Shown: positions 1 through 64,000 of the stretch, piece by piece
Numbering within the stretch: the first letter of the stretch is position 1
Layout: each line of letters begins with the position of its first letter
Position numbers and translations under genes: made by a program
The notes under the pieces: model-generated
The model's database searches: none
Seen by the model: only the letters and a program-made list of their open reading frames with translations
What the model was told of the DNA's origin: nothing
Source: Fidelibacterota bacterium
GTDB lineage: Bacteria; Fidelibacterota; Marinisomatia; SCGC-AAA003-L08; D37C17
Assembly: GCA_030748955.1 (NCBI GenBank)
Contig: JASMKZ010000001.1
Location: 1 to 64,000, forward strand
Length of the DNA: 64,000 nt
Direction: 5' to 3'

Positions 1-51
1 AAAAAAATGCGTATGGGTTTGAACGCTAAAATAAAACAGAAGCTTAAATAG
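1..51 (+). CDS. C-terminal tail of a gene entering from the left
   Basis: A frame open from the first base ends at a TAG (49-51) and encodes a short lysine-rich tail ending in KIKQKLK. It stops 10 bases before the next gene on the same strand, so it is probably the 3' end of an upstream gene in the same run. Nothing about its function can be read from 16 residues, and it could be chance. Confidence 0.35.
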   Translation, partial: KKMRMGLNAKIKQKLK

Positions 52-61
52 GTATTAGAAT

Positions 62-505
62 ATGTACAAAAAAATATTTGTTTTTCAATTTATCGTCTTT
101 ATTTCAGGCTGCTCTAATGGGCTAAATTCGTCAGAAGCCTGGATTGATTATAATGATATTTCAAAAATTAAAATTGGTATGAGTATAGAAGATGTTGCTA
201 CTACACTTGGCGATCCAATTTTGATTCTTGCTGACACGGAATATGATAATACTGCATATATTTTTTATAATTATCATATTAAGCGCTATAAATTAGGCGA
301 GGGTAAAATAAATACTAATAGTAGAGTAAATTTTGGTGAAAGGGCTACTTTGCTAAAATTTACCTTTATTGAGGGGAATTTATCATCATGGGAAGAGGAA
401 AAAATAACCCTATCTATGGCAACCCCTAAAGATGCGATGAGGGGTTCTTATTTAAAATATTTTTCATTTTTGGTTAATCTTATTGTTCTTATAAAAATAT
501 TTTGA
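62..505 (+). CDS. Small lipoprotein with BamE/SmpA-like motif
   Basis: This 147-residue protein starts with a short lipoprotein signal peptide ending in a lipobox (ISGC, Cys17), so it is predicted to be lipid-anchored at the outer membrane or in the periplasm. Residues about 37-55 read KIGMSIEDVATTLGDP, which matches the helix-turn signature of SmpA/OmlA/BamE proteins (GMT..QV...LG.P). BamE is a small accessory lipoprotein of the outer-membrane protein assembly machine, but many unrelated lipoproteins carry this fold, so the specific role is uncertain. The C-terminus is hydrophobic (about residues 130-147), which is odd for a BamE protein. The next gene starts 3 bases after the stop. Confidence 0.6.
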   Translation: MYKKIFVFQFIVFISGCSNGLNSSEAWIDYNDISKIKIGMSIEDVATTLGDPILILADTEYDNTAYIFYNYHIKRYKLGEGKINTNSRVNFGERATLLKFTFIEGNLSSWEEEKITLSMATPKDAMRGSYLKYFSFLVNLIVLIKIF

Positions 506-508
506 TTT

Positions 509-775
509 TTGAATATTATAATTTCTCAGCTTACAGATAAACAAATCGAAGGGCAGGGCGTGTTGTCTTGGCCTATATGGTCATGTGATGTTTCTGAATT
601 TGATTGGGAATATTATCAGCAGGAATCCTGCTTATTATTAGAAGGAAAGGTGGAGGTTAAAAGTGAATGTGAAACTGTCCGCTTTTCTACAGGTGATTTT
701 GTAGTTTTCCCCAAGGGGTTAAAATGTCACTGGAAAGTGACTAGCCCTGTTAAAAAACACTATACATTTAATTAG
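509..775 (+). CDS. Small cupin-domain protein (Cupin_3/EutQ-like)
   Basis: An 88-residue protein made of a single short cupin barrel. The central stretch CLLLEGKVEV followed by FSTGDFVVFPKGLKCHW is typical of the Cupin_3 (DUF861) family, where the E..G....F..GD....P.G....W pattern forms the two cupin motifs. It has no obvious metal-binding His triad, so catalysis cannot be claimed; family members include ureidoglycolate-related and sugar-related proteins and many of unknown function. The likely start is TTG, 3 bases after the preceding lipoprotein gene. It is probably cotranscribed with its neighbours. Confidence 0.65.
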   Translation: MNIIISQLTDKQIEGQGVLSWPIWSCDVSEFDWEYYQQESCLLLEGKVEVKSECETVRFSTGDFVVFPKGLKCHWKVTSPVKKHYTFN

Positions 776-792
776 GCCCGGGGGTAAGCTTT

Positions 793-2031
793 TTGAACAT
801 TTATCTTTGTATAATTATTGGAGCTTTGCTCCTTGAGTTTTTTCTCTTTAGCCTTTCTAGGCGTCTTGATCTGCAGAATATTTCCACCAGTTTGCCAAAT
901 GCATTTAAGGGGTATTATAGTGCTAACGAATATGCTCGCTCACAAGACTATTTAGCTGAAAATACTCGCTTTTCATATTTAACATCTACGGTTGATCTTA
1001 TCATTATTCTCATTGTGATTTTTTTGGGTATTTTTAATAATGTAGATGTATGGCTTCGAGATTTTGGGTTTTCACCCATGGTTACAGGGCTGTTGTTTTT
1101 TGGGGTGTTGTTTCTTTTTCAAGATATTATCAGCACCCCCTTTTCATTATATCGCACCTTCCTAATTGAACAGAATTTTGGTTTTAATAAAACCACTCCT
1201 AAAACATATCTTGTAGATAAACTTAAAAGTTATTTCCTTCTTATCTTATTGGGAGGCTTTACTCTATTTCTCATTCTTATTTTCTTTCATAAATTTGGAG
1301 ATTATGCATGGCTTTACGCCTGGGCTGCGTTGTCTGTCTTGCTTGTGCTGGCGCAACCGCTGTTTACTTCTGTAATTGCACCTATGTTTAATAAATTTAC
1401 ACCATTAGAGGATGGGGAGTTAAAAAATAAAATTAATGCATTAGCTGAAAAAGTAAATTTTCCAATAAGTAGAATTGATGTTATGGATGGTTCTCGTAGA
1501 TCATCAAAGGCTAACGCCTATTTTTCTGGCTTGGGTAAAAATAAGCGTATCGCCCTCTTTGACACGCTTATAGAAAAACATAGTGTTGATGAGTTGGTTT
1601 CAATTATTGCTCATGAAGTTGGGCATTATAAAAAAAGGCATAATATCAAAGGCATTATAATGGGGGTTGTTCAAACGGGAATAATGTTTTACCTATTATC
1701 ACTCTTTATCAACAATGAGGCTTTGTTTGCTGCTTTTAAAATGGAAAATGTATCAATTTATGCAAGCCTTCTCTTTTTTAGCATATTGTATTCACCCATA
1801 GAATTAATTATGTCATTTTTGGGTAATGCAATTTCCCGGAAGCATGAATTTGAAGCCGATGCTTTTGCTAAAACCTCCATCGGTACTGGTAAAGATTTAA
1901 TTGAAGGTCTAAAAAAACTAACCGTTACCAATTTGGGAAATTTAACTCCGCATAAGTTAACGGTTTGGCTAAGCTATTCTCACCCCCCCGTGTTAAGCCG
2001 AATTAAAGCTCTTGATAATATGGGAAAATGA
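793..2031 (+). CDS. M48 family (Ste24/CAAX-type) membrane metalloprotease
   Basis: A 412-residue integral membrane zinc protease. Hydrophobic segments lie at about residues 4-20, 65-83, 95-112, 148-167, 174-192, 285-305 and 322-345. The zinc motif HEVGH is at residues 274-278, and the third ligand is the Glu of EFEADAFAK near residue 354. The N-terminal half (RSQDYLAENTRFSYL, then FGFN.TTPKTYL.D) is the Ste24 signature rather than that of the shorter HtpX proteases. In bacteria the substrates are unknown because there is no CAAX prenylation; a membrane-protein quality-control role is inferred. The start is TTG. The last codons overlap the start of the downstream lipase gene by 4 bases. Confidence 0.85.
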   Translation: MNIYLCIIIGALLLEFFLFSLSRRLDLQNISTSLPNAFKGYYSANEYARSQDYLAENTRFSYLTSTVDLIIILIVIFLGIFNNVDVWLRDFGFSPMVTGLLFFGVLFLFQDIISTPFSLYRTFLIEQNFGFNKTTPKTYLVDKLKSYFLLILLGGFTLFLILIFFHKFGDYAWLYAWAALSVLLVLAQPLFTSVIAPMFNKFTPLEDGELKNKINALAEKVNFPISRIDVMDGSRRSSKANAYFSGLGKNKRIALFDTLIEKHSVDELVSIIAHEVGHYKKRHNIKGIIMGVVQTGIMFYLLSLFINNEALFAAFKMENVSIYASLLFFSILYSPIELIMSFLGNAISRKHEFEADAFAKTSIGTGKDLIEGLKKLTVTNLGNLTPHKLTVWLSYSHPPVLSRIKALDNMGK

Positions 2032-3188
2032 TTCGCTATTTTAATTTTGTTCTAATATGCCTCTGTTGTGTTGGCATTCTATTTTCTCACAATACATATC
2101 CAATTATACTCATTCATGGATTCCTGGGTTGGGGAAGAAATGAATTGGCTGGATATTATTATTGGGGGGGGAAAACAGATTTAGAGGCTGAATTGAAATC
2201 TGCTGGATACGAAGTGTATACTGTTTCGGTTGGGCCTATTTCTCCTAATTGGGATAGGGCTATAGAGGCCTTTTATCAAATCAAAGGTGGTCAGGTTGAT
2301 TATGGTAATGAAAAGGCTGAACAGCATGGTATCATTCAAAGGCCTTATGGAAAAAATTATACCGGTCTTTACCCTCAGTGGGATGAAAAACATCCTGTTC
2401 ATTTAATTGGCCATAGTCAAGGAGGGGCTACTGCAAAAATGTTAGAGGTTTTATTAAAAATATCTATTCCAGAAGAAGCCTCTCCCCTGCTTTCAAGTGC
2501 GCATTCTGGCTGGATAAGCAGCGTAACCACTATATCTACTCCCCATAATGGAACCACTTTAGTGCCACTTATGTTAGATGCATTTCCCTTTGCCTTAAAT
2601 TTAGCCCCCTGGTTTGGTGGAATTGACAATGAAACTCTTGACAAATTGTACAGCTTTGATTTAGAACATTGGGGTTTAGAAAGACAATCCCATGAATCCC
2701 TTTCAGAATATTATAAAAGAATCGCTCAATCACCTGTGAGCAATGAAAAAAATCTCTGCTCATGGGATTTGTCTATTGCAGGCGCAGCAGAATTTAATAA
2801 CAATTACCAAGCAGATAAAGACGTTTATTATTTTTCTATTCCAACTTTTTCTACCGAAAAGAAAAGAAACAAACCCACGCATAAACCTGACAATAATATG
2901 TCGTTTCATCTTTGGCCAACTGGCATGCTCATTGGTAATGATGAAAATGCTCCCGATAGCAGCTGGTACGAAAATGATGGAATATGCAATACGGTTTCTA
3001 TGACAAAAATTGGCAATACTATTATGCCCCCCTACTCTGGCGCTGCTGAAAAGGGATTGTGGGTATCATTGCCTCGTCTAAATGTTGATCATCAGTCTAT
3101 TATTGGACACCATGCAAGCAAATCTGACAGAGACTCTCTGGTTGTATTATACAAGAATCATTGCAAATTATTATATTCCCTTAAATGA
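2028..3188 (+). CDS. Secreted triacylglycerol lipase (staphylococcal/Geobacillus type)
   Basis: A 386-residue alpha/beta hydrolase with an N-terminal signal peptide (about residues 1-21). IILIHGFLGWGRNE forms the oxyanion-hole strand and GHSQGG is the nucleophilic elbow with the catalytic Ser. The stretch from DRAIEAFYQIKGGQVDYG is diagnostic of the large lipases of Staphylococcus and Geobacillus. The catalytic Asp is probably in NDGICNTVSM and the catalytic His in VDHQSIIGH. The likely role is extracellular or periplasmic hydrolysis of triacylglycerols or other esters. It overlaps the upstream M48 protease gene by 4 bases and the downstream HAD gene by 4 bases, so the three are translationally coupled. 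Confidence 0.85.
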   Translation: MIRYFNFVLICLCCVGILFSHNTYPIILIHGFLGWGRNELAGYYYWGGKTDLEAELKSAGYEVYTVSVGPISPNWDRAIEAFYQIKGGQVDYGNEKAEQHGIIQRPYGKNYTGLYPQWDEKHPVHLIGHSQGGATAKMLEVLLKISIPEEASPLLSSAHSGWISSVTTISTPHNGTTLVPLMLDAFPFALNLAPWFGGIDNETLDKLYSFDLEHWGLERQSHESLSEYYKRIAQSPVSNEKNLCSWDLSIAGAAEFNNNYQADKDVYYFSIPTFSTEKKRNKPTHKPDNNMSFHLWPTGMLIGNDENAPDSSWYENDGICNTVSMTKIGNTIMPPYSGAAEKGLWVSLPRLNVDHQSIIGHHASKSDRDSLVVLYKNHCKLLYSLK

Positions 3189-3850
3189 GCCCTTTTAATA
3201 AAGCGGTACTTTTTGATATGGATGGTGTCGTTCTTGATACAGAGCCTCTATATACAAAGGCCGAAATCCGTCTTTTTGGAGAGTATGGGGTTATAATCCC
3301 GGAAGAAGATTGGTCTCTATTTCGAGGGTGTGCCGAACAGGATTTTTTTGACCTTAGTATGAAACGATACCATATAACTGAAGATAAACATGTTTTTATG
3401 GAAAAGGGTCGAGGATATGTGAGGGATGAGTTTAAAAAAAGTTTGTCATTTATGCCCGGGTTTCACAAACTACATAAATTAGTTACACAGCGCTATAGTA
3501 TTGGCCTGGTAACAGCGTCGCCCAGACATAATTTAAATTGGCTGCAGACGCTCATTAATTTAGATGAATTATTTGAACATATTATATCTGGCGATGAAAC
3601 CAAAAAAAATAAACCACACCCTGAACCGTATCTTAGTATGATGGAAAAGCTTAATGTTAAGCCGGAAAATGTGGTTATTATTGAAGATTCCCTCCACGGT
3701 ATTCAGGCCGCATTGGCTTCTGGTGCAGCCGTTATTGCTAAAACCGGGTCTGTTCCTGAATCTGACCTTTCAATTGCCCATCGAATTATCACACATTTAG
3801 ATGAAGTTACTCATAATATGATTGAAGATTTGTTGCTGGGGGACAAATAA
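3185..3850 (+). CDS. HAD-superfamily phosphatase (beta-phosphoglucomutase-like)
   Basis: A 221-residue cytosolic HAD hydrolase. Motif I is FDMDGVVLDTEPLY (nucleophile Asp11, acid/base Asp13), motif II is the T of VTAS near residue 112, the conserved Lys is in KNKPHPEPY, and motif IV is VVIEDSLHGIQAA. The helical cap between motifs I and II puts it in subfamily I, with beta-phosphoglucomutase, 2-deoxyglucose-6-phosphate phosphatase and similar enzymes acting on small phosphorylated metabolites. The substrate cannot be fixed from sequence. Its ATG overlaps the lipase stop; it ends just before the MarR operator palindrome. Confidence 0.8.
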   Translation: MSPFNKAVLFDMDGVVLDTEPLYTKAEIRLFGEYGVIIPEEDWSLFRGCAEQDFFDLSMKRYHITEDKHVFMEKGRGYVRDEFKKSLSFMPGFHKLHKLVTQRYSIGLVTASPRHNLNWLQTLINLDELFEHIISGDETKKNKPHPEPYLSMMEKLNVKPENVVIIEDSLHGIQAALASGAAVIAKTGSVPESDLSIAHRIITHLDEVTHNMIEDLLLGDK

Positions 3851-3867
3851 TGTTGTAATATACAACA
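3851..3867 (+). promoter_or_regulatory. Perfect 17-bp palindrome, likely MarR-type operator
   Basis: TGTTGTA-ATA-TACAACA is a perfect 7-3-7 inverted repeat that directly abuts the ATG of the MarR-family gene. MarR dimers bind inverted repeats of this size, often at their own promoter, so autoregulation is the simplest reading. Because it touches the start codon, bound protein could block transcription or translation initiation. The regulator-operator link is inferred from adjacency and symmetry. Confidence 0.6.
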
Positions 3868-4287
3868 ATGAATATTCCGGAACTTCTTACTAATTTAACC
3901 ACACATTACAATGCCGTCCTCCGTCAATATTCTTCTCAATTATCTCTCACCACACCACAGGCATTTCATCTCCTTTCTATTCCAGTCGATGGCATTTCAA
4001 TGTCGGGCCTAGCAAACAAGCTCGGTCTAGATACCAGCACGCTCACACGAAATATTCAAAAATTAGAAAAAATGGGGTTTGTTAGAAGAGAACAAGATAA
4101 AAAAGATAGAAGAATATTGGTGGCGTACCTAACAGATAAAGGAAGGGGGAGGGTTGAAAAAATAGAAGAGTCTCTTCTAGATTTAAATTTTTCTATGATG
4201 AAATACATCGATTTAGATGATCAGGAAAATATTCCTGAAATGTTAGAAAAACTGGTTTGGGCAATGGATTGTATTCGTGAGGAATAA
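3868..4287 (+). CDS. MarR-family transcriptional regulator
   Basis: A 139-residue winged-helix DNA-binding protein. The recognition region reads SGLANKLGLDTSTLTRNIQKLEKMGFV (about residues 45-71) and is followed by the wing RREQDKKDRRILVAYLTDKG, the standard MarR signature (DxRxxxxxLT.KG). Flanking N- and C-terminal helices would form the dimer. It follows a perfect palindrome that is probably its operator. The downstream mutY overlaps its 3' end, so regulator and repair gene share a transcript; this could make MutY/PlsC expression responsive to whatever ligand or oxidant the protein senses. The ligand is unknown. Confidence 0.85.
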   Translation: MNIPELLTNLTTHYNAVLRQYSSQLSLTTPQAFHLLSIPVDGISMSGLANKLGLDTSTLTRNIQKLEKMGFVRREQDKKDRRILVAYLTDKGRGRVEKIEESLLDLNFSMMKYIDLDDQENIPEMLEKLVWAMDCIREE

Positions 4288-5359
4288 ATTTAATTATACT
4301 GATTTTACCTCTCACTTATTGGCGTGGTATGACGGTCGTAGCCTCCATCTGCCTTGGAGAAATTGTAATGACCCTTATAAAATATATTTATCAGAAGTAA
4401 TGTTGCAGCAAACTCAGGTAAAAACAGTATTGCCATATTACCAAAAATGGATTAATAAATACCCAACAGTACAATCTGTGGCCAATGCCAATCAGGAACA
4501 AATATTAAAACAATGGGAGGGTCTAGGATATTATGGACGCGCTCGTAATTTTCATAAATCCTGCCAAATTATTGCTATGCAATTTAACGGAGATATTCCT
4601 GCTTTGCCTGAGGAATTTTCTAAATTGCCTGGAGTAGGTCCTTATATATCGGCGGCGGTTATGTCTATTGCCTTTCACCATCCCCTGCCTGCGATTGATA
4701 CCAACGCTATTCGTGTTGGGTCGCGCTTAAAAATGGTCAAGCTTTCTTCTCCGGCTGATTCAAAGGCAATTCATAGATATCTGTCTGACAACATTGCTAT
4801 TAAGCGTCCGGGTGATTTTAATCAGGCAATTATGGATTTGGGGCGGGAAATTTGTAAATCAAAGAATCCAGCATGTGCACTCTGTCCTGTTTCTAAATTT
4901 TGTAAAGCATTGGTTAATAATTTTGTTGATAAATACCCTATTAAAATAAAACCCGCTAAAAAGCCGCATTATAATATTGCCGTGGGCATTATTTGGAATA
5001 AGGGTCAAATATTAATTTCTAAACGAAAAGAAAATGGACTTCTAGGTGGCTTGTGGGAATTTCCCGGAGGTAAAATTGAAAAGGGTGAAAATGCCCAGAA
5101 ATGTATTGTTCGAGAAGTAAAGGAAGAATTGGGAGTTCTGGTTCAACCGGCTTCCTTTCTAAAGCAGATAAAACACGCCTATACCCATTTTTCCATCACA
5201 ATGAATGCTTATCATTGTGACTATTTGCAGGGCTCGCCGCGAGCCATTGGTTGTGATAATTGGAAGTGGATTACTCCAGAGGAAATTAGGCTATTTCCTT
5301 TTCCAAAGGCTAATCATAAGCTTTTTGATAAAATAATTGCGGTAGAGGGTGTATGTTAA
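4277..5359 (+). CDS. mutY: A/G-specific adenine glycosylase MutY with C-terminal Nudix domain
   Basis: A 360-residue base-excision repair enzyme that removes adenine mispaired with 8-oxoguanine. The helix-hairpin-helix glycosylase domain contains SEVMLQQTQ with catalytic Glu40, the hairpin LPGVGPY, and catalytic Asp141. The [4Fe-4S] motif C-X6-C-X2-C-X5-C is complete (CKSKNPACALCPVSKFC). From about residue 225 there is a MutT-like domain with an apparently complete Nudix box (GX5EX7REUXEEXGU). The start is GTG, inside the end of the MarR gene, and the last codons overlap plsC by 7 bases. The intact Nudix box is unusual, because this domain in classic MutY recognises 8-oxoG but does not hydrolyse. 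Confidence 0.95.
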   Translation: MRNKFNYTDFTSHLLAWYDGRSLHLPWRNCNDPYKIYLSEVMLQQTQVKTVLPYYQKWINKYPTVQSVANANQEQILKQWEGLGYYGRARNFHKSCQIIAMQFNGDIPALPEEFSKLPGVGPYISAAVMSIAFHHPLPAIDTNAIRVGSRLKMVKLSSPADSKAIHRYLSDNIAIKRPGDFNQAIMDLGREICKSKNPACALCPVSKFCKALVNNFVDKYPIKIKPAKKPHYNIAVGIIWNKGQILISKRKENGLLGGLWEFPGGKIEKGENAQKCIVREVKEELGVLVQPASFLKQIKHAYTHFSITMNAYHCDYLQGSPRAIGCDNWKWITPEEIRLFPFPKANHKLFDKIIAVEGVC

Positions 5360-6069
5360 AGTACAAATTATTATCATTATTTTTATATGTCAGCGGGCTT
5401 TTTGCATTTATATGCATAGCAGTTGTTTTAATTATACCTAGTTTTATTTTTCTTCCCTTTCTTTATGGGTCTGTCAGGGCTTGTTGTCGTTTTATGCTTT
5501 TCTCATTATTGCTGTGGCCAAAAATAAAAGGACAATTCCCCGCCGAAGGCACTTATATAATTATGATGAATCATTCTAGCTTTATAGATGTGTTTATTTT
5601 CCCATTAATTCCAAGAGGTGCCTGGACTGGGATAACAGCTGCTGAAAATTTTAAAATTCCCCTCTTTTCAACCATTATAAACCGAATTCAAGCTATTCCT
5701 ATAGATCGGAAAAACCGCCATACAGCCATTCAAAGTATAAAAAAGGCTGAGGATGTTTTAAAACAGGGCATTCATATAGGTATTCTTCCTGAGGGGACCA
5801 GAACGATTGATGGTAAAATGCGAGATTTTAAAAAGGGCGGGTTTCATATGGCAATTAATACCAATACAGCCATCATTCCTGTTGGTGTGTCCGGGGCATA
5901 CAGTTTTAAACCCAAGGATAGATGGTGGATGATGTCGGGGCCAATTTCTATTAATATCGGCACTCCCACCAATATCTCTGAGTATTCAGATTTGGGGGTG
6001 GATGGCCTAAAAAATAAAGTGGAATTAGCAATTAAAGAGCTATCAGGAGAATGTTATGAAGTTAAATGA
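5353..6069 (+). CDS. plsC: 1-acyl-sn-glycerol-3-phosphate acyltransferase
   Basis: A 238-residue membrane-associated acyltransferase that adds the second acyl chain to lysophosphatidic acid in phospholipid synthesis. It has an N-terminal hydrophobic hairpin (about residues 7-50), the catalytic H-X4-D motif in NHSSFID (about residues 73-79), and the phosphate-binding EGTR motif in LPEGTRT. Length is normal for the family. It overlaps mutY by 7 bases and the following SDR gene by 14 bases. A close LPLAT paralogue with another acyl acceptor cannot be excluded. Confidence 0.88.
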   Translation: MLKYKLLSLFLYVSGLFAFICIAVVLIIPSFIFLPFLYGSVRACCRFMLFSLLLWPKIKGQFPAEGTYIIMMNHSSFIDVFIFPLIPRGAWTGITAAENFKIPLFSTIINRIQAIPIDRKNRHTAIQSIKKAEDVLKQGIHIGILPEGTRTIDGKMRDFKKGGFHMAINTNTAIIPVGVSGAYSFKPKDRWWMMSGPISINIGTPTNISEYSDLGVDGLKNKVELAIKELSGECYEVK

Positions 6070-6721
6070 AATGAATGTTGTAATTACTGGAGCAAATGGA
6101 ACTGTTGCCTCAGAATTGATTTCTTATTTTTCAAACAGGGCGGCCTTTGTGGTTGGAACCGTGCGGCAACTTAAGACAAATGTTGAAAATGAGAATAATT
6201 CAGCTATTATAGAAATGGATCCTCTAGATCATTATTCTATTGAAAGCGCAATCAAATGGATAAATAATCAGGCTGGGGATATACATTGTTGGCTAAATAT
6301 TGTAGGTGGTTTTTCAATGGGAAACCATGTTGGTGAGGTTCGTGACGAATGGAGTTATATGTATAATACAAATTTTATGACTACTCTTAACTGCTGTCAA
6401 CAAATACTGCCCAAAATGAGGGGGGGTGGCTGGGGAAGAATTGTGAATATGGGCGCTCAGGCGGCTGTTAACGGTATGCCTCTCTCTGGACCATACTGTA
6501 CCAGCAAGGCTGCCGTACACATGCTTACAAAAATTATTGCCTTAGAAAACGGAAATGGCGTTACGTGTAATGCTTTGCTCCCAGGAATAATTGATACTCC
6601 CTCCAACAGAAATAAAATGCCTGAAGCAGACCATGACAATTGGGTAGGGCTGAATAAAATTGCTGAAAGAATTGAAGCTTTATTTTTATCTGATGAAAAC
6701 GGTTCTTTAATAGATGTTTAG
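6056..6721 (+). CDS. Short-chain dehydrogenase/reductase
   Basis: A 221-residue Rossmann-fold oxidoreductase. The nucleotide-binding motif is TGANGTVASE at the N-terminus, the NAG-like motif is LNIVGGF, and the catalytic Y-x3-K lies in YCTSKAAVHM. The start ATG is preceded by AGGAG at suitable spacing and sits inside the end of plsC. The protein is a little short at the C-terminus compared with classical 250-residue SDRs. The substrate is unknown; the plsC link may hint at lipid chemistry, but that is weak. It converges tail to tail with the minus-strand membrane protein gene, overlapping it by 4 bases. Confidence 0.8.
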   Translation: MKLNEMNVVITGANGTVASELISYFSNRAAFVVGTVRQLKTNVENENNSAIIEMDPLDHYSIESAIKWINNQAGDIHCWLNIVGGFSMGNHVGEVRDEWSYMYNTNFMTTLNCCQQILPKMRGGGWGRIVNMGAQAAVNGMPLSGPYCTSKAAVHMLTKIIALENGNGVTCNALLPGIIDTPSNRNKMPEADHDNWVGLNKIAERIEALFLSDENGSLIDV

Positions 6722-7428
6722 TTCGCTCGTTTAAGTTTCTGATATACATAGGTGTTTACCATTGTTGCAAGCGGTATGCTAATAAACAGTCCCGCCCCTA
6801 GGGGTATAATAGAAACAAGCACAATAATTGACATTACTGCTCCTAATAAAAACAATTCCATTACATATCCTTTTGTTATTGCCATGCTTTTTTTCACCGC
6901 CTCTACAACATTATTCTCCCCATCTACCAAAAAATAATCGTAAAATTGTAGTCGCAAAGAAATATATACTAGGGGTATAATTATAATAAGTACAGGAATT
7001 GTCGTTGATACGCCCCCCCATGTTTCTGCGACCTGCAACATATCTAAATCTGATGAAATTGAAGATAGTAAAAGTATTATCCCGGGTGCGGCTGCCAGCA
7101 GCAGTATCGACAATGTAATTAGAGATGCTAATAAGTATGGTATTAATAGATGGAAGCTACCAAACAGTTGAGAGAAGTCTCCATCTTTATTATAAATTAG
7201 ATTTAGACAAATTCGCAACATTCCCAAATTGAGCCCCATTTGAAATAAATATGCTGCTACTGTAAATAGAATAGATTGAAGCGTAACATCTTGAAGCAGT
7301 CTGTCTTGTACAATCCCCAATATAAGGTTAAGGCTAAAAATGAATACTATTACCAAAACCATTAATCCCAAATTGGGCTTTAATATGTTCCATGCGCTAC
7401 TGATGATTTCTTTTTTCGAAAATTCCAT
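6718..7428 (-). CDS. Multi-pass membrane protein (DUF975-like)
   Basis: A 236-residue hydrophobic protein with about six membrane segments (near residues 18-38, 50-68, 90-125, 142-162, 185-206 and 208-225 after a short soluble N-terminus). The segment VVEAVKKSMAITKGYVMELF, linking two hydrophobic stretches, resembles the DUF975/GlpQ-membrane-domain style of proteins. A protein of the same general plan is encoded at 46590-47309 in this window. Function is unknown. It is transcribed alone, divergently from dapF across a 196-bp spacer in which I see no clear regulatory element. Confidence 0.6.
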   Translation of the reverse strand: MEFSKKEIISSAWNILKPNLGLMVLVIVFIFSLNLILGIVQDRLLQDVTLQSILFTVAAYLFQMGLNLGMLRICLNLIYNKDGDFSQLFGSFHLLIPYLLASLITLSILLLAAAPGIILLLSSISSDLDMLQVAETWGGVSTTIPVLIIIIPLVYISLRLQFYDYFLVDGENNVVEAVKKSMAITKGYVMELFLLGAVMSIIVLVSIIPLGAGLFISIPLATMVNTYVYQKLKRAN

Positions 7429-7624
7429 TTAATACCCTAGATTAGATAAGATAAAATTAAGCCATTTTCCGTCAATGATTATACTTTTTTCAATAGAAGT
7501 TGCAGAGCTGCACTACATTATATCTATACGATATGGTTTTGTATTGATTTCCCGTATTATCTGTGGTCGGCGTGTGTCTTTATCGGTAATTTAAAGTCTG
7601 TGCAGATACAAAATATTTGAATTT

Positions 7625-8419
7625 ATGAAAATACCCTTTACAAAATGCCATGCCAACGGAAATGATTTTATTCTTATTTTATCGGAAGACTTTCCAGACA
7701 TGGGTGCCAAAGAATCATTAATTCAACAATTGTGCAACCGCAATACGGGCATTGGTGCCGACGGACTGTTTATCATTTTGCCTTCTGAAAAATACGATTT
7801 TTTCTTAGACTATTATAATTCCGATGGTTCCTGGGAAACTTTGTGTGCAAATGGTTCTCGATGTGCCTCAAAATTTATATATAGTCTTAATAATACCAGG
7901 CGAAAATTGAAATTTGAAACAGGCGCCGGGATACATACTGCCAAAATAAAATCTAATGGCGAAGTGTTGATGAGCATGAAAACTCCAATGTATAAATCAG
8001 AATGTCTTTCTCCCGAAGGGGTCTCTGGGTTTTTTGTTGATAGTGGTGCTCGACATTTTGTGTGTCCGTCAGATAATTTAGATGAAAAACATGTGTTAAC
8101 ATTGGGACGGAAGGTTAGATACTCTCAACTATTTAATCCTCAAGGAATTAATGTAAATTTTTATCGAATTCAATCTGATAACACAGTAGAAATTAGAACC
8201 TATGAAAAGGGAGTGGAACAACTTATGACATCCTGTTCATCCGGATCTGCTGCGGTAGTATATCATCTTTCTAAGAGCCGCGGCCTTATATCACCAATTA
8301 CAACCTCCTCTGCTGGTGGATCTCTTAAGTTTACTTTTGATGACAATTGGAGAGAGGCTTTTTGTGAGGGTCCGGCAGAATTGTTGTTTTCTGGTGAATT
8401 TGAAGGAAACCTTGTCTAG
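7625..8419 (+). CDS. dapF: Diaminopimelate epimerase
   Basis: A 264-residue enzyme converting LL- to meso-diaminopimelate, for lysine and peptidoglycan synthesis. The N-terminus KCHANGNDF is the family signature. The first catalytic cysteine is in CANGSRC (about residue 75), and the second is in SCSSGSAA, the position of the usual ACGTGA. Asn and Glu/Arg contacts (NFYR, EIRTYEKGVE) are present. The SCSSG variant departs from the common ACGTG, but the Cys is kept. It supports a Gram-negative-type peptidoglycan. The gene overlaps the NagD-type HAD gene by 8 bases. Confidence 0.9.
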   Translation: MKIPFTKCHANGNDFILILSEDFPDMGAKESLIQQLCNRNTGIGADGLFIILPSEKYDFFLDYYNSDGSWETLCANGSRCASKFIYSLNNTRRKLKFETGAGIHTAKIKSNGEVLMSMKTPMYKSECLSPEGVSGFFVDSGARHFVCPSDNLDEKHVLTLGRKVRYSQLFNPQGINVNFYRIQSDNTVEIRTYEKGVEQLMTSCSSGSAAVVYHLSKSRGLISPITTSSAGGSLKFTFDDNWREAFCEGPAELLFSGEFEGNLV

Positions 8420-9194
8420 TTTACAGAACATTGGGGTATTATTAGATTTAGACGGAGTGGTTTATCAGGGGGGCTCTTTAATCCCTGGTGCGGCGAAAAC
8501 TATTCATATACTCCAACACAATAACATTCCCTTTCGATTTATTACCAACACTACTCGATTGACGAAAAAAAAGTTGGTGCACAAACTACATTCAATGGGT
8601 TTGTCTATAGAAATTAATGAGGTTTTTGCCGCCCCGCATGCTGCGGTTGAATATTGTAGGGGAAGGGGATATACAGCTATTGATTTGGTGGTTCCCGATA
8701 AAAAAATGGAGGAAGACTTTTCTGATTTCAGCTTGAATGTTGAAAACCCACAGGCTGTTGTATTGGGAGATATGGGTCGCGGGTTTACCTTTGGCTTGTT
8801 AAATTCTCTATTCAAAAAGATATTACATGGGGCCGAATTTGTGGCTATGCATAAAAATAAGTATTGGCATTCTGGCAGTGAGTTAACTCTAGATTTGGGC
8901 GCTTTTGTTTCAGCGCTTGAATTTGCCACTGACAAAGAGGCGGTGCTTATTGGCAAGCCTTCTCCCTATTTATTTCAATTAGCTGTAAAGCCTTGGAAAA
9001 TCCCTTTTCAATCAATTTATATGGTTGGAGATGATGTGGTTGGCGATATTGGTGGAGCCAATAATGTGGGCATGAAGTCTATTTTGGTTAAAACTGGAAA
9101 ATTTAGAAAAGAGGGGGTAGTCTGCCCAGGGAGCAAACCAAATTATATAATCAATTCTATAGCCGATTTACCGAATTTATTACAATTATATTGA
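8412..9194 (+). CDS. NagD/p-nitrophenylphosphatase-family HAD hydrolase
   Basis: About 260 residues. The motif LLDLDGVVYQGG carries the HAD nucleophile Asp, followed by PGAAKTI and the Thr motif ITNTTR typical of the NagD/PGP subfamily. The Lys motif is in GKPSPYLF, and motif IV is MVGDDVVGDIGGANNVGM. The open frame extends upstream, but the TTG at 8412 with AAGGA five bases before it gives the family-typical N-terminus, so I use that start. Substrates are small phosphorylated metabolites such as nucleotides or sugar phosphates; the exact one is unknown. It converges with and slightly overlaps the dehydroquinase-like gene. Confidence 0.8.
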   Translation: MSSLQNIGVLLDLDGVVYQGGSLIPGAAKTIHILQHNNIPFRFITNTTRLTKKKLVHKLHSMGLSIEINEVFAAPHAAVEYCRGRGYTAIDLVVPDKKMEEDFSDFSLNVENPQAVVLGDMGRGFTFGLLNSLFKKILHGAEFVAMHKNKYWHSGSELTLDLGAFVSALEFATDKEAVLIGKPSPYLFQLAVKPWKIPFQSIYMVGDDVVGDIGGANNVGMKSILVKTGKFRKEGVVCPGSKPNYIINSIADLPNLLQLY

Positions 9195-9608
9195 ATCTGA
9201 CAAATGGGTAAGTGCTATTTCGCCTGCTCTATAAAGATCTGTTTCATAAATGTTGTGTAAACCCTGTAACACCTCTGCTTTTTCTCCTACAGAAATTGTT
9301 ATAAATGGTATTGATAACAATTTGAGCATATCCTGTAAAACATACCCTGATTTTTGCCACGGCCCAGGGAAAAAGAGTATTCCACCGGTTTTGTTTCGTT
9401 GTCTCTGTATGGTTGTGGCAGCCTTGGCCTCATCGTTTGTTTGTATAATTTTTACCTTCATATCAAGACTTTTTGCAACCTTACGTAAATTTCTGTTTAA
9501 TTTATCCAAAGTAATATTGGGGTTGGCTTCTATTTTTCGATGCCCCAACAGGTCCATATTGGGACCATGAATAATAAGAACGTTTTTAGAGGTTGTGTGG
9601 TCACTCAT
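9186..9608 (-). CDS. Type II dehydroquinase-fold protein, probably not catalytic
   Basis: A 140-residue protein with the flavodoxin-like layout of type II 3-dehydroquinate dehydratase (AroQ): N-terminal HGPNMDLLGHR, then IIQTNDEAKAATTIQ in place of QSNHEGELID, GILFFPGPWQKSG in place of the INPGAYTHTS loop, and PFITISVGEK in place of PxIEVHLSN. The GPN Asn and the Arg of LGHR are kept. The catalytic Tyr, the substrate-binding Asn, and the two His residues are all replaced. The most economical reading is a paralogue with a new function or a binding role. It overlaps the upstream Nudix gene by 4 bases on the same strand, so the two are coupled. Confidence 0.7.
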   Translation of the reverse strand: MSDHTTSKNVLIIHGPNMDLLGHRKIEANPNITLDKLNRNLRKVAKSLDMKVKIIQTNDEAKAATTIQRQRNKTGGILFFPGPWQKSGYVLQDMLKLLSIPFITISVGEKAEVLQGLHNIYETDLYRAGEIALTHLSDSI

Positions 9609-10108
9609 AATTTTAACTGTTCAAGGTACATGTTTACAATTTTTTCGTGACAAGGAAAGGCAAGGTTGGGCAGTTTTTCTAATGGGAACAAGACCGCTTC
9701 TGCCGCATCATCGCCCGCCTTCAATGCTGACCAATCTTCAATTTGTACTTCCATTCCCACCAACAATATGTCCCCAAAAATTGTATTAAAATGACTGCAT
9801 GTTCCTAGCAGGCCTTTCACCTTACCCTGCAGGTTTGTTTCTTCAATCAGCTCTCGCTCTGCCCCCATTTCCGGCGTTTCTCCCCTTTCAATAAATCCTC
9901 CTGGCAAGCCCCACATTCCTTTTCCTGGCTCAGCGGCTCTTTTCACTAATAATAATTGTTTTTTGTATATACAAATTAGGGTGGCTGTTGGTTTTGGGTT
10001 TTCATAATGAATGGCTCCGCATTGTGAACAATGGTGGCGCATGTTGCCATCTTTTGCGCCAAATTGATTTTTTTTGCCGCAATTTGAACAGAATTCTAAG
10101 TATCCCAT
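9605..10108 (-). CDS. Nudix hydrolase with N-terminal zinc ribbon
   Basis: A 167-residue protein. Two CxxC pairs (FCSNCGKK and HCSQCGAIHY) form an N-terminal zinc ribbon, followed by a Nudix domain with the box GFIERGETPEMGAERELIEE, nearly canonical (the usual EExG is EETN). This layout matches the C-terminal half of NudC-like NADH pyrophosphatases and related free-standing ribbon-Nudix proteins; the upstream NudC domain is absent. The substrate is probably a nucleoside diphosphate derivative but cannot be named. It is upstream of and coupled to the dehydroquinase-like gene, and divergent from the PfkB kinase. Confidence 0.8.
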   Translation of the reverse strand: MGYLEFCSNCGKKNQFGAKDGNMRHHCSQCGAIHYENPKPTATLICIYKKQLLLVKRAAEPGKGMWGLPGGFIERGETPEMGAERELIEETNLQGKVKGLLGTCSHFNTIFGDILLVGMEVQIEDWSALKAGDDAAEAVLFPLEKLPNLAFPCHEKIVNMYLEQLKL

Positions 10109-10174
10109 AATTGAAATATAAGGTAGATTTCATCATTGTATAAAGACAGATAAAAATGCTAATATTTACGACCT

Positions 10175-11083
10175 ATGAATAAACAAAAAAACATACTTGC
10201 TGTGGGCTCTATAGCGCTTGACACGCTAATGACACCACGAGGAAATCGACAAAATATTTTAGGTGGGTCTGCTACATATTTCTCTATTTCTGCCGGACTG
10301 TTGGCCCCTGTAAAATTGGTTGGGGTGGTTGGAAGCGATTTTCCTGAAGATGGGTGGCAATTATTTCGCTCACGGAAAATAAATACTGATAATATATTGG
10401 TTGAAAATGGCCCGACTTTCCGCTGGGGAGGAAAATATAGTGATGATTATTCTACGAGAGATACTCTTTTTACCGAATTGGGAGTTTTTGAAAAATTTTC
10501 TCCTTCCATTCTAGATTCAGATAGAAATTCTCCCCTTGTATTTTTAGGCAATATCCATCCTGATTTACAATTGTCGGTGGCAAAATTAACACTAAATGCT
10601 AACCATATTGTAACCGATACCATGAATTTGTGGATTGATCTTTTCCCTGAAAAGGTGGCTGAAGTTTTGAAGCTTTCTACAATTTTATTAATTAACCACG
10701 AAGAGGCTGAACAGTTTACGGGGCAGTCAGAAATTGCAAGTGCGGCTAGCGAATTATTATCTTATGGACCAGAAATTGTTGTTATTAAAAGAGGTGCAGA
10801 TGGCGCCTATCTGGCTAATGGGGATGTTAGGCGTTCGGTACCCGTTTTCCCTATCAATATGCTGAACGATCCAACTGGTGCCGGCGACACTTTTGCCGGC
10901 GGCTTTATGGGATATCTCTCTCAATCTTCACGGCCAGATTTTCTTGAAGCTGTTATTATGGGCTCCGCCATGGCATCGTTTTGTGTTGAAGGGTTTGGTG
11001 TTGAGTCGCTTTTAAGCGCTACACCAGAACTGCTTGAACACAGGGTGTCAACAATTAAAAAAACATTGATGGAAACAGTGTAA
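10175..11083 (+). CDS. PfkB-family carbohydrate/nucleoside kinase
   Basis: A 302-residue ribokinase-fold enzyme. PfkB motif 1 is around LGGSATYFSISAGLL (residues 28-43) and motif 2 is DPTGAGDTFAGGF (about residues 232-245), with the catalytic Asp in GAGD. INHEEAEQFTG and KRGADGAYL are the other conserved ATP-site segments. The lidless, rather short N-terminus and the VGSIALDT opening are like adenosine- or cytidine-type PfkB kinases, but the substrate cannot be settled. It lies 2 bases upstream of queF, an arrangement seen with purine-derived metabolism. Confidence 0.8.
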   Translation: MNKQKNILAVGSIALDTLMTPRGNRQNILGGSATYFSISAGLLAPVKLVGVVGSDFPEDGWQLFRSRKINTDNILVENGPTFRWGGKYSDDYSTRDTLFTELGVFEKFSPSILDSDRNSPLVFLGNIHPDLQLSVAKLTLNANHIVTDTMNLWIDLFPEKVAEVLKLSTILLINHEEAEQFTGQSEIASAASELLSYGPEIVVIKRGADGAYLANGDVRRSVPVFPINMLNDPTGAGDTFAGGFMGYLSQSSRPDFLEAVIMGSAMASFCVEGFGVESLLSATPELLEHRVSTIKKTLMETV

Positions 11084-11085
11084 TT

Positions 11086-11445
11086 GTGTCTGACCCTTCT
11101 CCTAGCCATACAGATTTTGAGGTGGTGAACAATCAATATCCCGATAGAGATTATGAGGTAAAGATTTCCGTGCCTGAATTTACTTGCGTGTGCCCGCGAA
11201 CAGGACAGCCCGATTTTGCTATAATTGAAATAATATACACTCCTAATAAATTAATTGTGGAATTAAAGTCCCTTAAATTATATGTTCAACAATTTCGTAA
11301 TCTGGGCATTTTTCATGAAAATGTAACAAACAAGATTTTGGACGATTTTCGACTTGCCTGCGAGCCCCGAAAAATTGATGTAATTGGCCATTTTAATCCA
11401 AGGGGTGGAATAAGCACTGTTGTTAGGGCCAATTGGCAAGAATAA
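11086..11445 (+). CDS. queF: NADPH-dependent 7-cyano-7-deazaguanine reductase
   Basis: A 119-residue tunnelling-fold enzyme that reduces preQ0 to preQ1 in queuosine synthesis. The catalytic Cys and Asp are in CPRTGQPDFA, and the QueF signature E-L-K-S-L-K-L-Y is complete. Its size matches the short YkvM/type I QueF. The start is GTG, 2 bases after the PfkB stop. No other queuosine gene is in the window, so the cell must make or import preQ0 elsewhere. Confidence 0.93.
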   Translation: MSDPSPSHTDFEVVNNQYPDRDYEVKISVPEFTCVCPRTGQPDFAIIEIIYTPNKLIVELKSLKLYVQQFRNLGIFHENVTNKILDDFRLACEPRKIDVIGHFNPRGGISTVVRANWQE

Positions 11446-11511
11446 TTTGTTTATTTATATAGAAAATGTTGTTAAATTTCTAGGCTGAAATAGTTTAAAA
11501 AAGGGCTGAAT

Positions 11512-11646
11512 ATGAAGGTCACAATAAAATATACCAATAGAAAACGAAAAAATAAACACGGATTTAAAAAGCGAATGAGTACAAAGGCTGGTCGTGCTCT
11601 TCTGGCAAGGCGACGAAAAAAGGGCCGGAAGACAATTTCTGCCTAA
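11512..11646 (+). CDS. rpmH: 50S ribosomal protein L34
   Basis: A 44-residue, highly basic protein. It ends in [20 protein letters not shown] followed by KGRKTISA, the unmistakable L34 core. The N-terminus [17 protein letters not shown] differs slightly from the common MKRTYQPS start. The stop (11644-11646) is immediately followed by the TTG start of rnpA with no spacer. It begins the conserved rpmH-rnpA-yidD-yidC-mnmE-mnmG run. Confidence 0.95.
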
Positions 11647-11955
11647 TTGAAATATTCGCTCTCCTCATCGGAGTTTTCAAAAACAATGGGAACCTCCAAA
11701 TCCCTGCACTTTGGGGATTTATCATTTAAATATACCAAAAGCTCTAAACCTAAAATGGGACTTATAGTTTCAAGAAGATATGGAAACGCTATAGAGCGTA
11801 ATTTATTTAAGCGTCGCTGCAGATCTGCCTTTAAATCAATTATGGTTGATAATAATATGGGTTGTGTTGTAGTTGTGCGCCCTAAAAAGCCAGGCCTCTC
11901 TTTTAGGGCCATTCAAGAATCTTTCAATTCTATATATGATAAATTCTCTGATTAA
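11647..11955 (+). CDS. rnpA: Ribonuclease P protein component
   Basis: A 102-residue basic protein that assists the RNase P RNA in tRNA 5' maturation. The signature is GLIVSRRYGNAIERN followed by FKRRCRSAF, close to the family RNR motif (RNRxKRxxRE). The C-terminal VVVVRPKKPGLSF segment fits the family. The start is TTG, directly after the rpmH stop. It is a little shorter than typical RnpA (about 115-120 residues). Its last 20 bases overlap yidD. Confidence 0.92.
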   Translation: MKYSLSSSEFSKTMGTSKSLHFGDLSFKYTKSSKPKMGLIVSRRYGNAIERNLFKRRCRSAFKSIMVDNNMGCVVVVRPKKPGLSFRAIQESFNSIYDKFSD

Positions 11956-12163
11956 ACATTTTTTTATCTTATTAATAAAATTATACAAAACCGTGCTTTC
12001 TGGTTTTCTTCCGGATGCCTGTCGTTTTACGCCGTCTTGTTCTAGTTTTGCAATTGGCGCCCTTGAAAAGCATGGCATAATTATGGGGGGCTGGCTCGCT
12101 TTAAAACGAATTGGTAAATGTCATCCGTTTAATAAAACAACAGGTTTTGATCCGGTGCCATGA
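11936..12163 (+). CDS. yidD: Membrane protein insertion efficiency factor YidD
   Basis: About 75 residues. After a hydrophobic N-terminus (FFILLIKLYKTVLSG) comes the diagnostic DACRFTPSCSSFAIGALEKH, matching CRYxPTCSxYxxxAI..hG of YidD, and then a conserved GKCHPF segment. The frame is open further upstream, but the ATG at 11936 gives the normal length and overlaps rnpA by only 20 bases. It overlaps the yidC start by 4 bases (ATGA). It works with YidC at the inner membrane. Confidence 0.92.
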   Translation: MINSLIKHFFILLIKLYKTVLSGFLPDACRFTPSCSSFAIGALEKHGIIMGGWLALKRIGKCHPFNKTTGFDPVP

Positions 12164-13905
12164 ATGATACCTTTCGATATATCCTTGCTGGTGGGTTAAT
12201 ATTTTTAATTATTATTTTACAACCCGTTTATTTAGAATGGCTTGGATATGATACGGGCACAGTGTCTGGGGAAAATTTAGAGGTTATGGAATCTGAAAGT
12301 GTTGTTGCTGCGCGGGGGAAAAAAATCGCCCCATCTTTTGAGTCTGGGTCGGCTGCCATATTAACCAATCAGGGCCCTGTTGAATCATTTATAACTATAG
12401 TTACCCCTCTATATACTGCGACGCTCACCAATAGGTCCGGCGGCAGTTTTACAAATTATTTTTTATCCAGTAAAAATGCTGATGAATTAAAATATATTGG
12501 TGGATATAATGACGGAGGGGTTTTTAATCCCAACATTCCCGTGTCCTTAACAATTAACTCCGAAGAAAATTGTATGCCCTGCCTGGCAGATTATGATGAT
12601 AATGATGATAAATATAATTTTTTTAACCAACCATTTGCCTTGTTAAACTTTTCAAACCAGCAAGATACCATTTATTTAGATTATGGTTCTGTTGAGCTTA
12701 AATATGCTCTACAGGATGTTGATAGTAGAACAATTATTAACAAAACGGTTTCTTTTTCCGCAGATAAATATATTAATGAGCATTATTACGAAATTAATGA
12801 TGAGGTGTTTGAATATTCAAACAATCTGGAGCTCCTCTGGTATGGCGGCTTGCGACCATCAGAAGAAAAGGAAGAGGAAGATGTGGCTTATGGGTCTGGA
12901 ATTATCAGTCAGGCTGGTGAAATTGAAGATGTGCGGTCTACGGGCCCTGATGAAACTATAACCAGGGAAGTCTATAAAGGACAAACTGATTGGGTTGCCG
13001 TTCGTACAAAATATTTTATGTCAGCCATCATAACTGAAAATTCGGGGAAATACGCCACTCTTTCTGGCCATAATATTGACTTTGGACAACGAACACACAC
13101 GCCTCTATATCATGCATCTATTGGTTTTCCTTTGGATGTATCTACAATATCTTCCAGTGTTTATTTGGGGCCCCTTGATGTTGATTATTTATCTCATGCG
13201 GGGGCTTCCCTTGATGCTTCAATGGATTGGGGTTTTGCGCCCATTCGCCCAATTAGCAAGGGCGTTTTATGGGTGTTAAAATTTATGCATAATAAATTGA
13301 ATCTAAATTATGGGCTTGTTCTGCTTTTATTTGCGGTGCTGGTTCGATTAATTACAGGACCTCTTACAAAAAAAAGTTATGAGTCCAGCCAAAATATGCA
13401 AAAAATTCAACCGAAAATAAAAAAAATTCAAGCAAAATATAAAGGGGACCCCCAGCGCCTTAATAAGGAAACAATGGCTTTATATAAAACACATAAAGTA
13501 AATCCGCTTGGCGGATGTCTTCCTATTATGCTTCAAATGCCTTTATTGTGGGCTTTATTTATGGTTTTTCGTACTACAATTGAGTTTCGAGGGGCGCCAT
13601 TTATGTTGTGGATATCTGATCTATCAAAGCCAGACGTGGTATTAGCTCTTCCTTTTTCTATTCCCATTTATGGAGATGGTGTTGCCATATTGCCCCTGGT
13701 AATGGGGGCAACTCTCTTGCTAACTATGCGTATGTCCTCAGCAACAATGGATAAAAGTCAAAAACCCGTTATGTACTTTATGAATGGATTTTTTATTCTC
13801 CTTTTTAATACTTTCCCATCCGGACTTAACCTGTATTATACGGCCTATAATATGCTAAGTTTTTTCCAACAGCGAAGTATTAAAAATAAGCTTGCTAATC
13901 AATAG
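12160..13905 (+). CDS. yidC: Membrane protein insertase YidC
   Basis: A 581-residue inner-membrane insertase. There is an N-terminal anchor (about residues 7-25), a large periplasmic domain (about 60-355), then the conserved insertase core with transmembrane helices from about residue 375. The cytoplasmic hairpin reads QKIQPKIKKIQAKYKGDPQR, and NPLGGCLPIMLQMPLLWALF is the family signature. The large periplasmic domain is the Gram-negative form. The gene overlaps yidD and lies 15 bases upstream of mnmE. Confidence 0.96.
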   Translation: MNDTFRYILAGGLIFLIIILQPVYLEWLGYDTGTVSGENLEVMESESVVAARGKKIAPSFESGSAAILTNQGPVESFITIVTPLYTATLTNRSGGSFTNYFLSSKNADELKYIGGYNDGGVFNPNIPVSLTINSEENCMPCLADYDDNDDKYNFFNQPFALLNFSNQQDTIYLDYGSVELKYALQDVDSRTIINKTVSFSADKYINEHYYEINDEVFEYSNNLELLWYGGLRPSEEKEEEDVAYGSGIISQAGEIEDVRSTGPDETITREVYKGQTDWVAVRTKYFMSAIITENSGKYATLSGHNIDFGQRTHTPLYHASIGFPLDVSTISSSVYLGPLDVDYLSHAGASLDASMDWGFAPIRPISKGVLWVLKFMHNKLNLNYGLVLLLFAVLVRLITGPLTKKSYESSQNMQKIQPKIKKIQAKYKGDPQRLNKETMALYKTHKVNPLGGCLPIMLQMPLLWALFMVFRTTIEFRGAPFMLWISDLSKPDVVLALPFSIPIYGDGVAILPLVMGATLLLTMRMSSATMDKSQKPVMYFMNGFFILLFNTFPSGLNLYYTAYNMLSFFQQRSIKNKLANQ

Positions 13906-13920
13906 TTTATTGCAAGTGAA

Positions 13921-15267
13921 ATGCTTCCCTATGATCAAGAAAACATTGTAGCTATTGCCACCCCCCCTGGCATTGGGGCCCTTGCCGTAGTGAGGCTGTC
14001 TGGAAGGGATTTAAAACCTTTATATAAAAGATTTACCCATCAACTACCCAAAAACAGGTTTGCATTATTTACAAAGCTTTATCACCCTATAAACAATATA
14101 ATTCTCGATGAGGTTGTTGCAACCTATTTTAAATCTCCTGCAAGCTATACCGGTGAAGACATAATAGAAATATCCTGCCATGGCGGTGCTGCTGTAAAAA
14201 ATTCTATTTTACAGGCCGCTATTGATGGTGGCGCAAGACTGGCTAGGCCTGGGGAGTTTTCATATCGTTCTTTTTTAAATGGAAAAATGGACCTGCTTCA
14301 GGCTGAGGCTGTTTCTGCTTTAATTTCTTCTAAAACATCCCAATCTGCCAAGCTAAGTCTTTGCCATCTAGAGGGAAAGGTTTCCACATTGCTTGGTGAT
14401 ATAAAATCTAGGGTAATAGATGTTCTCTCAATCATTGAAAATGAATTGAATTTTTCAGAAGATGAAATAAGCACCACCTCTTATTCGTCTATTCGTTTAA
14501 TAATTGAAGATGTCCAGTCTCAAATAGCCAAAATTATTAATTCTTCTATAATTGGGAAAAAAATATTTTCGGGTATTCGAATTATAATTTTGGGACGACC
14601 AAATACTGGAAAATCTAGTTTATTTAACGCAATATTGGGAGAAAACAGGGCTATAACCTCGCCTGTGGCCGGTACTACCAGAGACACTGTTGAGTCTTGG
14701 TTTGAGCTAGAGGGTGTTCCTGTGTGTTTGGTTGATACTGCTGGCATTTGGGAGTATGAGGGGCCGCTGGACGCCCTTGGGGTGGAAAAAACCATATCTG
14801 AAATGAAGCGGGCTGATTTGTTTATTATTGTGGATGATAAAAACCCCAACCATATTTTAAATGAACAATTTGAAGGCAAATATCAACAACACCATATTTT
14901 GGTTAAATCAAAGTCTGATTTGTCCAATTCCTCACCGACAAAAGAAACAAATATTATTTATACATCTTCAAAAGAAGGTCTTGGTATAAACAAGTTATTA
15001 ACATCTTTTTCCACATATATTTTAAATAATATTAATCTTTCAGACAGAGAGTCTGGCTTTATGATATCCCAGCGACAGCGGGGGTTGTTAGAAAATTCTT
15101 TGTTGTGTTTAGATGAGGCCATTGTACAGTTGGATTTGGGAATTGAAACGGATATCATAGCATCTACGCTTAATGGTTTTGTTGTTGCTATCAAAGATAT
15201 AGTTGGTGAAATACCTAATAAAGACGTTGTACAAAATATTTTTAATAATTTTTGTGTTGGTAAATGA
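13921..15267 (+). CDS. mnmE: tRNA uridine-5-carboxymethylaminomethyl modification GTPase
   Basis: A 448-residue GTPase that with MnmG modifies U34 of certain tRNAs. The N-terminal tetrahydrofolate-binding domain contains [20 protein letters not shown]. The G domain has GRPNTGKSS (G1), TTRDT (G2), DTAG (G3), and a degenerate G4 (KSKSD). The C-terminal CVGK is the catalytic FCxGK motif. Its stop overlaps the mnmG start by 4 bases, consistent with coupled production of the two partner subunits. Confidence 0.96.
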
Positions 15268-17078
15268 ATAATAAATCTATTGTGATTGTCGGCGGGGGCC
15301 ATGCGGGGGTAGAGGCAGCATTTGCTGTGGCAAATCTAGGAATAAAGGCCGTTTTGGTTACAATGGATATAAATGCGGTTGGCAGAATGAGCTGCAATCC
15401 GGCAATTGGTGGGCTTGGCAAGGGACACCTGGTAAAAGAAATTGATGCCCTTGGTGGGATTATGGGGAGAGCTTCAGATGCTTGCGGGCTTCAGTTTAAA
15501 GTGTTAAATAAATCTAAAGGAAGGGCGGTTTGGTCGCCTAGGGCCCAAATTGATAAGCATAAGTATGCCATATATATTCAGAAGGCTTTTTCTTCCCATA
15601 AAAATATATCTATTATTCAGGATGAGGTTGTTGATTTCTCTGTTGATAATGGGCGGGTTTCTAGTGTTGTTTTGCGAAAGGGTGGGACATTAAAAACCGG
15701 CGCCCTAATTGTTTGTTCTGGAACCTTTTTAAATGGATTAATACATATTGGAAATGAAAATTTTTCTGCTGGAAGATTTGGAGAACGCGCCGTTGTTGGT
15801 CTGTCAAATGTTCTTGTAAATAAAGGGTTTAGTGTTTCTCGTCTAAAAACAGGTACACCGCCACGCCTGCTATCATCATCAATTAAATGGGATGGCTTGA
15901 CACTATCTGGGGGCGATGAAAACCCCATCCCATTTTCAATTCTCACAGAGCGCCCATTTAAGCCAAAAAACATTCCCTGTCATATTGTTGATACTAACCC
16001 CAAGGTTCATAAAATATTATCTGATAATTTACAAAAATCTGCGATGTATTCCGGAAGTGTTGGCGGTGTTGGTCCCCGCTATTGTCCAAGTATTGAGGAT
16101 AAAATTGTTAGATTTGGTGACAGGGATAAACATCAGCTTTTTTTGGAACCAGAATGGATAAATTCAAATCAAATTTATGTAAATGGGTTTTCTACTAGCA
16201 TGCCAAAACATGTTCAGGAAATTGCTCTCCGTAGCATATCCGGGCTTAAAGATGTTCGGCTGGTTCGCCCTGGCTATGCAATTGAATACGATTACTTTCC
16301 GTCCTCCCAATTAAAAAGCACCCTTGAAACAAAAATGTTTGATGGACTGTTTTTCGCCGGACAAATGAATGGCACATCTGGATATGAGGAGGCTGCAGCC
16401 CAGGGCTTAATAGCTGGCGCTAACGCCGGACTCAAGCTATTAAATAAGGAGCCTCTTGTTTTGGGCAGAGATCAGGCTTATATCGGGGTGCTAATTGACG
16501 ACTTGATTACTAAAGATATAAATGAACCATATAGGATGTTTACATCTAGCGCTGAATATCGCCTTTCACTGCGGGCGGATAGTGCATCAATTCGACTAAC
16601 AGAAAAGGCCTATAAATTAGGGTTGGTCCAGGAAAATCAATATGCGCTTTTTAAGACTTATAAGAAGTCGGTTGATGATATTATAAAATATTGTAAAAAA
16701 ACCCGAATAGAGGTTGATGGTGAGTCGCTTTTGCTTTCAGATTATATTAAGCGCCCAAAAAAATATTTAATAAACTGCAGTGAAGGACGAAAGCTTTTAA
16801 ATGATTGTTTAATTGATTCAGCTTTCACCGCAGAGACAGAAATTAAATATGAGGGTTATGTAAAAATTGAAAATTCTAGGGTGAAAAATTTAAGGAAAAT
16901 GGAGGATGTTGTCATTCCCCGCCTTTTCGACTATTCGTTGCTCCCCAATCTTTCTTCTGAATCAAAAGAAAAGCTGGGGCGCATCAGGCCAGAAACGCTG
17001 GGGCAGGCTTCCAGGGTGGCGGGGGTTCGCCCTGCCGATATTGGTGTGCTCGCCATTTTTCTTAAATCTTTTTCTTAG
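15264..17078 (+). CDS. mnmG: tRNA uridine-5-carboxymethylaminomethyl modification enzyme MnmG
   Basis: A 604-residue FAD enzyme (GidA), partner of MnmE. The N-terminal FAD motif is [12 protein letters not shown], followed by the family signature [42 protein letters not shown] marks the second dinucleotide region, and the C-terminus ([15 protein letters not shown]-like) is the helical tRNA/MnmE-binding tail. The gene ends 1 base before a perfect parS site, an arrangement known from other genomes where mnmG sits next to the partition locus. Confidence 0.96.
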
Positions 17079-17079
17079 T

Positions 17080-17095
17080 TGTTTCACGTGAAACA
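17080..17095. promoter_or_regulatory. parS centromere-like site (exact 16-bp consensus)
   Basis: TGTTTCACGTGAAACA is a perfect 16-bp palindrome identical to the widely conserved bacterial chromosomal parS site bound by ParB, which loads SMC and drives origin segregation. It lies 1 base after the mnmG stop and before the likely mfd start. I see no other copy in the window, and no parA or parB gene. An exact 16-mer match by chance in 64 kb is very unlikely. Confidence 0.92.
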
Positions 17096-17108
17096 ATTGT
17101 CTCCTATA

Positions 17109-20081
17109 ATGTCTATTGCTGATATGTCTACCTCTGTTGGGGTTGGTGGGGGGGTGTGTGTTTCTGGTTTTCATCCCGACTTTTTATTGCCACTAATAGA
17201 CGCAATTGATAATAGGTTGTTTATTACAATACATGATGACGTTTTTGCTTCATCTGTCAAATATTTGTCTGCTCTGTGGGATAATGACTCTTTTGTTTTT
17301 GTGTCGGACTTAGGGATAAACGCAGGTGTTCCGGCGGGGTTTGCCTCCTCTGAAGACCGATTTAATTTGAGGGCAAGAGAGGTTTTAGCTGAAGGCCTGG
17401 GTCCAATAAAAGTCATAGTTTCTTCAGAGGGTGGGGTTTCGATGCCAATACTTGGCTGTGGTATTGATAATAGGTTGGTTTTTGATCTTGGCGTCTCATT
17501 TGAAGAGTGTTATGGCTTTTTGGTTTCCGAAAACTATGTGTTGTCAGATTTTGTGGCTATGCCGGGAGAATTTTCTACTCGCGGCGGAATAATTGATGTC
17601 TTTCCTTTTTCGTCTTATTGCCCTTATAGGATTAATTTTTTAGATGAATTCCCAATAGTTTTTCGCTTTAATGTTGACAATCAATTAACAACTGAGCGTG
17701 TAAACAGCTTTGTTCTATCGTCTGTTTCAAAAAATAAACCCCTGGCGCTGAAAGATGTTTCTCTAAAAGAATTTTTGTCAGTGGCTCTAAATTCTTCTGG
17801 AGAGCTTATAATTGGTAGCCCTAATAAAATTCTAAAAAAGATACAACTACAAACCTTTACCTATAGACAGTTTTGTGCTGTTTATAAAAACAATTGTTCA
17901 TCTATGGATGCAGTGGATGGCCTTTCTTCTGTTGGTTTGGCTGATAAAAATAATAATATTTTTATTCCTTTATGGTTTATAGACAAAAAGCCTATGCAAG
18001 AAAAGGGGGGTGAAAGACCCGCTCCTTTAGGGTTGGGAAAAATTTGTCGGGGCGATTATCTTGTTCATAGAGACCATGGAGTTGGGGTTTGTATTGGTCT
18101 GGTTTTAAAGGAGGGGGGGGCGTCTGCTCAAGAGCTTCTTTCAATAAAATACAATGATGGGGGGGTAATTTCAACAGATATTGGATCTCTAGATCTAATT
18201 GCATTTTTTGCCCCTGCTGGCACAGAAGGGGTGGTGTTAGATTCTCTTTCCAAAAAGGGAAGTTGGGCGCGTAAAAAGTTATCTGCTAAAAAGCGGGCTG
18301 AAGAAGTAATGCAACACTTGTTAAGTCTTTATGTGAAAAGGCGTGGCTTATCGCGCCCCGCCTTTTCACAAGACCTGTCGCTGGAGGGGCCTTTTTTGGC
18401 GTCCTTTTCGTTTGAAGATACCCCTGACCAGATTAGTGCTTGGAATAATATATCAGATGATCTTTCTGCAAGTTCGCCCATGGATAGGCTGTTGTGCGGG
18501 GATGTTGGTTTTGGCAAAACAGAGCTTGCAATTAGGGCAGCTTTCAGGGTGGTGGTGGGTGGCAAAAGGGTGGTTGTGCTTTCTCCAACAACCATACTTG
18601 CAAATCAGTTGTGCTCATCGTTTTCCGCTCGCCTTGGGCCGGAGGCCATTTCTGTTGATATGGTTTCTCGTTTTAGGTCTCAAAAGGATTTGGGGGTGGT
18701 TAAAAAAAATATAATTGAAAATAATAATGATGTTTTAATTGGTACACATGTGGTTTTAAATGATGATTTATATTTAAAAAACATAGGTTTATTAATAGTA
18801 GATGAAGAACACCGGTTTGGCGTAAAACATAAAGAAAGTATAAGACAATTTAAAAGCAGTGTTGATGTTCTTTCAATGTCGGCAACGCCAATTCCTCGAT
18901 CTATGAATCTTGCGCTATCGGGTATTTATTCTATTTCTATGCTGCAAACACCCCCGAGGTTGCGGCTTCCAATAATAACTCGGGTTGAGTATTATGGTGA
19001 TTTAACTATAGTGGCGGCTATTAGTTTTGAGGTAGAAAGGGGGGGTCAGGTTTATTTTGTTCATAATGATATTGTCTCTATAAAAAATATTACACATAAA
19101 TTGCAGGGTTTATTTTCAAAACATGTTGTGCGCTTTATTCATGGCCAAGAGCCCCCTAAAAATATTGAGCAAAAAATGGGTGATTTTGTTTCTGGCAAAA
19201 CGGATATTTTGGTGTGTACATCTATTATTGAGTCTGGTATTGATGTTTCTTCCGCAAACTGTATAATTATTAACAATGCGCACCTCTTTGGCCTTTCTCA
19301 GCTTTACCAAATGAGGGGACGCGTCGGCAGGGGACCCCAACAAGCCTATGCATACCTTCTTGTTCCACGGGGGGTTTCTTTGTCGGAAAAGGCCTTTAAA
19401 AGAATTAAGTCTATTGAGGAGAATACTAGCCTTGGGGCGGGGTATAATGTTTCAATGAAAGACATGGAAATACGGGGGTCCGGCTCTCTTTTTGGTTATA
19501 AGCAGTCTGGTGGTGGCGGTTCTGTTGGTTATGAAATGTACACGCGCATGATTCAGCGGGCGCTACATGATTCTGGTGGGCTGGGGTTGGATTTTCGAAT
19601 TCTTCCTGAAGATGTTGTTATAGAGCTTTATAAAAAGCGGTTTATTCCTGAAGAATATATTGCTCTAGAAGGTGTTCGGATGTCTGTGTATAGGGATCTG
19701 GCTGTTGCCACAACAGAGGAGGCCTTAGATGGCGTTTTATATAATTTAGTTAACCGGTTTGGGCCTGCTCCTGATTCTGTAATAAATATTATAAATGAAT
19801 CTCGCCTAAGATTGGTTGCGTCTAGGGCTGGAATATGCTCTGTGGTGTTGCGACCCTGTGGCATTTTGTGTTCTGTTAAAAATAGGAGGGGGGATTTATT
19901 TGCTTCAGCTGTCCTCGATTATGTAGACAAATTGTTAAGAGAGGGGGGAATTAATTATCATATAATGCCCAACAACAACGATGTTTTGGGCCTATGTATT
20001 CATTTGGATAAAAATGAAGATAGTTATGCGTTCTTTTCTCGTTTTTTTGGTAAGTTTGATGCTTTGGTAAAGGTTAATTAA
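17109..20081 (+). CDS. mfd: Transcription-repair coupling factor Mfd
   Basis: About 990 residues. An SF2 translocase that displaces stalled RNA polymerase and recruits UvrA. After a UvrB-like N-terminal region (FSTRGGIIDVFPFS), the RNAP-interacting CarD-like domain begins at RGDYLVHRDHGVGVCIGL. The motor has CGDVGFGKTELAIRAAF (Walker A), DEEHRFGVKHKE (DEEH box), SATPIPRSMNLALSG and QMRGRVGRG, followed by the D7/TRCF domain. The frame is open from a TTG at 17079, but that would place parS inside the gene; the ATG at 17109 is preferred. It is shorter than E. coli Mfd (1148), the shortfall lying in the N-terminal half. The coding strand is strongly T/G-rich, with several G7-G8 tracts. Confidence 0.94.
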   Translation: MSIADMSTSVGVGGGVCVSGFHPDFLLPLIDAIDNRLFITIHDDVFASSVKYLSALWDNDSFVFVSDLGINAGVPAGFASSEDRFNLRAREVLAEGLGPIKVIVSSEGGVSMPILGCGIDNRLVFDLGVSFEECYGFLVSENYVLSDFVAMPGEFSTRGGIIDVFPFSSYCPYRINFLDEFPIVFRFNVDNQLTTERVNSFVLSSVSKNKPLALKDVSLKEFLSVALNSSGELIIGSPNKILKKIQLQTFTYRQFCAVYKNNCSSMDAVDGLSSVGLADKNNNIFIPLWFIDKKPMQEKGGERPAPLGLGKICRGDYLVHRDHGVGVCIGLVLKEGGASAQELLSIKYNDGGVISTDIGSLDLIAFFAPAGTEGVVLDSLSKKGSWARKKLSAKKRAEEVMQHLLSLYVKRRGLSRPAFSQDLSLEGPFLASFSFEDTPDQISAWNNISDDLSASSPMDRLLCGDVGFGKTELAIRAAFRVVVGGKRVVVLSPTTILANQLCSSFSARLGPEAISVDMVSRFRSQKDLGVVKKNIIENNNDVLIGTHVVLNDDLYLKNIGLLIVDEEHRFGVKHKESIRQFKSSVDVLSMSATPIPRSMNLALSGIYSISMLQTPPRLRLPIITRVEYYGDLTIVAAISFEVERGGQVYFVHNDIVSIKNITHKLQGLFSKHVVRFIHGQEPPKNIEQKMGDFVSGKTDILVCTSIIESGIDVSSANCIIINNAHLFGLSQLYQMRGRVGRGPQQAYAYLLVPRGVSLSEKAFKRIKSIEENTSLGAGYNVSMKDMEIRGSGSLFGYKQSGGGGSVGYEMYTRMIQRALHDSGGLGLDFRILPEDVVIELYKKRFIPEEYIALEGVRMSVYRDLAVATTEEALDGVLYNLVNRFGPAPDSVINIINESRLRLVASRAGICSVVLRPCGILCSVKNRRGDLFASAVLDYVDKLLREGGINYHIMPNNNDVLGLCIHLDKNEDSYAFFSRFFGKFDALVKVN

Positions 20082-20086
20082 ATAGG

Positions 20087-21775
20087 ATGAAATTGATGTT
20101 AAAAATATTGCTGTTGTGTTTTGCCTCTTTGTTGTGTGCCGCCAAGGGAACGGTTTTAACAATTAATGATGAAGAGTATTCTTTGCATGATTTTTATTCC
20201 CGGTATCCTAAAAAACAGTGGGAGCGTGCTGATAGCCTGAAAAAGGACAAAATGTTTACAGATTTTATTAAAAGAGAGTTGTGCATTTTTGAGGCAAAAA
20301 AGGTGGGCTTACAAAACGATCCAGATATTGCTGTTAAAATAAGAGATCGGTCTTTACAAATATTGGTGAATGAAAGCTATGAACATTTTGTTGCTACTCC
20401 ATTAATTTCTCCATCTGAATTAGATGCAGCAAGACAAAATGCAAAAAAAGAACTGTTTGCAGGTCATATATTAATTGGTCATAGTGGGGCATATCTTGCC
20501 AATCCTCCTCAAAGAACGATTGACGAGGCCCTTCTTTTATCCCAACAGATTAAAGATGAGTTTGAGGCGGGTGAGAGCTTTAGTGTCTTGGCAAAAAAAT
20601 ATTCTGACGATCCTAGCGCTAAAAACAATAGTGGTTCCCTTGGTTGGGTTCAGTGGGGTAGAACTGTTCCTGAATTTCAGCGGGTTCTTTTTGGGTTGGG
20701 TGTGGATGTACTTTCTCCTCCTGTTTTAACGGATTTTGGTTATCACCTTATTTTAGTTTCTGATATAAGATCTTCTGAGCTTCAATATATGTCAGACGAT
20801 GCCTATGAAAGCTATGTTATAAATGTTTCTAAAAATAGCGTGCGGGAGCAGTTGCGAGAGGCGGCTGTTAATTATGATGCTAAAAAAATTGACGACTATG
20901 GGGTGTTGTTTAATCTTGCTGGTGTTGAGTTGGTGTTAGACGCCTTTAATCGCAATCAAAAAGATGGGTTTTTGTCTGAATCTGGCAACAAGGATTCTGC
21001 CTCCCTTCTTAAGGGGGTTGGGGGCGTGCTTTGTGTTTATAATGGCAGGGGGTATGGTCCGGGGTGGTTTTCTACAAGGCTTAAAAGGATTTCGTCTGCC
21101 AGGCAGCCCCGCCTTGATTCGGCTGATAAAATTATTTCTGCTTTGAAAACAATCATTTTACAAGACATTGCAATAAATGAGGGTTTTGCTGAGGGGGTTG
21201 AAAATATTTTTACCTTTAAGTATAAAAAAAATGAGGTGGTGTCTGACCTGTTATACGATGCATACTTAAAGCTCTTAGTAAATTCTGCAAAAAAACCAGA
21301 CTCTCTTGATGTTTTTGATTATTATGAAAATAACAAGTTTATTAAGTATATGGGGGATGAAAGGGTTGTTGTTAGAGAAATAAAAGTTTCTTCCAGGAGC
21401 GTTGCAGACAGTTTGGTTCGGCTTCTTGATTCTGGTGTAAACTTTGCTTTGTTAGCCCAACAAAACAGTTCTACTAATCCTGGCGATGGCGGCTTATATG
21501 GTCCTTTTTCAAGGAGAGATAGTGGGTCCCTTTTTGATGCGGCTTCTTTGTTGGGCGCGGGAGAATATAGTTCGGTATTGCCCACATCAAAAAATAGTTT
21601 TTCAATAATTCAACTTGTTGAGCCCGCTTCTGCTACGCCAATAGATGTTGATCGTGTTTATGTACAAATCGAATCTTTGTTAATAAAAGAGGGGCAGGAT
21701 GAGGCTAAGTCTGTAGGGGTTGACGGCTTGTTGAACAAATATACTATTATTAAAAATAGCGACTTATTGTTTTAA
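20087..21775 (+). CDS. Exported parvulin-type peptidyl-prolyl isomerase, two PpiC-like domains
   Basis: A 562-residue periplasmic protein with an N-terminal signal peptide (LLLCFASLLCAAKG). After a helical SurA/PrsA-type region comes a first rotamase domain (about residues 125-225) with the motif FSVLAKKYSDDPSAKNNSGSLGWVQWG and a characteristic FGYHLILV. A second, less typical domain (about residues 430-540) has FALLAQQNSSTNPGDGGLYGPF. The plan is that of PrsA/SurA/PpiD-type foldases for outer-membrane or secreted proteins. A second parvulin gene follows after 3 bases. The name cannot be narrowed beyond the family. Confidence 0.85.
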   Translation: MKLMLKILLLCFASLLCAAKGTVLTINDEEYSLHDFYSRYPKKQWERADSLKKDKMFTDFIKRELCIFEAKKVGLQNDPDIAVKIRDRSLQILVNESYEHFVATPLISPSELDAARQNAKKELFAGHILIGHSGAYLANPPQRTIDEALLLSQQIKDEFEAGESFSVLAKKYSDDPSAKNNSGSLGWVQWGRTVPEFQRVLFGLGVDVLSPPVLTDFGYHLILVSDIRSSELQYMSDDAYESYVINVSKNSVREQLREAAVNYDAKKIDDYGVLFNLAGVELVLDAFNRNQKDGFLSESGNKDSASLLKGVGGVLCVYNGRGYGPGWFSTRLKRISSARQPRLDSADKIISALKTIILQDIAINEGFAEGVENIFTFKYKKNEVVSDLLYDAYLKLLVNSAKKPDSLDVFDYYENNKFIKYMGDERVVVREIKVSSRSVADSLVRLLDSGVNFALLAQQNSSTNPGDGGLYGPFSRRDSGSLFDAASLLGAGEYSSVLPTSKNSFSIIQLVEPASATPIDVDRVYVQIESLLIKEGQDEAKSVGVDGLLNKYTIIKNSDLLF

Positions 21776-21778
21776 TTA

Positions 21779-23050
21779 ATGTTTTTCAATAGATTTTTTG
21801 TTGTTGTTTTGGTTGGGGTCTTTTTTTCTCAAGGAAAAGTAGATGGTGTTGCCGCCATTGTGGGAAGCAATGTTGTTCTGCATAGTGACGTGCTACAACA
21901 ATCTCAGTTTTTTGCCATAGAGCAGCAGGTGGATCCATCAAAAAATCCTTATCTTTTTGAAGAGATATATGTTTCTACATTAAACAAGATAATCAATCAA
22001 TATGCTATATTAAGTGTTGCAGAGAAAGATACTAATATTATCATTTCCAACGATGAGGTTGATAGGGCTCTTAATCAACAAATAGATGATTTTATTTTAA
22101 AGGCGGGTTCTGAAAAATTGTTTTTGGAAATGGCTGGAATGTCAATGAGACAAATAAAGGCAGATTATTGGCAAGATATTCGAGATATGATGATGATCGA
22201 AAAATATCAGTATTCTAAAATTCAAAATGTTGATGTGAGTCGTGTAGAGGTATTACATTTTTTTGATTCTTTTAAAGATTCTATTCCTCGCCATCCTGAA
22301 AAATATAGTTTCAGTATAATAGAGGTACCTTTTTCTCCGGGCGATGCTTCTACGACAAAGGCTTATGATTTTCTCAATATACTAAAGGATGATATTCAAA
22401 TAAAGGGGGTTTCATTTGATTCTCTTGCTCAGCTGTATTCCCACGATCCTGGTTCGGCACCCATGGGGGGGCGTCTTGGATTTACCTATAGGGGGGCGCT
22501 GGTTAAAGAATATGAGGAAGTTTCTTATGCTATGGAAATTGGTGAAATTAGTGACCCAATTAAGTCTGATTTTGGATATCATTTAATAAAATTAATCGAT
22601 AAAAAAGGTGAAAAAATATCTACTCAACATATTCTTAGAACAATAGAATTTTCTGAAGATGACAAAACAAACGCATACGATGCTATTTATGATATTTATA
22701 CTCACACAAATAACAATTTTCCAGCATTTGATTCCCTGTCAAATATATTTTCAACAAAGTATAAAAATGGGTCTGGCAAATATATTGATTTCCCCACCTC
22801 GCGTATTCCAGAACATGTGTTTGTTGTGTTGAAAAATATGGATGTCGGTGAACTGTCTATGCCTATTGAAATGAGTGGTGGATATTTTTTAGTTTATTAT
22901 TATGACTACCAAAAAGAGTTTATTCCTGATGTTAATAATTCTTGGGATTTAATCTATAAATATGCAAAACAAAAAAAACATAATTCTATAATTAGTAATT
23001 TGGTAAAAAATATTAAAACTAACATTTATATAAATATTTTCAACAATTAG
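21779..23050 (+). CDS. surA: SurA-like periplasmic chaperone/peptidyl-prolyl isomerase
   Basis: A 423-residue exported protein. The signal peptide (about residues 1-20) is followed by VDGVAAIVGSNVVLHSDV, the typical opening of SurA (IDxVVAVVNDDVILxSEL). A parvulin domain occupies about residues 175-285, with FDSLAQLYSHDPGSAPMGGR and SDFGYHLIKLID. A second partial domain follows up to about residue 385. SurA carries unfolded outer-membrane proteins to the BAM complex. It is the last gene before the 260-bp AT-rich gap. SurA is the best name, but a PrsA-like paralogue is possible given the neighbouring related gene. Confidence 0.82.
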   Translation: MFFNRFFVVVLVGVFFSQGKVDGVAAIVGSNVVLHSDVLQQSQFFAIEQQVDPSKNPYLFEEIYVSTLNKIINQYAILSVAEKDTNIIISNDEVDRALNQQIDDFILKAGSEKLFLEMAGMSMRQIKADYWQDIRDMMMIEKYQYSKIQNVDVSRVEVLHFFDSFKDSIPRHPEKYSFSIIEVPFSPGDASTTKAYDFLNILKDDIQIKGVSFDSLAQLYSHDPGSAPMGGRLGFTYRGALVKEYEEVSYAMEIGEISDPIKSDFGYHLIKLIDKKGEKISTQHILRTIEFSEDDKTNAYDAIYDIYTHTNNNFPAFDSLSNIFSTKYKNGSGKYIDFPTSRIPEHVFVVLKNMDVGELSMPIEMSGGYFLVYYYDYQKEFIPDVNNSWDLIYKYAKQKKHNSIISNLVKNIKTNIYINIFNN

Positions 23051-23310
23051 TGTTTATAAATTAATTTTAAACTATGTTGTTAACACTGTTATTAACATAA
23101 AGAAATAGTTTAAGTATTTTTTATATGTGTTATATTTATAGTTTTAAAAAAAATCTATTTTTTTATATTTAAACATATCAACTTATATATAATACTTAAA
23201 TTAATATACTAAACTATGAATATATATATACCTTTTAAAAAAATGGATTTATTAGAAATAAACTTGTATAATAAAAAAGTTATAAATTCAACCAAAGAAA
23301 TAGGATAAAT
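23051..23310. other. AT-rich intergenic gap; candidate replication or skew-switch locus
   Basis: These 260 bp between surA and dnaN are the longest non-coding stretch in the window and are very AT-rich, with runs such as TATATATATA and TTTTTTTATATTTAAA. A loose inverted repeat (11-3-11, 9 of 11 pairs) sits at 23074-23098, including TTATTAACA, a 7/9 match to the DnaA box TTATCCACA. I find no perfect DnaA box by eye. A 30-codon frame (23216-23308) ends 2 bases before dnaN but has no recognisable content. AGGA lies just upstream of the dnaN start. Strand composition flips across this gap. It may be oriC, another replication element, or just the dnaN promoter. Confidence 0.5.
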
Positions 23311-24426
23311 ATGAAATTTACACTTGATAAAAACGCGTTTTTAAAAAATTTACAACTATTATCTAAGGCCATACCTCAAAGATCAACACTGCCAATAATT
23401 AGTAGTGCTTTATTCATAGTTAAGGATGAAATTTTAAGTATGCGGGCGACGGATTTAGAAATATCTATAAATCTAAAATCTAAAATAGAAGGTGGTGAAG
23501 ATGGATGTGTTGCTATTCCTCTAGGAAAATTATTAGAAATAACGAGTGCTATGCCGGAAAAGAATATAGATTTTAGCGTTTCTGACATAGGTAAAATGAA
23601 TATTTCTTGTAATTCTGGGCGCTATACTATAATGGGGCAACCGTCAGAAGAATTTCCTTCAGAACAGGTTGTTGAAAATAGTAAAAGATTACAGGTTTCT
23701 TCAGGAGAGTTGAAAGATATGATTATTAATACATCTTATGCAGCCAGCAAAGATGATTTAAAACCAGTGCTTCAAGGAGTCTTATTTCAAATACAAAACG
23801 ATGGTATTGTTTCTGTTGCAACAGATGGACATAGATTAGTAAAATTAGAAAAGAAAAAACTTCATTCTATAGATTATATTGGCAATATTGTTGTTCCTAT
23901 TAAATTTTTAGCCTTACTTACAACACAATTAACCGGCGATGGAGATATTTCAATGTTAATTGGTGACAATCATATTCAAGTACAACTAGAAGATGTTACC
24001 ATAACTACACGAATAATTAAAGATCCATATCCAGACTATGAAGGCGTTATTCCAAAGAATAATACAAAGACATTAATAATAAATAAGAATAATTTCACAG
24101 AAGCAATAAAGAGAGTTTCTATTTTTTCTAATAAATCAAGCAAACAGGTAGCGCTAGAACTTTCCGAAAGCAGCATGACAATAACAACCGAAGATCCGGA
24201 AAATATAACAACAGGAAAAGAAATATTAGACTGTGATTATGATGGAGAGCCCATGACAATTGGTTATAATGCCTTTTATTTGAAAGAGGTACTACAACAC
24301 CAACAATCAGAAGAAATAAAAATAATGCTAAATTCACCATTAAATGCAGGACTATTTCTTCCAATAGATCAAAATGATAATGACAATAAAACCACCCTTC
24401 TAATGCCAATCAGACTAAACGATTAA
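23311..24426 (+). CDS. dnaN: DNA polymerase III beta subunit (sliding clamp)
   Basis: A 371-residue ring-forming clamp that tethers replicative polymerase to DNA. Three clamp domains are evident: the first opens MKFTLDKNAFLKNLQLLSKAIP, the central domain carries YAASKDDLKPVLQGVLFQ and VATDGHRLVKLE, and the third ends in TTLLMPIRLND, the position of the family MPMRL tail. The ATG has AGGA at good spacing. dnaA, which normally precedes dnaN, is absent; the AT-rich gap is in its place. Confidence 0.96.
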   Translation: MKFTLDKNAFLKNLQLLSKAIPQRSTLPIISSALFIVKDEILSMRATDLEISINLKSKIEGGEDGCVAIPLGKLLEITSAMPEKNIDFSVSDIGKMNISCNSGRYTIMGQPSEEFPSEQVVENSKRLQVSSGELKDMIINTSYAASKDDLKPVLQGVLFQIQNDGIVSVATDGHRLVKLEKKKLHSIDYIGNIVVPIKFLALLTTQLTGDGDISMLIGDNHIQVQLEDVTITTRIIKDPYPDYEGVIPKNNTKTLIINKNNFTEAIKRVSIFSNKSSKQVALELSESSMTITTEDPENITTGKEILDCDYDGEPMTIGYNAFYLKEVLQHQQSEEIKIMLNSPLNAGLFLPIDQNDNDNKTTLLMPIRLND

Positions 24427-24438
24427 TTTATTGTTCCA

Positions 24439-26684
<2,246 letters not shown>

Positions 26685-26699
26685 GAAAATAGGCTAATT

Positions 26700-29177
26700 A
26701 TGTCAGAAGAAATTATAAAAGGAACAGTTTTAGACAGAGACATTGTTAAAGAGATGTCTGAATCATATCTTAATTATTCGATGTCGGTCATTGTTAGTCG
26801 GGCGCTACCAGATGTGCGCGATGGATTAAAACCAGTACATCGTAGAGTGTTATATGGCACGTCAGACCTGGGCGCGTCTTGGAATCGAAGCTATAAGAAG
26901 TGTGCTAGAATAGTTGGCGAGGTATTAGGCAAATACCATCCCCATGGCGACACATCTGTTTATGACTCCCTGGTTAGAATGGCACAACCCTGGTCGTTGA
27001 GATATCCACTAATGGACGGACAGGGCAATTTTGGATCAATTGATGGTGATAGTGCAGCAGCAATGCGGTATACTGAAGCCAAAATGCACAGAATATCATC
27101 TGAAATTTTGCGAGACCTGGAAAAGAAAACAGTAGATTTTCAACCCAACTTTGATGACACCCTAGAGGAGCCTGTTGTTCTACCCGCAATAATTCCAAAC
27201 CTGCTTATGAATGGTGCCGACGGAATTGCTGTTGGTATGGCAACAAAAATTCCGCCCCATCATTTAGGAGAACTTTTATCAGGATTAAATGCCCTTTTAG
27301 ATAATCCAGAGATTACAATTGAAGAGCTTTTCACAGATCACATTAAGGGTCCAGATTTTCCAACAGGCGGGTTAATTTTTGGCATTGATGGAATAAAAAG
27401 TGCCTATACCACCGGTCGTGGCAAGGTAATAATGCGAGCAAAAACATTAATAGAAGAGCTCCCCAGCGGGAAAGAGGTAATAATTATTAATGAAATTCCC
27501 TTTCAGGTAAATAAGGCGAACCTAGTAGAGAAAATAGCCCACTTGGTAAGAGATAAAAAAGTAGAGGGCATATCTGATTTGCGGGATGAGTCTGACAAAG
27601 ATGGAATAAGAGTTGTTATTGAATGCAAAAGAGACGCTATCGCATCCATTGTGTTAAATAATTTATTTAAATATTCTCAACTACAAGATAGTTTTGGCGT
27701 TATTATGTTAGCGCTCGTAGATGGAATTCCAAAGGTTATGAACCTTAAAACGATGCTGCAACACTTTCTCGATTTCAGGCGGGAAGTAATTATAAAAAGA
27801 ACCCGCTTTGAATTAAGTGAAGCCGAAGATCGCGCCCATATATTAGAAGGTTTGAAAATTGCACAAGAAAATATTGATGAAATAATCAAATTGATAAAAG
27901 GTTCTTCCGACCCAGATGAAGCCAAGCAGGGGCTTATACAAAAATTTTCTCTATCAGAGCGACAGGCAAAAGCAATTTTGGATATGCGCCTACAAAGACT
28001 AACCTCGCTAGAAGTAAATAAAATAGTAAAAGAATATGGTGAATTAATAGAGACAATTAAAGGCTTAAAGGAAATTTTAGAAAGCCACGAACTACAAAGC
28101 AACATAATTAAAGAAGAATTTACAGAGGTTGGTGAAAGGTATAATGATAAACGCCGGTCAGAAATAATTCCAATATCTGGAGATTTATCTATTGAGGACA
28201 TAATAGCAGATGAAGATATGGTGGTAACCATCACCCATAATGGCTATATCAAAAGGCTACCCTCTGCCACCTGGAAAACACAACGTCGTGGAGGAAGGGG
28301 AATGAAGGGAGCCCACACCAAGGACGACGATTTTATTGAACATCTATTTATTGCATCCACACACAATTACATGCTCTTTTTTACAGATAGAGGCAAATGT
28401 TATTGGATGAAGGTACATGAAATTCCGCCAGGAATGCGCACGTCTCAAGGGCGGGCAATTGTCAATCTTATTGGTTGTGAAGCTGGAGAAAAAGTAAAAG
28501 CATTTGTATCAGTTAAAGAGTTTAACGATACAGATTTTATAGTCATGGCAACCCGGAATGGAATTATTAAAAAAACGGCCCTATCTATGTACAGCCGACC
28601 AAGGAAAGGCGGTATATATGCTATTGAAATTAGAGACAATGATGAATTGATCCAAGCAAAAGTGTCTCATGGGTGCCAAGATATTATCTTAGCGACATTT
28701 AGTGGAAAATCCATACGATTTAATGAAAATGATGTAAGAGGAACTGGCAGAAAAACCATGGGGGTAAGGGGTATTCGTCTTGGCACAAAAGACGACTATG
28801 TAATAGGCATGTTGATTGTAAGGCGAGAGGGTTCTGTTATGGTGGTGACCAACAAGGGTTATGGTAAGCGAAGCGACTTATCAGAATATAGAACTCAAAA
28901 TCGCGGTGGAAAGGGAGTTATTACCATCAAAACAACAGATAAGGTGGGTAATCTTATTGGAATAATGGAAGCTATTGATGAAGACGATATAATGCTAATC
29001 ACTGACAGAGGAATTATGATTAGGCAACCAGTAGGCAATATTCGAACAATTGGCAGAAATACTCAGGGAGTTCGTTTAGCTAAACTAGATGATAAAACAT
29101 ATATTACCTCAGCAACACGGGTGTTAAAAGAGGAAGAAAACAACGAAGGGGAAGAAACGCCTGAACCCGAAGAATGA
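26700..29177 (+). CDS. gyrA: DNA gyrase subunit A
   Basis: An 825-residue breakage-reunion subunit. The catalytic Tyr lies in [10 protein letters not shown], and the quinolone-determining region reads [19 protein letters not shown], with Thr where E. coli has Ser83 and Asp at position 87. Thr there is natural in several genera, so reduced quinolone sensitivity is possible but unproven. The C-terminal beta-pinwheel carries the GyrA box QRRGGRG, which supports gyrase over topoisomerase IV. The tail is acidic. Its TGA overlaps an ATG at 29174 that probably starts yggS. Confidence 0.97.
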
Positions 29178-29874
29178 CCCCCTTTCAAAGCTTAATAATA
29201 CACTGGAAATCCTAAATTCCAGAATTAACAATGCTGCGATTAAATCTAATCGAACATCCAACGACATCACGCTTGTTGCGGTAACAAAATCCTTCCCACC
29301 CAGCATTTGGGAAACGGCCATAAATCACAATCTTACCACCCTGGCAGAAAACAGAATTCAAGAAACAAAACAAAAACTTAAAAAATTTAAGGATAGAGAT
29401 AAAATAGTCCTCCATTTTATTGGGCGACTTCAAAGCAACAAGGCAAGAAAAGCTGGGCAGATGTTTGACGTAATTCAAACAATAGATTCAATTAAATTGG
29501 CAAAGCGGTTAAATATCATTTCAGCAGAAACAAATAAATTACAGAAAATATATTTACAGGTAAATATTGGTAATGATCCTCAAAAACAAGGATTTTCAAT
29601 AAAAGAAATTATTGATTCAGCAAAAGAAGCTTCAGAACTAGATAGCTTAGAAATAGGTGGTATTATGACAATGCTCCCCCAGGGAATACCAAAAACCACA
29701 TTGAGAGATTATTATAAAAAAACATGTGAAATTAAAAATGAAATTAACGAATCAGTTAATAGTAGTTGTAATAATCTTTCTATGGGAATGAGTAATGATT
29801 TTGAGATTGCTATAGAAGAAGGAGCCACACATATCCGCATTGGAACGGCCCTATTTGGAGCAAGGCCACAGTGA
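29174..29874 (+). CDS. yggS: YggS/PROSC-family PLP-binding protein, apparent frameshift near the start
   Basis: A PLP homeostasis protein of about 233 residues. The family motifs are LVAVTK (PLP Lys), [50 protein letters not shown] and the final FGARPQ. The family frame is open from 29176 but has no normal start codon there; the first in-frame ATG (29461) would cut off the PLP lysine. The ATG at 29174 overlaps the gyrA stop as ATGA, yet reads out of frame across a run of five C (29178-29182). One extra C would give a perfect 233-residue protein starting MTPLSKLNN. This is either a one-base deletion, a sequence error, or an unusual start. Confidence 0.75.
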
Positions 29875-30308
29875 AGCTGCGCGTTATAACCAAACAACTA
29901 TCCAATAAACTCCCATTAGAAAACAAATTACAGAAACGTTCCAATATTAGCCATAATAACTTTGAAAATATTTATAAGCTTCTTCACTCAAAAAAAATAA
30001 CCGAACTACATGTTACAGATGCAACATATTCCAATAAAATTCCGAAAGGGGAAATAATTCAAGTTAAAGACCACATCAACAAAACAGGATCAAATATATT
30101 AATTGGAAGACAGACATTGTTGAATATAAATTTTATTGATATGACGGAGACCTATTCCTTTGAAAAAAATGCTATTATTACTGCCTGTTGTGGAGAAGCG
30201 TTAAATAAAAACCTTGACTATCCTAGCCATTTTCTCTGTCATATCACCACCCTCGCCAAGGCCCTCAAAATCCCCACAATTAAGGGCTTTTTGTATAACA
30301 CCCCATAA
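29871..30308 (+). CDS. Shortened purine-nucleoside-phosphorylase-like protein
   Basis: A 145-residue protein. Its middle (about residues 58-100) reads [15 protein letters not shown] followed by NFIDMTETY, clearly like the DHINLTGxNPLxG and RFxDMSxAYD segments of family 2 purine nucleoside phosphorylases. The phosphate-binding N-terminus and the substrate-binding C-terminal half of the normal 270-residue enzyme are missing. The remaining ends do not match, so this is either a remnant or a repurposed small protein. It starts at GTG overlapping the yggS stop and ends directly before the asparaginase ATG, so the frame is kept under selection or is recently decayed. No catalytic role is claimed. 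Confidence 0.55.
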
Positions 30309-31280
30309 ATGAACCTGTATTGCAATGTAAAACGAGGCGAAAACATTGAAAGTAGACACGAAGTATATGCTCTTGCAATTGATGAAGATGGCAAAACAAT
30401 ATTTTCAACGGGAAATCCAGACTATTCTACCTGTATTAGATCATCGCTAAAACCATTTCAAGCATCGGCAGCCATACTAGAAGGCGCAACAGAATTAGCC
30501 GGATTTACTAATGAAGAAATTGCACTCATGTGTGCATCACATAACGGCGAAGAAATTCATGTAAAAACAGCAAGAGGGATGATAAATAAATTAGAATTAA
30601 ACGTTTCACATTTGAAATGTGGCAGCCACCCCCCCTATGATGTTGGTGCAAGAAATAGGGCGCGGAAAACAGGGCCAACTCCTTTTCACAACAATTGCTC
30701 TGGCAAGCATTCTGGCATGTTATCTCTAGCCATCAAACTAGGAGCGAAAACCGACAACTATGTTTCATATAATCATCCAGTTCAACAAAAAATTTTTGAG
30801 CAACTTAAGAGATTAACGGGAAAAAATAATTTTCCCTATGGCGTAGATGGTTGTAGTGCACCAACCCCCTTTTTAACCCTAAAGGAAATTGCAAAACTTT
30901 TCCAAGCCCTAGGACTCAACAAATTTCCTGAGCTCACAACCGCATATAACGCTATGGCCAACCACCCATATTTAACGGCGGGAAAAAATAGATTTGACAC
31001 AGATTTTAATAACGCTATAAATGGCAGGGGAATAACAAAGGTGGGTGGAGAAGCCATTCGTGGAATGGTTATTAAAACAGCAAAATATGGCGTTGTTGGA
31101 ATAGCACAGAAAATATTGGATGGAAATCAGCGAGCCAACGAAACGGCAATTATGACCATTTTAGATCATCTCGACCTATTGAAAATAGCCGAAAATGAAA
31201 AGCTAGAAAAATATAAAACAAAAAAATTATTTAATCACAACAAAGTACATATTGGTGATATAAAGGGGATAATTATTTAA
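30309..31280 (+). CDS. Asparaginase II-family (Rhizobium AnsA-type) amidohydrolase
   Basis: A 323-residue protein of the thermolabile asparaginase II family (PF06089), unrelated to the classic EcA I/II type. The opening RHEVYALAIDEDGK with RSSLKPFQASAAI is the family signature, followed by CASHNGEEIHV, FHNNCSGKHSGML with conserved Cys and Ser, and VDGCSAPTPFLTL. It hydrolyses L-asparagine to aspartate and ammonia in the characterised members; activity here is inferred. It follows the PNP-like gene with no spacer. Confidence 0.85.
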   Translation: MNLYCNVKRGENIESRHEVYALAIDEDGKTIFSTGNPDYSTCIRSSLKPFQASAAILEGATELAGFTNEEIALMCASHNGEEIHVKTARGMINKLELNVSHLKCGSHPPYDVGARNRARKTGPTPFHNNCSGKHSGMLSLAIKLGAKTDNYVSYNHPVQQKIFEQLKRLTGKNNFPYGVDGCSAPTPFLTLKEIAKLFQALGLNKFPELTTAYNAMANHPYLTAGKNRFDTDFNNAINGRGITKVGGEAIRGMVIKTAKYGVVGIAQKILDGNQRANETAIMTILDHLDLLKIAENEKLEKYKTKKLFNHNKVHIGDIKGIII

Positions 31281-31404
31281 ACAATTTATAACCATTATGA
31301 CCCATCCAAACCATCCCGACATATAATGGTTTGAGAATAAGCAGGCCCCTTTCTTCCATTCAATTATTTCATCCAAAGATTAATTAACCCTAAATTTCCT
31401 GTCT

Positions 31405-32991
31405 ATGAAATTCAATAAATATTTATTTTTAGTATTTTTAGGAGCGGTGCTTCTGTGGGGCTTTAAGTCTGATGCCGCCAAAGATCAATTTCAAAAAATG
31501 AAAACACTCACCCAAATTATTCGCCTAGTTAGTGAAAATTATGTGGAAGATGTGGATATGAACGATATTCTAGATGGCGCAATTATTGGTCTGTTAGATA
31601 AACTAGACCCCCATTCCAGCTATATTTCGTCTGATCAATTTGAACTAATTAATGAACAATTTGATGGAGCCTTTGAAGGTATTGGTATTGAATTTAATAT
31701 TTTGGAGGGATATATTACCGTTATTTCTCCCATCCCAGGAACCCCCTCAGACAGGGCGGGGCTTCAGACTGGTGACAAAATAGTGCGCATTAATGATAAA
31801 TCGGCATACAAAATCACCCAAAAAGATGTGATGGAAAAATTGCGCGGTCCAAAAGGAACGCCCGTTGACGTTACCATTTCCCGCCCCGGAATGGATGAAG
31901 ATTTTGATGTAACCCTAGTAAGAGATAAAATTCCCATTGTGAGCGTGATGGCATCATTTATGGTTGATGATGAAACAGGATATATTAAAGTGGGTCGGTT
32001 TGCTAGGGCTACGGCAAAAGAAATTGATGAATCTCTTTCTAAGCTAGAAAATATGGGTATGAAGCAGCTTTTACTAGACCTTAGGAACAATGGAGGGGGA
32101 ATGATGGATCAAGCTATCAGTATTGTGGATATGTTTGTTTCTTCACGAGATACTATTTTATTTACGAAAGGTAAAATTTCCGGATCAACAGAAGTATATC
32201 GTGCCCGAAAAAGCAGCCTAGATAAAGACTATCCAGTTGTGGTTCTTATAAATAGAGGATCTGCCAGCGCTAGTGAAATAGTGTCTGGTGCATTTCAAGA
32301 TCTAGACAGGGGGTTAGTAGTAGGTGAAACCAGTTTTGGCAAGGGGTTGGTACAACGGCAATACCCTCTTAGAGATGGCTCAGCAGCACGTATTACTATT
32401 GCTCGATATTACACGCCATCAGGGAGGTTAATCCAGCGACCCTATGAAGATATTGGCGACTACTATACCGACTTGGGAAAAGATAGTAGAGAAGCTACAG
32501 ATTCTACGCTGGCAGAGAAACCTATTTTTACTACCCAAAAAGGAAGACATGTTTATGGTGGCGGAGGAATAACACCAGATATTTTCTCTGAAATGAATTT
32601 AGACTTTAATGAAAGCACTCGAGAAATTTTATTTCACCCCGATCGACCAACCTTTCAGTTTGCTGGAGAATTAAAGAGCGAGATTGAGGGGAGATATAAA
32701 ACATTTAAAGATTTCACAGCCTCTTATCAATTGAAAAACAAACAACGAGACAAATTTTTTCTATGGTTAAAAAATCAAGAAATAGATTTTGAAACAGAAG
32801 AATTAGAAGAAAATTGGGCATATATTGAAAACAGAATATTGGCCAATGTGGCCAGCAGTATCTGGGGAAAAGAATTTTTATACAAAAAATTGTTAGATAC
32901 GGATAAACAAGCACAGAAGGCATTACTTCACTTTGACGAGGCTAAAGAATTGATTGGCACATTATATTCTCAAGATCCCGTATCAGAATAA
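31405..32991 (+). CDS. ctpA: Carboxyl-terminal processing protease (S41)
   Basis: A 528-residue exported serine protease. An N-terminal signal anchor (about residues 5-22) is followed by a helical region, a PDZ domain (about 90-175; GIGIEFNILEGYITVISPIPGTPSDRAG region), and the S41 catalytic core. The catalytic Ser lies in NRGSASASEIVSGAFQD, and the Lys in VGETSFGKGLVQ. The C-terminal part contains a conserved tail with YYTPSGRLIQRPYED. CtpA proteases trim or degrade periplasmic proteins at their C-termini. A 124-bp spacer with no clear terminator separates it from the asparaginase. Confidence 0.93.
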   Translation: MKFNKYLFLVFLGAVLLWGFKSDAAKDQFQKMKTLTQIIRLVSENYVEDVDMNDILDGAIIGLLDKLDPHSSYISSDQFELINEQFDGAFEGIGIEFNILEGYITVISPIPGTPSDRAGLQTGDKIVRINDKSAYKITQKDVMEKLRGPKGTPVDVTISRPGMDEDFDVTLVRDKIPIVSVMASFMVDDETGYIKVGRFARATAKEIDESLSKLENMGMKQLLLDLRNNGGGMMDQAISIVDMFVSSRDTILFTKGKISGSTEVYRARKSSLDKDYPVVVLINRGSASASEIVSGAFQDLDRGLVVGETSFGKGLVQRQYPLRDGSAARITIARYYTPSGRLIQRPYEDIGDYYTDLGKDSREATDSTLAEKPIFTTQKGRHVYGGGGITPDIFSEMNLDFNESTREILFHPDRPTFQFAGELKSEIEGRYKTFKDFTASYQLKNKQRDKFFLWLKNQEIDFETEELEENWAYIENRILANVASSIWGKEFLYKKLLDTDKQAQKALLHFDEAKELIGTLYSQDPVSE

Positions 32992-33093
32992 ATAAGAAAA
33001 TTTTCTTTATCAAATGGAATAATACCCCTAATTTTATAGACTAATTTCTACATTAGAATTTCAATTAATTCGTAATTAAAAAGGATAAGAATA

Positions 33094-33705
33094 ATGGTTC
33101 AACTGTTTATTGATGGTGGCGGGTTCATGTGGCCCATTTTATTTATTTTCATTATTGGTTTTGTGTTCGTAATTGAGCGCTTATACCATCTATTTAAAGG
33201 CTTATCAAGCAATGAAGACTTTGCCTATGAAGTTGCTGAAACAGTGAAACAGTCTGGAATTGATTCCGCAAAAACACAGTGCGAAGGCGCCGTAGGTCCT
33301 GTTGCCAATTTATGTTTATCTGCCCTAGATCGAGCAAGGATTGGTGCGGATGAGGCCGAACATGCTTTGGATCATTCTGGAAGTATTGAGATGGCATCCA
33401 TGGAAAAAAACATGACCTGGATTTCACTCTGCATTGCAACAGCCCCCATGTTGGGATTTTTAGGAACGGTTTGGGGAATGATACAGGCTTTTAATGATAT
33501 AAAGATGGCAAACGATATTTCTCCTGCGGTTGTAGCTGGCGGTATTTCAGTTGCCCTGCTAACAACCGCGTTTGGCTTGGTAGTGGCTGTGGTCCTGCAG
33601 ATATTCCAAAATGCTGTGTTGTATATTATTGACAACCAGATTGTTACCCTTCAAAAAAGCACAACCGCCCTTCTTCACGCCATAAAGGATAGTGATAAAG
33701 CTTAA
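33094..33705 (+). CDS. exbB: ExbB/TolQ-type proton channel protein
   Basis: A 203-residue inner-membrane protein with three membrane segments (about residues 12-32, 108-130 and 146-170). The conserved region WISLCIATAPMLGFLGTVWGMIQAF and the GGISVALLTTAFGLVVAVV segment are typical of the MotA/TolQ/ExbB family. With the two ExbD-like proteins and TonB-like protein downstream it forms a proton-driven complex that energises outer-membrane transport. The ATG is preceded by AAGGA at good spacing. Confidence 0.9.
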   Translation: MVQLFIDGGGFMWPILFIFIIGFVFVIERLYHLFKGLSSNEDFAYEVAETVKQSGIDSAKTQCEGAVGPVANLCLSALDRARIGADEAEHALDHSGSIEMASMEKNMTWISLCIATAPMLGFLGTVWGMIQAFNDIKMANDISPAVVAGGISVALLTTAFGLVVAVVLQIFQNAVLYIIDNQIVTLQKSTTALLHAIKDSDKA

Positions 33706-33723
33706 AACTTCCCCAAAAAGGGT

Positions 33724-34125
33724 ATGATTAAAAAACAAAGAAGACCCATGCAGGAAATAAATTCGTCTTCCATGGCGGATATAGCATTTTTATTGCTGGT
33801 ATTTTTTTTGGTGACCACCACTATTTCTATGGATAAGGGCATTAGCTTGGTCCTACCATCTGAAGGAAATGAGCTTGAAGTAAACCGAAAAAATATTGTA
33901 AATATTCTTATGAATGAAAGCGGAAAAGTTTTGTTGGATGATAAACCAACCAAGGTTAATGACATCAAGGGAATGGTGGAAAAGAAGCTTTCTGGTAATC
34001 CAAACCTCATTTTCTCTGTTCAGACACATCCCAGAACCAAATATCAAGACTACCTTAAAGTGCTTGACCAGTTAAAGGAAGCAAAAGCCACAAAAATATC
34101 AATAGCAAACCCGCCTGCATTTTAA
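33724..34125 (+). CDS. exbD: ExbD/TolR-family protein (first copy)
   Basis: A 133-residue protein with a short cytoplasmic N-terminus, one membrane helix (about residues 16-34) and a periplasmic domain. MADIAFLLLVFFLVTTTIS contains the conserved Asp in the membrane segment that carries protons in ExbD/TolR. The SSMADIAF opening is the standard family form. It lies between exbB and a second exbD. Confidence 0.9.
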   Translation: MIKKQRRPMQEINSSSMADIAFLLLVFFLVTTTISMDKGISLVLPSEGNELEVNRKNIVNILMNESGKVLLDDKPTKVNDIKGMVEKKLSGNPNLIFSVQTHPRTKYQDYLKVLDQLKEAKATKISIANPPAF

Positions 34126-34131
34126 TATAAT

Positions 34132-34542
34132 ATGAAAATAGAAAGAAAAACGCATACCAGTAAAGAAATATCTACCTCATCCATGCCAGATATTATTTTT
34201 ATGCTCCTGATATTTTTCATGGTGACAACTGTAATGCGAGAATATGAAGGGCTGGATATTATTATGCCCCGGGCAAAAATGATTGAAAAATTGGAAAGCA
34301 AACGACACACCTCCTATGTATGGGCAACAAAAGATGGTCTCGTTTCGGTGGACGATCGCATTATTAATATTAATAATCTATCTGGGCTAATGTACAACAA
34401 GATAGCCAAAGACCCTAAAATTACAGTTTCATTGAAGTCTGATGAAAAAACAACAATGAAACTTATTACTGATATTCATACCCAGCTTCGAACAGCAAAC
34501 GCATTAAAACTTAGCTATTCAGCCCTTACGAAAGCGCCCTAA
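34132..34542 (+). CDS. exbD: ExbD/TolR-family protein (second copy)
   Basis: A 136-residue paralogue of the preceding gene. SSMPDIIFMLLIFFMVTTVM carries the membrane Asp. The periplasmic domain differs considerably from the first copy, so the two may form a heterodimer rather than duplicate one function. Tandem exbD genes are common in Bacteroidetes-like TonB operons. The next gene begins 2 bases after its stop. Confidence 0.88.
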   Translation: MKIERKTHTSKEISTSSMPDIIFMLLIFFMVTTVMREYEGLDIIMPRAKMIEKLESKRHTSYVWATKDGLVSVDDRIININNLSGLMYNKIAKDPKITVSLKSDEKTTMKLITDIHTQLRTANALKLSYSALTKAP

Positions 34543-34544
34543 CC

Positions 34545-35174
34545 GTGATTATTAGAACTGACCCATTATTAGTCCATTATCCTGTTAGAATTCGGGAAGT
34601 TACCATTGGGGTAATCCTATTTTTAACCTTTATGTTTTATTTTTTCCCCCGGTTTTTAGGAGAAGGGGAACGCAGCAATTTTACAGTTGTTGATGAAATA
34701 GAAACGTTTGATATTCCTCAAACCGAGCAGATAAAAATTCCCGAACCACCAGCGAGGCCTTCAGTACCAGTAGCTTCGGAAGATGAATTTTTTGATGAAG
34801 ACATTACTATTGAAGATACAGACTTTGATGATTTTGAAGACTGGGATGCACCGCCACCCCCCCCATCAGAGGGCCCCAATGTAAAATTTATTCCCTATGA
34901 TAAAGCTCCAAAACCAAAAATTCCAATTAGACCGATATATCCTGAAATTGCCCAGGAAGCAGGAATTGAGGGAACGGTGTATATCCAGTTTTTTATAAAT
35001 GCCAAAGGCAATGTAACTGAAGCATGGGTTCAAAAAGGAATTCCCAATACGGGGTTAAATGAAGCCGCATTAGCTGCAGTAAAAAAATCTAAATGGAAAC
35101 CAGCCCAACAGCGGGATAAAAAAGTGGGTGTTTGGCAAACTGTGCCAGTGAAGTTTGAGCTTACCTCACATTAA
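34545..35174 (+). CDS. tonB: TonB-family energy transducer
   Basis: A 209-residue protein with a single N-terminal membrane anchor (about residues 18-36), a flexible acidic and proline-rich linker (including DAPPPPPSEGP), and a C-terminal TonB domain from about residue 125. The domain signature is IRPIYPEIAQEAGIEGTVYI followed by NEAALAAVKKSKWKPA. The start is GTG. It couples ExbB/ExbD proton flow to outer-membrane receptors; no TonB-dependent receptor is in the window. A 148-bp spacer follows, with no strong terminator seen. Confidence 0.9.
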   Translation: MIIRTDPLLVHYPVRIREVTIGVILFLTFMFYFFPRFLGEGERSNFTVVDEIETFDIPQTEQIKIPEPPARPSVPVASEDEFFDEDITIEDTDFDDFEDWDAPPPPPSEGPNVKFIPYDKAPKPKIPIRPIYPEIAQEAGIEGTVYIQFFINAKGNVTEAWVQKGIPNTGLNEAALAAVKKSKWKPAQQRDKKVGVWQTVPVKFELTSH

Positions 35175-35322
35175 AAATCTAGAATAAAGACTATCCCCGT
35201 GACCCCCAACCCAACCCCAGCCGTAGAGAAAAAATATATTAATAATCAAGCTTAATTTTGAAGCTACCAAGGAAGGGATTAAAAAAGAGACCTCCATTAG
35301 CCATCTCATTTAATATTTATTC

Positions 35323-36069
35323 CTATTTTGTATCAATCCCAAACAGTTTATTATAAATCCACATAATCGGATCATAAAAGCGGTCCACCACCCTTTCCTT
35401 TAAGGGAATAATTCCATTATCCGTAATCTGAATATGTTCGGGGCAGACATCCGTACAGCAGCGGGTGATATTACACATACCCGATCCAAACTCATTTTTT
35501 ATTTTAGGAATGCGGTCCCCCCTATCCAATGGGTGCATTTCCAGTGAAGCTAAGCGGACCATAAAGCGCGGACCGACAAACCTCTCCTTCTTATCCTGAT
35601 CCCGGAGAACGTGGCAAACATCCTGACAGAGATAACATTCAATACATTTTCTAAATTCCTGAATTCGCTCGACATCCTGCTGATACATAACATGGTCCTC
35701 ACCATTTTTTTTCACCCGTGGCTTGAAGGGCGGAATCATTTTATTCTGCTTATAATTCCAGGAAACATCTGTAACTAGATCTTTAATAATAGGAAATGTT
35801 TTTAAGGGTTGGATAGTAATACTATCATCTTCTGCAAACTCATTCATTCGAGTCATACAAGATAGTTTTGGCCGACCGTTTATTTCCATACTACAGGAAC
35901 CGCACTTTCCCGCCTTACAATTCCACCGGACAGCCAAATCATTTGAATGTTCTGCCTGGATGCGGTGAATAGCATCTAGGACTACCATGCCCCGCTCTAA
36001 CTTTATACTGTACGTTTTAAATTCACCCTTTTCTGCACTCCCACGCCATATATTAAACTTACGCTCCAA
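35323..36069 (-). CDS. sdhB: Succinate dehydrogenase/fumarate reductase iron-sulfur subunit
   Basis: About 248 residues. The [2Fe-2S] motif is complete as C-X4-C-X2-C-X11-C (starting CKAGKCGSC), and the C-terminal domain carries CIECYLCQDVCH and CCTDVCPEHI for the [4Fe-4S] and [3Fe-4S] clusters. The frame extends 33 bases upstream to an ATG at 36102, but the TTG at 36069 has a strong GGAGG just before it and gives the usual N-terminus, so I prefer it. It overlaps sdhA by 11 bases. It is the last gene of the sdhC-sdhA-sdhB run. Confidence 0.93.
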   Translation of the reverse strand: MERKFNIWRGSAEKGEFKTYSIKLERGMVVLDAIHRIQAEHSNDLAVRWNCKAGKCGSCSMEINGRPKLSCMTRMNEFAEDDSITIQPLKTFPIIKDLVTDVSWNYKQNKMIPPFKPRVKKNGEDHVMYQQDVERIQEFRKCIECYLCQDVCHVLRDQDKKERFVGPRFMVRLASLEMHPLDRGDRIPKIKNEFGSGMCNITRCCTDVCPEHIQITDNGIIPLKERVVDRFYDPIMWIYNKLFGIDTK

Positions 36070-37891
36070 TTCCGCCTCCCTCCAATTCCGCCAATGAAGC
36101 AAAACCTATATCTGCTAATTCTTTTGGCGGATCTTCCCGCCTAACCTTTTCAGCGGACATCCCGGAATCTGTCCTCTTAATTACAATATTATATTCCAAT
36201 CCTTCCTCCTGTTCACCTACAAAATCAAGGCGGGTATGAGCCCCACGACTTTCTTGTCGGATAAGAGCCGCCCTAGTAACCGCTTCGGCAGTAACAATGA
36301 GATTTTTTAAATCCAAGGCTTCATTCCAGCCAGGATTATATTGAGCAGAAGCGGGGACAGAGATTTTTTTAATGTCTGCATTTAGTTCCTGCAACTTATT
36401 CAAGCCCGCCTCCAATTCTTCGCCAGTACGGACAATACTAACAAATGTCTGCATTATATTCTGCAATTTTTCATGTACCAGATAGGGGTTTTTGCCATTC
36501 TCCCTGTTCAGTATGTCCGTTGCACCCTTAATAATTTTACCCACCTCTTCATTACTACATTTTAATTGTCCAGAGAGGCTATTTATATAATCGGTTGCGC
36601 CGTCCCCGGCTAGCTTTCCGAACACCAAAAGGTCAGAAAGTGAGTTACCTCCCAAACGATTGGCCCCATGCATGCCGGCGGCACATTCACCGCAGGCAAA
36701 TAATCCTGGGACATTCGTCTGTTGGCTATTGCTGTTTACCCGGATGCCACCCATAAAATAATGTAGAGTGGGACCCACCTCCATTGGCTGTTCGGTAATA
36801 TCTATTTCTGCCAGCTCCTTAAACTGATGATACATTGATGGCAACTTCTTTTTTATAAATTCAGCTGGCCTTCGGGATGCGATATCCAAAAAAGCACCAC
36901 CATTAGGAGAGCCCCTACCAGCTTCAACTTCTTTTTTAATGGCGCGGGCAACTACATCCCGGGTTAGGAGTTCGGGCGGGCGGCGGGCTTCACGGTCACC
37001 ATCAAGCCAACGAGATGCTTCTTCTTCAGTATCAGCAGTTTCACTAGCAAATTTTTCCGGAATATAATTAAACATAAAGCGTTCACCCTCACTGTTTAAC
37101 AAAACCCCACCATCTCCTCTTACACCCTCAGTGACCAGGATTCCCTTAACGGATGGCGGCCAAACCATGCCTGTAGGATGAAATTGTGTAAATTCCATAT
37201 CCATCAATTCTGCCCCTGCACGATATGCCATTCCAAGACCATCACCAGTATACTCCCAAGAGTTGGAAGTTACCTTCCAAGCCTTTCCACCACCACCGGT
37301 AGCTAGTATAATTGCCTTGGCTTTAAATAATACAAAGCGGCCGGTTTCCCGCCAGTAAGCAAGCAACCCTGAAACTTTACCCCCATCTAATATAATATCC
37401 AATCCAGTACATTCCATATGGGTGGATATGCCGTGATGCACACAAAAATCCTGAAGTGTGCGAATAATTTCTAATCCGGTGCGGTCACCTACATGAGCCA
37501 GGCGGGGATAGCGATGTCCACCGAAGTTCCGCTGATTGATGAGTCCTTTGTCGGTGCGATCGAATACAGCGCCCCATTCTTCCAATTCACGCACTCGATC
37601 CGGCGCCTGTTTGGCATGGAGCTCTGCCATCCTCCATTGATTTAAAAACTTTCCACCCCGCATAGTGTCACGAAAATGGATTTTCCAATTATCCCGAGAA
37701 TCAACATTGCCCAGAGATGCTGCAATACCACCCTCGGCCATGACGGTATGAGCTTTTCCAAGCAGTGATTTCGATATAATTCCTGTACTTAGCCCCTTAC
37801 TAGCACATTCAATAGCTGCCCGTATTCCAGCACCGCCAGCACCAACAACCAATACATCATGTTCTATAGTCTGAATATCTGAATAATCCAT
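36059..37891 (-). CDS. sdhA: Succinate dehydrogenase/fumarate reductase flavoprotein subunit
   Basis: A 610-residue FAD enzyme. The dinucleotide motif is VVGAGGAGIRAAIE, and the FAD-linking His is in AHTVMAEGGIAASLG. The active-site region EFTQFHPTGM and the Arg of DFVGEQEEGLEYN context are in place. The protein contains an insert of about 25 residues (TADTEEEASRWLDGD) before the HPxG region's partner domain that is typical of one SdhA lineage. It forms the cytoplasmic head with SdhB. Its start is 1 base from the sdhC stop. Confidence 0.94.
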   Translation of the reverse strand: MDYSDIQTIEHDVLVVGAGGAGIRAAIECASKGLSTGIISKSLLGKAHTVMAEGGIAASLGNVDSRDNWKIHFRDTMRGGKFLNQWRMAELHAKQAPDRVRELEEWGAVFDRTDKGLINQRNFGGHRYPRLAHVGDRTGLEIIRTLQDFCVHHGISTHMECTGLDIILDGGKVSGLLAYWRETGRFVLFKAKAIILATGGGGKAWKVTSNSWEYTGDGLGMAYRAGAELMDMEFTQFHPTGMVWPPSVKGILVTEGVRGDGGVLLNSEGERFMFNYIPEKFASETADTEEEASRWLDGDREARRPPELLTRDVVARAIKKEVEAGRGSPNGGAFLDIASRRPAEFIKKKLPSMYHQFKELAEIDITEQPMEVGPTLHYFMGGIRVNSNSQQTNVPGLFACGECAAGMHGANRLGGNSLSDLLVFGKLAGDGATDYINSLSGQLKCSNEEVGKIIKGATDILNRENGKNPYLVHEKLQNIMQTFVSIVRTGEELEAGLNKLQELNADIKKISVPASAQYNPGWNEALDLKNLIVTAEAVTRAALIRQESRGAHTRLDFVGEQEEGLEYNIVIKRTDSGMSAEKVRREDPPKELADIGFASLAELEGGGIGA

Positions 37892-37892
37892 T

Positions 37893-38744
37893 TTAATTTC
37901 CCCAGGTGCTGAAGTCTGTCCAAATTCCCCTGGACACTAATCGCACATAAATATCTGTCAGCGCTACCCATACCATGCTGATCCAAGCCCAGAACATATG
38001 TCTGCCATTCAGCCAAGAAACACTCTGCCAGATTTTAAAACGCACTTTTTCTTTACCCTTTGGACAGGTAAAGCAATCGTGCCTACCCCCACTGAGATGC
38101 CGGAATGCATGACAGCCGAAAGTATAGCCTGCTAGGAAAATTGGGTTTAAAAGCAGGATAATAGACCCCACTCCCACGCCAATTTTTCCATTCCGAAAAA
38201 AGGAGAGAAATGCGTCGTATGATAAAACTGCTACAAAACCAATGGCTATGTAGAGGGTGAAACGATGTAAATTTTGTACAACCAACAATGCTGTTTCACC
38301 TTTATAATTTTTTTGAGGCACACCGGTTACTGCGCAAGCTGGAGGCGAAAGAAAGTAGGAGCGGTAGTAAAATTTTCGGTAATAATAACAAGTGAGGCGA
38401 AAGGAAAGAGGCCCGGCTAAAATCAGGATGGCAGGGGTTACAGGAATGAGATTAGGCATCCATTCCGGCCAAGAGCCAAACCAGGCATGGAGTAGTGGAG
38501 CAGAACCAGCAGCGCTTTCTTCAATAAAAAGCAATGGTGAATAAAAGGGTGACAGGTATCCGCCAAAACCTTCATGCCCTGCGCTGAACCAGTAATAATC
38601 ACCCTGGAACATGGCCCAGGTGGTATAAATGACAAAACTTAAAAATCCTAACCCTGTTAAAAATGGTTCAAGCCACCATGTATCAGAACGGTGGGTTTGA
38701 AAAAGGCCGACTTCATTGGCGCCCATTGCCTGTTCATTTTTCAT
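37893..38744 (-). CDS. sdhC: Succinate dehydrogenase cytochrome b-type membrane anchor
   Basis: A 283-residue protein with about five membrane segments (near residues 30-48, 100-118, 160-182, 195-215 and 240-262). Several His residues lie next to the helices (NLHRF, GCHAFRHLSGGRH, GRHMFW) and could hold heme b. It is larger than the small SdhC/SdhD anchors and resembles the single-subunit anchors of mycobacterial Sdh1-like and related complexes. Identification leans on its place directly upstream of sdhA. The direction of the complex (succinate oxidation or fumarate reduction) cannot be told. Confidence 0.75.
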   Translation of the reverse strand: MKNEQAMGANEVGLFQTHRSDTWWLEPFLTGLGFLSFVIYTTWAMFQGDYYWFSAGHEGFGGYLSPFYSPLLFIEESAAGSAPLLHAWFGSWPEWMPNLIPVTPAILILAGPLSFRLTCYYYRKFYYRSYFLSPPACAVTGVPQKNYKGETALLVVQNLHRFTLYIAIGFVAVLSYDAFLSFFRNGKIGVGVGSIILLLNPIFLAGYTFGCHAFRHLSGGRHDCFTCPKGKEKVRFKIWQSVSWLNGRHMFWAWISMVWVALTDIYVRLVSRGIWTDFSTWGN

Positions 38745-38769
38745 ATGTTTTTAGAGTTTGCTTGTTTAA

Positions 38770-39135
38770 TTACCGTGTAATGAGAATTCCTAAACCAATA
38801 CCACCGAGCCCCAACAATATACTACCCAGCATATAAATGGCAGTCATTTTAAAGTGACCTGCTTGTAGCATTTTAAATAATTCTAATCCAAATGTTGAAA
38901 ATGTAGTGAAACCACCCAAGATACCAATGGCAACAAATTCCTTTAAGGGTAAAGTAGAATTTTTTTCTAATCCCAATCCAACAAAAATACCCAGGAGGGT
39001 ACAGCCAATAAAATTAACAGAGAAGGTGCCCACAGGAAAACCGAATCGGTTAGACTGAGTTAGCCAAGTTGACGTGAGATATCTAAGAGAGGCGCCGATG
39101 AAACCGCCGGCTCCTACTAAGACGATTTCTTTCAT
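38770..39135 (-). CDS. crcB: Fluoride exporter CrcB/Fluc
   Basis: A 121-residue protein with four membrane segments. The signatures are GGFIGASLRYLTS, NFIGCTLLGIF and GGFTTFSTFGLE, the standard Fluc fluoride-channel motifs with the phenylalanine box and the polar track. It exports fluoride as a dual-topology dimer. It lies 10 bases after spoVG on the same strand and 25 bases before sdhC, so there is no room for its own leader or fluoride riboswitch. Confidence 0.93.
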   Translation of the reverse strand: MKEIVLVGAGGFIGASLRYLTSTWLTQSNRFGFPVGTFSVNFIGCTLLGIFVGLGLEKNSTLPLKEFVAIGILGGFTTFSTFGLELFKMLQAGHFKMTAIYMLGSILLGLGGIGLGILITR

Positions 39136-39145
39136 TTAGTCGATA

Positions 39146-39493
39146 TTAAAAAGGAACATCTTCATCAGAAAATGGTGTAGCAACCGAAGCATCGGCCATT
39201 TCAGGCTGAGGAGGTGGAAAATCATTATTGTTTATATCGGGAGGGGTTGCCATAACTTCCTGACCATACGTTTTTATTGCCAATTGATTTACCTGTTCCT
39301 TTATGTCCCGGTCAGCCCAAACGGTATCATGATATTCCTCATCACTTCCCTTTTGGCTAGGGAATCCTACGAACAGTCCATTTATACCTTCTACCAGCTT
39401 AAAACCCTTAAGTGTAAATCCATCTTCTGTCTGTAAATCAAAAAACGCACGGATTTTACCCCAACTGCCCTTATTCATTCTTTCAATTTTCAA
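39146..39493 (-). CDS. spoVG: SpoVG-family RNA/DNA-binding regulator
   Basis: A 115-residue protein. The core (about residues 14-80) reads RAFFDLQTEDGFTLKGFKLVEGINGLFVGFPSQK and matches the SpoVG fold, where hDhxVIDGxxGLFVAMPSxK is diagnostic. The C-terminus has an extra acidic Pro-rich tail (NDFPPPQPE). SpoVG proteins bind nucleic acids and act as global regulators in several phyla. The start is TTG, with GAGG upstream. It is the first gene of the minus-strand run spoVG-crcB-sdhCAB. (Quoted motif spans are short parts of that core.). Confidence 0.85.
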   Translation of the reverse strand: MKIERMNKGSWGKIRAFFDLQTEDGFTLKGFKLVEGINGLFVGFPSQKGSDEEYHDTVWADRDIKEQVNQLAIKTYGQEVMATPPDINNNDFPPPQPEMADASVATPFSDEDVPF

Positions 39494-39745
39494 TGTTAAT
39501 TTCCTCTATTAATGTAGGTCTAAATATACAGAGCTATTTGTATGTAGCACAAAGAAGGAATTGAGAAAAAATGTAATATGCGTGAATGTATTTTTTTAAG
39601 AGAATCGCAGATTTTAAGTATGTTGTTGTTAATAATATGATTTTACATTTTCCCATTTTTAAAACCGCTCAATATCTTGGTCATTTTAATTAAAGGCCTG
39701 TAAATTTTCCCCACAATTAAGCTATACGAGTCAAGGATTACATTT

Positions 39746-42439
39746 ATGAAAACAGTCTATTTCTTTGGAGATGGAAAAGCAGATGGTTCTGCTTATGACA
39801 AAAATATACTTGGAGGTAAGGGCGCCAATCTAGCAGAAATGACCACATTGGGAATCCCCGTACCTCCAGGATTTACTATTAGCACCGATGTCTGTACATA
39901 TTTTATGCAGAAAGGAGAATATCCAGCAGATTTAACAAATGAAGTAGAAAACAATCTTCATCAAATAGAAAGCATCATGGGACATACATTTGGTGATAGC
40001 AATAACCCACTATTGGTTTCTGTGCGCTCAGGAGCCCGCCAGTCCATGCCCGGCATGATGGAGACGGTGCTAAATATTGGCCTAACATCCCAAACGATTC
40101 CCGGGCTGATTCAGAAATCAGGGGATGAGCGTTTTGCTTATGATGCCTACCGCCGCCTAATTACAATGTATGCAGATGTGGTAATGGAGAAAGCTGCGGA
40201 TATAGAGCTAGGGGAGGGGGAAGGAATCCGTGAAAAATTAGAAGCGCTTTTGGAAAATTTAAAACTTAAGAAAAAGGTAAAAAATGACGCTGATTTAGGT
40301 GCGGAGGATCTTAAATGTCTTTGTGAAAAATTCAAGGAAACCATTAAAACACATTTAGGACAAGAATTTCCAAATGATCCACACACCCAACTTTGGGGAG
40401 GCGTTACCGCAGTTTTTAAATCTTGGCATGGCAAACGAGCAGCCCATTATCGTAATATAGAAAATATCCCCAGCGAATGGGGCACTGCCGTGAATATACA
40501 GGCAATGGTATTTGGAAATATGGGTGAGGACTGCGCAACAGGGGTAGCGTTTACTCGTAATCCTGCTACGGGAGAAAATAAATTTTATGGGGAATGGCTG
40601 CAGAATGCACAGGGAGAAGATGTTGTGGCGGGATTGCGTACCCCCAACCCATTAAATGAATCCAGTCGAATTGGTGGTGGTGAAAGTTTGCCAACATTGG
40701 AAAATAATATGCCAACCATTTATGCTGAATTAGCTGCCATTCAACAGCGTCTGGAAATCCATTACCATGATATGCAGGATATTGAATTTACTATTCAAAA
40801 TGGCCGACTATGGATGTTACAAACGCGCACAGGAAAACGAAATGGCGCTGCAGCAATTCGTATGGCAATGGAAATGTTAGAATCTGGAATGATAGATGAA
40901 GAAACAGCAATAATGCGAGTTAACACAGAGCAATTAGATGAAATAATGCATCCTACATTAGACACTGATATTGAAAACAGCTTTTCTATTATGGCCACAG
41001 GATTACCGGCGGGGCCAGGGGGGGCATCAGGACAGATTGTATTCACGGCAGATGATGCGGAAAACTGGCATAATAATGGAAAAAAAGTCATTTTAGTTCG
41101 GAAAGAAACATCTCCGGAAGATATTCATGGCATGTATGCTTCACAGGCAGTTCTCACAGCGCGTGGTGGCATGACTTCCCATGCAGCCCTGGTTGCCAGA
41201 GGATGGGGAAAGTGCTGTGTGGTGGGATGTTCCGAAATGCAAATTTCCACTATTGACAAAACACTTTCCAGCAACGGGACTCTTTTAAAAGAAGGAGACT
41301 GGATCACATTAAATGGCAGCACAGGAAATGTATATGCAGGAGAAATTCCATTAAAGGCTGCGGATTTACAGTCCAATATTTTTTTTAAAAAACTGATGAA
41401 GTTGGCAGATAAACATAGAGCTATGGGAGTTCGAACCAATGCAGACAGTCCAATAGAAGCGAAACAGGCACTTGAATTTGGAGCCCAAGGCATTGGACTA
41501 TGTCGCACAGAGCATATGTTTTTTAACCCGGAACGCATCATGTCTATACGGGAAATGATTATAGCTGAAAATGAAGAGGATCGGAGAAAGGCTATCATGA
41601 AATTATTACCTCATCAGAAATCTGATTTCTATGAAATCCTTAAAACTATGGCACCCTACCCGGTAACCATTCGCCTATTGGACCCCCCGTTGCATGAATT
41701 TCTTCCGCAGGAAAACTCACAAATACAGGAATTAGCTCAATCTCTAAAGATGTCTCGAAATAAATTAGATGCACGGATTGAACACTTACATGAATTAAAC
41801 CCAATGTTGGGGCATAGGGGCTGTCGACTAGGAATTTCTTACCCTGAAATTACAGAAATGCAAGCCAAGGCAATTTTTGAGGCTACAGCTGAATTAATAA
41901 TGGAGGGCATTGTTCCACATCCTGAGGTCATGGTGCCTCTGGTAGGCTCAGTTTCAGAGTTTATACACCAAAGAAAAATTATTGATGCCATGGCGAATCA
42001 AGTACAAGAAAAAAACAAGGTAAAAATTGATTATTTAGTGGGAACCATGATTGAACTGCCGCGGGCTTGTGCCACGGCAGATAAAATTGCCAAGGAAGCA
42101 GAGTTTTTTTCTTTTGGTACCAACGACCTCACTCAAACGGCCTTTGGATTTTCTAGAGACGATATAGGCAGTTTTCTGCCGGACTATTTAGAACAAAACA
42201 TATTGCCAGGGGATCCTTTTCAATCCATCGACAAAGAGGGTGTAGGTAGCCTGGTTACAATGGGGGTGGAAAAAGGCCGTTCAGTTAACGCAAAATTAAA
42301 AATTGGTATTTGCGGAGAGCATGGAGGAGATCCTCAGTCTATTCATTTCTTTCAAAAATCGGGGCTGGACTATGTGAGTTGTTCACCATTCAGGGTTCCC
42401 ATTGCCAGGCTTGCAGCCGCACAGGCAGAGGCGGGTTAA
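39746..42439 (+). CDS. ppdK: Pyruvate, phosphate dikinase
   Basis: An 897-residue enzyme that interconverts pyruvate and PEP using ATP and phosphate. The N-terminal nucleotide-binding domain opens GGKGANLAEMTTLGIPVPPGF. The swivelling domain has the phospho-His in GGMTSHAALVARGWGK. The PEP domain contains GIGLCRTEHMFF and the catalytic Cys in SCSPFRVPIARLA near the C-terminus. Length is normal. AAGGA lies 8 bases before the ATG. It is transcribed alone, divergently from spoVG across a 252-bp spacer. PPDK instead of pyruvate kinase suggests a PPi-based or reversible glycolysis, but that is inference. Confidence 0.96.
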   Translation: MKTVYFFGDGKADGSAYDKNILGGKGANLAEMTTLGIPVPPGFTISTDVCTYFMQKGEYPADLTNEVENNLHQIESIMGHTFGDSNNPLLVSVRSGARQSMPGMMETVLNIGLTSQTIPGLIQKSGDERFAYDAYRRLITMYADVVMEKAADIELGEGEGIREKLEALLENLKLKKKVKNDADLGAEDLKCLCEKFKETIKTHLGQEFPNDPHTQLWGGVTAVFKSWHGKRAAHYRNIENIPSEWGTAVNIQAMVFGNMGEDCATGVAFTRNPATGENKFYGEWLQNAQGEDVVAGLRTPNPLNESSRIGGGESLPTLENNMPTIYAELAAIQQRLEIHYHDMQDIEFTIQNGRLWMLQTRTGKRNGAAAIRMAMEMLESGMIDEETAIMRVNTEQLDEIMHPTLDTDIENSFSIMATGLPAGPGGASGQIVFTADDAENWHNNGKKVILVRKETSPEDIHGMYASQAVLTARGGMTSHAALVARGWGKCCVVGCSEMQISTIDKTLSSNGTLLKEGDWITLNGSTGNVYAGEIPLKAADLQSNIFFKKLMKLADKHRAMGVRTNADSPIEAKQALEFGAQGIGLCRTEHMFFNPERIMSIREMIIAENEEDRRKAIMKLLPHQKSDFYEILKTMAPYPVTIRLLDPPLHEFLPQENSQIQELAQSLKMSRNKLDARIEHLHELNPMLGHRGCRLGISYPEITEMQAKAIFEATAELIMEGIVPHPEVMVPLVGSVSEFIHQRKIIDAMANQVQEKNKVKIDYLVGTMIELPRACATADKIAKEAEFFSFGTNDLTQTAFGFSRDDIGSFLPDYLEQNILPGDPFQSIDKEGVGSLVTMGVEKGRSVNAKLKIGICGEHGGDPQSIHFFQKSGLDYVSCSPFRVPIARLAAAQAEAG

Positions 42440-44691
42440 GGACACATTCTAGCATCCTGCTCACCTAAATACCGCTCTACACAGTCTGGATAGGGCGGAC
42501 AAATTTTGTTTTGGGAAATATTAAATATTTTTAATTCAGGCAACATTTCACAAATACTTTCAGGTATGGTTGTTAACTCATTAACCCCCAAATACAAATA
42601 ATACAAGCGCATATTTTTCCATTTTTGAACCCCAATTTCAAGTGGCTGTCTCCCATCTAAACTTTTGTTTTGTGATATAAAATCATTAAGAATGGAGATG
42701 TCTTTTTCAAAATAACATTCACCATCAATATCAAAATAACCATAGGGACAAAAACTTTTTTCGCAATTGACAGTATTCTGAGCTCCAATATAATCAAAAC
42801 ATTGCAAATATGGAGGACAGAGCAAATTATTTGTCACTTGAAAGCTCTGTAAATTTGGATATATTAAGCAAAAATTTTCTGGGAGTGCTTCTAGATTATT
42901 ATTATTCAAATTTAAATACTCAAGCCGGTATAGTTTATTAATACTTTCGGGCACATTAGTAATACCAATTCCATCCAAACTTAATTGTTGAAGGCGATTA
43001 TTTTTCCAAACCTGATATCCGATTAATAGTGGATGATATCCGGTAATTACCTCATTGGTTCTTGTAAAATCAATGAGAACTTGTAAATCATCATAGTAAT
43101 AACATCGACAATCAAAAATAACATGACCTTCGGGGCAGGCAAAAGTAGGAGCACAATCATCAATATTTTGAAACTCCACATTTTCAACCTGGCTTTCGGG
43201 GTAGGTAAAAACGGGGGTACAATCATCAATATTTTGAAAGCCCACATTTTCAATGCATGATGGGTAGGGTGGACAAATAAAATTATTTGTCATATCAAAT
43301 GCAGATAATTTTGAATGAACATCACAAATACTTTCCGGCATTTCAGTCAATTGATTGCCAGCCAAAATCAGTCGATTCAATTTTCCGCCAATCCAATTTT
43401 GCATTCCACCAGTATCACCAATTTCAAGCGGAGACCACCCCTGCAATGACGGATTATTATCAATAATATCTTGCAGAATTTTTAGATGCTCCGTAAAATA
43501 ACATTCTCCATCAATTTCTGAATAATTATCTGGACAAAGATATTCACAATCATCAATATTTTGAAAGCCCACATTTTCAATGCATGATGGGTAGGGAATA
43601 CAAATAGCGTTATTGCTGAGGTCAAGCATTGAAAGGTTCGAGTACACATCACAAATATTTATGGGAATATTGGTTAAGTTCAATGAGGATAGATCAAGTG
43701 AAACAAGCCTCATATTTTTCCATTCTTGCTTGCCGATTTCAAGAGGATCCATCCCCTTTATGCTTTCATTATTATCTATAAAACCTTGTAAAATATTAAT
43801 ATAATTATGAAATTTTTCTAAATGTAATTCTGACGAGCTATTATGAAAAAAAATGAGTTCACTATTATCGGAAACCTCACTAGAAGAAATATTGGTGTTA
43901 TTTAGCGTCGCATCGTCACAAGCCTGAGTATTCTGATATCCAATATATTCGAAACAATGAGGATAGGGAGGGCATATGAAATTATTTGATACATCAAAGT
44001 ATTGTAGTGTTGGATACACATCACACAAATTTTCCGGGAGAATAGTAAGATTATTATTTATAAGATTTAAATGAGACAACATTCCATTATTCCAGTGCTG
44101 GAAGCCAATATCTTTACCGAGCTCTAAAGGAGCTGATCCCTGTAATGCAGCATTGGTATCGATTATAGATTGGAGAATTTGTAAATGATTATTATAATAA
44201 CATTCCCCCTGAATTTCTGTATAATCTTCTGGACAATTAAATGATTCACAATCATTCGTTTCCTGTTTACCTATATAATCAAAACAATAGGGATATGGAG
44301 GACATATCTTATTATCAGAAAGATTAAGCTGAGAATAATAGGGATAAATACTACATACTCCTTCGGGGAGAGTAGAAATATTATTTTTTTCTAAATCGAG
44401 ACGGATAAGGTCTTTTAAAAGTCCTATACTATCCGGAATGGCAGAAATATTTTGATTTCCAAGATAAAGGTATGTGAGGCGGCTATCTGTCCACTCCTGA
44501 TGTCCTATATTGAGGATATCGGTGTTTTTCAGATTTTTATTAATATCAATGAAATCCTGTAAAACATCTATATGTTGCTTAAAATAACATCCTCCATCAA
44601 TTTCAATAAAATTACTTGGGCAATCCGCACTGTACGCAAAATTATATAGAAACCATACGAGAAATAGATTTTTTAAAGCCATAGTAAGCAT
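42436..44691 (-). CDS. Exported leucine-rich-repeat protein with six cysteine-bounded modules
   Basis: About 750 residues. A signal peptide (MALKNLFLVWFLYNFAYSA region) is followed by six tandem modules of roughly 105-150 residues. Each module has a CP..Y.EI.GECY-like opening, a helical L.ILQ.IID.N segment with PLEIG..W, one to three LRRs (LxxLxLxxNxLTxIPESIC), and a closing ICPPYPxC...IGxQ....C. Module 3 has lost its opening Cys pair. Several in-frame ATG starts exist (44745, 44691, 44682); the later ones give a clean signal peptide. Probably extracellular or cell-surface binding. It converges on ppdK with a few bases of overlap and diverges from the dockerin gene. Confidence 0.75.
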   Translation of the reverse strand: MLTMALKNLFLVWFLYNFAYSADCPSNFIEIDGGCYFKQHIDVLQDFIDINKNLKNTDILNIGHQEWTDSRLTYLYLGNQNISAIPDSIGLLKDLIRLDLEKNNISTLPEGVCSIYPYYSQLNLSDNKICPPYPYCFDYIGKQETNDCESFNCPEDYTEIQGECYYNNHLQILQSIIDTNAALQGSAPLELGKDIGFQHWNNGMLSHLNLINNNLTILPENLCDVYPTLQYFDVSNNFICPPYPHCFEYIGYQNTQACDDATLNNTNISSSEVSDNSELIFFHNSSSELHLEKFHNYINILQGFIDNNESIKGMDPLEIGKQEWKNMRLVSLDLSSLNLTNIPINICDVYSNLSMLDLSNNAICIPYPSCIENVGFQNIDDCEYLCPDNYSEIDGECYFTEHLKILQDIIDNNPSLQGWSPLEIGDTGGMQNWIGGKLNRLILAGNQLTEMPESICDVHSKLSAFDMTNNFICPPYPSCIENVGFQNIDDCTPVFTYPESQVENVEFQNIDDCAPTFACPEGHVIFDCRCYYYDDLQVLIDFTRTNEVITGYHPLLIGYQVWKNNRLQQLSLDGIGITNVPESINKLYRLEYLNLNNNNLEALPENFCLIYPNLQSFQVTNNLLCPPYLQCFDYIGAQNTVNCEKSFCPYGYFDIDGECYFEKDISILNDFISQNKSLDGRQPLEIGVQKWKNMRLYYLYLGVNELTTIPESICEMLPELKIFNISQNKICPPYPDCVERYLGEQDARMCP
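43219..43269. repeat. 51-bp exact direct repeat inside the LRR gene (copy 1)
   Basis: A 51-bp stretch here is identical to 43546-43596, 327 bp away, inside the LRR gene. It encodes the module-closing segment around YPSCIENVGFQNIDDC. A third, partial copy with small differences begins at 43153. The identity at the DNA level, well above that of the rest of the modules, points to recent duplication or gene conversion between modules. Confidence 0.9.
43546..43596. repeat. 51-bp exact direct repeat inside the LRR gene (copy 2)
   Basis: Identical in all 51 positions to 43219-43269 in the same orientation. The 327-bp distance equals 109 codons, so the repeat is in frame and an exchange between copies would remove or add one complete module without breaking the protein. 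Confidence 0.9.
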
Positions 44692-44862
44692 ATAATTTAC
44701 AATTAATGTATGAGATGATGGAAAATATAGAAGTGTTTTTTTCAAAAGCTACCATTTTCATAAATTCACCATTTGTAACAGTATATTACAGAAAACAGAA
44801 AATAGAAGGATTTATTAGAGGAGTATTGTTAACTTCTTTTCTAAATTATGGAGGAAATTGGT

Positions 44863-46461
44863 ATGAAAACAGGAAAAGCGATTATTACGGCAATAATCTT
44901 ATTGTATACTTCTCTTATTGTTGCAGAAGAATATACTCCTGAACAGAAGCAGGCGCTGGGTCAAAAAGCCCTTCATGAAATGATGCAGAAAATATTTTCT
45001 GAAGCCATGGCGGCAAAGCGCGCTTTTTTAGAGAGCAACCAAAGAGAGATTCCCTTATCGAATTTTGCCACCACTGCCCCGCGTTCTGAATTTATTGTAA
45101 ATGCCGATATATCAGAGGAATTGGCCGCTGGAACACAATCATCAACGGTATATGTTTCTACTGATGGTCAACTTACATGGCAATCAGCTCCTGCTATCCC
45201 CTTGGGAACAGCAGGATATGAAACAACATGGGGCGGTATTATTACCACCAATGATGGTAGCTCAGCGCATTCTTACTTGTCGGGACTTGTAGATTCCGAA
45301 GCTCTAGGAGAGGGCTTTGGAACGATAATTGTTTCTGGCACTCCTCATAACATTGACGGCAACTGGCCTCCAGGAAGCAACTTGTATGCCCACATGGTAG
45401 ATGAACCCTCTGGAGATGCTTCTTCAAATTATGATATTACTGCAGTTCAAGGCACTTACAAGGGTAATGATGCGGTAGATGGGGAGGGTAACGAATATAT
45501 AGATGTGGAAAGATTTTATATGAACCTTTCACTTAATGGCGGCTGCTGCGATGAAGGCGGACTTTTTGGCCCTTGGTATTTATATGGTGTGGGGATTGTC
45601 AACCCCGAAGCCGAGGAAGCTGTGGCCTATGCTATAGGGTATGGTGATGGCGGTTTTGGCCAGCTAACCCCCGGTCTTTTAAAATTAACCGGCGATCTAT
45701 CTACAGGCGACATTGGCAGTTTTGATTATATAACTACCAACATTTCCTATAGTACCAGCGGAAATGATATGCAGGCTACAGCGCTCATGAGCTATATAAT
45801 AAATGACAGCCAGTGGGGCACCTGGCCCAATTCTTATAATGGTTTTATTGTTCTGGGCGTAACTGTAGAAGCTTCTCTTGATGGCTTAGATGTAGCGGCC
45901 GAAGTTTTAGACCAAACTAACCCCGGTCTTATGATTTGTACGACTACTTCTCAAGAAGGCAACATTCCACTTTCTCTTAGTAACCCTGAATTTGATAGTG
46001 AAACCAATACGCTATCGGTTTCTTATTCTGATGGTGATGGCAACCTGCCATGGTTTAAATCTGCCCAGATTTGTGATTCTGGTACAGATAACTGTTTTTT
46101 CCAAATGGACATGATTCCTGATGGCCATACCTATGAAGATGGCGTCCGATTTTCTGCGTCATTTGACAGTGGAGATGTTTCCAATGGAGATTATGACGCT
46201 CATTTCTGGTTTGCCGATGATGATATTGAAAACTATCCAAGCGCACAAATAAACTTGCCTATTACTGTTGGAAGCGGCGGTGGCGGCTGTGCCTTAGAAG
46301 GTGATTTAAATGCTGACGGTATACCAAATGTGCTTGATATTGTGTTACTGGTAAACTTGGTTCTCGGCGGTAATGAGCCTGGTGACTGTTCTGATGTAAA
46401 CGGGGACGGCATATTAAATGTGCTGGATATTGTACTGCTTGTGAATATTGTTCTAGGCTGA
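44863..46461 (+). CDS. Exported protein with C-terminal type I dockerin repeats
   Basis: About 532 residues. The signal peptide (KAIITAIILLYTSLIVAEE) is followed by a coiled segment rich in Lys and Gln, a large beta-rich region of unknown family (about residues 60-470), and two 22-residue calcium-binding repeats at the end: GDLNADGIPNVLDIVLLVNL and DVNGDGILNVLDIVLLVNIV. These match type I dockerin (DxNxDGxxxxxDxxxL), the module that docks to cohesins. No cohesin or cellulase is in the window. The frame is open five codons upstream, but GGAGG sits 8 bases before the ATG at 44863. A strong hairpin terminator follows. Confidence 0.8.
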   Translation: MKTGKAIITAIILLYTSLIVAEEYTPEQKQALGQKALHEMMQKIFSEAMAAKRAFLESNQREIPLSNFATTAPRSEFIVNADISEELAAGTQSSTVYVSTDGQLTWQSAPAIPLGTAGYETTWGGIITTNDGSSAHSYLSGLVDSEALGEGFGTIIVSGTPHNIDGNWPPGSNLYAHMVDEPSGDASSNYDITAVQGTYKGNDAVDGEGNEYIDVERFYMNLSLNGGCCDEGGLFGPWYLYGVGIVNPEAEEAVAYAIGYGDGGFGQLTPGLLKLTGDLSTGDIGSFDYITTNISYSTSGNDMQATALMSYIINDSQWGTWPNSYNGFIVLGVTVEASLDGLDVAAEVLDQTNPGLMICTTTSQEGNIPLSLSNPEFDSETNTLSVSYSDGDGNLPWFKSAQICDSGTDNCFFQMDMIPDGHTYEDGVRFSASFDSGDVSNGDYDAHFWFADDDIENYPSAQINLPITVGSGGGGCALEGDLNADGIPNVLDIVLLVNLVLGGNEPGDCSDVNGDGILNVLDIVLLVNIVLG

Positions 46462-46492
46462 TACTTATTTAAGATATAATATTATTTTATAT

Positions 46493-46517
46493 AAGCCCCT
46501 GTTAAATGCAGGGGCTT
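46493..46517 (+). terminator. Rho-independent terminator after the dockerin gene
   Basis: A perfect 9-bp stem (AAGCCCCTG / CAGGGGCTT) with a 7-base loop lies 31 bases after the dockerin gene stop and is followed by a T-rich stretch (CTTATTTTATAT). It is the clearest intrinsic terminator in the window and isolates the dockerin gene from the membrane protein gene downstream. Confidence 0.85.
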
Positions 46518-46589
46518 CTTATTTTATATAATATTTTCTTAAACAATAAGAACCCCATATATTATACTCTCAATATATAAAGGACTCAT

Positions 46590-47309
46590 ATGAATTACAC
46601 TTCTACTAAAAGCAATCAAGCCTTAATGGCCCAAGCCCTTAAATCTCTAACGGGGAAATGGGGTATAGCAATCGGCGCATGGCTCGTATTTTTTATTTTG
46701 ACTGATTTTCAAGTGGGCTGGGAATGGCAGGGGGATGATGGTGGAGACTATAAAATTGGTTTGAAAATAATTGGCTTATTAATTGGCGGTCCATTAGCTC
46801 TTGGGTATACAACGTTAATATTACTTATTTCAAGAAATCAAAAGCCAGATTTTGCAATTTTGTTCAGCGGATTTAAACGCTTTGGTATTTCTTTGGCGGC
46901 ATATTTATTAATGGCTATATTCATCATACTTTGGTTTCTTTTATTAATTATTCCTGGAATCATTGCATGCCTGCGATATTCGCAGACTTGGTATATTTTA
47001 TCAGAAGATGAAAATATTGGACCATTAGAGGCTATTACAAAAAGTAAAGAAATGATGGTTGGCAATAAATGGAAATTATTTTGTCTCTATTTCCGATTCA
47101 CCGGATGGTTTATTTTATGTATTGTTACTCTTGGATTCGCGGGATTATATGTGGGGCCCTATTTAAGTCAGAGTTGTGCCAATTTTTATAATGACTTAAT
47201 AAATGATAATCTTATAGAAAAAACAGATCCCGATGAAAAAAACCAGGAAACGAATGAAGATAAACTAACAGAATCTCATGAACCTGAAGAAGAAGAGACA
47301 GGAGCTTAA
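46590..47309 (+). CDS. Multi-pass membrane protein (DUF975-like)
   Basis: A 239-residue protein with about five hydrophobic segments (near residues 28-48, 62-85, 105-140 and 170-200). The stretch GPLEAITKSKEMMVGNKWKLF, connecting two hydrophobic segments, is the DUF975-type signature also seen in the protein at 6718-7428. The C-terminus is a highly acidic, polar tail of about 30 residues (EKTDPDEKNQETNEDKL region), probably cytoplasmic. Function is unknown. It converges with ltaE, overlapping by 4 bases. Confidence 0.6.
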   Translation: MNYTSTKSNQALMAQALKSLTGKWGIAIGAWLVFFILTDFQVGWEWQGDDGGDYKIGLKIIGLLIGGPLALGYTTLILLISRNQKPDFAILFSGFKRFGISLAAYLLMAIFIILWFLLLIIPGIIACLRYSQTWYILSEDENIGPLEAITKSKEMMVGNKWKLFCLYFRFTGWFILCIVTLGFAGLYVGPYLSQSCANFYNDLINDNLIEKTDPDEKNQETNEDKLTESHEPEEEETGA

Positions 47310-48373
47310 TTTACTATTTTATGAAAAGCCTCTAATGTTTTTTCTATATCATCTCCGGTAATACCATAATGCGTTACCAATCTAAAGCGGTCAGGACTGC
47401 TTTCAATAAAGCGAATATTATCTAGGGCGATTTGAAAGGGATAGACTGTAATATTTTTAGTTTGGCGGGCTAGCTGTTCACATCGTTTGGCGCCTTTTTC
47501 TATATCAAAGTAAAGTATATTACTTTTAATACTTTCCCTATCAATTGATAAACCTTCAATTTCACCAATCCCTTCGGCAAGGCGCCTAGTATTTTTATGA
47601 TCTTCCTTTATCTGATCTAACATATTATCTAATGAATACATACCGGCAGATGCTATGATTCCCGCCTGTCGCATACCTCCACCTAGCGCCTTTCGAGTTC
47701 GTCTGGCATGATAGATAAATTTTTCACTACCACAAATTACAGATCCAATTGGGGCTGCAAGTCCTTTTGATAAACAAAAAGTTACAGAATCAGCATCTTT
47801 GACAAGCTCACGGACACCAACACTAAGGGCAACGGCAGCATTAAATATTCTAGCCCCATCAATATGCAGTTTCATATCATTATCACGGGCAATTTGAGCC
47901 ACATCCTTAATATAGTCTGTCGAAATGGGCGATCCATTACAGAGATTGTGGGTATTTTCCAGCGTGATGGCAGATGTTTTTGGAAAGTGATCATTATCCA
48001 TGCGGATAGCAGATTTTATTTCATCAATATCAATAGTACCATCTATTTGATTTGTTAGCTGTCTTGAATGGATCCCGCCAAATGCAGAGATGCCGCCAGC
48101 TTCATAAACAAAGGTATGGGCCTTATGGCCCAATATAATTTCACTGCCCCTTGGGCAATGAACTAAGATAGATGCCAAATTTCCCATAGTTCCGCTGGGA
48201 ACCAACAATCCCCCCTCTTTTCCCATAATTAAAGCAGCTTTTTGTTCTAGTTTATTGACACAGGGATCTTCCGCAAATACATCGTCACCCAGCTTGGCGC
48301 TTGCTATAGCTTTACGCATTTCATCTGATGGAAGAGTAACCGTATCACTTCTAAGATCAATTATATTATTCAA
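47306..48373 (-). CDS. ltaE: Low-specificity L-threonine aldolase
   Basis: A 355-residue fold-type I PLP enzyme that cleaves threonine to glycine and acetaldehyde. The N-terminus DLRSDTVTLPSDEMRKA with GDDVFAEDPCVNKLE is the family signature. The PLP Lys is in FCLSKGLAAPIGS, and the His stack residue is in LENTHN. The C-terminal segment is typical. It is transcribed alone, divergently from the amidohydrolase across 75 bp. Confidence 0.92.
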   Translation of the reverse strand: MNNIIDLRSDTVTLPSDEMRKAIASAKLGDDVFAEDPCVNKLEQKAALIMGKEGGLLVPSGTMGNLASILVHCPRGSEIILGHKAHTFVYEAGGISAFGGIHSRQLTNQIDGTIDIDEIKSAIRMDNDHFPKTSAITLENTHNLCNGSPISTDYIKDVAQIARDNDMKLHIDGARIFNAAVALSVGVRELVKDADSVTFCLSKGLAAPIGSVICGSEKFIYHARRTRKALGGGMRQAGIIASAGMYSLDNMLDQIKEDHKNTRRLAEGIGEIEGLSIDRESIKSNILYFDIEKGAKRCEQLARQTKNITVYPFQIALDNIRFIESSPDRFRLVTHYGITGDDIEKTLEAFHKIVN

Positions 48374-48448
48374 TTTATATTTTCCTATAATTCATACAAG
48401 TTTCAATTTAATCCACATTTATGCCAAAGCATAATCCTAAATTTAAAC

Positions 48449-50002
48449 ATGGGTTATAAAATAAATTTAGTAAATGGTAATATTATTACGCTGGACGAAT
48501 CATGCCCAAGGGCGGATACTATTTCTTTGGAAAATGGCAAGATTGCCGGTATAAATGCTATAGATCATAACCATAAAAGCATAGATCTTCAAGGTGCCAC
48601 AGTTATTCCCGGATTTACCGACTCTCACTTTCATCTCACCAATTTAGGGAAACAGCTGGACACGCTTCAACTGAAAGACTGCAGATCACCCAATGAAGTT
48701 GCTGAAAAAGTATTAAAGAAAAGTGCAAAGATGAGCCATAATGATTGGATAATAGGATTTGGCTGGGATCATAACAAATGGCACAAGCCCAAATTTCCCA
48801 AAGCAGATATTCTAAACTCACTGCCAATTTCCCAGCCAATAATGTTAAATAGAATTGATGGTCATTCAGCCTGGGTGAATCAAAAAGCTATGGAACTCTC
48901 GGGGCTGGATGTAACACCCACTCCCCCAGATGGAGGAGATATAATTAATGACTGCATTCTCATTGATAATGCAATGAATCCGGTTCAATTTGTCATGCCC
49001 AAACCAGATGAAACCATAGTTGAAAAGTGGATAAAATTAGCCTTAGAGATTATTATTACTAGAGGAATTACTAATATCCATGATGCTTGGCAAGACCCAA
49101 TAACCGTGAAAGTATTACAGCAATTATCAGAAACAGGAAAACTTCCCATACGCATTTATGGTATGTTGGGCAGCAGCCACCCCAAACTCTTGAAGCATTT
49201 TTTTAAAGAGGGCATTTCCCGTTCAGAAAAATATACCATTCGATCTGTAAAAGCATTTATTGATGGCGCTCTGGGGAGTCGTGGGGCAGCTTTATTGGAA
49301 CCCTATTGTGATGACATCAATAATTGTGGTCTAATTTTAATTTCAGATAAAGACTTTAAAAAACTGGCACAAAAATGTCAGGATGCGGGTTTTCAACTTT
49401 GCACTCATGCCATTGGTGATCGTGGGAATAAAATGGTTTTAGATATTTATTCAGAGTTTACCAAAACATTAAAAAACCATCGCTGGCGGATTGAACATGC
49501 CCAAATGATATGTGATGAAGACATCCCACAATTTGCAAGAGCTGGTATTGTACCATCTATGCAGCCAAGTCATTGTACAAGCGATATGCCATGGCTACAT
49601 GATAGGCTGGGCTCAAATCGATTACATCGAATATCACGTTGGCAGTCATTCATTGATGCTGGATGTAAAATACCCGGGGGATCTGATTGTCCTATTGAAG
49701 AGGGCAATCCAATATTCGAATATTACGCTGCCGTTACTCGGAAAAATCATAATGGTACGCCAAATGATGGTTGGCAGAAACAGGAGGCTGTGAGCAGAAT
49801 AGATGCCCTAAAAATGTTTACTACTTGGGCTGCCTATGGCGAATTTGCAGAACATAAACGAGGGAAAATACGGCCAGGGTTTGATGCAGATTTAACGTTT
49901 CTAAATCAGGATATAACGGAATGTCCGGAAAAAGAAATTTTAAAAACAGAAGTGCTGGGAACTATGGTTGCAGGGGAATTTATATTTAATAAATTAAATT
50001 AA
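48449..50002 (+). CDS. YtcJ-like metal-dependent amidohydrolase
   Basis: A 517-residue amidohydrolase of the YtcJ/Amidohydro_3 group. The metal site opens with PGFTDSHFHLTNLG; ITNIHDAW and the Lys region KAFIDGALGSRGAALLEPY follow, then CTHAIGDRGN, RIEHAQM, and GSDCPIEEGNP with the final metal Asp. The C-terminal small domain (DADLTFLNQDI) is conserved. Most members have unknown substrates; amide, imide or N-acyl hydrolysis is inferred. It converges with the minus-strand DDAH-like gene. Confidence 0.85.
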   Translation: MGYKINLVNGNIITLDESCPRADTISLENGKIAGINAIDHNHKSIDLQGATVIPGFTDSHFHLTNLGKQLDTLQLKDCRSPNEVAEKVLKKSAKMSHNDWIIGFGWDHNKWHKPKFPKADILNSLPISQPIMLNRIDGHSAWVNQKAMELSGLDVTPTPPDGGDIINDCILIDNAMNPVQFVMPKPDETIVEKWIKLALEIIITRGITNIHDAWQDPITVKVLQQLSETGKLPIRIYGMLGSSHPKLLKHFFKEGISRSEKYTIRSVKAFIDGALGSRGAALLEPYCDDINNCGLILISDKDFKKLAQKCQDAGFQLCTHAIGDRGNKMVLDIYSEFTKTLKNHRWRIEHAQMICDEDIPQFARAGIVPSMQPSHCTSDMPWLHDRLGSNRLHRISRWQSFIDAGCKIPGGSDCPIEEGNPIFEYYAAVTRKNHNGTPNDGWQKQEAVSRIDALKMFTTWAAYGEFAEHKRGKIRPGFDADLTFLNQDITECPEKEILKTEVLGTMVAGEFIFNKLN

Positions 50003-50886
50003 AGTTCATTAGTAAGACAGTGGACAGAACCTCCACTCAAATGAAACTGAGTAAGAGACACAACAGAATGGGTAATATTATGTTCTGTTAAGGCAGTCCT
50101 TACGGTTTCAGAGTTAAATTCTGCCGCTCCAATTAATTGACCTGGCAATGGCAGACAGTTCACGGCAAAACTCCCCAATTTACCTGTAGTGCCAATGGCT
50201 TCTTCTGGTGGAATCTCCAATATGGGAATATTTCGATGATGCATCATTTTTATTAACTGATCCACAGAGTCCTTTTCTAATAAGGCAGTACATACAATCA
50301 GTAAACAAAGCTCATTATCTAAATTAAATACGGGCGTACAAAGGGTGTCCAAATGAAAGGAGTCAGATCGTAAAATCAGCAGCTCTTCCACACCTAACAG
50401 TTCAGCAGTCTTTTCGTTCCCCTTACGGCTATTTCGAGATTCTCCTGCAAATAATATATTTTCATTAGAACAATAATAGAACTCTCCTCCTTCTATAAAA
50501 TGATTATCATCATGGGGAAGTGTATGAACTTTAACATCTTGACCCATTAACCATTCTTCAATTATTTTTTCTTCAGCCTGACGCTCTTTTTCCCTAAATC
50601 GGGCAACGACAACATCACCTTTTTGATTGCTCACATATAAATCTCGTACAAACACAAAATCATGTTTCCATTTTTTTGAATTCATACCATCCAACCTTAA
50701 AGGAAAGGGAATAACATCTAAGGCAAAAGATGTTTCGGTAAGCATTTGAGAAAGAGCCATCCACTCCCTTTCAAGCAATCCCTGATTTGGTTGGATGCCT
50801 AGAACCATGGCAGGGTTATCCTCATATTGAGGTGTACCATTACCCCACCAAGGGTTATTGGGTAATGATGATATAATAATTTTCAA
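49999..50886 (-). CDS. Amidinotransferase/dimethylarginine dimethylaminohydrolase-family protein
   Basis: A 295-residue guanidino-modifying enzyme. HDFVFVRDLYVSN, HFIEGGEFYYC, the catalytic His in SFHLDTLCTPVF, and the catalytic Cys in LSGGSVHCLTNEL at the C-terminus form the complete DDAH-type set. Family members hydrolyse methylated arginines, arginine or N-succinylarginine. The substrate is not evident, but the residue set predicts an active hydrolase. It is transcribed opposite to its neighbours. Confidence 0.82.
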   Translation of the reverse strand: MKIIISSLPNNPWWGNGTPQYEDNPAMVLGIQPNQGLLEREWMALSQMLTETSFALDVIPFPLRLDGMNSKKWKHDFVFVRDLYVSNQKGDVVVARFREKERQAEEKIIEEWLMGQDVKVHTLPHDDNHFIEGGEFYYCSNENILFAGESRNSRKGNEKTAELLGVEELLILRSDSFHLDTLCTPVFNLDNELCLLIVCTALLEKDSVDQLIKMMHHRNIPILEIPPEEAIGTTGKLGSFAVNCLPLPGQLIGAAEFNSETVRTALTEHNITHSVVSLTQFHLSGGSVHCLTNEL

Positions 50887-50966
50887 AATGCTATTCTAAT
50901 GTAAAATATAGGGGTTATAATTTTCAATTCTTAGGGGTGTATTAAAAAGGGCAAATTAATAACTCA

Positions 50967-51764
50967 TTAAAACTCCAGCTCCACCATGTACCCTGTGTGC
51001 TTGCGCATATTTACTACTGTTCCATCATCAAAAATCAAGTACTGGCCCTTAACCCCCCATAGTCGGCCAGCAATTTCCCCTAATTTATCGAAGCTAAGAG
51101 ATTTCACTTTTTCTGGATATTCATTTACCGGGTAATTAATTTCAGTAATGTTATCTTCTTCACTTATATAATTCTGCAGATCCGAAGGGAGATGGGCTAT
51201 AATCTCCTTTTTTGCTATGGTTAAATCTACCCCTTCTATGAGCTGGTTTTTCAACATCCGCTGCCAATTGGTTCGATCAGATATATGTTTTTTCAAGGCA
51301 ACCTCTATGAGCCCTGCAGTATAACGGTTGGGAGTTTTCGCCAATTTAATTGCTTGCCAGGCGCCTTGATCAATCCAGCGAGCTGGTATTTGACCTGAGC
51401 GTGTTACTCCCACTTTTATACCACTGGAAATTGCCAAATATACAATGTGATCCTGTAGACAGTGATTCTCTGCCCATTCCATATCTCGGGCAATGCCATC
51501 TTGTGCCCGACAGAGTTCGGGCCTGAAAATACATTCAGATGTTTCCGGAGCATTGAGAAAACAGGGGTAACAAAATCCCTGGGCAAAAGATTTATTTGTT
51601 TTCCGTCCGCAGGCAACACAGTAAATTTCCTTCAGCCATTTGAAAGCAATGTACTTGCCAATAAGAGGGTTCATATATACCAGCTCATCACCAATTGGCA
51701 ATTCGTATTCTATGGGATTTACCAGTTTGGTTTCCATTTTTAAAAGAGTACCATTGTATCGCAT
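50967..51764 (-). CDS. DUF2797 protein with zinc-ribbon-like cysteines
   Basis: About 265 residues. The N-terminal region has CVACGRKTNKSFAQGFCYPC, a four-cysteine cluster likely to bind zinc, followed by ECIFRPELCRAQDG. The next section (IVYLAISSGIKVGVTRSGQI) resembles a GIY-YIG-like strand pattern. This combination defines DUF2797. The frame is open to 51809, but the ATG at 51764 fits the family start (MRYNGTLLKM). Function is unknown. It is divergent from topA across about 84 bp. Confidence 0.8.
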   Translation of the reverse strand: MRYNGTLLKMETKLVNPIEYELPIGDELVYMNPLIGKYIAFKWLKEIYCVACGRKTNKSFAQGFCYPCFLNAPETSECIFRPELCRAQDGIARDMEWAENHCLQDHIVYLAISSGIKVGVTRSGQIPARWIDQGAWQAIKLAKTPNRYTAGLIEVALKKHISDRTNWQRMLKNQLIEGVDLTIAKKEIIAHLPSDLQNYISEEDNITEINYPVNEYPEKVKSLSFDKLGEIAGRLWGVKGQYLIFDDGTVVNMRKHTGYMVELEF

Positions 51765-51848
51765 AGTTAAAATTACAGGATATTTTATTAAAATAATTAA
51801 AAATTCCATTTGCTTTATACGTTATCGGTGGACGTAAGTTTTGTATAT

Positions 51849-54350
51849 ATGGCATCAGATTTACATAATTTAATTATTGTAGAATCCCCTTCAAAAGCGA
51901 AAACGCTGAAACGCTTCTTAGGTAATGAATACCAAATTGAAGCATCGGTGGGGCATATACGCGATCTGCCCAAAAGCGATCTTGGAGTAGATGTAGATAA
52001 TGGATTTAAACCTACTTATGTTGCATCCAAAGATAAATCAAAAGTTATTACTCAGCTAAAAAAATTGCTGAAGAATGCTTCAACTTTATATTTAGCTACT
52101 GATCCGGATCGTGAGGGTGAAGCCATTGCCTGGCACCTAATGGAACTTCTGGATCCAAAAATTCCTGTTAAACGATTGGCTTTTCATGAGATTACAAAAA
52201 CAGCCATTCAAGAATCTTTTGACCATATACGCGACATTGACCAATCCCTAGTAAGTGCACAAGAAGCCCGTCGAATCCTAGATAGGCTATGGGGATATTT
52301 GGTTTCAAAAAAATTATGGTTTAATGTAAAGGGCGGTTTATCTGCTGGCCGGGTTCAAAGCCCAGCTGTAAAAATTGTAGTTGACAGAGAAAAAGAACGT
52401 GCCAGATTTATTGAAAGTGAGTATTGGAGTATTATTGCCCAGCTTTCATCAAACGAAGAATTTTTTGAGGCACGCCTAAAAGTATTAGATGGACAAAAAA
52501 TTGCTATTGGTAAAGATTTTGACAAAGAAACGGGTAAACTTTCAAAGTCTAATTTATTAGCGCTAGATAAGACTAAAGCTGAAAGTTTAACTGAATCATT
52601 TCTAAATTCAGATTGGAAGGTGTCTAAAGTTGAGCAGAAACCCGCCAAGCAAAATCCTTACCCACCATTTATTACATCCACTTTGCAGCAAGAAGGGGTT
52701 CGGAAATTAAGGATGTCCTCTCAACAGGTAATGCGTAGCGCACAAAAGCTCTATGAGGAAGGTTACATAACCTATATGCGTACGGACTCTGTGAGCTTAT
52801 CCAGCGAAGCAATTAATGGATCTCGAAATGCAATTGAATCTTTATTTGGAGCAGAATATCTGCCAGAAACCCCACCCATATATAAAAGTAAAGTAAAAAA
52901 TGCCCAGGAAGCACACGAAGCAATTCGGCCAGCTGGATCTACTTTTAAAAACCCTAAAGACATACGGGGAAAGCTGGATAATCAAGAATGGAAACTCTAT
53001 GACATGATTTGGAAGAGAACCCTTGCCAGCCAAATGAAATCTGCAAAATTACTTAAAACAACGGTGGAAATTTCTGATGGGAAAGCTATGTTTGATGCTC
53101 ATGGTAAAGTGATAGAATTCCCAGGATTTTTAAAAGTATATGTTGAAGATATTGACGATCCTAAAAAGGAAAGAGATGACAAAGAATCCATACTTCCTCC
53201 CATGCAGGAAGGCGAATCAGTAACTGGTAAAGAATTTACTCCAAACCAACATTTTACCAAACCATCACCACGATTTACAGAGGCAACGCTGGTAAAAGAG
53301 CTTGAGGCCTTGGGGATTGGCAGACCCTCAACGTATGCTGCAATTATGGGCAACATCCAAAATCGCGGATATGCTAGAAAGGTTAACGGTGCACTCATTC
53401 CAACATTTACAGCCTATGCGGTGGTACAGTTTTTAGAAGCTAATTTCACCGATATGGTAAATCTTCAATATACTGCTAATTTAGAAAACACACTAGACGC
53501 CATTTCACGAAACGAAATGAAATCTGAAGAATTTCTCACCCATTTTTATAAGGGAGAAAATGGGACTGCAGGACTCGAAGCATTATTAGAAAACGAAGTG
53601 GATAAAGAAAAATCCCGAACTATCATGGAGTTAAAAGATGATTCAGATAAAACCATTACGGTAAAAATTGGGCGTTATGGGGTGTACATCCAGGATGGAG
53701 AAACAAATACCACCCTGCCGGATGATTCTATACCCAGCGAATTAAATTTTGAACACGCGTTGCAAAGTCTGGAGAAAAAAGCTGAAGGTCCCACAGAATT
53801 GTGCAACCATCCAGATTCTGGTGAACCCGTTTTATTGAAAGATGGCAGATTTGGACCATATGTTCAATGCGGTGATAAAATGAAATCGTTATTACCGGGA
53901 ATGACCTTAGAAGAAGTAACTTCAAAGATTGCTCTTGACTTAATTGCACTGCCCAAAGATTTAGGTAAACACCCGGAGAGCGGCGATATGGTTAAATCTG
54001 ATATTGGTAGGTACGGGCCCTATATTCGTTGTGGAAAAAATACTCGAAGTGTTATTGCGCCTGATAGCATTCTTCAATTAACCCTTGAAAGAGCAGTAGA
54101 AATTTTAGCAATGGAGAAAGCAAAATCGGGTTCTCGGGTTATTAAAGAATTGGGGATTGATCCAAAAACACAGATGGCAATTGAAATAAAGGATGGCAGA
54201 TATGGCTCCTATGTCACGAATGGAAAAATTAATGCAACCCTCCCCAAGGCAACACCATCAGATGAAATTACACTAGATATTGCCCTGCAGCTTATAGCAG
54301 AAAAAAAAGCTAAAGGTCCATCCAAGCGTCGGTTTAAAAAAAGAAAATAA
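51849..54350 (+). CDS. topA: DNA topoisomerase I
   Basis: About 833 residues; a type IA topoisomerase that relaxes negative supercoils. The TOPRIM domain opens LIIVESPSKAKTLKRFLG and carries ATDPDREGEAIAWHL. The catalytic Tyr is in YITYMRTDSVSLS, and GIGRPSTYAAIMGNIQ is conserved. The C-terminus has no zinc-finger cysteines; it has about four beta-type repeats with the DGRFGPYV motif and a basic end (KRRFKKRK). The frame is open from 51810, but the ATG at 51849 gives the normal N-terminus. Confidence 0.95.
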   Translation: MASDLHNLIIVESPSKAKTLKRFLGNEYQIEASVGHIRDLPKSDLGVDVDNGFKPTYVASKDKSKVITQLKKLLKNASTLYLATDPDREGEAIAWHLMELLDPKIPVKRLAFHEITKTAIQESFDHIRDIDQSLVSAQEARRILDRLWGYLVSKKLWFNVKGGLSAGRVQSPAVKIVVDREKERARFIESEYWSIIAQLSSNEEFFEARLKVLDGQKIAIGKDFDKETGKLSKSNLLALDKTKAESLTESFLNSDWKVSKVEQKPAKQNPYPPFITSTLQQEGVRKLRMSSQQVMRSAQKLYEEGYITYMRTDSVSLSSEAINGSRNAIESLFGAEYLPETPPIYKSKVKNAQEAHEAIRPAGSTFKNPKDIRGKLDNQEWKLYDMIWKRTLASQMKSAKLLKTTVEISDGKAMFDAHGKVIEFPGFLKVYVEDIDDPKKERDDKESILPPMQEGESVTGKEFTPNQHFTKPSPRFTEATLVKELEALGIGRPSTYAAIMGNIQNRGYARKVNGALIPTFTAYAVVQFLEANFTDMVNLQYTANLENTLDAISRNEMKSEEFLTHFYKGENGTAGLEALLENEVDKEKSRTIMELKDDSDKTITVKIGRYGVYIQDGETNTTLPDDSIPSELNFEHALQSLEKKAEGPTELCNHPDSGEPVLLKDGRFGPYVQCGDKMKSLLPGMTLEEVTSKIALDLIALPKDLGKHPESGDMVKSDIGRYGPYIRCGKNTRSVIAPDSILQLTLERAVEILAMEKAKSGSRVIKELGIDPKTQMAIEIKDGRYGSYVTNGKINATLPKATPSDEITLDIALQLIAEKKAKGPSKRRFKKRK

Positions 54351-54437
54351 AATTTTTATTGCGGACAAGGCATTGGCGTCCACATCCATAACACTCTAAG
54401 TTTTCCACTAATTATTAAGTATATAAAAAGGATTTAA

Positions 54438-56084
54438 ATGGCTGAAAATAATTCCAGTTCTTTGATGGAAAAAGTAATTTCTCTTTCAAAACAGAGAGGC
54501 TTTGTGTTCCAGAGCAGTGAAATTTATGGCGGATTGAAATCTGCCTATGATTACGGCCCCCTTGGAGTGGAGTTGAAGCGTAATATTATGAACGAATGGT
54601 GGCGCTCAATGGTGCATGAACGGGAGGATGTCGTTGGAATTGATGCCTCCATTATCATGCACTCAAAAGTTTGGCATGCGTCTGGGCATTTGGCAGGATT
54701 TTCTGACCCCCTGGTGGATTGCCTAATCAGCAAGGAACGATTTAGGGCGGATAAAGCGCCACGACCCCAGCCCAAAGATGAACTTCCTATTGAATGTGCC
54801 GATAAAGGACAGGCAAAAATATATTTGGAGGCTATTCAAAAACGGTTCAATATTGAATTAAAGCGCAATGGAAAAACACTGTATGGCATGAAAGTTATTG
54901 ATGAAAATACAATGGGCTTTTTCCCTGACGATAGTGGCAAGCCCGCAGAAACATTTCCATATAAGGGTTATGTAAGCCCCACTTTTGGAAGCCCTTTTCT
55001 CAGTGATGAGCGTCAGTTTAATTTGATGTTCCGCAGCCAGATTGGCCCTATTGATGTGATGGGTGACATCACCGCTTATGTAGAACAAAATAAAGAATTA
55101 GATGGGAAAGAGTTGCGGACAGGCATTGAAGAAATAGTAAAAAAATCCGCAGTGTATCTCCGGCCTGAAACAGCCCAAGCCATGTTTGTGCAATTTCTTA
55201 ATTGTCAGCAGTCCATGAGCATGAAAGTTCCCTTTGGTATTGCCCAGATGGGAAAGAGTTTTCGGAATGAGGTTACTGTTGAGCATTTCATTTTCCGCTC
55301 CTGCGAGTTTGAGCAGATGGAAATGGAATTTTTTGTAGAACCTGGCTCTCAAAAAGAATGGCTGGATTATTGGCGTGACAGACGCATGGAATGGTGGCAG
55401 AAACTGGCAAATGACCCTAGTAAATTTCGATATAGAGCCCATGAAAAAGATGAGCTTGCACACTATGCTGATGCCTGTTATGATATTGAATATGAATATC
55501 CCTGGGGATTTGATGAATTAGAGGGTGTTGCCAGTCGAACGGACTATGATTTAAAAAAACATGCCGAACATTCAGGCGCTAAACTCAGTTATTTTGATCA
55601 ACAAAAACAAGACCCCGAAACAGGTAAAAATGGTTGGAGATATACGCCTTATGTAATTGAGCCCGCAGCAGGGGTAACCCGAGGACTTTTGGTATATCTT
55701 TTAGATGCCTACCATGAAGAAACCGTACCCAACGCCGATGGTGCAGATAGCTCTCGGGTAGTAATGAAACTTCACCCCAGATTGTCGCCTATTAAAGTAG
55801 CAGTGCTTCCCCTTGTAAAAAAAGAGGGTCTGCCAGACATTGCCAGAGAAATGGTGAGCGGATTTTTCAAAGCCGGCATCAATGCCCGTTATGATGAGCA
55901 GCATTCCATTGGCAAACGTTACCGGCGGCATGATGAAGCCGGCACTCCCTACTGTCTCACCATTGATGGGCAGACTAAAGAAGATGGAACCGTTACCATT
56001 CGTGATAGAGATACAATGAAGCAAGAGAGAATTTCTAAAGACGAAGCTTTACAGATTATACAGAAACGGCTTATTGAATCGTAA
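54438..56084 (+). CDS. glyQS: Glycine-tRNA ligase (eukaryote/archaea-like class II homodimer)
   Basis: A 548-residue alpha2-type GlyRS. Motif 1 lies around SSEIYGGLKSAYDYGPLGVE. AQAMFVQF and FGIAQMGKSFRNE are the motif 2 region, and VIEPAAGVTRGLL is motif 3. The C-terminal anticodon-binding domain carries KVAVLPLVKKEGL and GKRYRRHDEAGTPYC. It is the single-chain form, not the alpha2beta2 GlyQ/GlyS of Proteobacteria. AAGGA is placed well before the ATG. I see no T-box or glycine riboswitch in the 87-bp spacer. Confidence 0.95.
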   Translation: MAENNSSSLMEKVISLSKQRGFVFQSSEIYGGLKSAYDYGPLGVELKRNIMNEWWRSMVHEREDVVGIDASIIMHSKVWHASGHLAGFSDPLVDCLISKERFRADKAPRPQPKDELPIECADKGQAKIYLEAIQKRFNIELKRNGKTLYGMKVIDENTMGFFPDDSGKPAETFPYKGYVSPTFGSPFLSDERQFNLMFRSQIGPIDVMGDITAYVEQNKELDGKELRTGIEEIVKKSAVYLRPETAQAMFVQFLNCQQSMSMKVPFGIAQMGKSFRNEVTVEHFIFRSCEFEQMEMEFFVEPGSQKEWLDYWRDRRMEWWQKLANDPSKFRYRAHEKDELAHYADACYDIEYEYPWGFDELEGVASRTDYDLKKHAEHSGAKLSYFDQQKQDPETGKNGWRYTPYVIEPAAGVTRGLLVYLLDAYHEETVPNADGADSSRVVMKLHPRLSPIKVAVLPLVKKEGLPDIAREMVSGFFKAGINARYDEQHSIGKRYRRHDEAGTPYCLTIDGQTKEDGTVTIRDRDTMKQERISKDEALQIIQKRLIES

Positions 56085-56099
56085 ATAAACTTCCAAAAG

Positions 56100-57185
56100 A
56101 TGTCGCCCAAGTTTAGTATTCATCCTAATATTGCACAGGCTGAAACCCTTTCTTCTGAATTTTATGAAAATCCTGAAATATTTATAGATTGTAAAGAAAA
56201 GATTTTTGCAGCTTCCTGGCAATTTATCACCCACTTATCGACCTTTAACGATCATACTATTTTCCCCTTTTCATTTTTGAAAGGATATATAGATGAGCCC
56301 CTGCTCCTCATTAAAAATGAGGATGTTATTAATTGTTATTCAAATGTATGCACCCATCGCGCCCATTTAGTGGCAAGTCGGCCATGTAGTATTAATACAT
56401 TGCGTTGTCTCTATCATGGTCGCAATTATAATCTGGATGGCACCTTTAAATCTATGCCGGGATTTGAGGGTCTACAGGATTTCCCAACTAAAAAGGATAA
56501 TCTGAAGTCTATACCCATTTTTACTTGGAATAATTTTGTTTTTGCATCACTGAATGCCAGTATTGATATGACCTCGGTTCTAAATGATATTGAACAGCGA
56601 CTTCCTAGCTTCCCCTTTGATGATCTTACTCATGATGAAGATAGTTCAAAGAGCTGGGAAATTAATGCCCACTGGGCACTTTATTGTGAAAACTATTTAG
56701 AAGGATTTCATGTACCCTTTGTACACAAAGGATTGGCAAAAGATATTGATGTGAACACTTACGAAACCAAATTATTAGAAAATGGGGTTTTGCAAATTGC
56801 AGAGTGTGAAGAGCCGCTTGAAATATTGAAAGATCCTCGATCGCCCTCACGAAATATTTATGGATTATACTATTGGATATTTCCCAATATTATGTTGAAT
56901 TTTTATTCTTGGGGTTTATCGGCGAACATTGTAGAGCCTATTTCAACACAGAAAACCAGAGTCCGGTTTTTGTCATTTGTAATAAACGAAATGGCACAGC
57001 CCCAAGAAGGTGATGCAACATTAGAAAGGGTTGAACTGGAAGATCAGTCAGTAGTTAAGAGCGTACAAAAAGGAATTAAATCAAGGTATTATAAAAGAGG
57101 AAGATATTCACCCCTACATGAAAAAGGGGTGCATCATTTTCACGGACTGCTGGCAGACGCCCTTAATTCTTCAGTATGTTCATAA
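56100..57185 (+). CDS. Rieske-type oxygenase alpha-subunit-like protein
   Basis: A 361-residue protein with an N-terminal Rieske [2Fe-2S] domain (CTHRAHL and CLYHGRNYNLDG) and a C-terminal SRPBCC-type catalytic domain with the mononuclear iron motif NYLEGFHVPFVHKG. This is the plan of ring-hydroxylating and choline/carnitine monooxygenase-like enzymes. No reductase or beta subunit is near, so electrons must come from elsewhere. The substrate is unknown. Its end overlaps the last codons of the convergent M16 gene by 46 bases. Confidence 0.85.
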   Translation: MSPKFSIHPNIAQAETLSSEFYENPEIFIDCKEKIFAASWQFITHLSTFNDHTIFPFSFLKGYIDEPLLLIKNEDVINCYSNVCTHRAHLVASRPCSINTLRCLYHGRNYNLDGTFKSMPGFEGLQDFPTKKDNLKSIPIFTWNNFVFASLNASIDMTSVLNDIEQRLPSFPFDDLTHDEDSSKSWEINAHWALYCENYLEGFHVPFVHKGLAKDIDVNTYETKLLENGVLQIAECEEPLEILKDPRSPSRNIYGLYYWIFPNIMLNFYSWGLSANIVEPISTQKTRVRFLSFVINEMAQPQEGDATLERVELEDQSVVKSVQKGIKSRYYKRGRYSPLHEKGVHHFHGLLADALNSSVCS

Positions 57186-58567
57186 TATTCTACATTTTCA
57201 AATTGTTCTAAAAAGGTAGCACAAGAATCCTTATTCCCAACAACAACCATCATAAAATTGTTGGGGTCAAACATCTTAACTGCCACATCATTTATCTCTT
57301 CCAGCGTTACACTTTGTATATAGTTCCATTTATTAGATATTTCATCTAAACTATAACCGTTCAAATTATAATTATCCTGAATAAATGTTGACAGCTGTCT
57401 AGGATTGTGTAGCCTATTATTATAGTAATTTATTTTTGCTTTTTTAGCATATTCGAGCTCAGATTCGGTAATTGAATTATTAGATAATATCTTAAATTCA
57501 CTCTTTAATTCATTATACAATCGAGAAAGCCCTTCATACTGAATGATACCTCTTATTTGAATAGATGGAATTGTTGGATGTTTTCTTAGGCTTGAATGGA
57601 GTTCACCATAGTATTCAAATTTTGAATGAATATTTTTTAGCCTACTACTAAATCCATGAGCACCAAAGACATCGTGAGCGAGAATGCCTGCATATAAGCG
57701 CTTATCACTTGTGCTTGGAGCCCATTTTACAATATCAATTTGAGCATCTTTATTGTTTTCAACATGTATAAAACGAAGCTTAATTCCAGTTTTATCATTT
57801 AAGTTAATAGAATAGTTTCTTTTTTCTGGAATTTTATTAGAAGGCTGCCAATCTCCAAAATATTTATCCACCATTTTTTTTACATATATTGCATTAACAT
57901 CTCCACTAACCATAATTGTAATATTTTCAGGTGTAATAAAATTATGGTGCCATTTTAATAATTTTTTCTTACTGGCAATAGGTTTTGGGTGAATATGATG
58001 ATATATATTAGCATATTGATGTACATTATGTTTATAGAGTAACTGTTTAGATCTAATAAGTGAAGTTTTGGGAGAGGTTGCAAAAACAATAGATGATAAA
58101 AATTTCTTTAACCATATTGGATATGTAGGATGAATCAAAATTTCAGAAATAAGTTCAAGTCCTTCATTTAAATCTTCTTTTAAAAAATAATCCTGAATAG
58201 TGCCATGAACAAAATTCAGGTGGAAACGCTTAAAGCGACCATCATCACTACCGAGAGAAAACAATTTATCTCGTATATGATTATTTGATGGATACTTAGA
58301 AGTTCCTTGATTCATTGCATCAAAAGCATCTGTTGATATTCCTATCTGGTTCTCATAATCATCCAATTTACTTGCATTAATATAAACATTGACGTAGGCA
58401 ATAGGATTATCATAGTTGGGAGCAATAAGTACCCGCAAACCATTTTCAAGCCGATATTCTTCTATATAAGGGAGATTATTTTCAGCATAGAGCGAAGTAA
58501 TTAAGTAACATAGAACAATGGCATGGATAAAATATGAAATTCCCAGTTTATTTTTTAATGTAATCAT
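57140..58567 (-). CDS. Exported M16-family peptidase-like protein lacking the zinc motif (second)
   Basis: A 475-residue protein with a signal peptide (about residues 8-28) and two M16-type domains. The opening YRLENGLRVLIAPNYDNPIAYVN is classical M16, but the place of GLAHFLEHMxFxGT reads GISTDAFDAMNQGTSKYP, so all three HxxEH residues are replaced (T79, F82, D83). MVSGDVNAIYVKKMVDKYFG and VVGNKDSC are the usual second-half motifs. It is predicted to have no protease activity. The stop of the first M16 gene is 1 base upstream, so it is the third of a coupled triad. Confidence 0.85.
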   Translation of the reverse strand: MITLKNKLGISYFIHAIVLCYLITSLYAENNLPYIEEYRLENGLRVLIAPNYDNPIAYVNVYINASKLDDYENQIGISTDAFDAMNQGTSKYPSNNHIRDKLFSLGSDDGRFKRFHLNFVHGTIQDYFLKEDLNEGLELISEILIHPTYPIWLKKFLSSIVFATSPKTSLIRSKQLLYKHNVHQYANIYHHIHPKPIASKKKLLKWHHNFITPENITIMVSGDVNAIYVKKMVDKYFGDWQPSNKIPEKRNYSINLNDKTGIKLRFIHVENNKDAQIDIVKWAPSTSDKRLYAGILAHDVFGAHGFSSRLKNIHSKFEYYGELHSSLRKHPTIPSIQIRGIIQYEGLSRLYNELKSEFKILSNNSITESELEYAKKAKINYYNNRLHNPRQLSTFIQDNYNLNGYSLDEISNKWNYIQSVTLEEINDVAVKMFDPNNFMMVVVGNKDSCATFLEQFENVEYYEHTEELRASASSP

Positions 58568-58568
58568 T

Positions 58569-59987
58569 CTATTTTTCAGGATCCCAAAGCCTTAATACAA
58601 ATTGATTTGCAACAAATGAAACTATTGGTGTGTACCAGTGTTTTTTATCATCATTCAGAGATATAACAATGGTTTTTCTATTGTCCTTATTAAAATATTT
58701 TTTTACGACACGCTTAATATCGTCATTTGTAAGCTCATTTAATATTTCCAACTCTCTGTTATAATATTTGTAATCTCCCCATATAAGTTCTGCGTAAATA
58801 AGCCGTCTCGCAATCACCCTATAGGCATAATATTCTTCATATTCCTCTAGTAGTTCCAATCTTTTATATTGTTCAAGTAGCATGTCCCCTATTCCATTAT
58901 CACCAATATATTTAAAGGTAGACAATACCTGTTTATTTATTTTATTTGCTGATCCTGTTCTAAACACATTGAAACAATGAAGTATGAATCCGGAATATCC
59001 AAGCATGGGCATATATTGAACTTCAGCACCTATAAATAACCTTCTATTTTTACTAAATCTTTTAAAAAGATCATCCCTTTTTTCAATCGATAATTCAATA
59101 ATATTAGTAATATGTTTTAGAATAACTGCATCATCTTCCCGCGTAGATGGCATATAGAAAAATGAACTAACTGCCCCACCAGGAAATGTAAACCAATTAC
59201 TACTTGCAGAATGTCTAGATATAGAAGCAGTCAGCTCAATTCCCTCGATGGATAAAGATGGATCTGCGGGTATATTATCAGATGGGGGAATGTGTCCAAA
59301 ATAGCTATATATCATTTTTGTTGTTTCTATTGGCTCAACATCTCCCACAATCACAAGAACAGCATTATTGGGTGAATAATATGATTCATACCATGATATA
59401 CAAGATTTAGTTGTTAAGCTATTGATCTGGCCAGGATCAGGCCATATTGATTGATAGGGGTGACCTTTTGGCATAAATTCATCAAAAGCATTGTTAAATG
59501 CTAAACCTGTTTCATTTTTTTTCCATTCACTCCAATCAACATAATATCTTTCCTTCATTTTTTCTAGAACACCATCATTTATTATAGTGTTTGTCATTCG
59601 ATCTGATTCTACATCTAATATAAAATCAAGTCCATCAATGTGAATCTCTGTATAAAAAAGAGAAATATCATACGTGGTACGGTCACCATAATTCGCACCC
59701 AATTCATCACGCATCTTAGAGAGTTTTTCATTAGGATATAATTGTGTTCCCTCTATAACAATAGCCTTAGTGACAATATCATTTATACCTCTTGTTCTAT
59801 TAGGCTCATCATGACTGCCAACATTATATGCAATATTCACAGCCACTTTTGGCGCACCATGACGTTCCATTAAAATTACTTTTAATCCGTTGGGAAGAAA
59901 AAAATCATGAATATCTCCATCCAATGCATTTGATGAGGAAATTAGTAAAACGGAGAAAAGTAAGGAGGGGAGAAATTTTAGGGTCAT
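58569..59987 (-). CDS. Exported M16-family peptidase-like protein lacking the zinc motif (first)
   Basis: About 472 residues. The signal peptide (LPSLLFSVLLISSSNALDG) gives the start at 59987; the frame itself runs up to 60068. The M16 opening FFLPNGLKVILMERHGAPKVAV is intact, then YNVGSHDEP, but the zinc motif is replaced: GINDIVTKAIVIEGT where GxxHxxEHxxFxGT is expected (D70, T73, K74). VIVGDVEPIETTKMIYSYFG is the conserved second-half motif. Predicted to be inactive. Its start lies 7 bases after the caspase-like gene stop, and its stop 1 base before the second M16 gene. Confidence 0.85.
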   Translation of the reverse strand: MTLKFLPSLLFSVLLISSSNALDGDIHDFFLPNGLKVILMERHGAPKVAVNIAYNVGSHDEPNRTRGINDIVTKAIVIEGTQLYPNEKLSKMRDELGANYGDRTTYDISLFYTEIHIDGLDFILDVESDRMTNTIINDGVLEKMKERYYVDWSEWKKNETGLAFNNAFDEFMPKGHPYQSIWPDPGQINSLTTKSCISWYESYYSPNNAVLVIVGDVEPIETTKMIYSYFGHIPPSDNIPADPSLSIEGIELTASISRHSASSNWFTFPGGAVSSFFYMPSTREDDAVILKHITNIIELSIEKRDDLFKRFSKNRRLFIGAEVQYMPMLGYSGFILHCFNVFRTGSANKINKQVLSTFKYIGDNGIGDMLLEQYKRLELLEEYEEYYAYRVIARRLIYAELIWGDYKYYNRELEILNELTNDDIKRVVKKYFNKDNRKTIVISLNDDKKHWYTPIVSFVANQFVLRLWDPEK

Positions 59988-59994
59988 TAAGGTG

Positions 59995-61173
59995 TTATTC
60001 CACAGTTCCGGTATCATAATTATAAATACCAGTAATGGTTTCTCCTTTGATTTCAAGCACATCATCAATTTCTATAAGACTAACTTTACTCCAACTCATT
60101 TCATCTGAAGCATTAATGTTTAATTTAAATTTTGCTTCATAAGCTAGGCCAGATGGACGATAAAATATTCTAACTATCATAACTTCCTGGGACGGATTTC
60201 TAGCATACAGTCCAGTAGAACCAGGCTTTATAACCCTGACATTTTTCTTAACGACTTCTTGGTTTACTTTTAATTGTTCTAGTTCTAAAATTAGTTTTTT
60301 CAGATCTAATTCATAATCTGTTTTTTGCTTAGTTTTTTCGGACTTAGATAGGAAAATCATTTCCCCTTCATGTGTAGTGAGGCGTTTAACTTGAGGGGTC
60401 TGAGAATTTTCAGTATCAAGACTCACTTTTTCCTGTAAATAAAATCCCAGCTCAGAGCCCGTAATAAAATCATCTCCGTTTGAATTAGCTTTTTTATCCT
60501 TTAAACCTGAAATAAGATTTTTTGTAAATGCGGAATGCTCCCACTCATCCTTTTCTAAAACCTTCTCATCTTTTTGACCAGCAGTAATAATTTGCCGGGC
60601 ATTTTCTCGTGTAATTTTATCAAGATAGTCAGGGGTATTTTTACTTAATCCTCGAGTATTAACAGCGGCGAGCCCACTATAACAAGCATCCACTAAAAAG
60701 AGCATATGCTTTGCCTTTGAAAATTTTGAAATACTTCTAAGATCTTCCATGGGGATGGCGGAAAAATATAAATTTTCTACATCTGCATCTGAGGGCATCA
60801 AAAAACCAGCATCTCCTTCTTCAAGTCCCAATTCTTCAGTCTCGCCGTGTCCCGCAAAATAAAAAACTACGCGATCATTCTCACCCGCAGATTTTAGCAG
60901 CTTACTCATTTCTTTATTAATATTTGATTGTGTAGCCTCTTTATCAATTAATACTCGAACATCATTTCTAGAAAAATTAAAATTATTAATCAACATATTC
61001 TTGACTGCCAGAGCATCTTCGACTGCATAATGTAAATCTGGAACATTTTCATAGTCATTAATACCAATAATTAATGCCCATGAACGATCATAAATTCCTC
61101 CATCATTAATATTTTGCGTTAATGCAATAGCCAGAAAGCAAAAATAATATTTTAGCAAAACCCTCATAATCAT
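59995..61173 (-). CDS. Exported caspase-like (C14/metacaspase-type) peptidase
   Basis: A 392-residue protein. A signal peptide (about residues 4-19) is followed by a caspase-hemoglobinase domain (about 30-275) opening WALIIGINDYENVPDL. The catalytic His109 is in FYFAGHGE and the Cys164 in LVDACYSGLAA, both intact. A coiled-coil segment (about 278-310) and a beta-rich C-terminal domain (about 315-392) follow. Exported rather than cytosolic, which is unusual for effector metacaspases. It starts 24 bases after the peroxiredoxin stop and is followed by the two M16-like genes, all on the minus strand and very tightly packed. Confidence 0.88.
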   Translation of the reverse strand: MIMRVLLKYYFCFLAIALTQNINDGGIYDRSWALIIGINDYENVPDLHYAVEDALAVKNMLINNFNFSRNDVRVLIDKEATQSNINKEMSKLLKSAGENDRVVFYFAGHGETEELGLEEGDAGFLMPSDADVENLYFSAIPMEDLRSISKFSKAKHMLFLVDACYSGLAAVNTRGLSKNTPDYLDKITRENARQIITAGQKDEKVLEKDEWEHSAFTKNLISGLKDKKANSNGDDFITGSELGFYLQEKVSLDTENSQTPQVKRLTTHEGEMIFLSKSEKTKQKTDYELDLKKLILELEQLKVNQEVVKKNVRVIKPGSTGLYARNPSQEVMIVRIFYRPSGLAYEAKFKLNINASDEMSWSKVSLIEIDDVLEIKGETITGIYNYDTGTVE

Positions 61174-61197
61174 GCAAATTTAATAATTATTAAATAA

Positions 61198-61653
61198 TCA
61201 CTCCAATTCGTTTAATATATCTTTAGCATGAGATTTTACAGATACTTTTTCATATACTTTTTCAATCATACCATTTTCATCTATAATATATGTTACCCTT
61301 GAAATTCCCATATATTCTCTACCCATAAATTTCTTTTTTCCCCACACGCCATAGTCTTTAAGCATTTCATGGTTTTCATCGCTAAGTAGAAAATAGGGAA
61401 ATTTCTTTTTTTCACAAAATTTTTTCTGTTTTTTAGGAGGATCTGCTGAACATCCTAATATTTGTATATTTTTTTCTTCAAATTGTTGGAATTCATCCCG
61501 GAATCCCTTGCCCTCAACTGTTCAGCCAGGCGTACTTGCTTTTGGATAAAACCATAATATAACCTTCTTATTCTTATAATCAGACAGAGAAACAGGATTT
61601 TCATCTTGGTTCTGTAAGGTAAAATCTGGGGCTTTATCTCCTACTTTTAACAA
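61198..61653 (-). CDS. bcp: Selenocysteine-containing Bcp/PrxQ peroxiredoxin
   Basis: A 151-residue peroxiredoxin of the Bcp (PrxQ) group when TGA at 61522-61524 is read as selenocysteine. The start is TTG with AGGAG 8 bases before. VGDKAPDFTL, FYPKASTPG-Sec-TVEGKGFRDEF, SADPPKKQ and LLSDENHEM are the family motifs. Sec44 falls exactly on the peroxidatic Cys. Both halves read continuously and nothing else is broken, so this is not decay. A hairpin at 61488-61506 suits a bacterial SECIS. The usual resolving Cys five residues later is Lys49; Cys68 and Cys80 are other candidates. It reduces hydroperoxides, probably with the neighbouring glutaredoxin. Confidence 0.9.
61488..61506 (-). promoter_or_regulatory. 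Candidate bacterial SECIS hairpin in bcp
   Basis: On the minus strand a stem GGA-TTC / GAA-T-TCC (6 bp with one bulged T) closes a 6-base loop CGGGAT. The loop starts 22 bases after the TGA, inside the 16-37 range known for bacterial SECIS elements, and has G in position 2. This is what SelB recognition needs, but structure was drawn by eye. Confidence 0.55.
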
Positions 61654-61732
61654 AATTATTCTCCTAATTTATTTGATTTACTTTACTCTATAGCATACAG
61701 TTTAAATTACCAACCATTATTAATGAGGAAAA

Positions 61733-61984
61733 ATGATAAAAATTTATACAACTAATTGGTGAGGGCCTTGTATAGCAGCTAAAAAAATGCTGGATGGCAT
61801 GGACATGTCATATGAAAATATAGATATTGAAAAACAAGGGTTAAGCCGAGAAGATCTGGCAAAAATTACTGGTGGCCATACGGTTCCACAAATTATCATT
61901 AATGGTAAAGCAATAGGTGGATTTAATGAACTCCTTCAATTAAACAATTCTGGTAAACTGAAAGAACTTTTAAAAGATGACTGA
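61733..61984 (+). CDS. Selenocysteine-containing glutaredoxin
   Basis: An 83-residue glutaredoxin when TGA at 61760-61762 is read as selenocysteine. It reads IYTTNW-Sec-GPCIAAKKML, giving an active-site WUGPC that replaces the CPYC/CGPC redox motif, then HTVPQIIINGKAIGGFNEL, the glutathione-binding TVP and GG segments. The start ATG at 61733 has GAGG 5 bases before it. Without the TGA only a 65-residue C-terminal piece would remain. A hairpin at 61787-61800 suits a bacterial SECIS. It is divergent from the Sec-peroxiredoxin over 79 bp and overlaps the methyltransferase by 8 bases. It may recycle the peroxiredoxin, which is inference. Confidence 0.9.
61787..61800 (+). promoter_or_regulatory. 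Candidate bacterial SECIS hairpin in the glutaredoxin gene
   Basis: ATGC-TGGATG-GCAT: a 4-bp stem and 6-base loop. The loop starts 29 bases after the TGA and has G in position 2, like the loop of the peroxiredoxin hairpin. The stem is short, so confidence is limited. Confidence 0.4.
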
Positions 61985-62615
61985 TTTATTAACTGAAAAT
62001 ATTCACAGGTATTGTAAAGAACATACGGCATCTGATAATAGATTGCTATCTGAATTAGAACAATACACTTGGGCAAATGAAGATGTTCCCCAAATGATTT
62101 CAGGACAAATGGTGGGAAAATTTCTTCAGTCTATTATTAGAATGATTGTTGCCCAAAAAATAGTAGAAGTAGGCACCTTTACCGGATACAGCGCGTTGCA
62201 GATGGCTGAAGCCATTCCTTTACATGGCGAAATTCATACATGTGAACTTATGAAAAAACACGCAGAAACAGCACGGTCTTTTTTTGATAAATCAGATTAT
62301 GGAAAAAAAATAACTATACATGAAGGTCCAGCCCTTAAAAGTCTTGAAACCCTACAAGTTGGGAATTTTGATATGGCTTTTATAGATGCTGATAAATCAA
62401 ACTATCTAGACTATTATAAACGCTGTTTAATGCTTATACGAGAAGGAGGTGTAATAATTTTAGATAATATGTTATGGAGCGGATCAGTTGTTGACCCTAA
62501 TGATGATGATTCTAAATCGCTGAGAAAGACAGGGGATTATATACAAGAAGATACTAGGGTGTTTAATATGCTGTTTCCGATAAGAGATGGACTTATGCTC
62601 TGTATTAAAAAATGA
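61977..62615 (+). CDS. Class I SAM-dependent O-methyltransferase (COMT-type)
   Basis: A 212-residue catechol-O-methyltransferase-like enzyme. SAM motif I is VEVGTFTGYSALQMAEA, the acidic ribose-binding residue is in HTCEL, and motif FDMAFIDADKSNYLDYY is the metal-binding part; VIILDNMLWSGSVVDP is the family signature. Substrate unknown; family members methylate caffeoyl-CoA and other vicinal diols. The start overlaps the glutaredoxin stop, and its stop overlaps the coaBC ATG by 4 bases. Confidence 0.88.
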   Translation: MTDLLTENIHRYCKEHTASDNRLLSELEQYTWANEDVPQMISGQMVGKFLQSIIRMIVAQKIVEVGTFTGYSALQMAEAIPLHGEIHTCELMKKHAETARSFFDKSDYGKKITIHEGPALKSLETLQVGNFDMAFIDADKSNYLDYYKRCLMLIREGGVIILDNMLWSGSVVDPNDDDSKSLRKTGDYIQEDTRVFNMLFPIRDGLMLCIKK

Positions 62616-63793
62616 AAAATAAAAATATTCTTATTGTGGTCACCGGTTCTATTGCAGCTTACAAGGCCTGCGAAGTAGTACGCCTTTTAAGGAAAGAGGG
62701 CGCCAATGTACAGGTAATGATGTCCAAATCTGCAATGGAATTTGTTGGCAAGACAACCTTTGCTGCCCTCACAGACAACGAAGTTATTACCGAAATATTT
62801 CCCAAAACGCCTAAAGCAGGCCTAGAGCATATAGAAATGGCCATTGAATTAGATGCCATTGTGGTGATACCTGCAACTGCGAACACCATCTGTAAAGTAG
62901 CCAATGGAGTTGCAGATGATGTGGTAAGTACAACACTTTCTGTTTGTGAGCAGCCAACCCTGTTTGCCCCAGCCATGAATTTTCGAATGTGGCAAAATCC
63001 CGCAACTTTGGAAGCGGTAGAAAAACTGAGAAAAAAAGGCAGTATAGTTTTAGACCCTGAAGAAGGTCAGCTTGCCAGTCTACATGAAGGTGAAGGACGG
63101 CTCCCAGAATTGATTGACATACTAAATGGAATACGTTCTTTGTTCGAAATTCCCCTGCCATTACAAGGTAAAAAAGTATTGGTTACTGCAGGGCCTACTC
63201 GTGAAGCCATTGATCCCGTACGATTCATTTCCAACCGATCTAGCGGAAAAATGGGGTACTCCCTGGCAGAAAAAGCCAAAGATTTTGGAGCAGAGGTAAG
63301 CCTTATTTCTGGACCCGTATCGCTTTCACCAATCCCTGAAGTTCATATGTTGGTTGTGGAAACAGCAGAAGAAATGGCAGTTGCCGTAAAAAATAATTGT
63401 AGCGATGCAGACTATCTATTCATGGTGGCAGCTGTTTCAGACTATTCACCTGCCGATCCCCCCGATAAAAAGATAAAACGAGATAGTGAAAATAAATCTA
63501 TAGAGCTCAAACCCGCTCTAGATATTTTAAAATCCATCAAAGGGAAAACAAAGGGGAAAATAATTGCATTTGCTTTGGAAACCCATGATGGAGAAGTGGA
63601 GGCTCAAAGAAAATTAGTAGAAAAAGGAGCTGATTTTATTATTCTTAATTATGCCAATGAAAAAGGTGCAGGTTTTGAATCTTCAACCAATCGTGTTACC
63701 ATTTTCAGCAAATCAGGCAATCAAATTGAATTAAAAAAAGACCGTAAAGATAGAATTGCAAAAAAAATTATCGAGTATATTCTAAATAATTAA
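62612..63793 (+). CDS. coaBC: Bifunctional phosphopantothenoylcysteine decarboxylase/phosphopantothenate-cysteine ligase
   Basis: A 393-residue coenzyme A synthesis enzyme. The CoaC flavoprotein half (about residues 1-185) has GSIAAYKACEVVRLLRKEG, the active-site His region in LEHIEMAIELDAIVVIPATA, and PAMNFRMWQNPA. The usual LACGxxGxGRM segment reads LASLHEGEGRL, so the proton-donating Cys is absent. The CoaB half opens KVLVTAGPTREAIDPVRFIS and contains NRSSGKMGY and VAAVSDYSP. Both halves are otherwise complete. It overlaps the methyltransferase by 4 bases. Confidence 0.95.
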   Translation: MKNKNILIVVTGSIAAYKACEVVRLLRKEGANVQVMMSKSAMEFVGKTTFAALTDNEVITEIFPKTPKAGLEHIEMAIELDAIVVIPATANTICKVANGVADDVVSTTLSVCEQPTLFAPAMNFRMWQNPATLEAVEKLRKKGSIVLDPEEGQLASLHEGEGRLPELIDILNGIRSLFEIPLPLQGKKVLVTAGPTREAIDPVRFISNRSSGKMGYSLAEKAKDFGAEVSLISGPVSLSPIPEVHMLVVETAEEMAVAVKNNCSDADYLFMVAAVSDYSPADPPDKKIKRDSENKSIELKPALDILKSIKGKTKGKIIAFALETHDGEVEAQRKLVEKGADFIILNYANEKGAGFESSTNRVTIFSKSGNQIELKKDRKDRIAKKIIEYILNN

Positions 63794-63880
63794 TGCCTAA
63801 AAATTAATAAACTATTACATAAATCAATTCAGTACTAACCACCAGGGTTTAAATTTTTGTAAATTACGGGCTAGGCATTA
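63791..63880. repeat. 9-bp inverted repeat framing the coaBC-ruvB spacer
   Basis: TAATGCCTA (63791-63799) and TAGGCATTA (63872-63880) are exact reverse complements 72 bases apart. The left arm overlaps the coaBC stop codon and the right arm overlaps the ruvB ATG. It could form a long-range stem in RNA or be chance. Confidence 0.3.
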
Positions 63881-64000
63881 TGATAGAATCCTACAAAGAC
63901 AGTAATCAAATCACATCGCCAGATAAATTCGAAGAGGACGTATTAGTCGAGCAATCGTTGCGTCCAAGTTGTTTTGACGATTTTATTGGGCAACAGGAAA
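63880..64000 (+). CDS. ruvB: Holliday junction branch migration helicase RuvB, N-terminal fragment
   Basis: Only the first 40 codons are inside the window. They end in VEQSLRPSCFDDFIGQQE, matching the RuvB opening (ESLRPxxLDEFIGQ) just before the ATPase domain. The gene runs off the right edge. It follows coaBC after 86 bp on the same strand. Confidence 0.85.
   Translation, partial: MIESYKDSNQITSPDKFEEDVLVEQSLRPSCFDDFIGQQE

Follow-up and report, generated by a model that had tools for sequence, protein, structure and literature searches.

The window, the whole 64,000-nucleotide stretch that we analyzed, belongs to a Marinimicrobia MAG (1.79 Mb, 355 contigs, 91% complete). Pfam matches revealed that its + strand carries, in order, rnpA, yidC, mnmE, mnmG, mfd, two PpiC-type rotamases, dnaN, gyrB, and gyrA. 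A near-identical locus (mnmG 95%) occurs in Candidatus Marinimicrobia, and two remoter loci occur in Candidatus Neomarinimicrobiota. A preliminary description had placed a parS site between mnmG and mfd, and this placement was correct: mnmG ends one base before the site, and mfd is the next gene. The features are as follows.

11647 to 15267, + strand: rnpA, yidC, and mnmE, the conserved origin-region cluster upstream of mnmG (Pfam; synteny in relatives).
15264 to 17078, + strand: mnmG (gidA), whose stop codon ends one base ahead of parS (Pfam GIDA, 7e-149).
17079 to 20081, + strand: mfd ORF, with its start at TTG 17079 or GTG 17088 (probably, inside parS), else at ATG 17109 (Pfam TRCF/DEAD/CarD_TRCF_RID; start comparison in relatives).
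17080 to 17095, no strand: parS, the exact 16-bp consensus palindrome TGTTTCACGTGAAACA (consensus match; kept at mnmG ends in relatives).
23051 to 23310, no strand: probable oriC, the 260 bp that separate the second ppiC from dnaN, 86% AT, with only TTATTAACA-like drifted boxes here (DnaA-box enrichment in relatives; AT-skew flip at 4-fold sites).
23311 to 24426, + strand: dnaN, an origin-region marker (Pfam DNA_pol3_beta).
24717 to 29177, + strand: gyrB and gyrA, origin-region genes downstream of dnaN (Pfam; synteny).

The dnaA gene lies on the same contig (G000:C111:114859-115347), about 98 kb from parS. In other families it is found closely upstream of the yidC cluster, so the position of dnaA varies between lineages.

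Scanning the window revealed that TGTTTCACGTGAAACA at 17080-17095 matches the parS consensus, in the form used in PMC7383237, at 16 of 16 positions with no mismatches. Even with up to three mismatches allowed, this palindrome was the sole match in the window; shuffled sequences averaged 0.18. The exact match reported in the preliminary description thus held up. Nor is the motif scattered through the genome: the assembly contains a single exact site, the one in the origin region, and the runner-up carries two mismatches. Since the MAG is fragmented and 91% complete, additional parS copies could sit in the missing part.

We examined whether the site is kept in relatives. With up to one mismatch allowed, parS was present in 48 of 60 relatives, while a reversed-pattern control gave 0 of 60. 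In each of these 48, at least one copy lies no more than 60 bp from an end of mnmG: the 3′ end alone in 37, the 5′ end alone in 4, and both ends in 7. Three genomes carry an extra nearby site, and G011 has one weaker additional site on another contig. Of the 12 relatives scored as lacking parS, G022 and G050 do carry a site at one end of mnmG that is masked or has two mismatches; in several others, the assembly does not contain a complete mnmG; and G039 has no parS at up to three mismatches around its truncated mnmG. In a sample of the phylum, sites were found in 50 of 60 genomes, often paired about 1.85-1.9 kb apart, and the majority of the sample loci that we read were at an mnmG end.

An unusual arrangement was found in G103 and G076, which belong to one genus. 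Here a close pair of parS copies, about 100-170 bp apart (L220 10335-10448, L221 10665-10853), lies beside mfd and about 4.5-4.7 kb from mnmG, with other genes intervening. In G103, the neighbor on the other side of the pair looks like dapF.

Could such a palindrome be a chance match, or a relic without present function? Because it lies in or beside coding sequence, partial constraint on its letters is possible. However, both letters and position are kept in 48 of 60 relatives with no control hits, the overlapping reading frame changes, and ParB was found in all 60 relatives, making this explanation extremely improbable. Equally remote is the idea that the word is kept for the residues it encodes, at the beginning of Mfd or the end of MnmG, rather than as a DNA site. 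In the window's lineage, the frame over parS does read LFHVKQ at the start of mfd. Across relatives, however, the letters of the site are constant and the frame is variable: the site lies over the C-terminal end of mnmG in some families and over the mfd start in others. The word is also found at the 5′ end of mnmG, and G103 retains it even though mnmG is about 4.7 kb away. These frame changes largely refute a coding constraint.

The position of the site relative to the mfd start was compared in relatives. In the window's genome, mfd has four early in-frame starts: TTG 17079, GTG 17088, TTG 17097, and ATG 17109. G002 and G006 are among the relatives that keep just the first two, both within the parS word, and lack ATG 17109. 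Since the early starts of several relatives all fall inside parS, an overlap between the site and the start of mfd is probable in the window's lineage. The 30-bp intergenic junction described earlier would therefore require ATG 17109 to be the mfd start, and the starts of relatives, lying in parS, argue for overlap instead. An extended proposal is that the Marinimicrobia centromere, a single parS or an mnmG-flanking pair, supplies the mfd start-codon region in the window's lineage and so physically couples ParB loading to Mfd production; we regard this as unlikely.

A profile search of the genome for ParB_N gave one match (1.5e-31), on contig C300. This protein matched ParB/Spo0J/Noc structures at up to 3e-48. 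Directly ahead of parB is a 258-aa ORF that we assigned as ParA-like by its KGGVGKTT motif, and reading of the ORFs gave the order parA-like, parB, and an M23-type peptidase, followed by bactofilin and ATP synthase genes. ParBs from the same genus are 68-97% identical to the C300 ParB, so contamination does not account for contig C300. A parA homolog adjoins parB in each of the 30 relatives' loci that we read, and M23 and bactofilin homologs come next in nearly all. The parB of G006 (L057) contains one in-frame internal TAA, which may be an assembly error or reflect a broken gene.

The order mnmG-rsmG-parAB occurs in other bacteria. We found no rsmG/gidB in this genome, and its only ParB_N protein is the one on C300, in agreement with the earlier statement that no parAB lies near parS. 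Where distances could be measured, parB and parS were about 373 kb apart in the one-contig genome G025 and 57-59 kb apart on a shared contig in G008 and G016. That parAB and parS lie apart is thus characteristic of the whole lineage and not peculiar to this genome.

We aligned the ParB sequences to assign residues in Caulobacter numbering. R173, N178, and G201 are kept in 31 of 31 sequences (the query plus 30 loci, one of which is the query's own). Noc proteins have Q173 and R201 (PMC7383237). By R173 and G201, the C300 protein is predicted to be a ParB of the parS type, not the Noc type. Position 204, occupied in other ParBs and in Noc by an Arg that contacts parS (PMC7383237), is Leu in the ParB of this genus (L049-L054), Lys in G002, and Val in three other relatives; we count Leu204 (Lys in G002) as a departure against a parS-binding reading. 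The expectation of a ParB encoded in the genome was borne out.

These data also bear on whether the site, instead of being a centromere, is Noc-like or is used by ParB mainly to regulate mfd. The site overlaps the probable mfd start, and there is a precedent in another bacterium, where ParB at a single parS can influence a promoter close to it (reviewed in PMC7022226). Against a mainly regulatory or Noc-like role, the genome has one ParB_N protein, with a ParA-like gene adjoining it, and the R173/G201 residues are those of ParB. We therefore consider such a role very improbable, although parS and ParB may have a side effect on mfd.

Is the site close to the replication origin? In the gaps between ppiC and dnaN of 18 genomes or loci (5.5 kb in total), exact TTATCCACA DnaA boxes numbered 14, versus 0.1 in shuffles; with up to one mismatch, there were 40 versus 1.9. 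The enrichment appears only in the pooled relatives: in the window alone, the count of TTATCCACA was no higher than chance, and its own gap at 23051-23310 has no canonical DnaA box, only drifted forms. At the window's gap, the AT skew at 4-fold sites shifts from -0.45 to +0.25. Most relatives shift in the same direction, and in a few the shift is weak or absent. The AT skew at 4-fold sites peaks next to the gap and has faded by about 20 kb in both directions, which makes it an unusually local signal (window 16000-31000). Together, the boxes and the skew mark 23051-23310, just ahead of dnaN, as the probable oriC. The distance from parS to this probable origin is about 6 kb, in line with the origin-proximal location proposed in the preliminary description.

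GC skew at 4-fold sites mostly tracks gene strand, both in G045 and in the rest of contig C111. As an origin locator it was rejected: the window and sampled stretches of G025 placed no origin, and in G045 the sign switches with gene strand. In the sampled stretches of G025, which is a single contig, skew was too weak to place an origin independently. Thus, of the skew flip near 23 kb in the preliminary description, the part seen in AT skew at 4-fold sites is real, while the GC skew is unclear and mostly a gene-strand effect. The puzzling GC-skew sign arises mostly because GC skew follows gene strand; this effect, together with the ppiC-dnaN gap, largely resolves the concern that the sign spoke against an origin nearby.

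Every sequence test that we ran supports parS at 17080-17095 as, very probably, the genuine chromosomal centromere of an ordinary ParABS system. Following known ParABS biology, ParB would be supplied by the unlinked parA-parB-M23-bactofilin-atp cluster on C300, load at the single parS as a CTP-dependent sliding clamp, and spread across the neighboring mnmG, mfd, and oriC DNA. ParA would then move ParB, so that segregation begins with the freshly replicated origin, about 6 kb from parS. ParB may additionally load SMC; ScpA is present in the genome. In other bacteria, a single origin-proximal parS suffices for segregation (PMC7022226). The ParABS parts are conventional, the local gene layout is unusual, and nothing mechanistically new is needed. 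The parS and ParB of Marinimicrobia seem little described in the literature. Our analysis describes how chromosome segregation is encoded in a marine phylum that is largely uncultured: a minimal centromere is fixed beside mnmG and the probable origin, and parAB lies apart, clustered with bactofilin and ATP synthase genes. It also indicates where the oriC of the group probably lies, upstream of dnaN.

Two known systems were compared. Nucleoid occlusion by Noc-NBS involves a protein whose fold is related to that of ParB. However, the NBS consensus differs from the site found here, and the ParB has R173/G201 rather than Q173/R201; we rejected membership in this class, as the site is not NBS-type and the protein lacks Q173/R201. 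The chromosomal ParABS systems of Bacillus subtilis (Soj/Spo0J-parS) and Caulobacter (ParAB-parS) have a parS consensus identical to the one here. The genome has this consensus, a ParB_N protein with parS-type HTH residues (Leu at 204 departs), a ParA-like neighbor, and parS near the probable oriC. Its ParB also shares the LGKGL N-terminus and the GERR, ENIQR, and NPIE motifs, it is encoded beside a ParA-like ATPase, and ScpA of the SMC complex is a further likeness. The arrangement differs in three respects: there is one parS, whereas most species have several (PMC7022226); parAB lies away from mnmG, in the parAB-M23-bactofilin-atp cluster on another contig; and parS probably overlaps the start of mfd.
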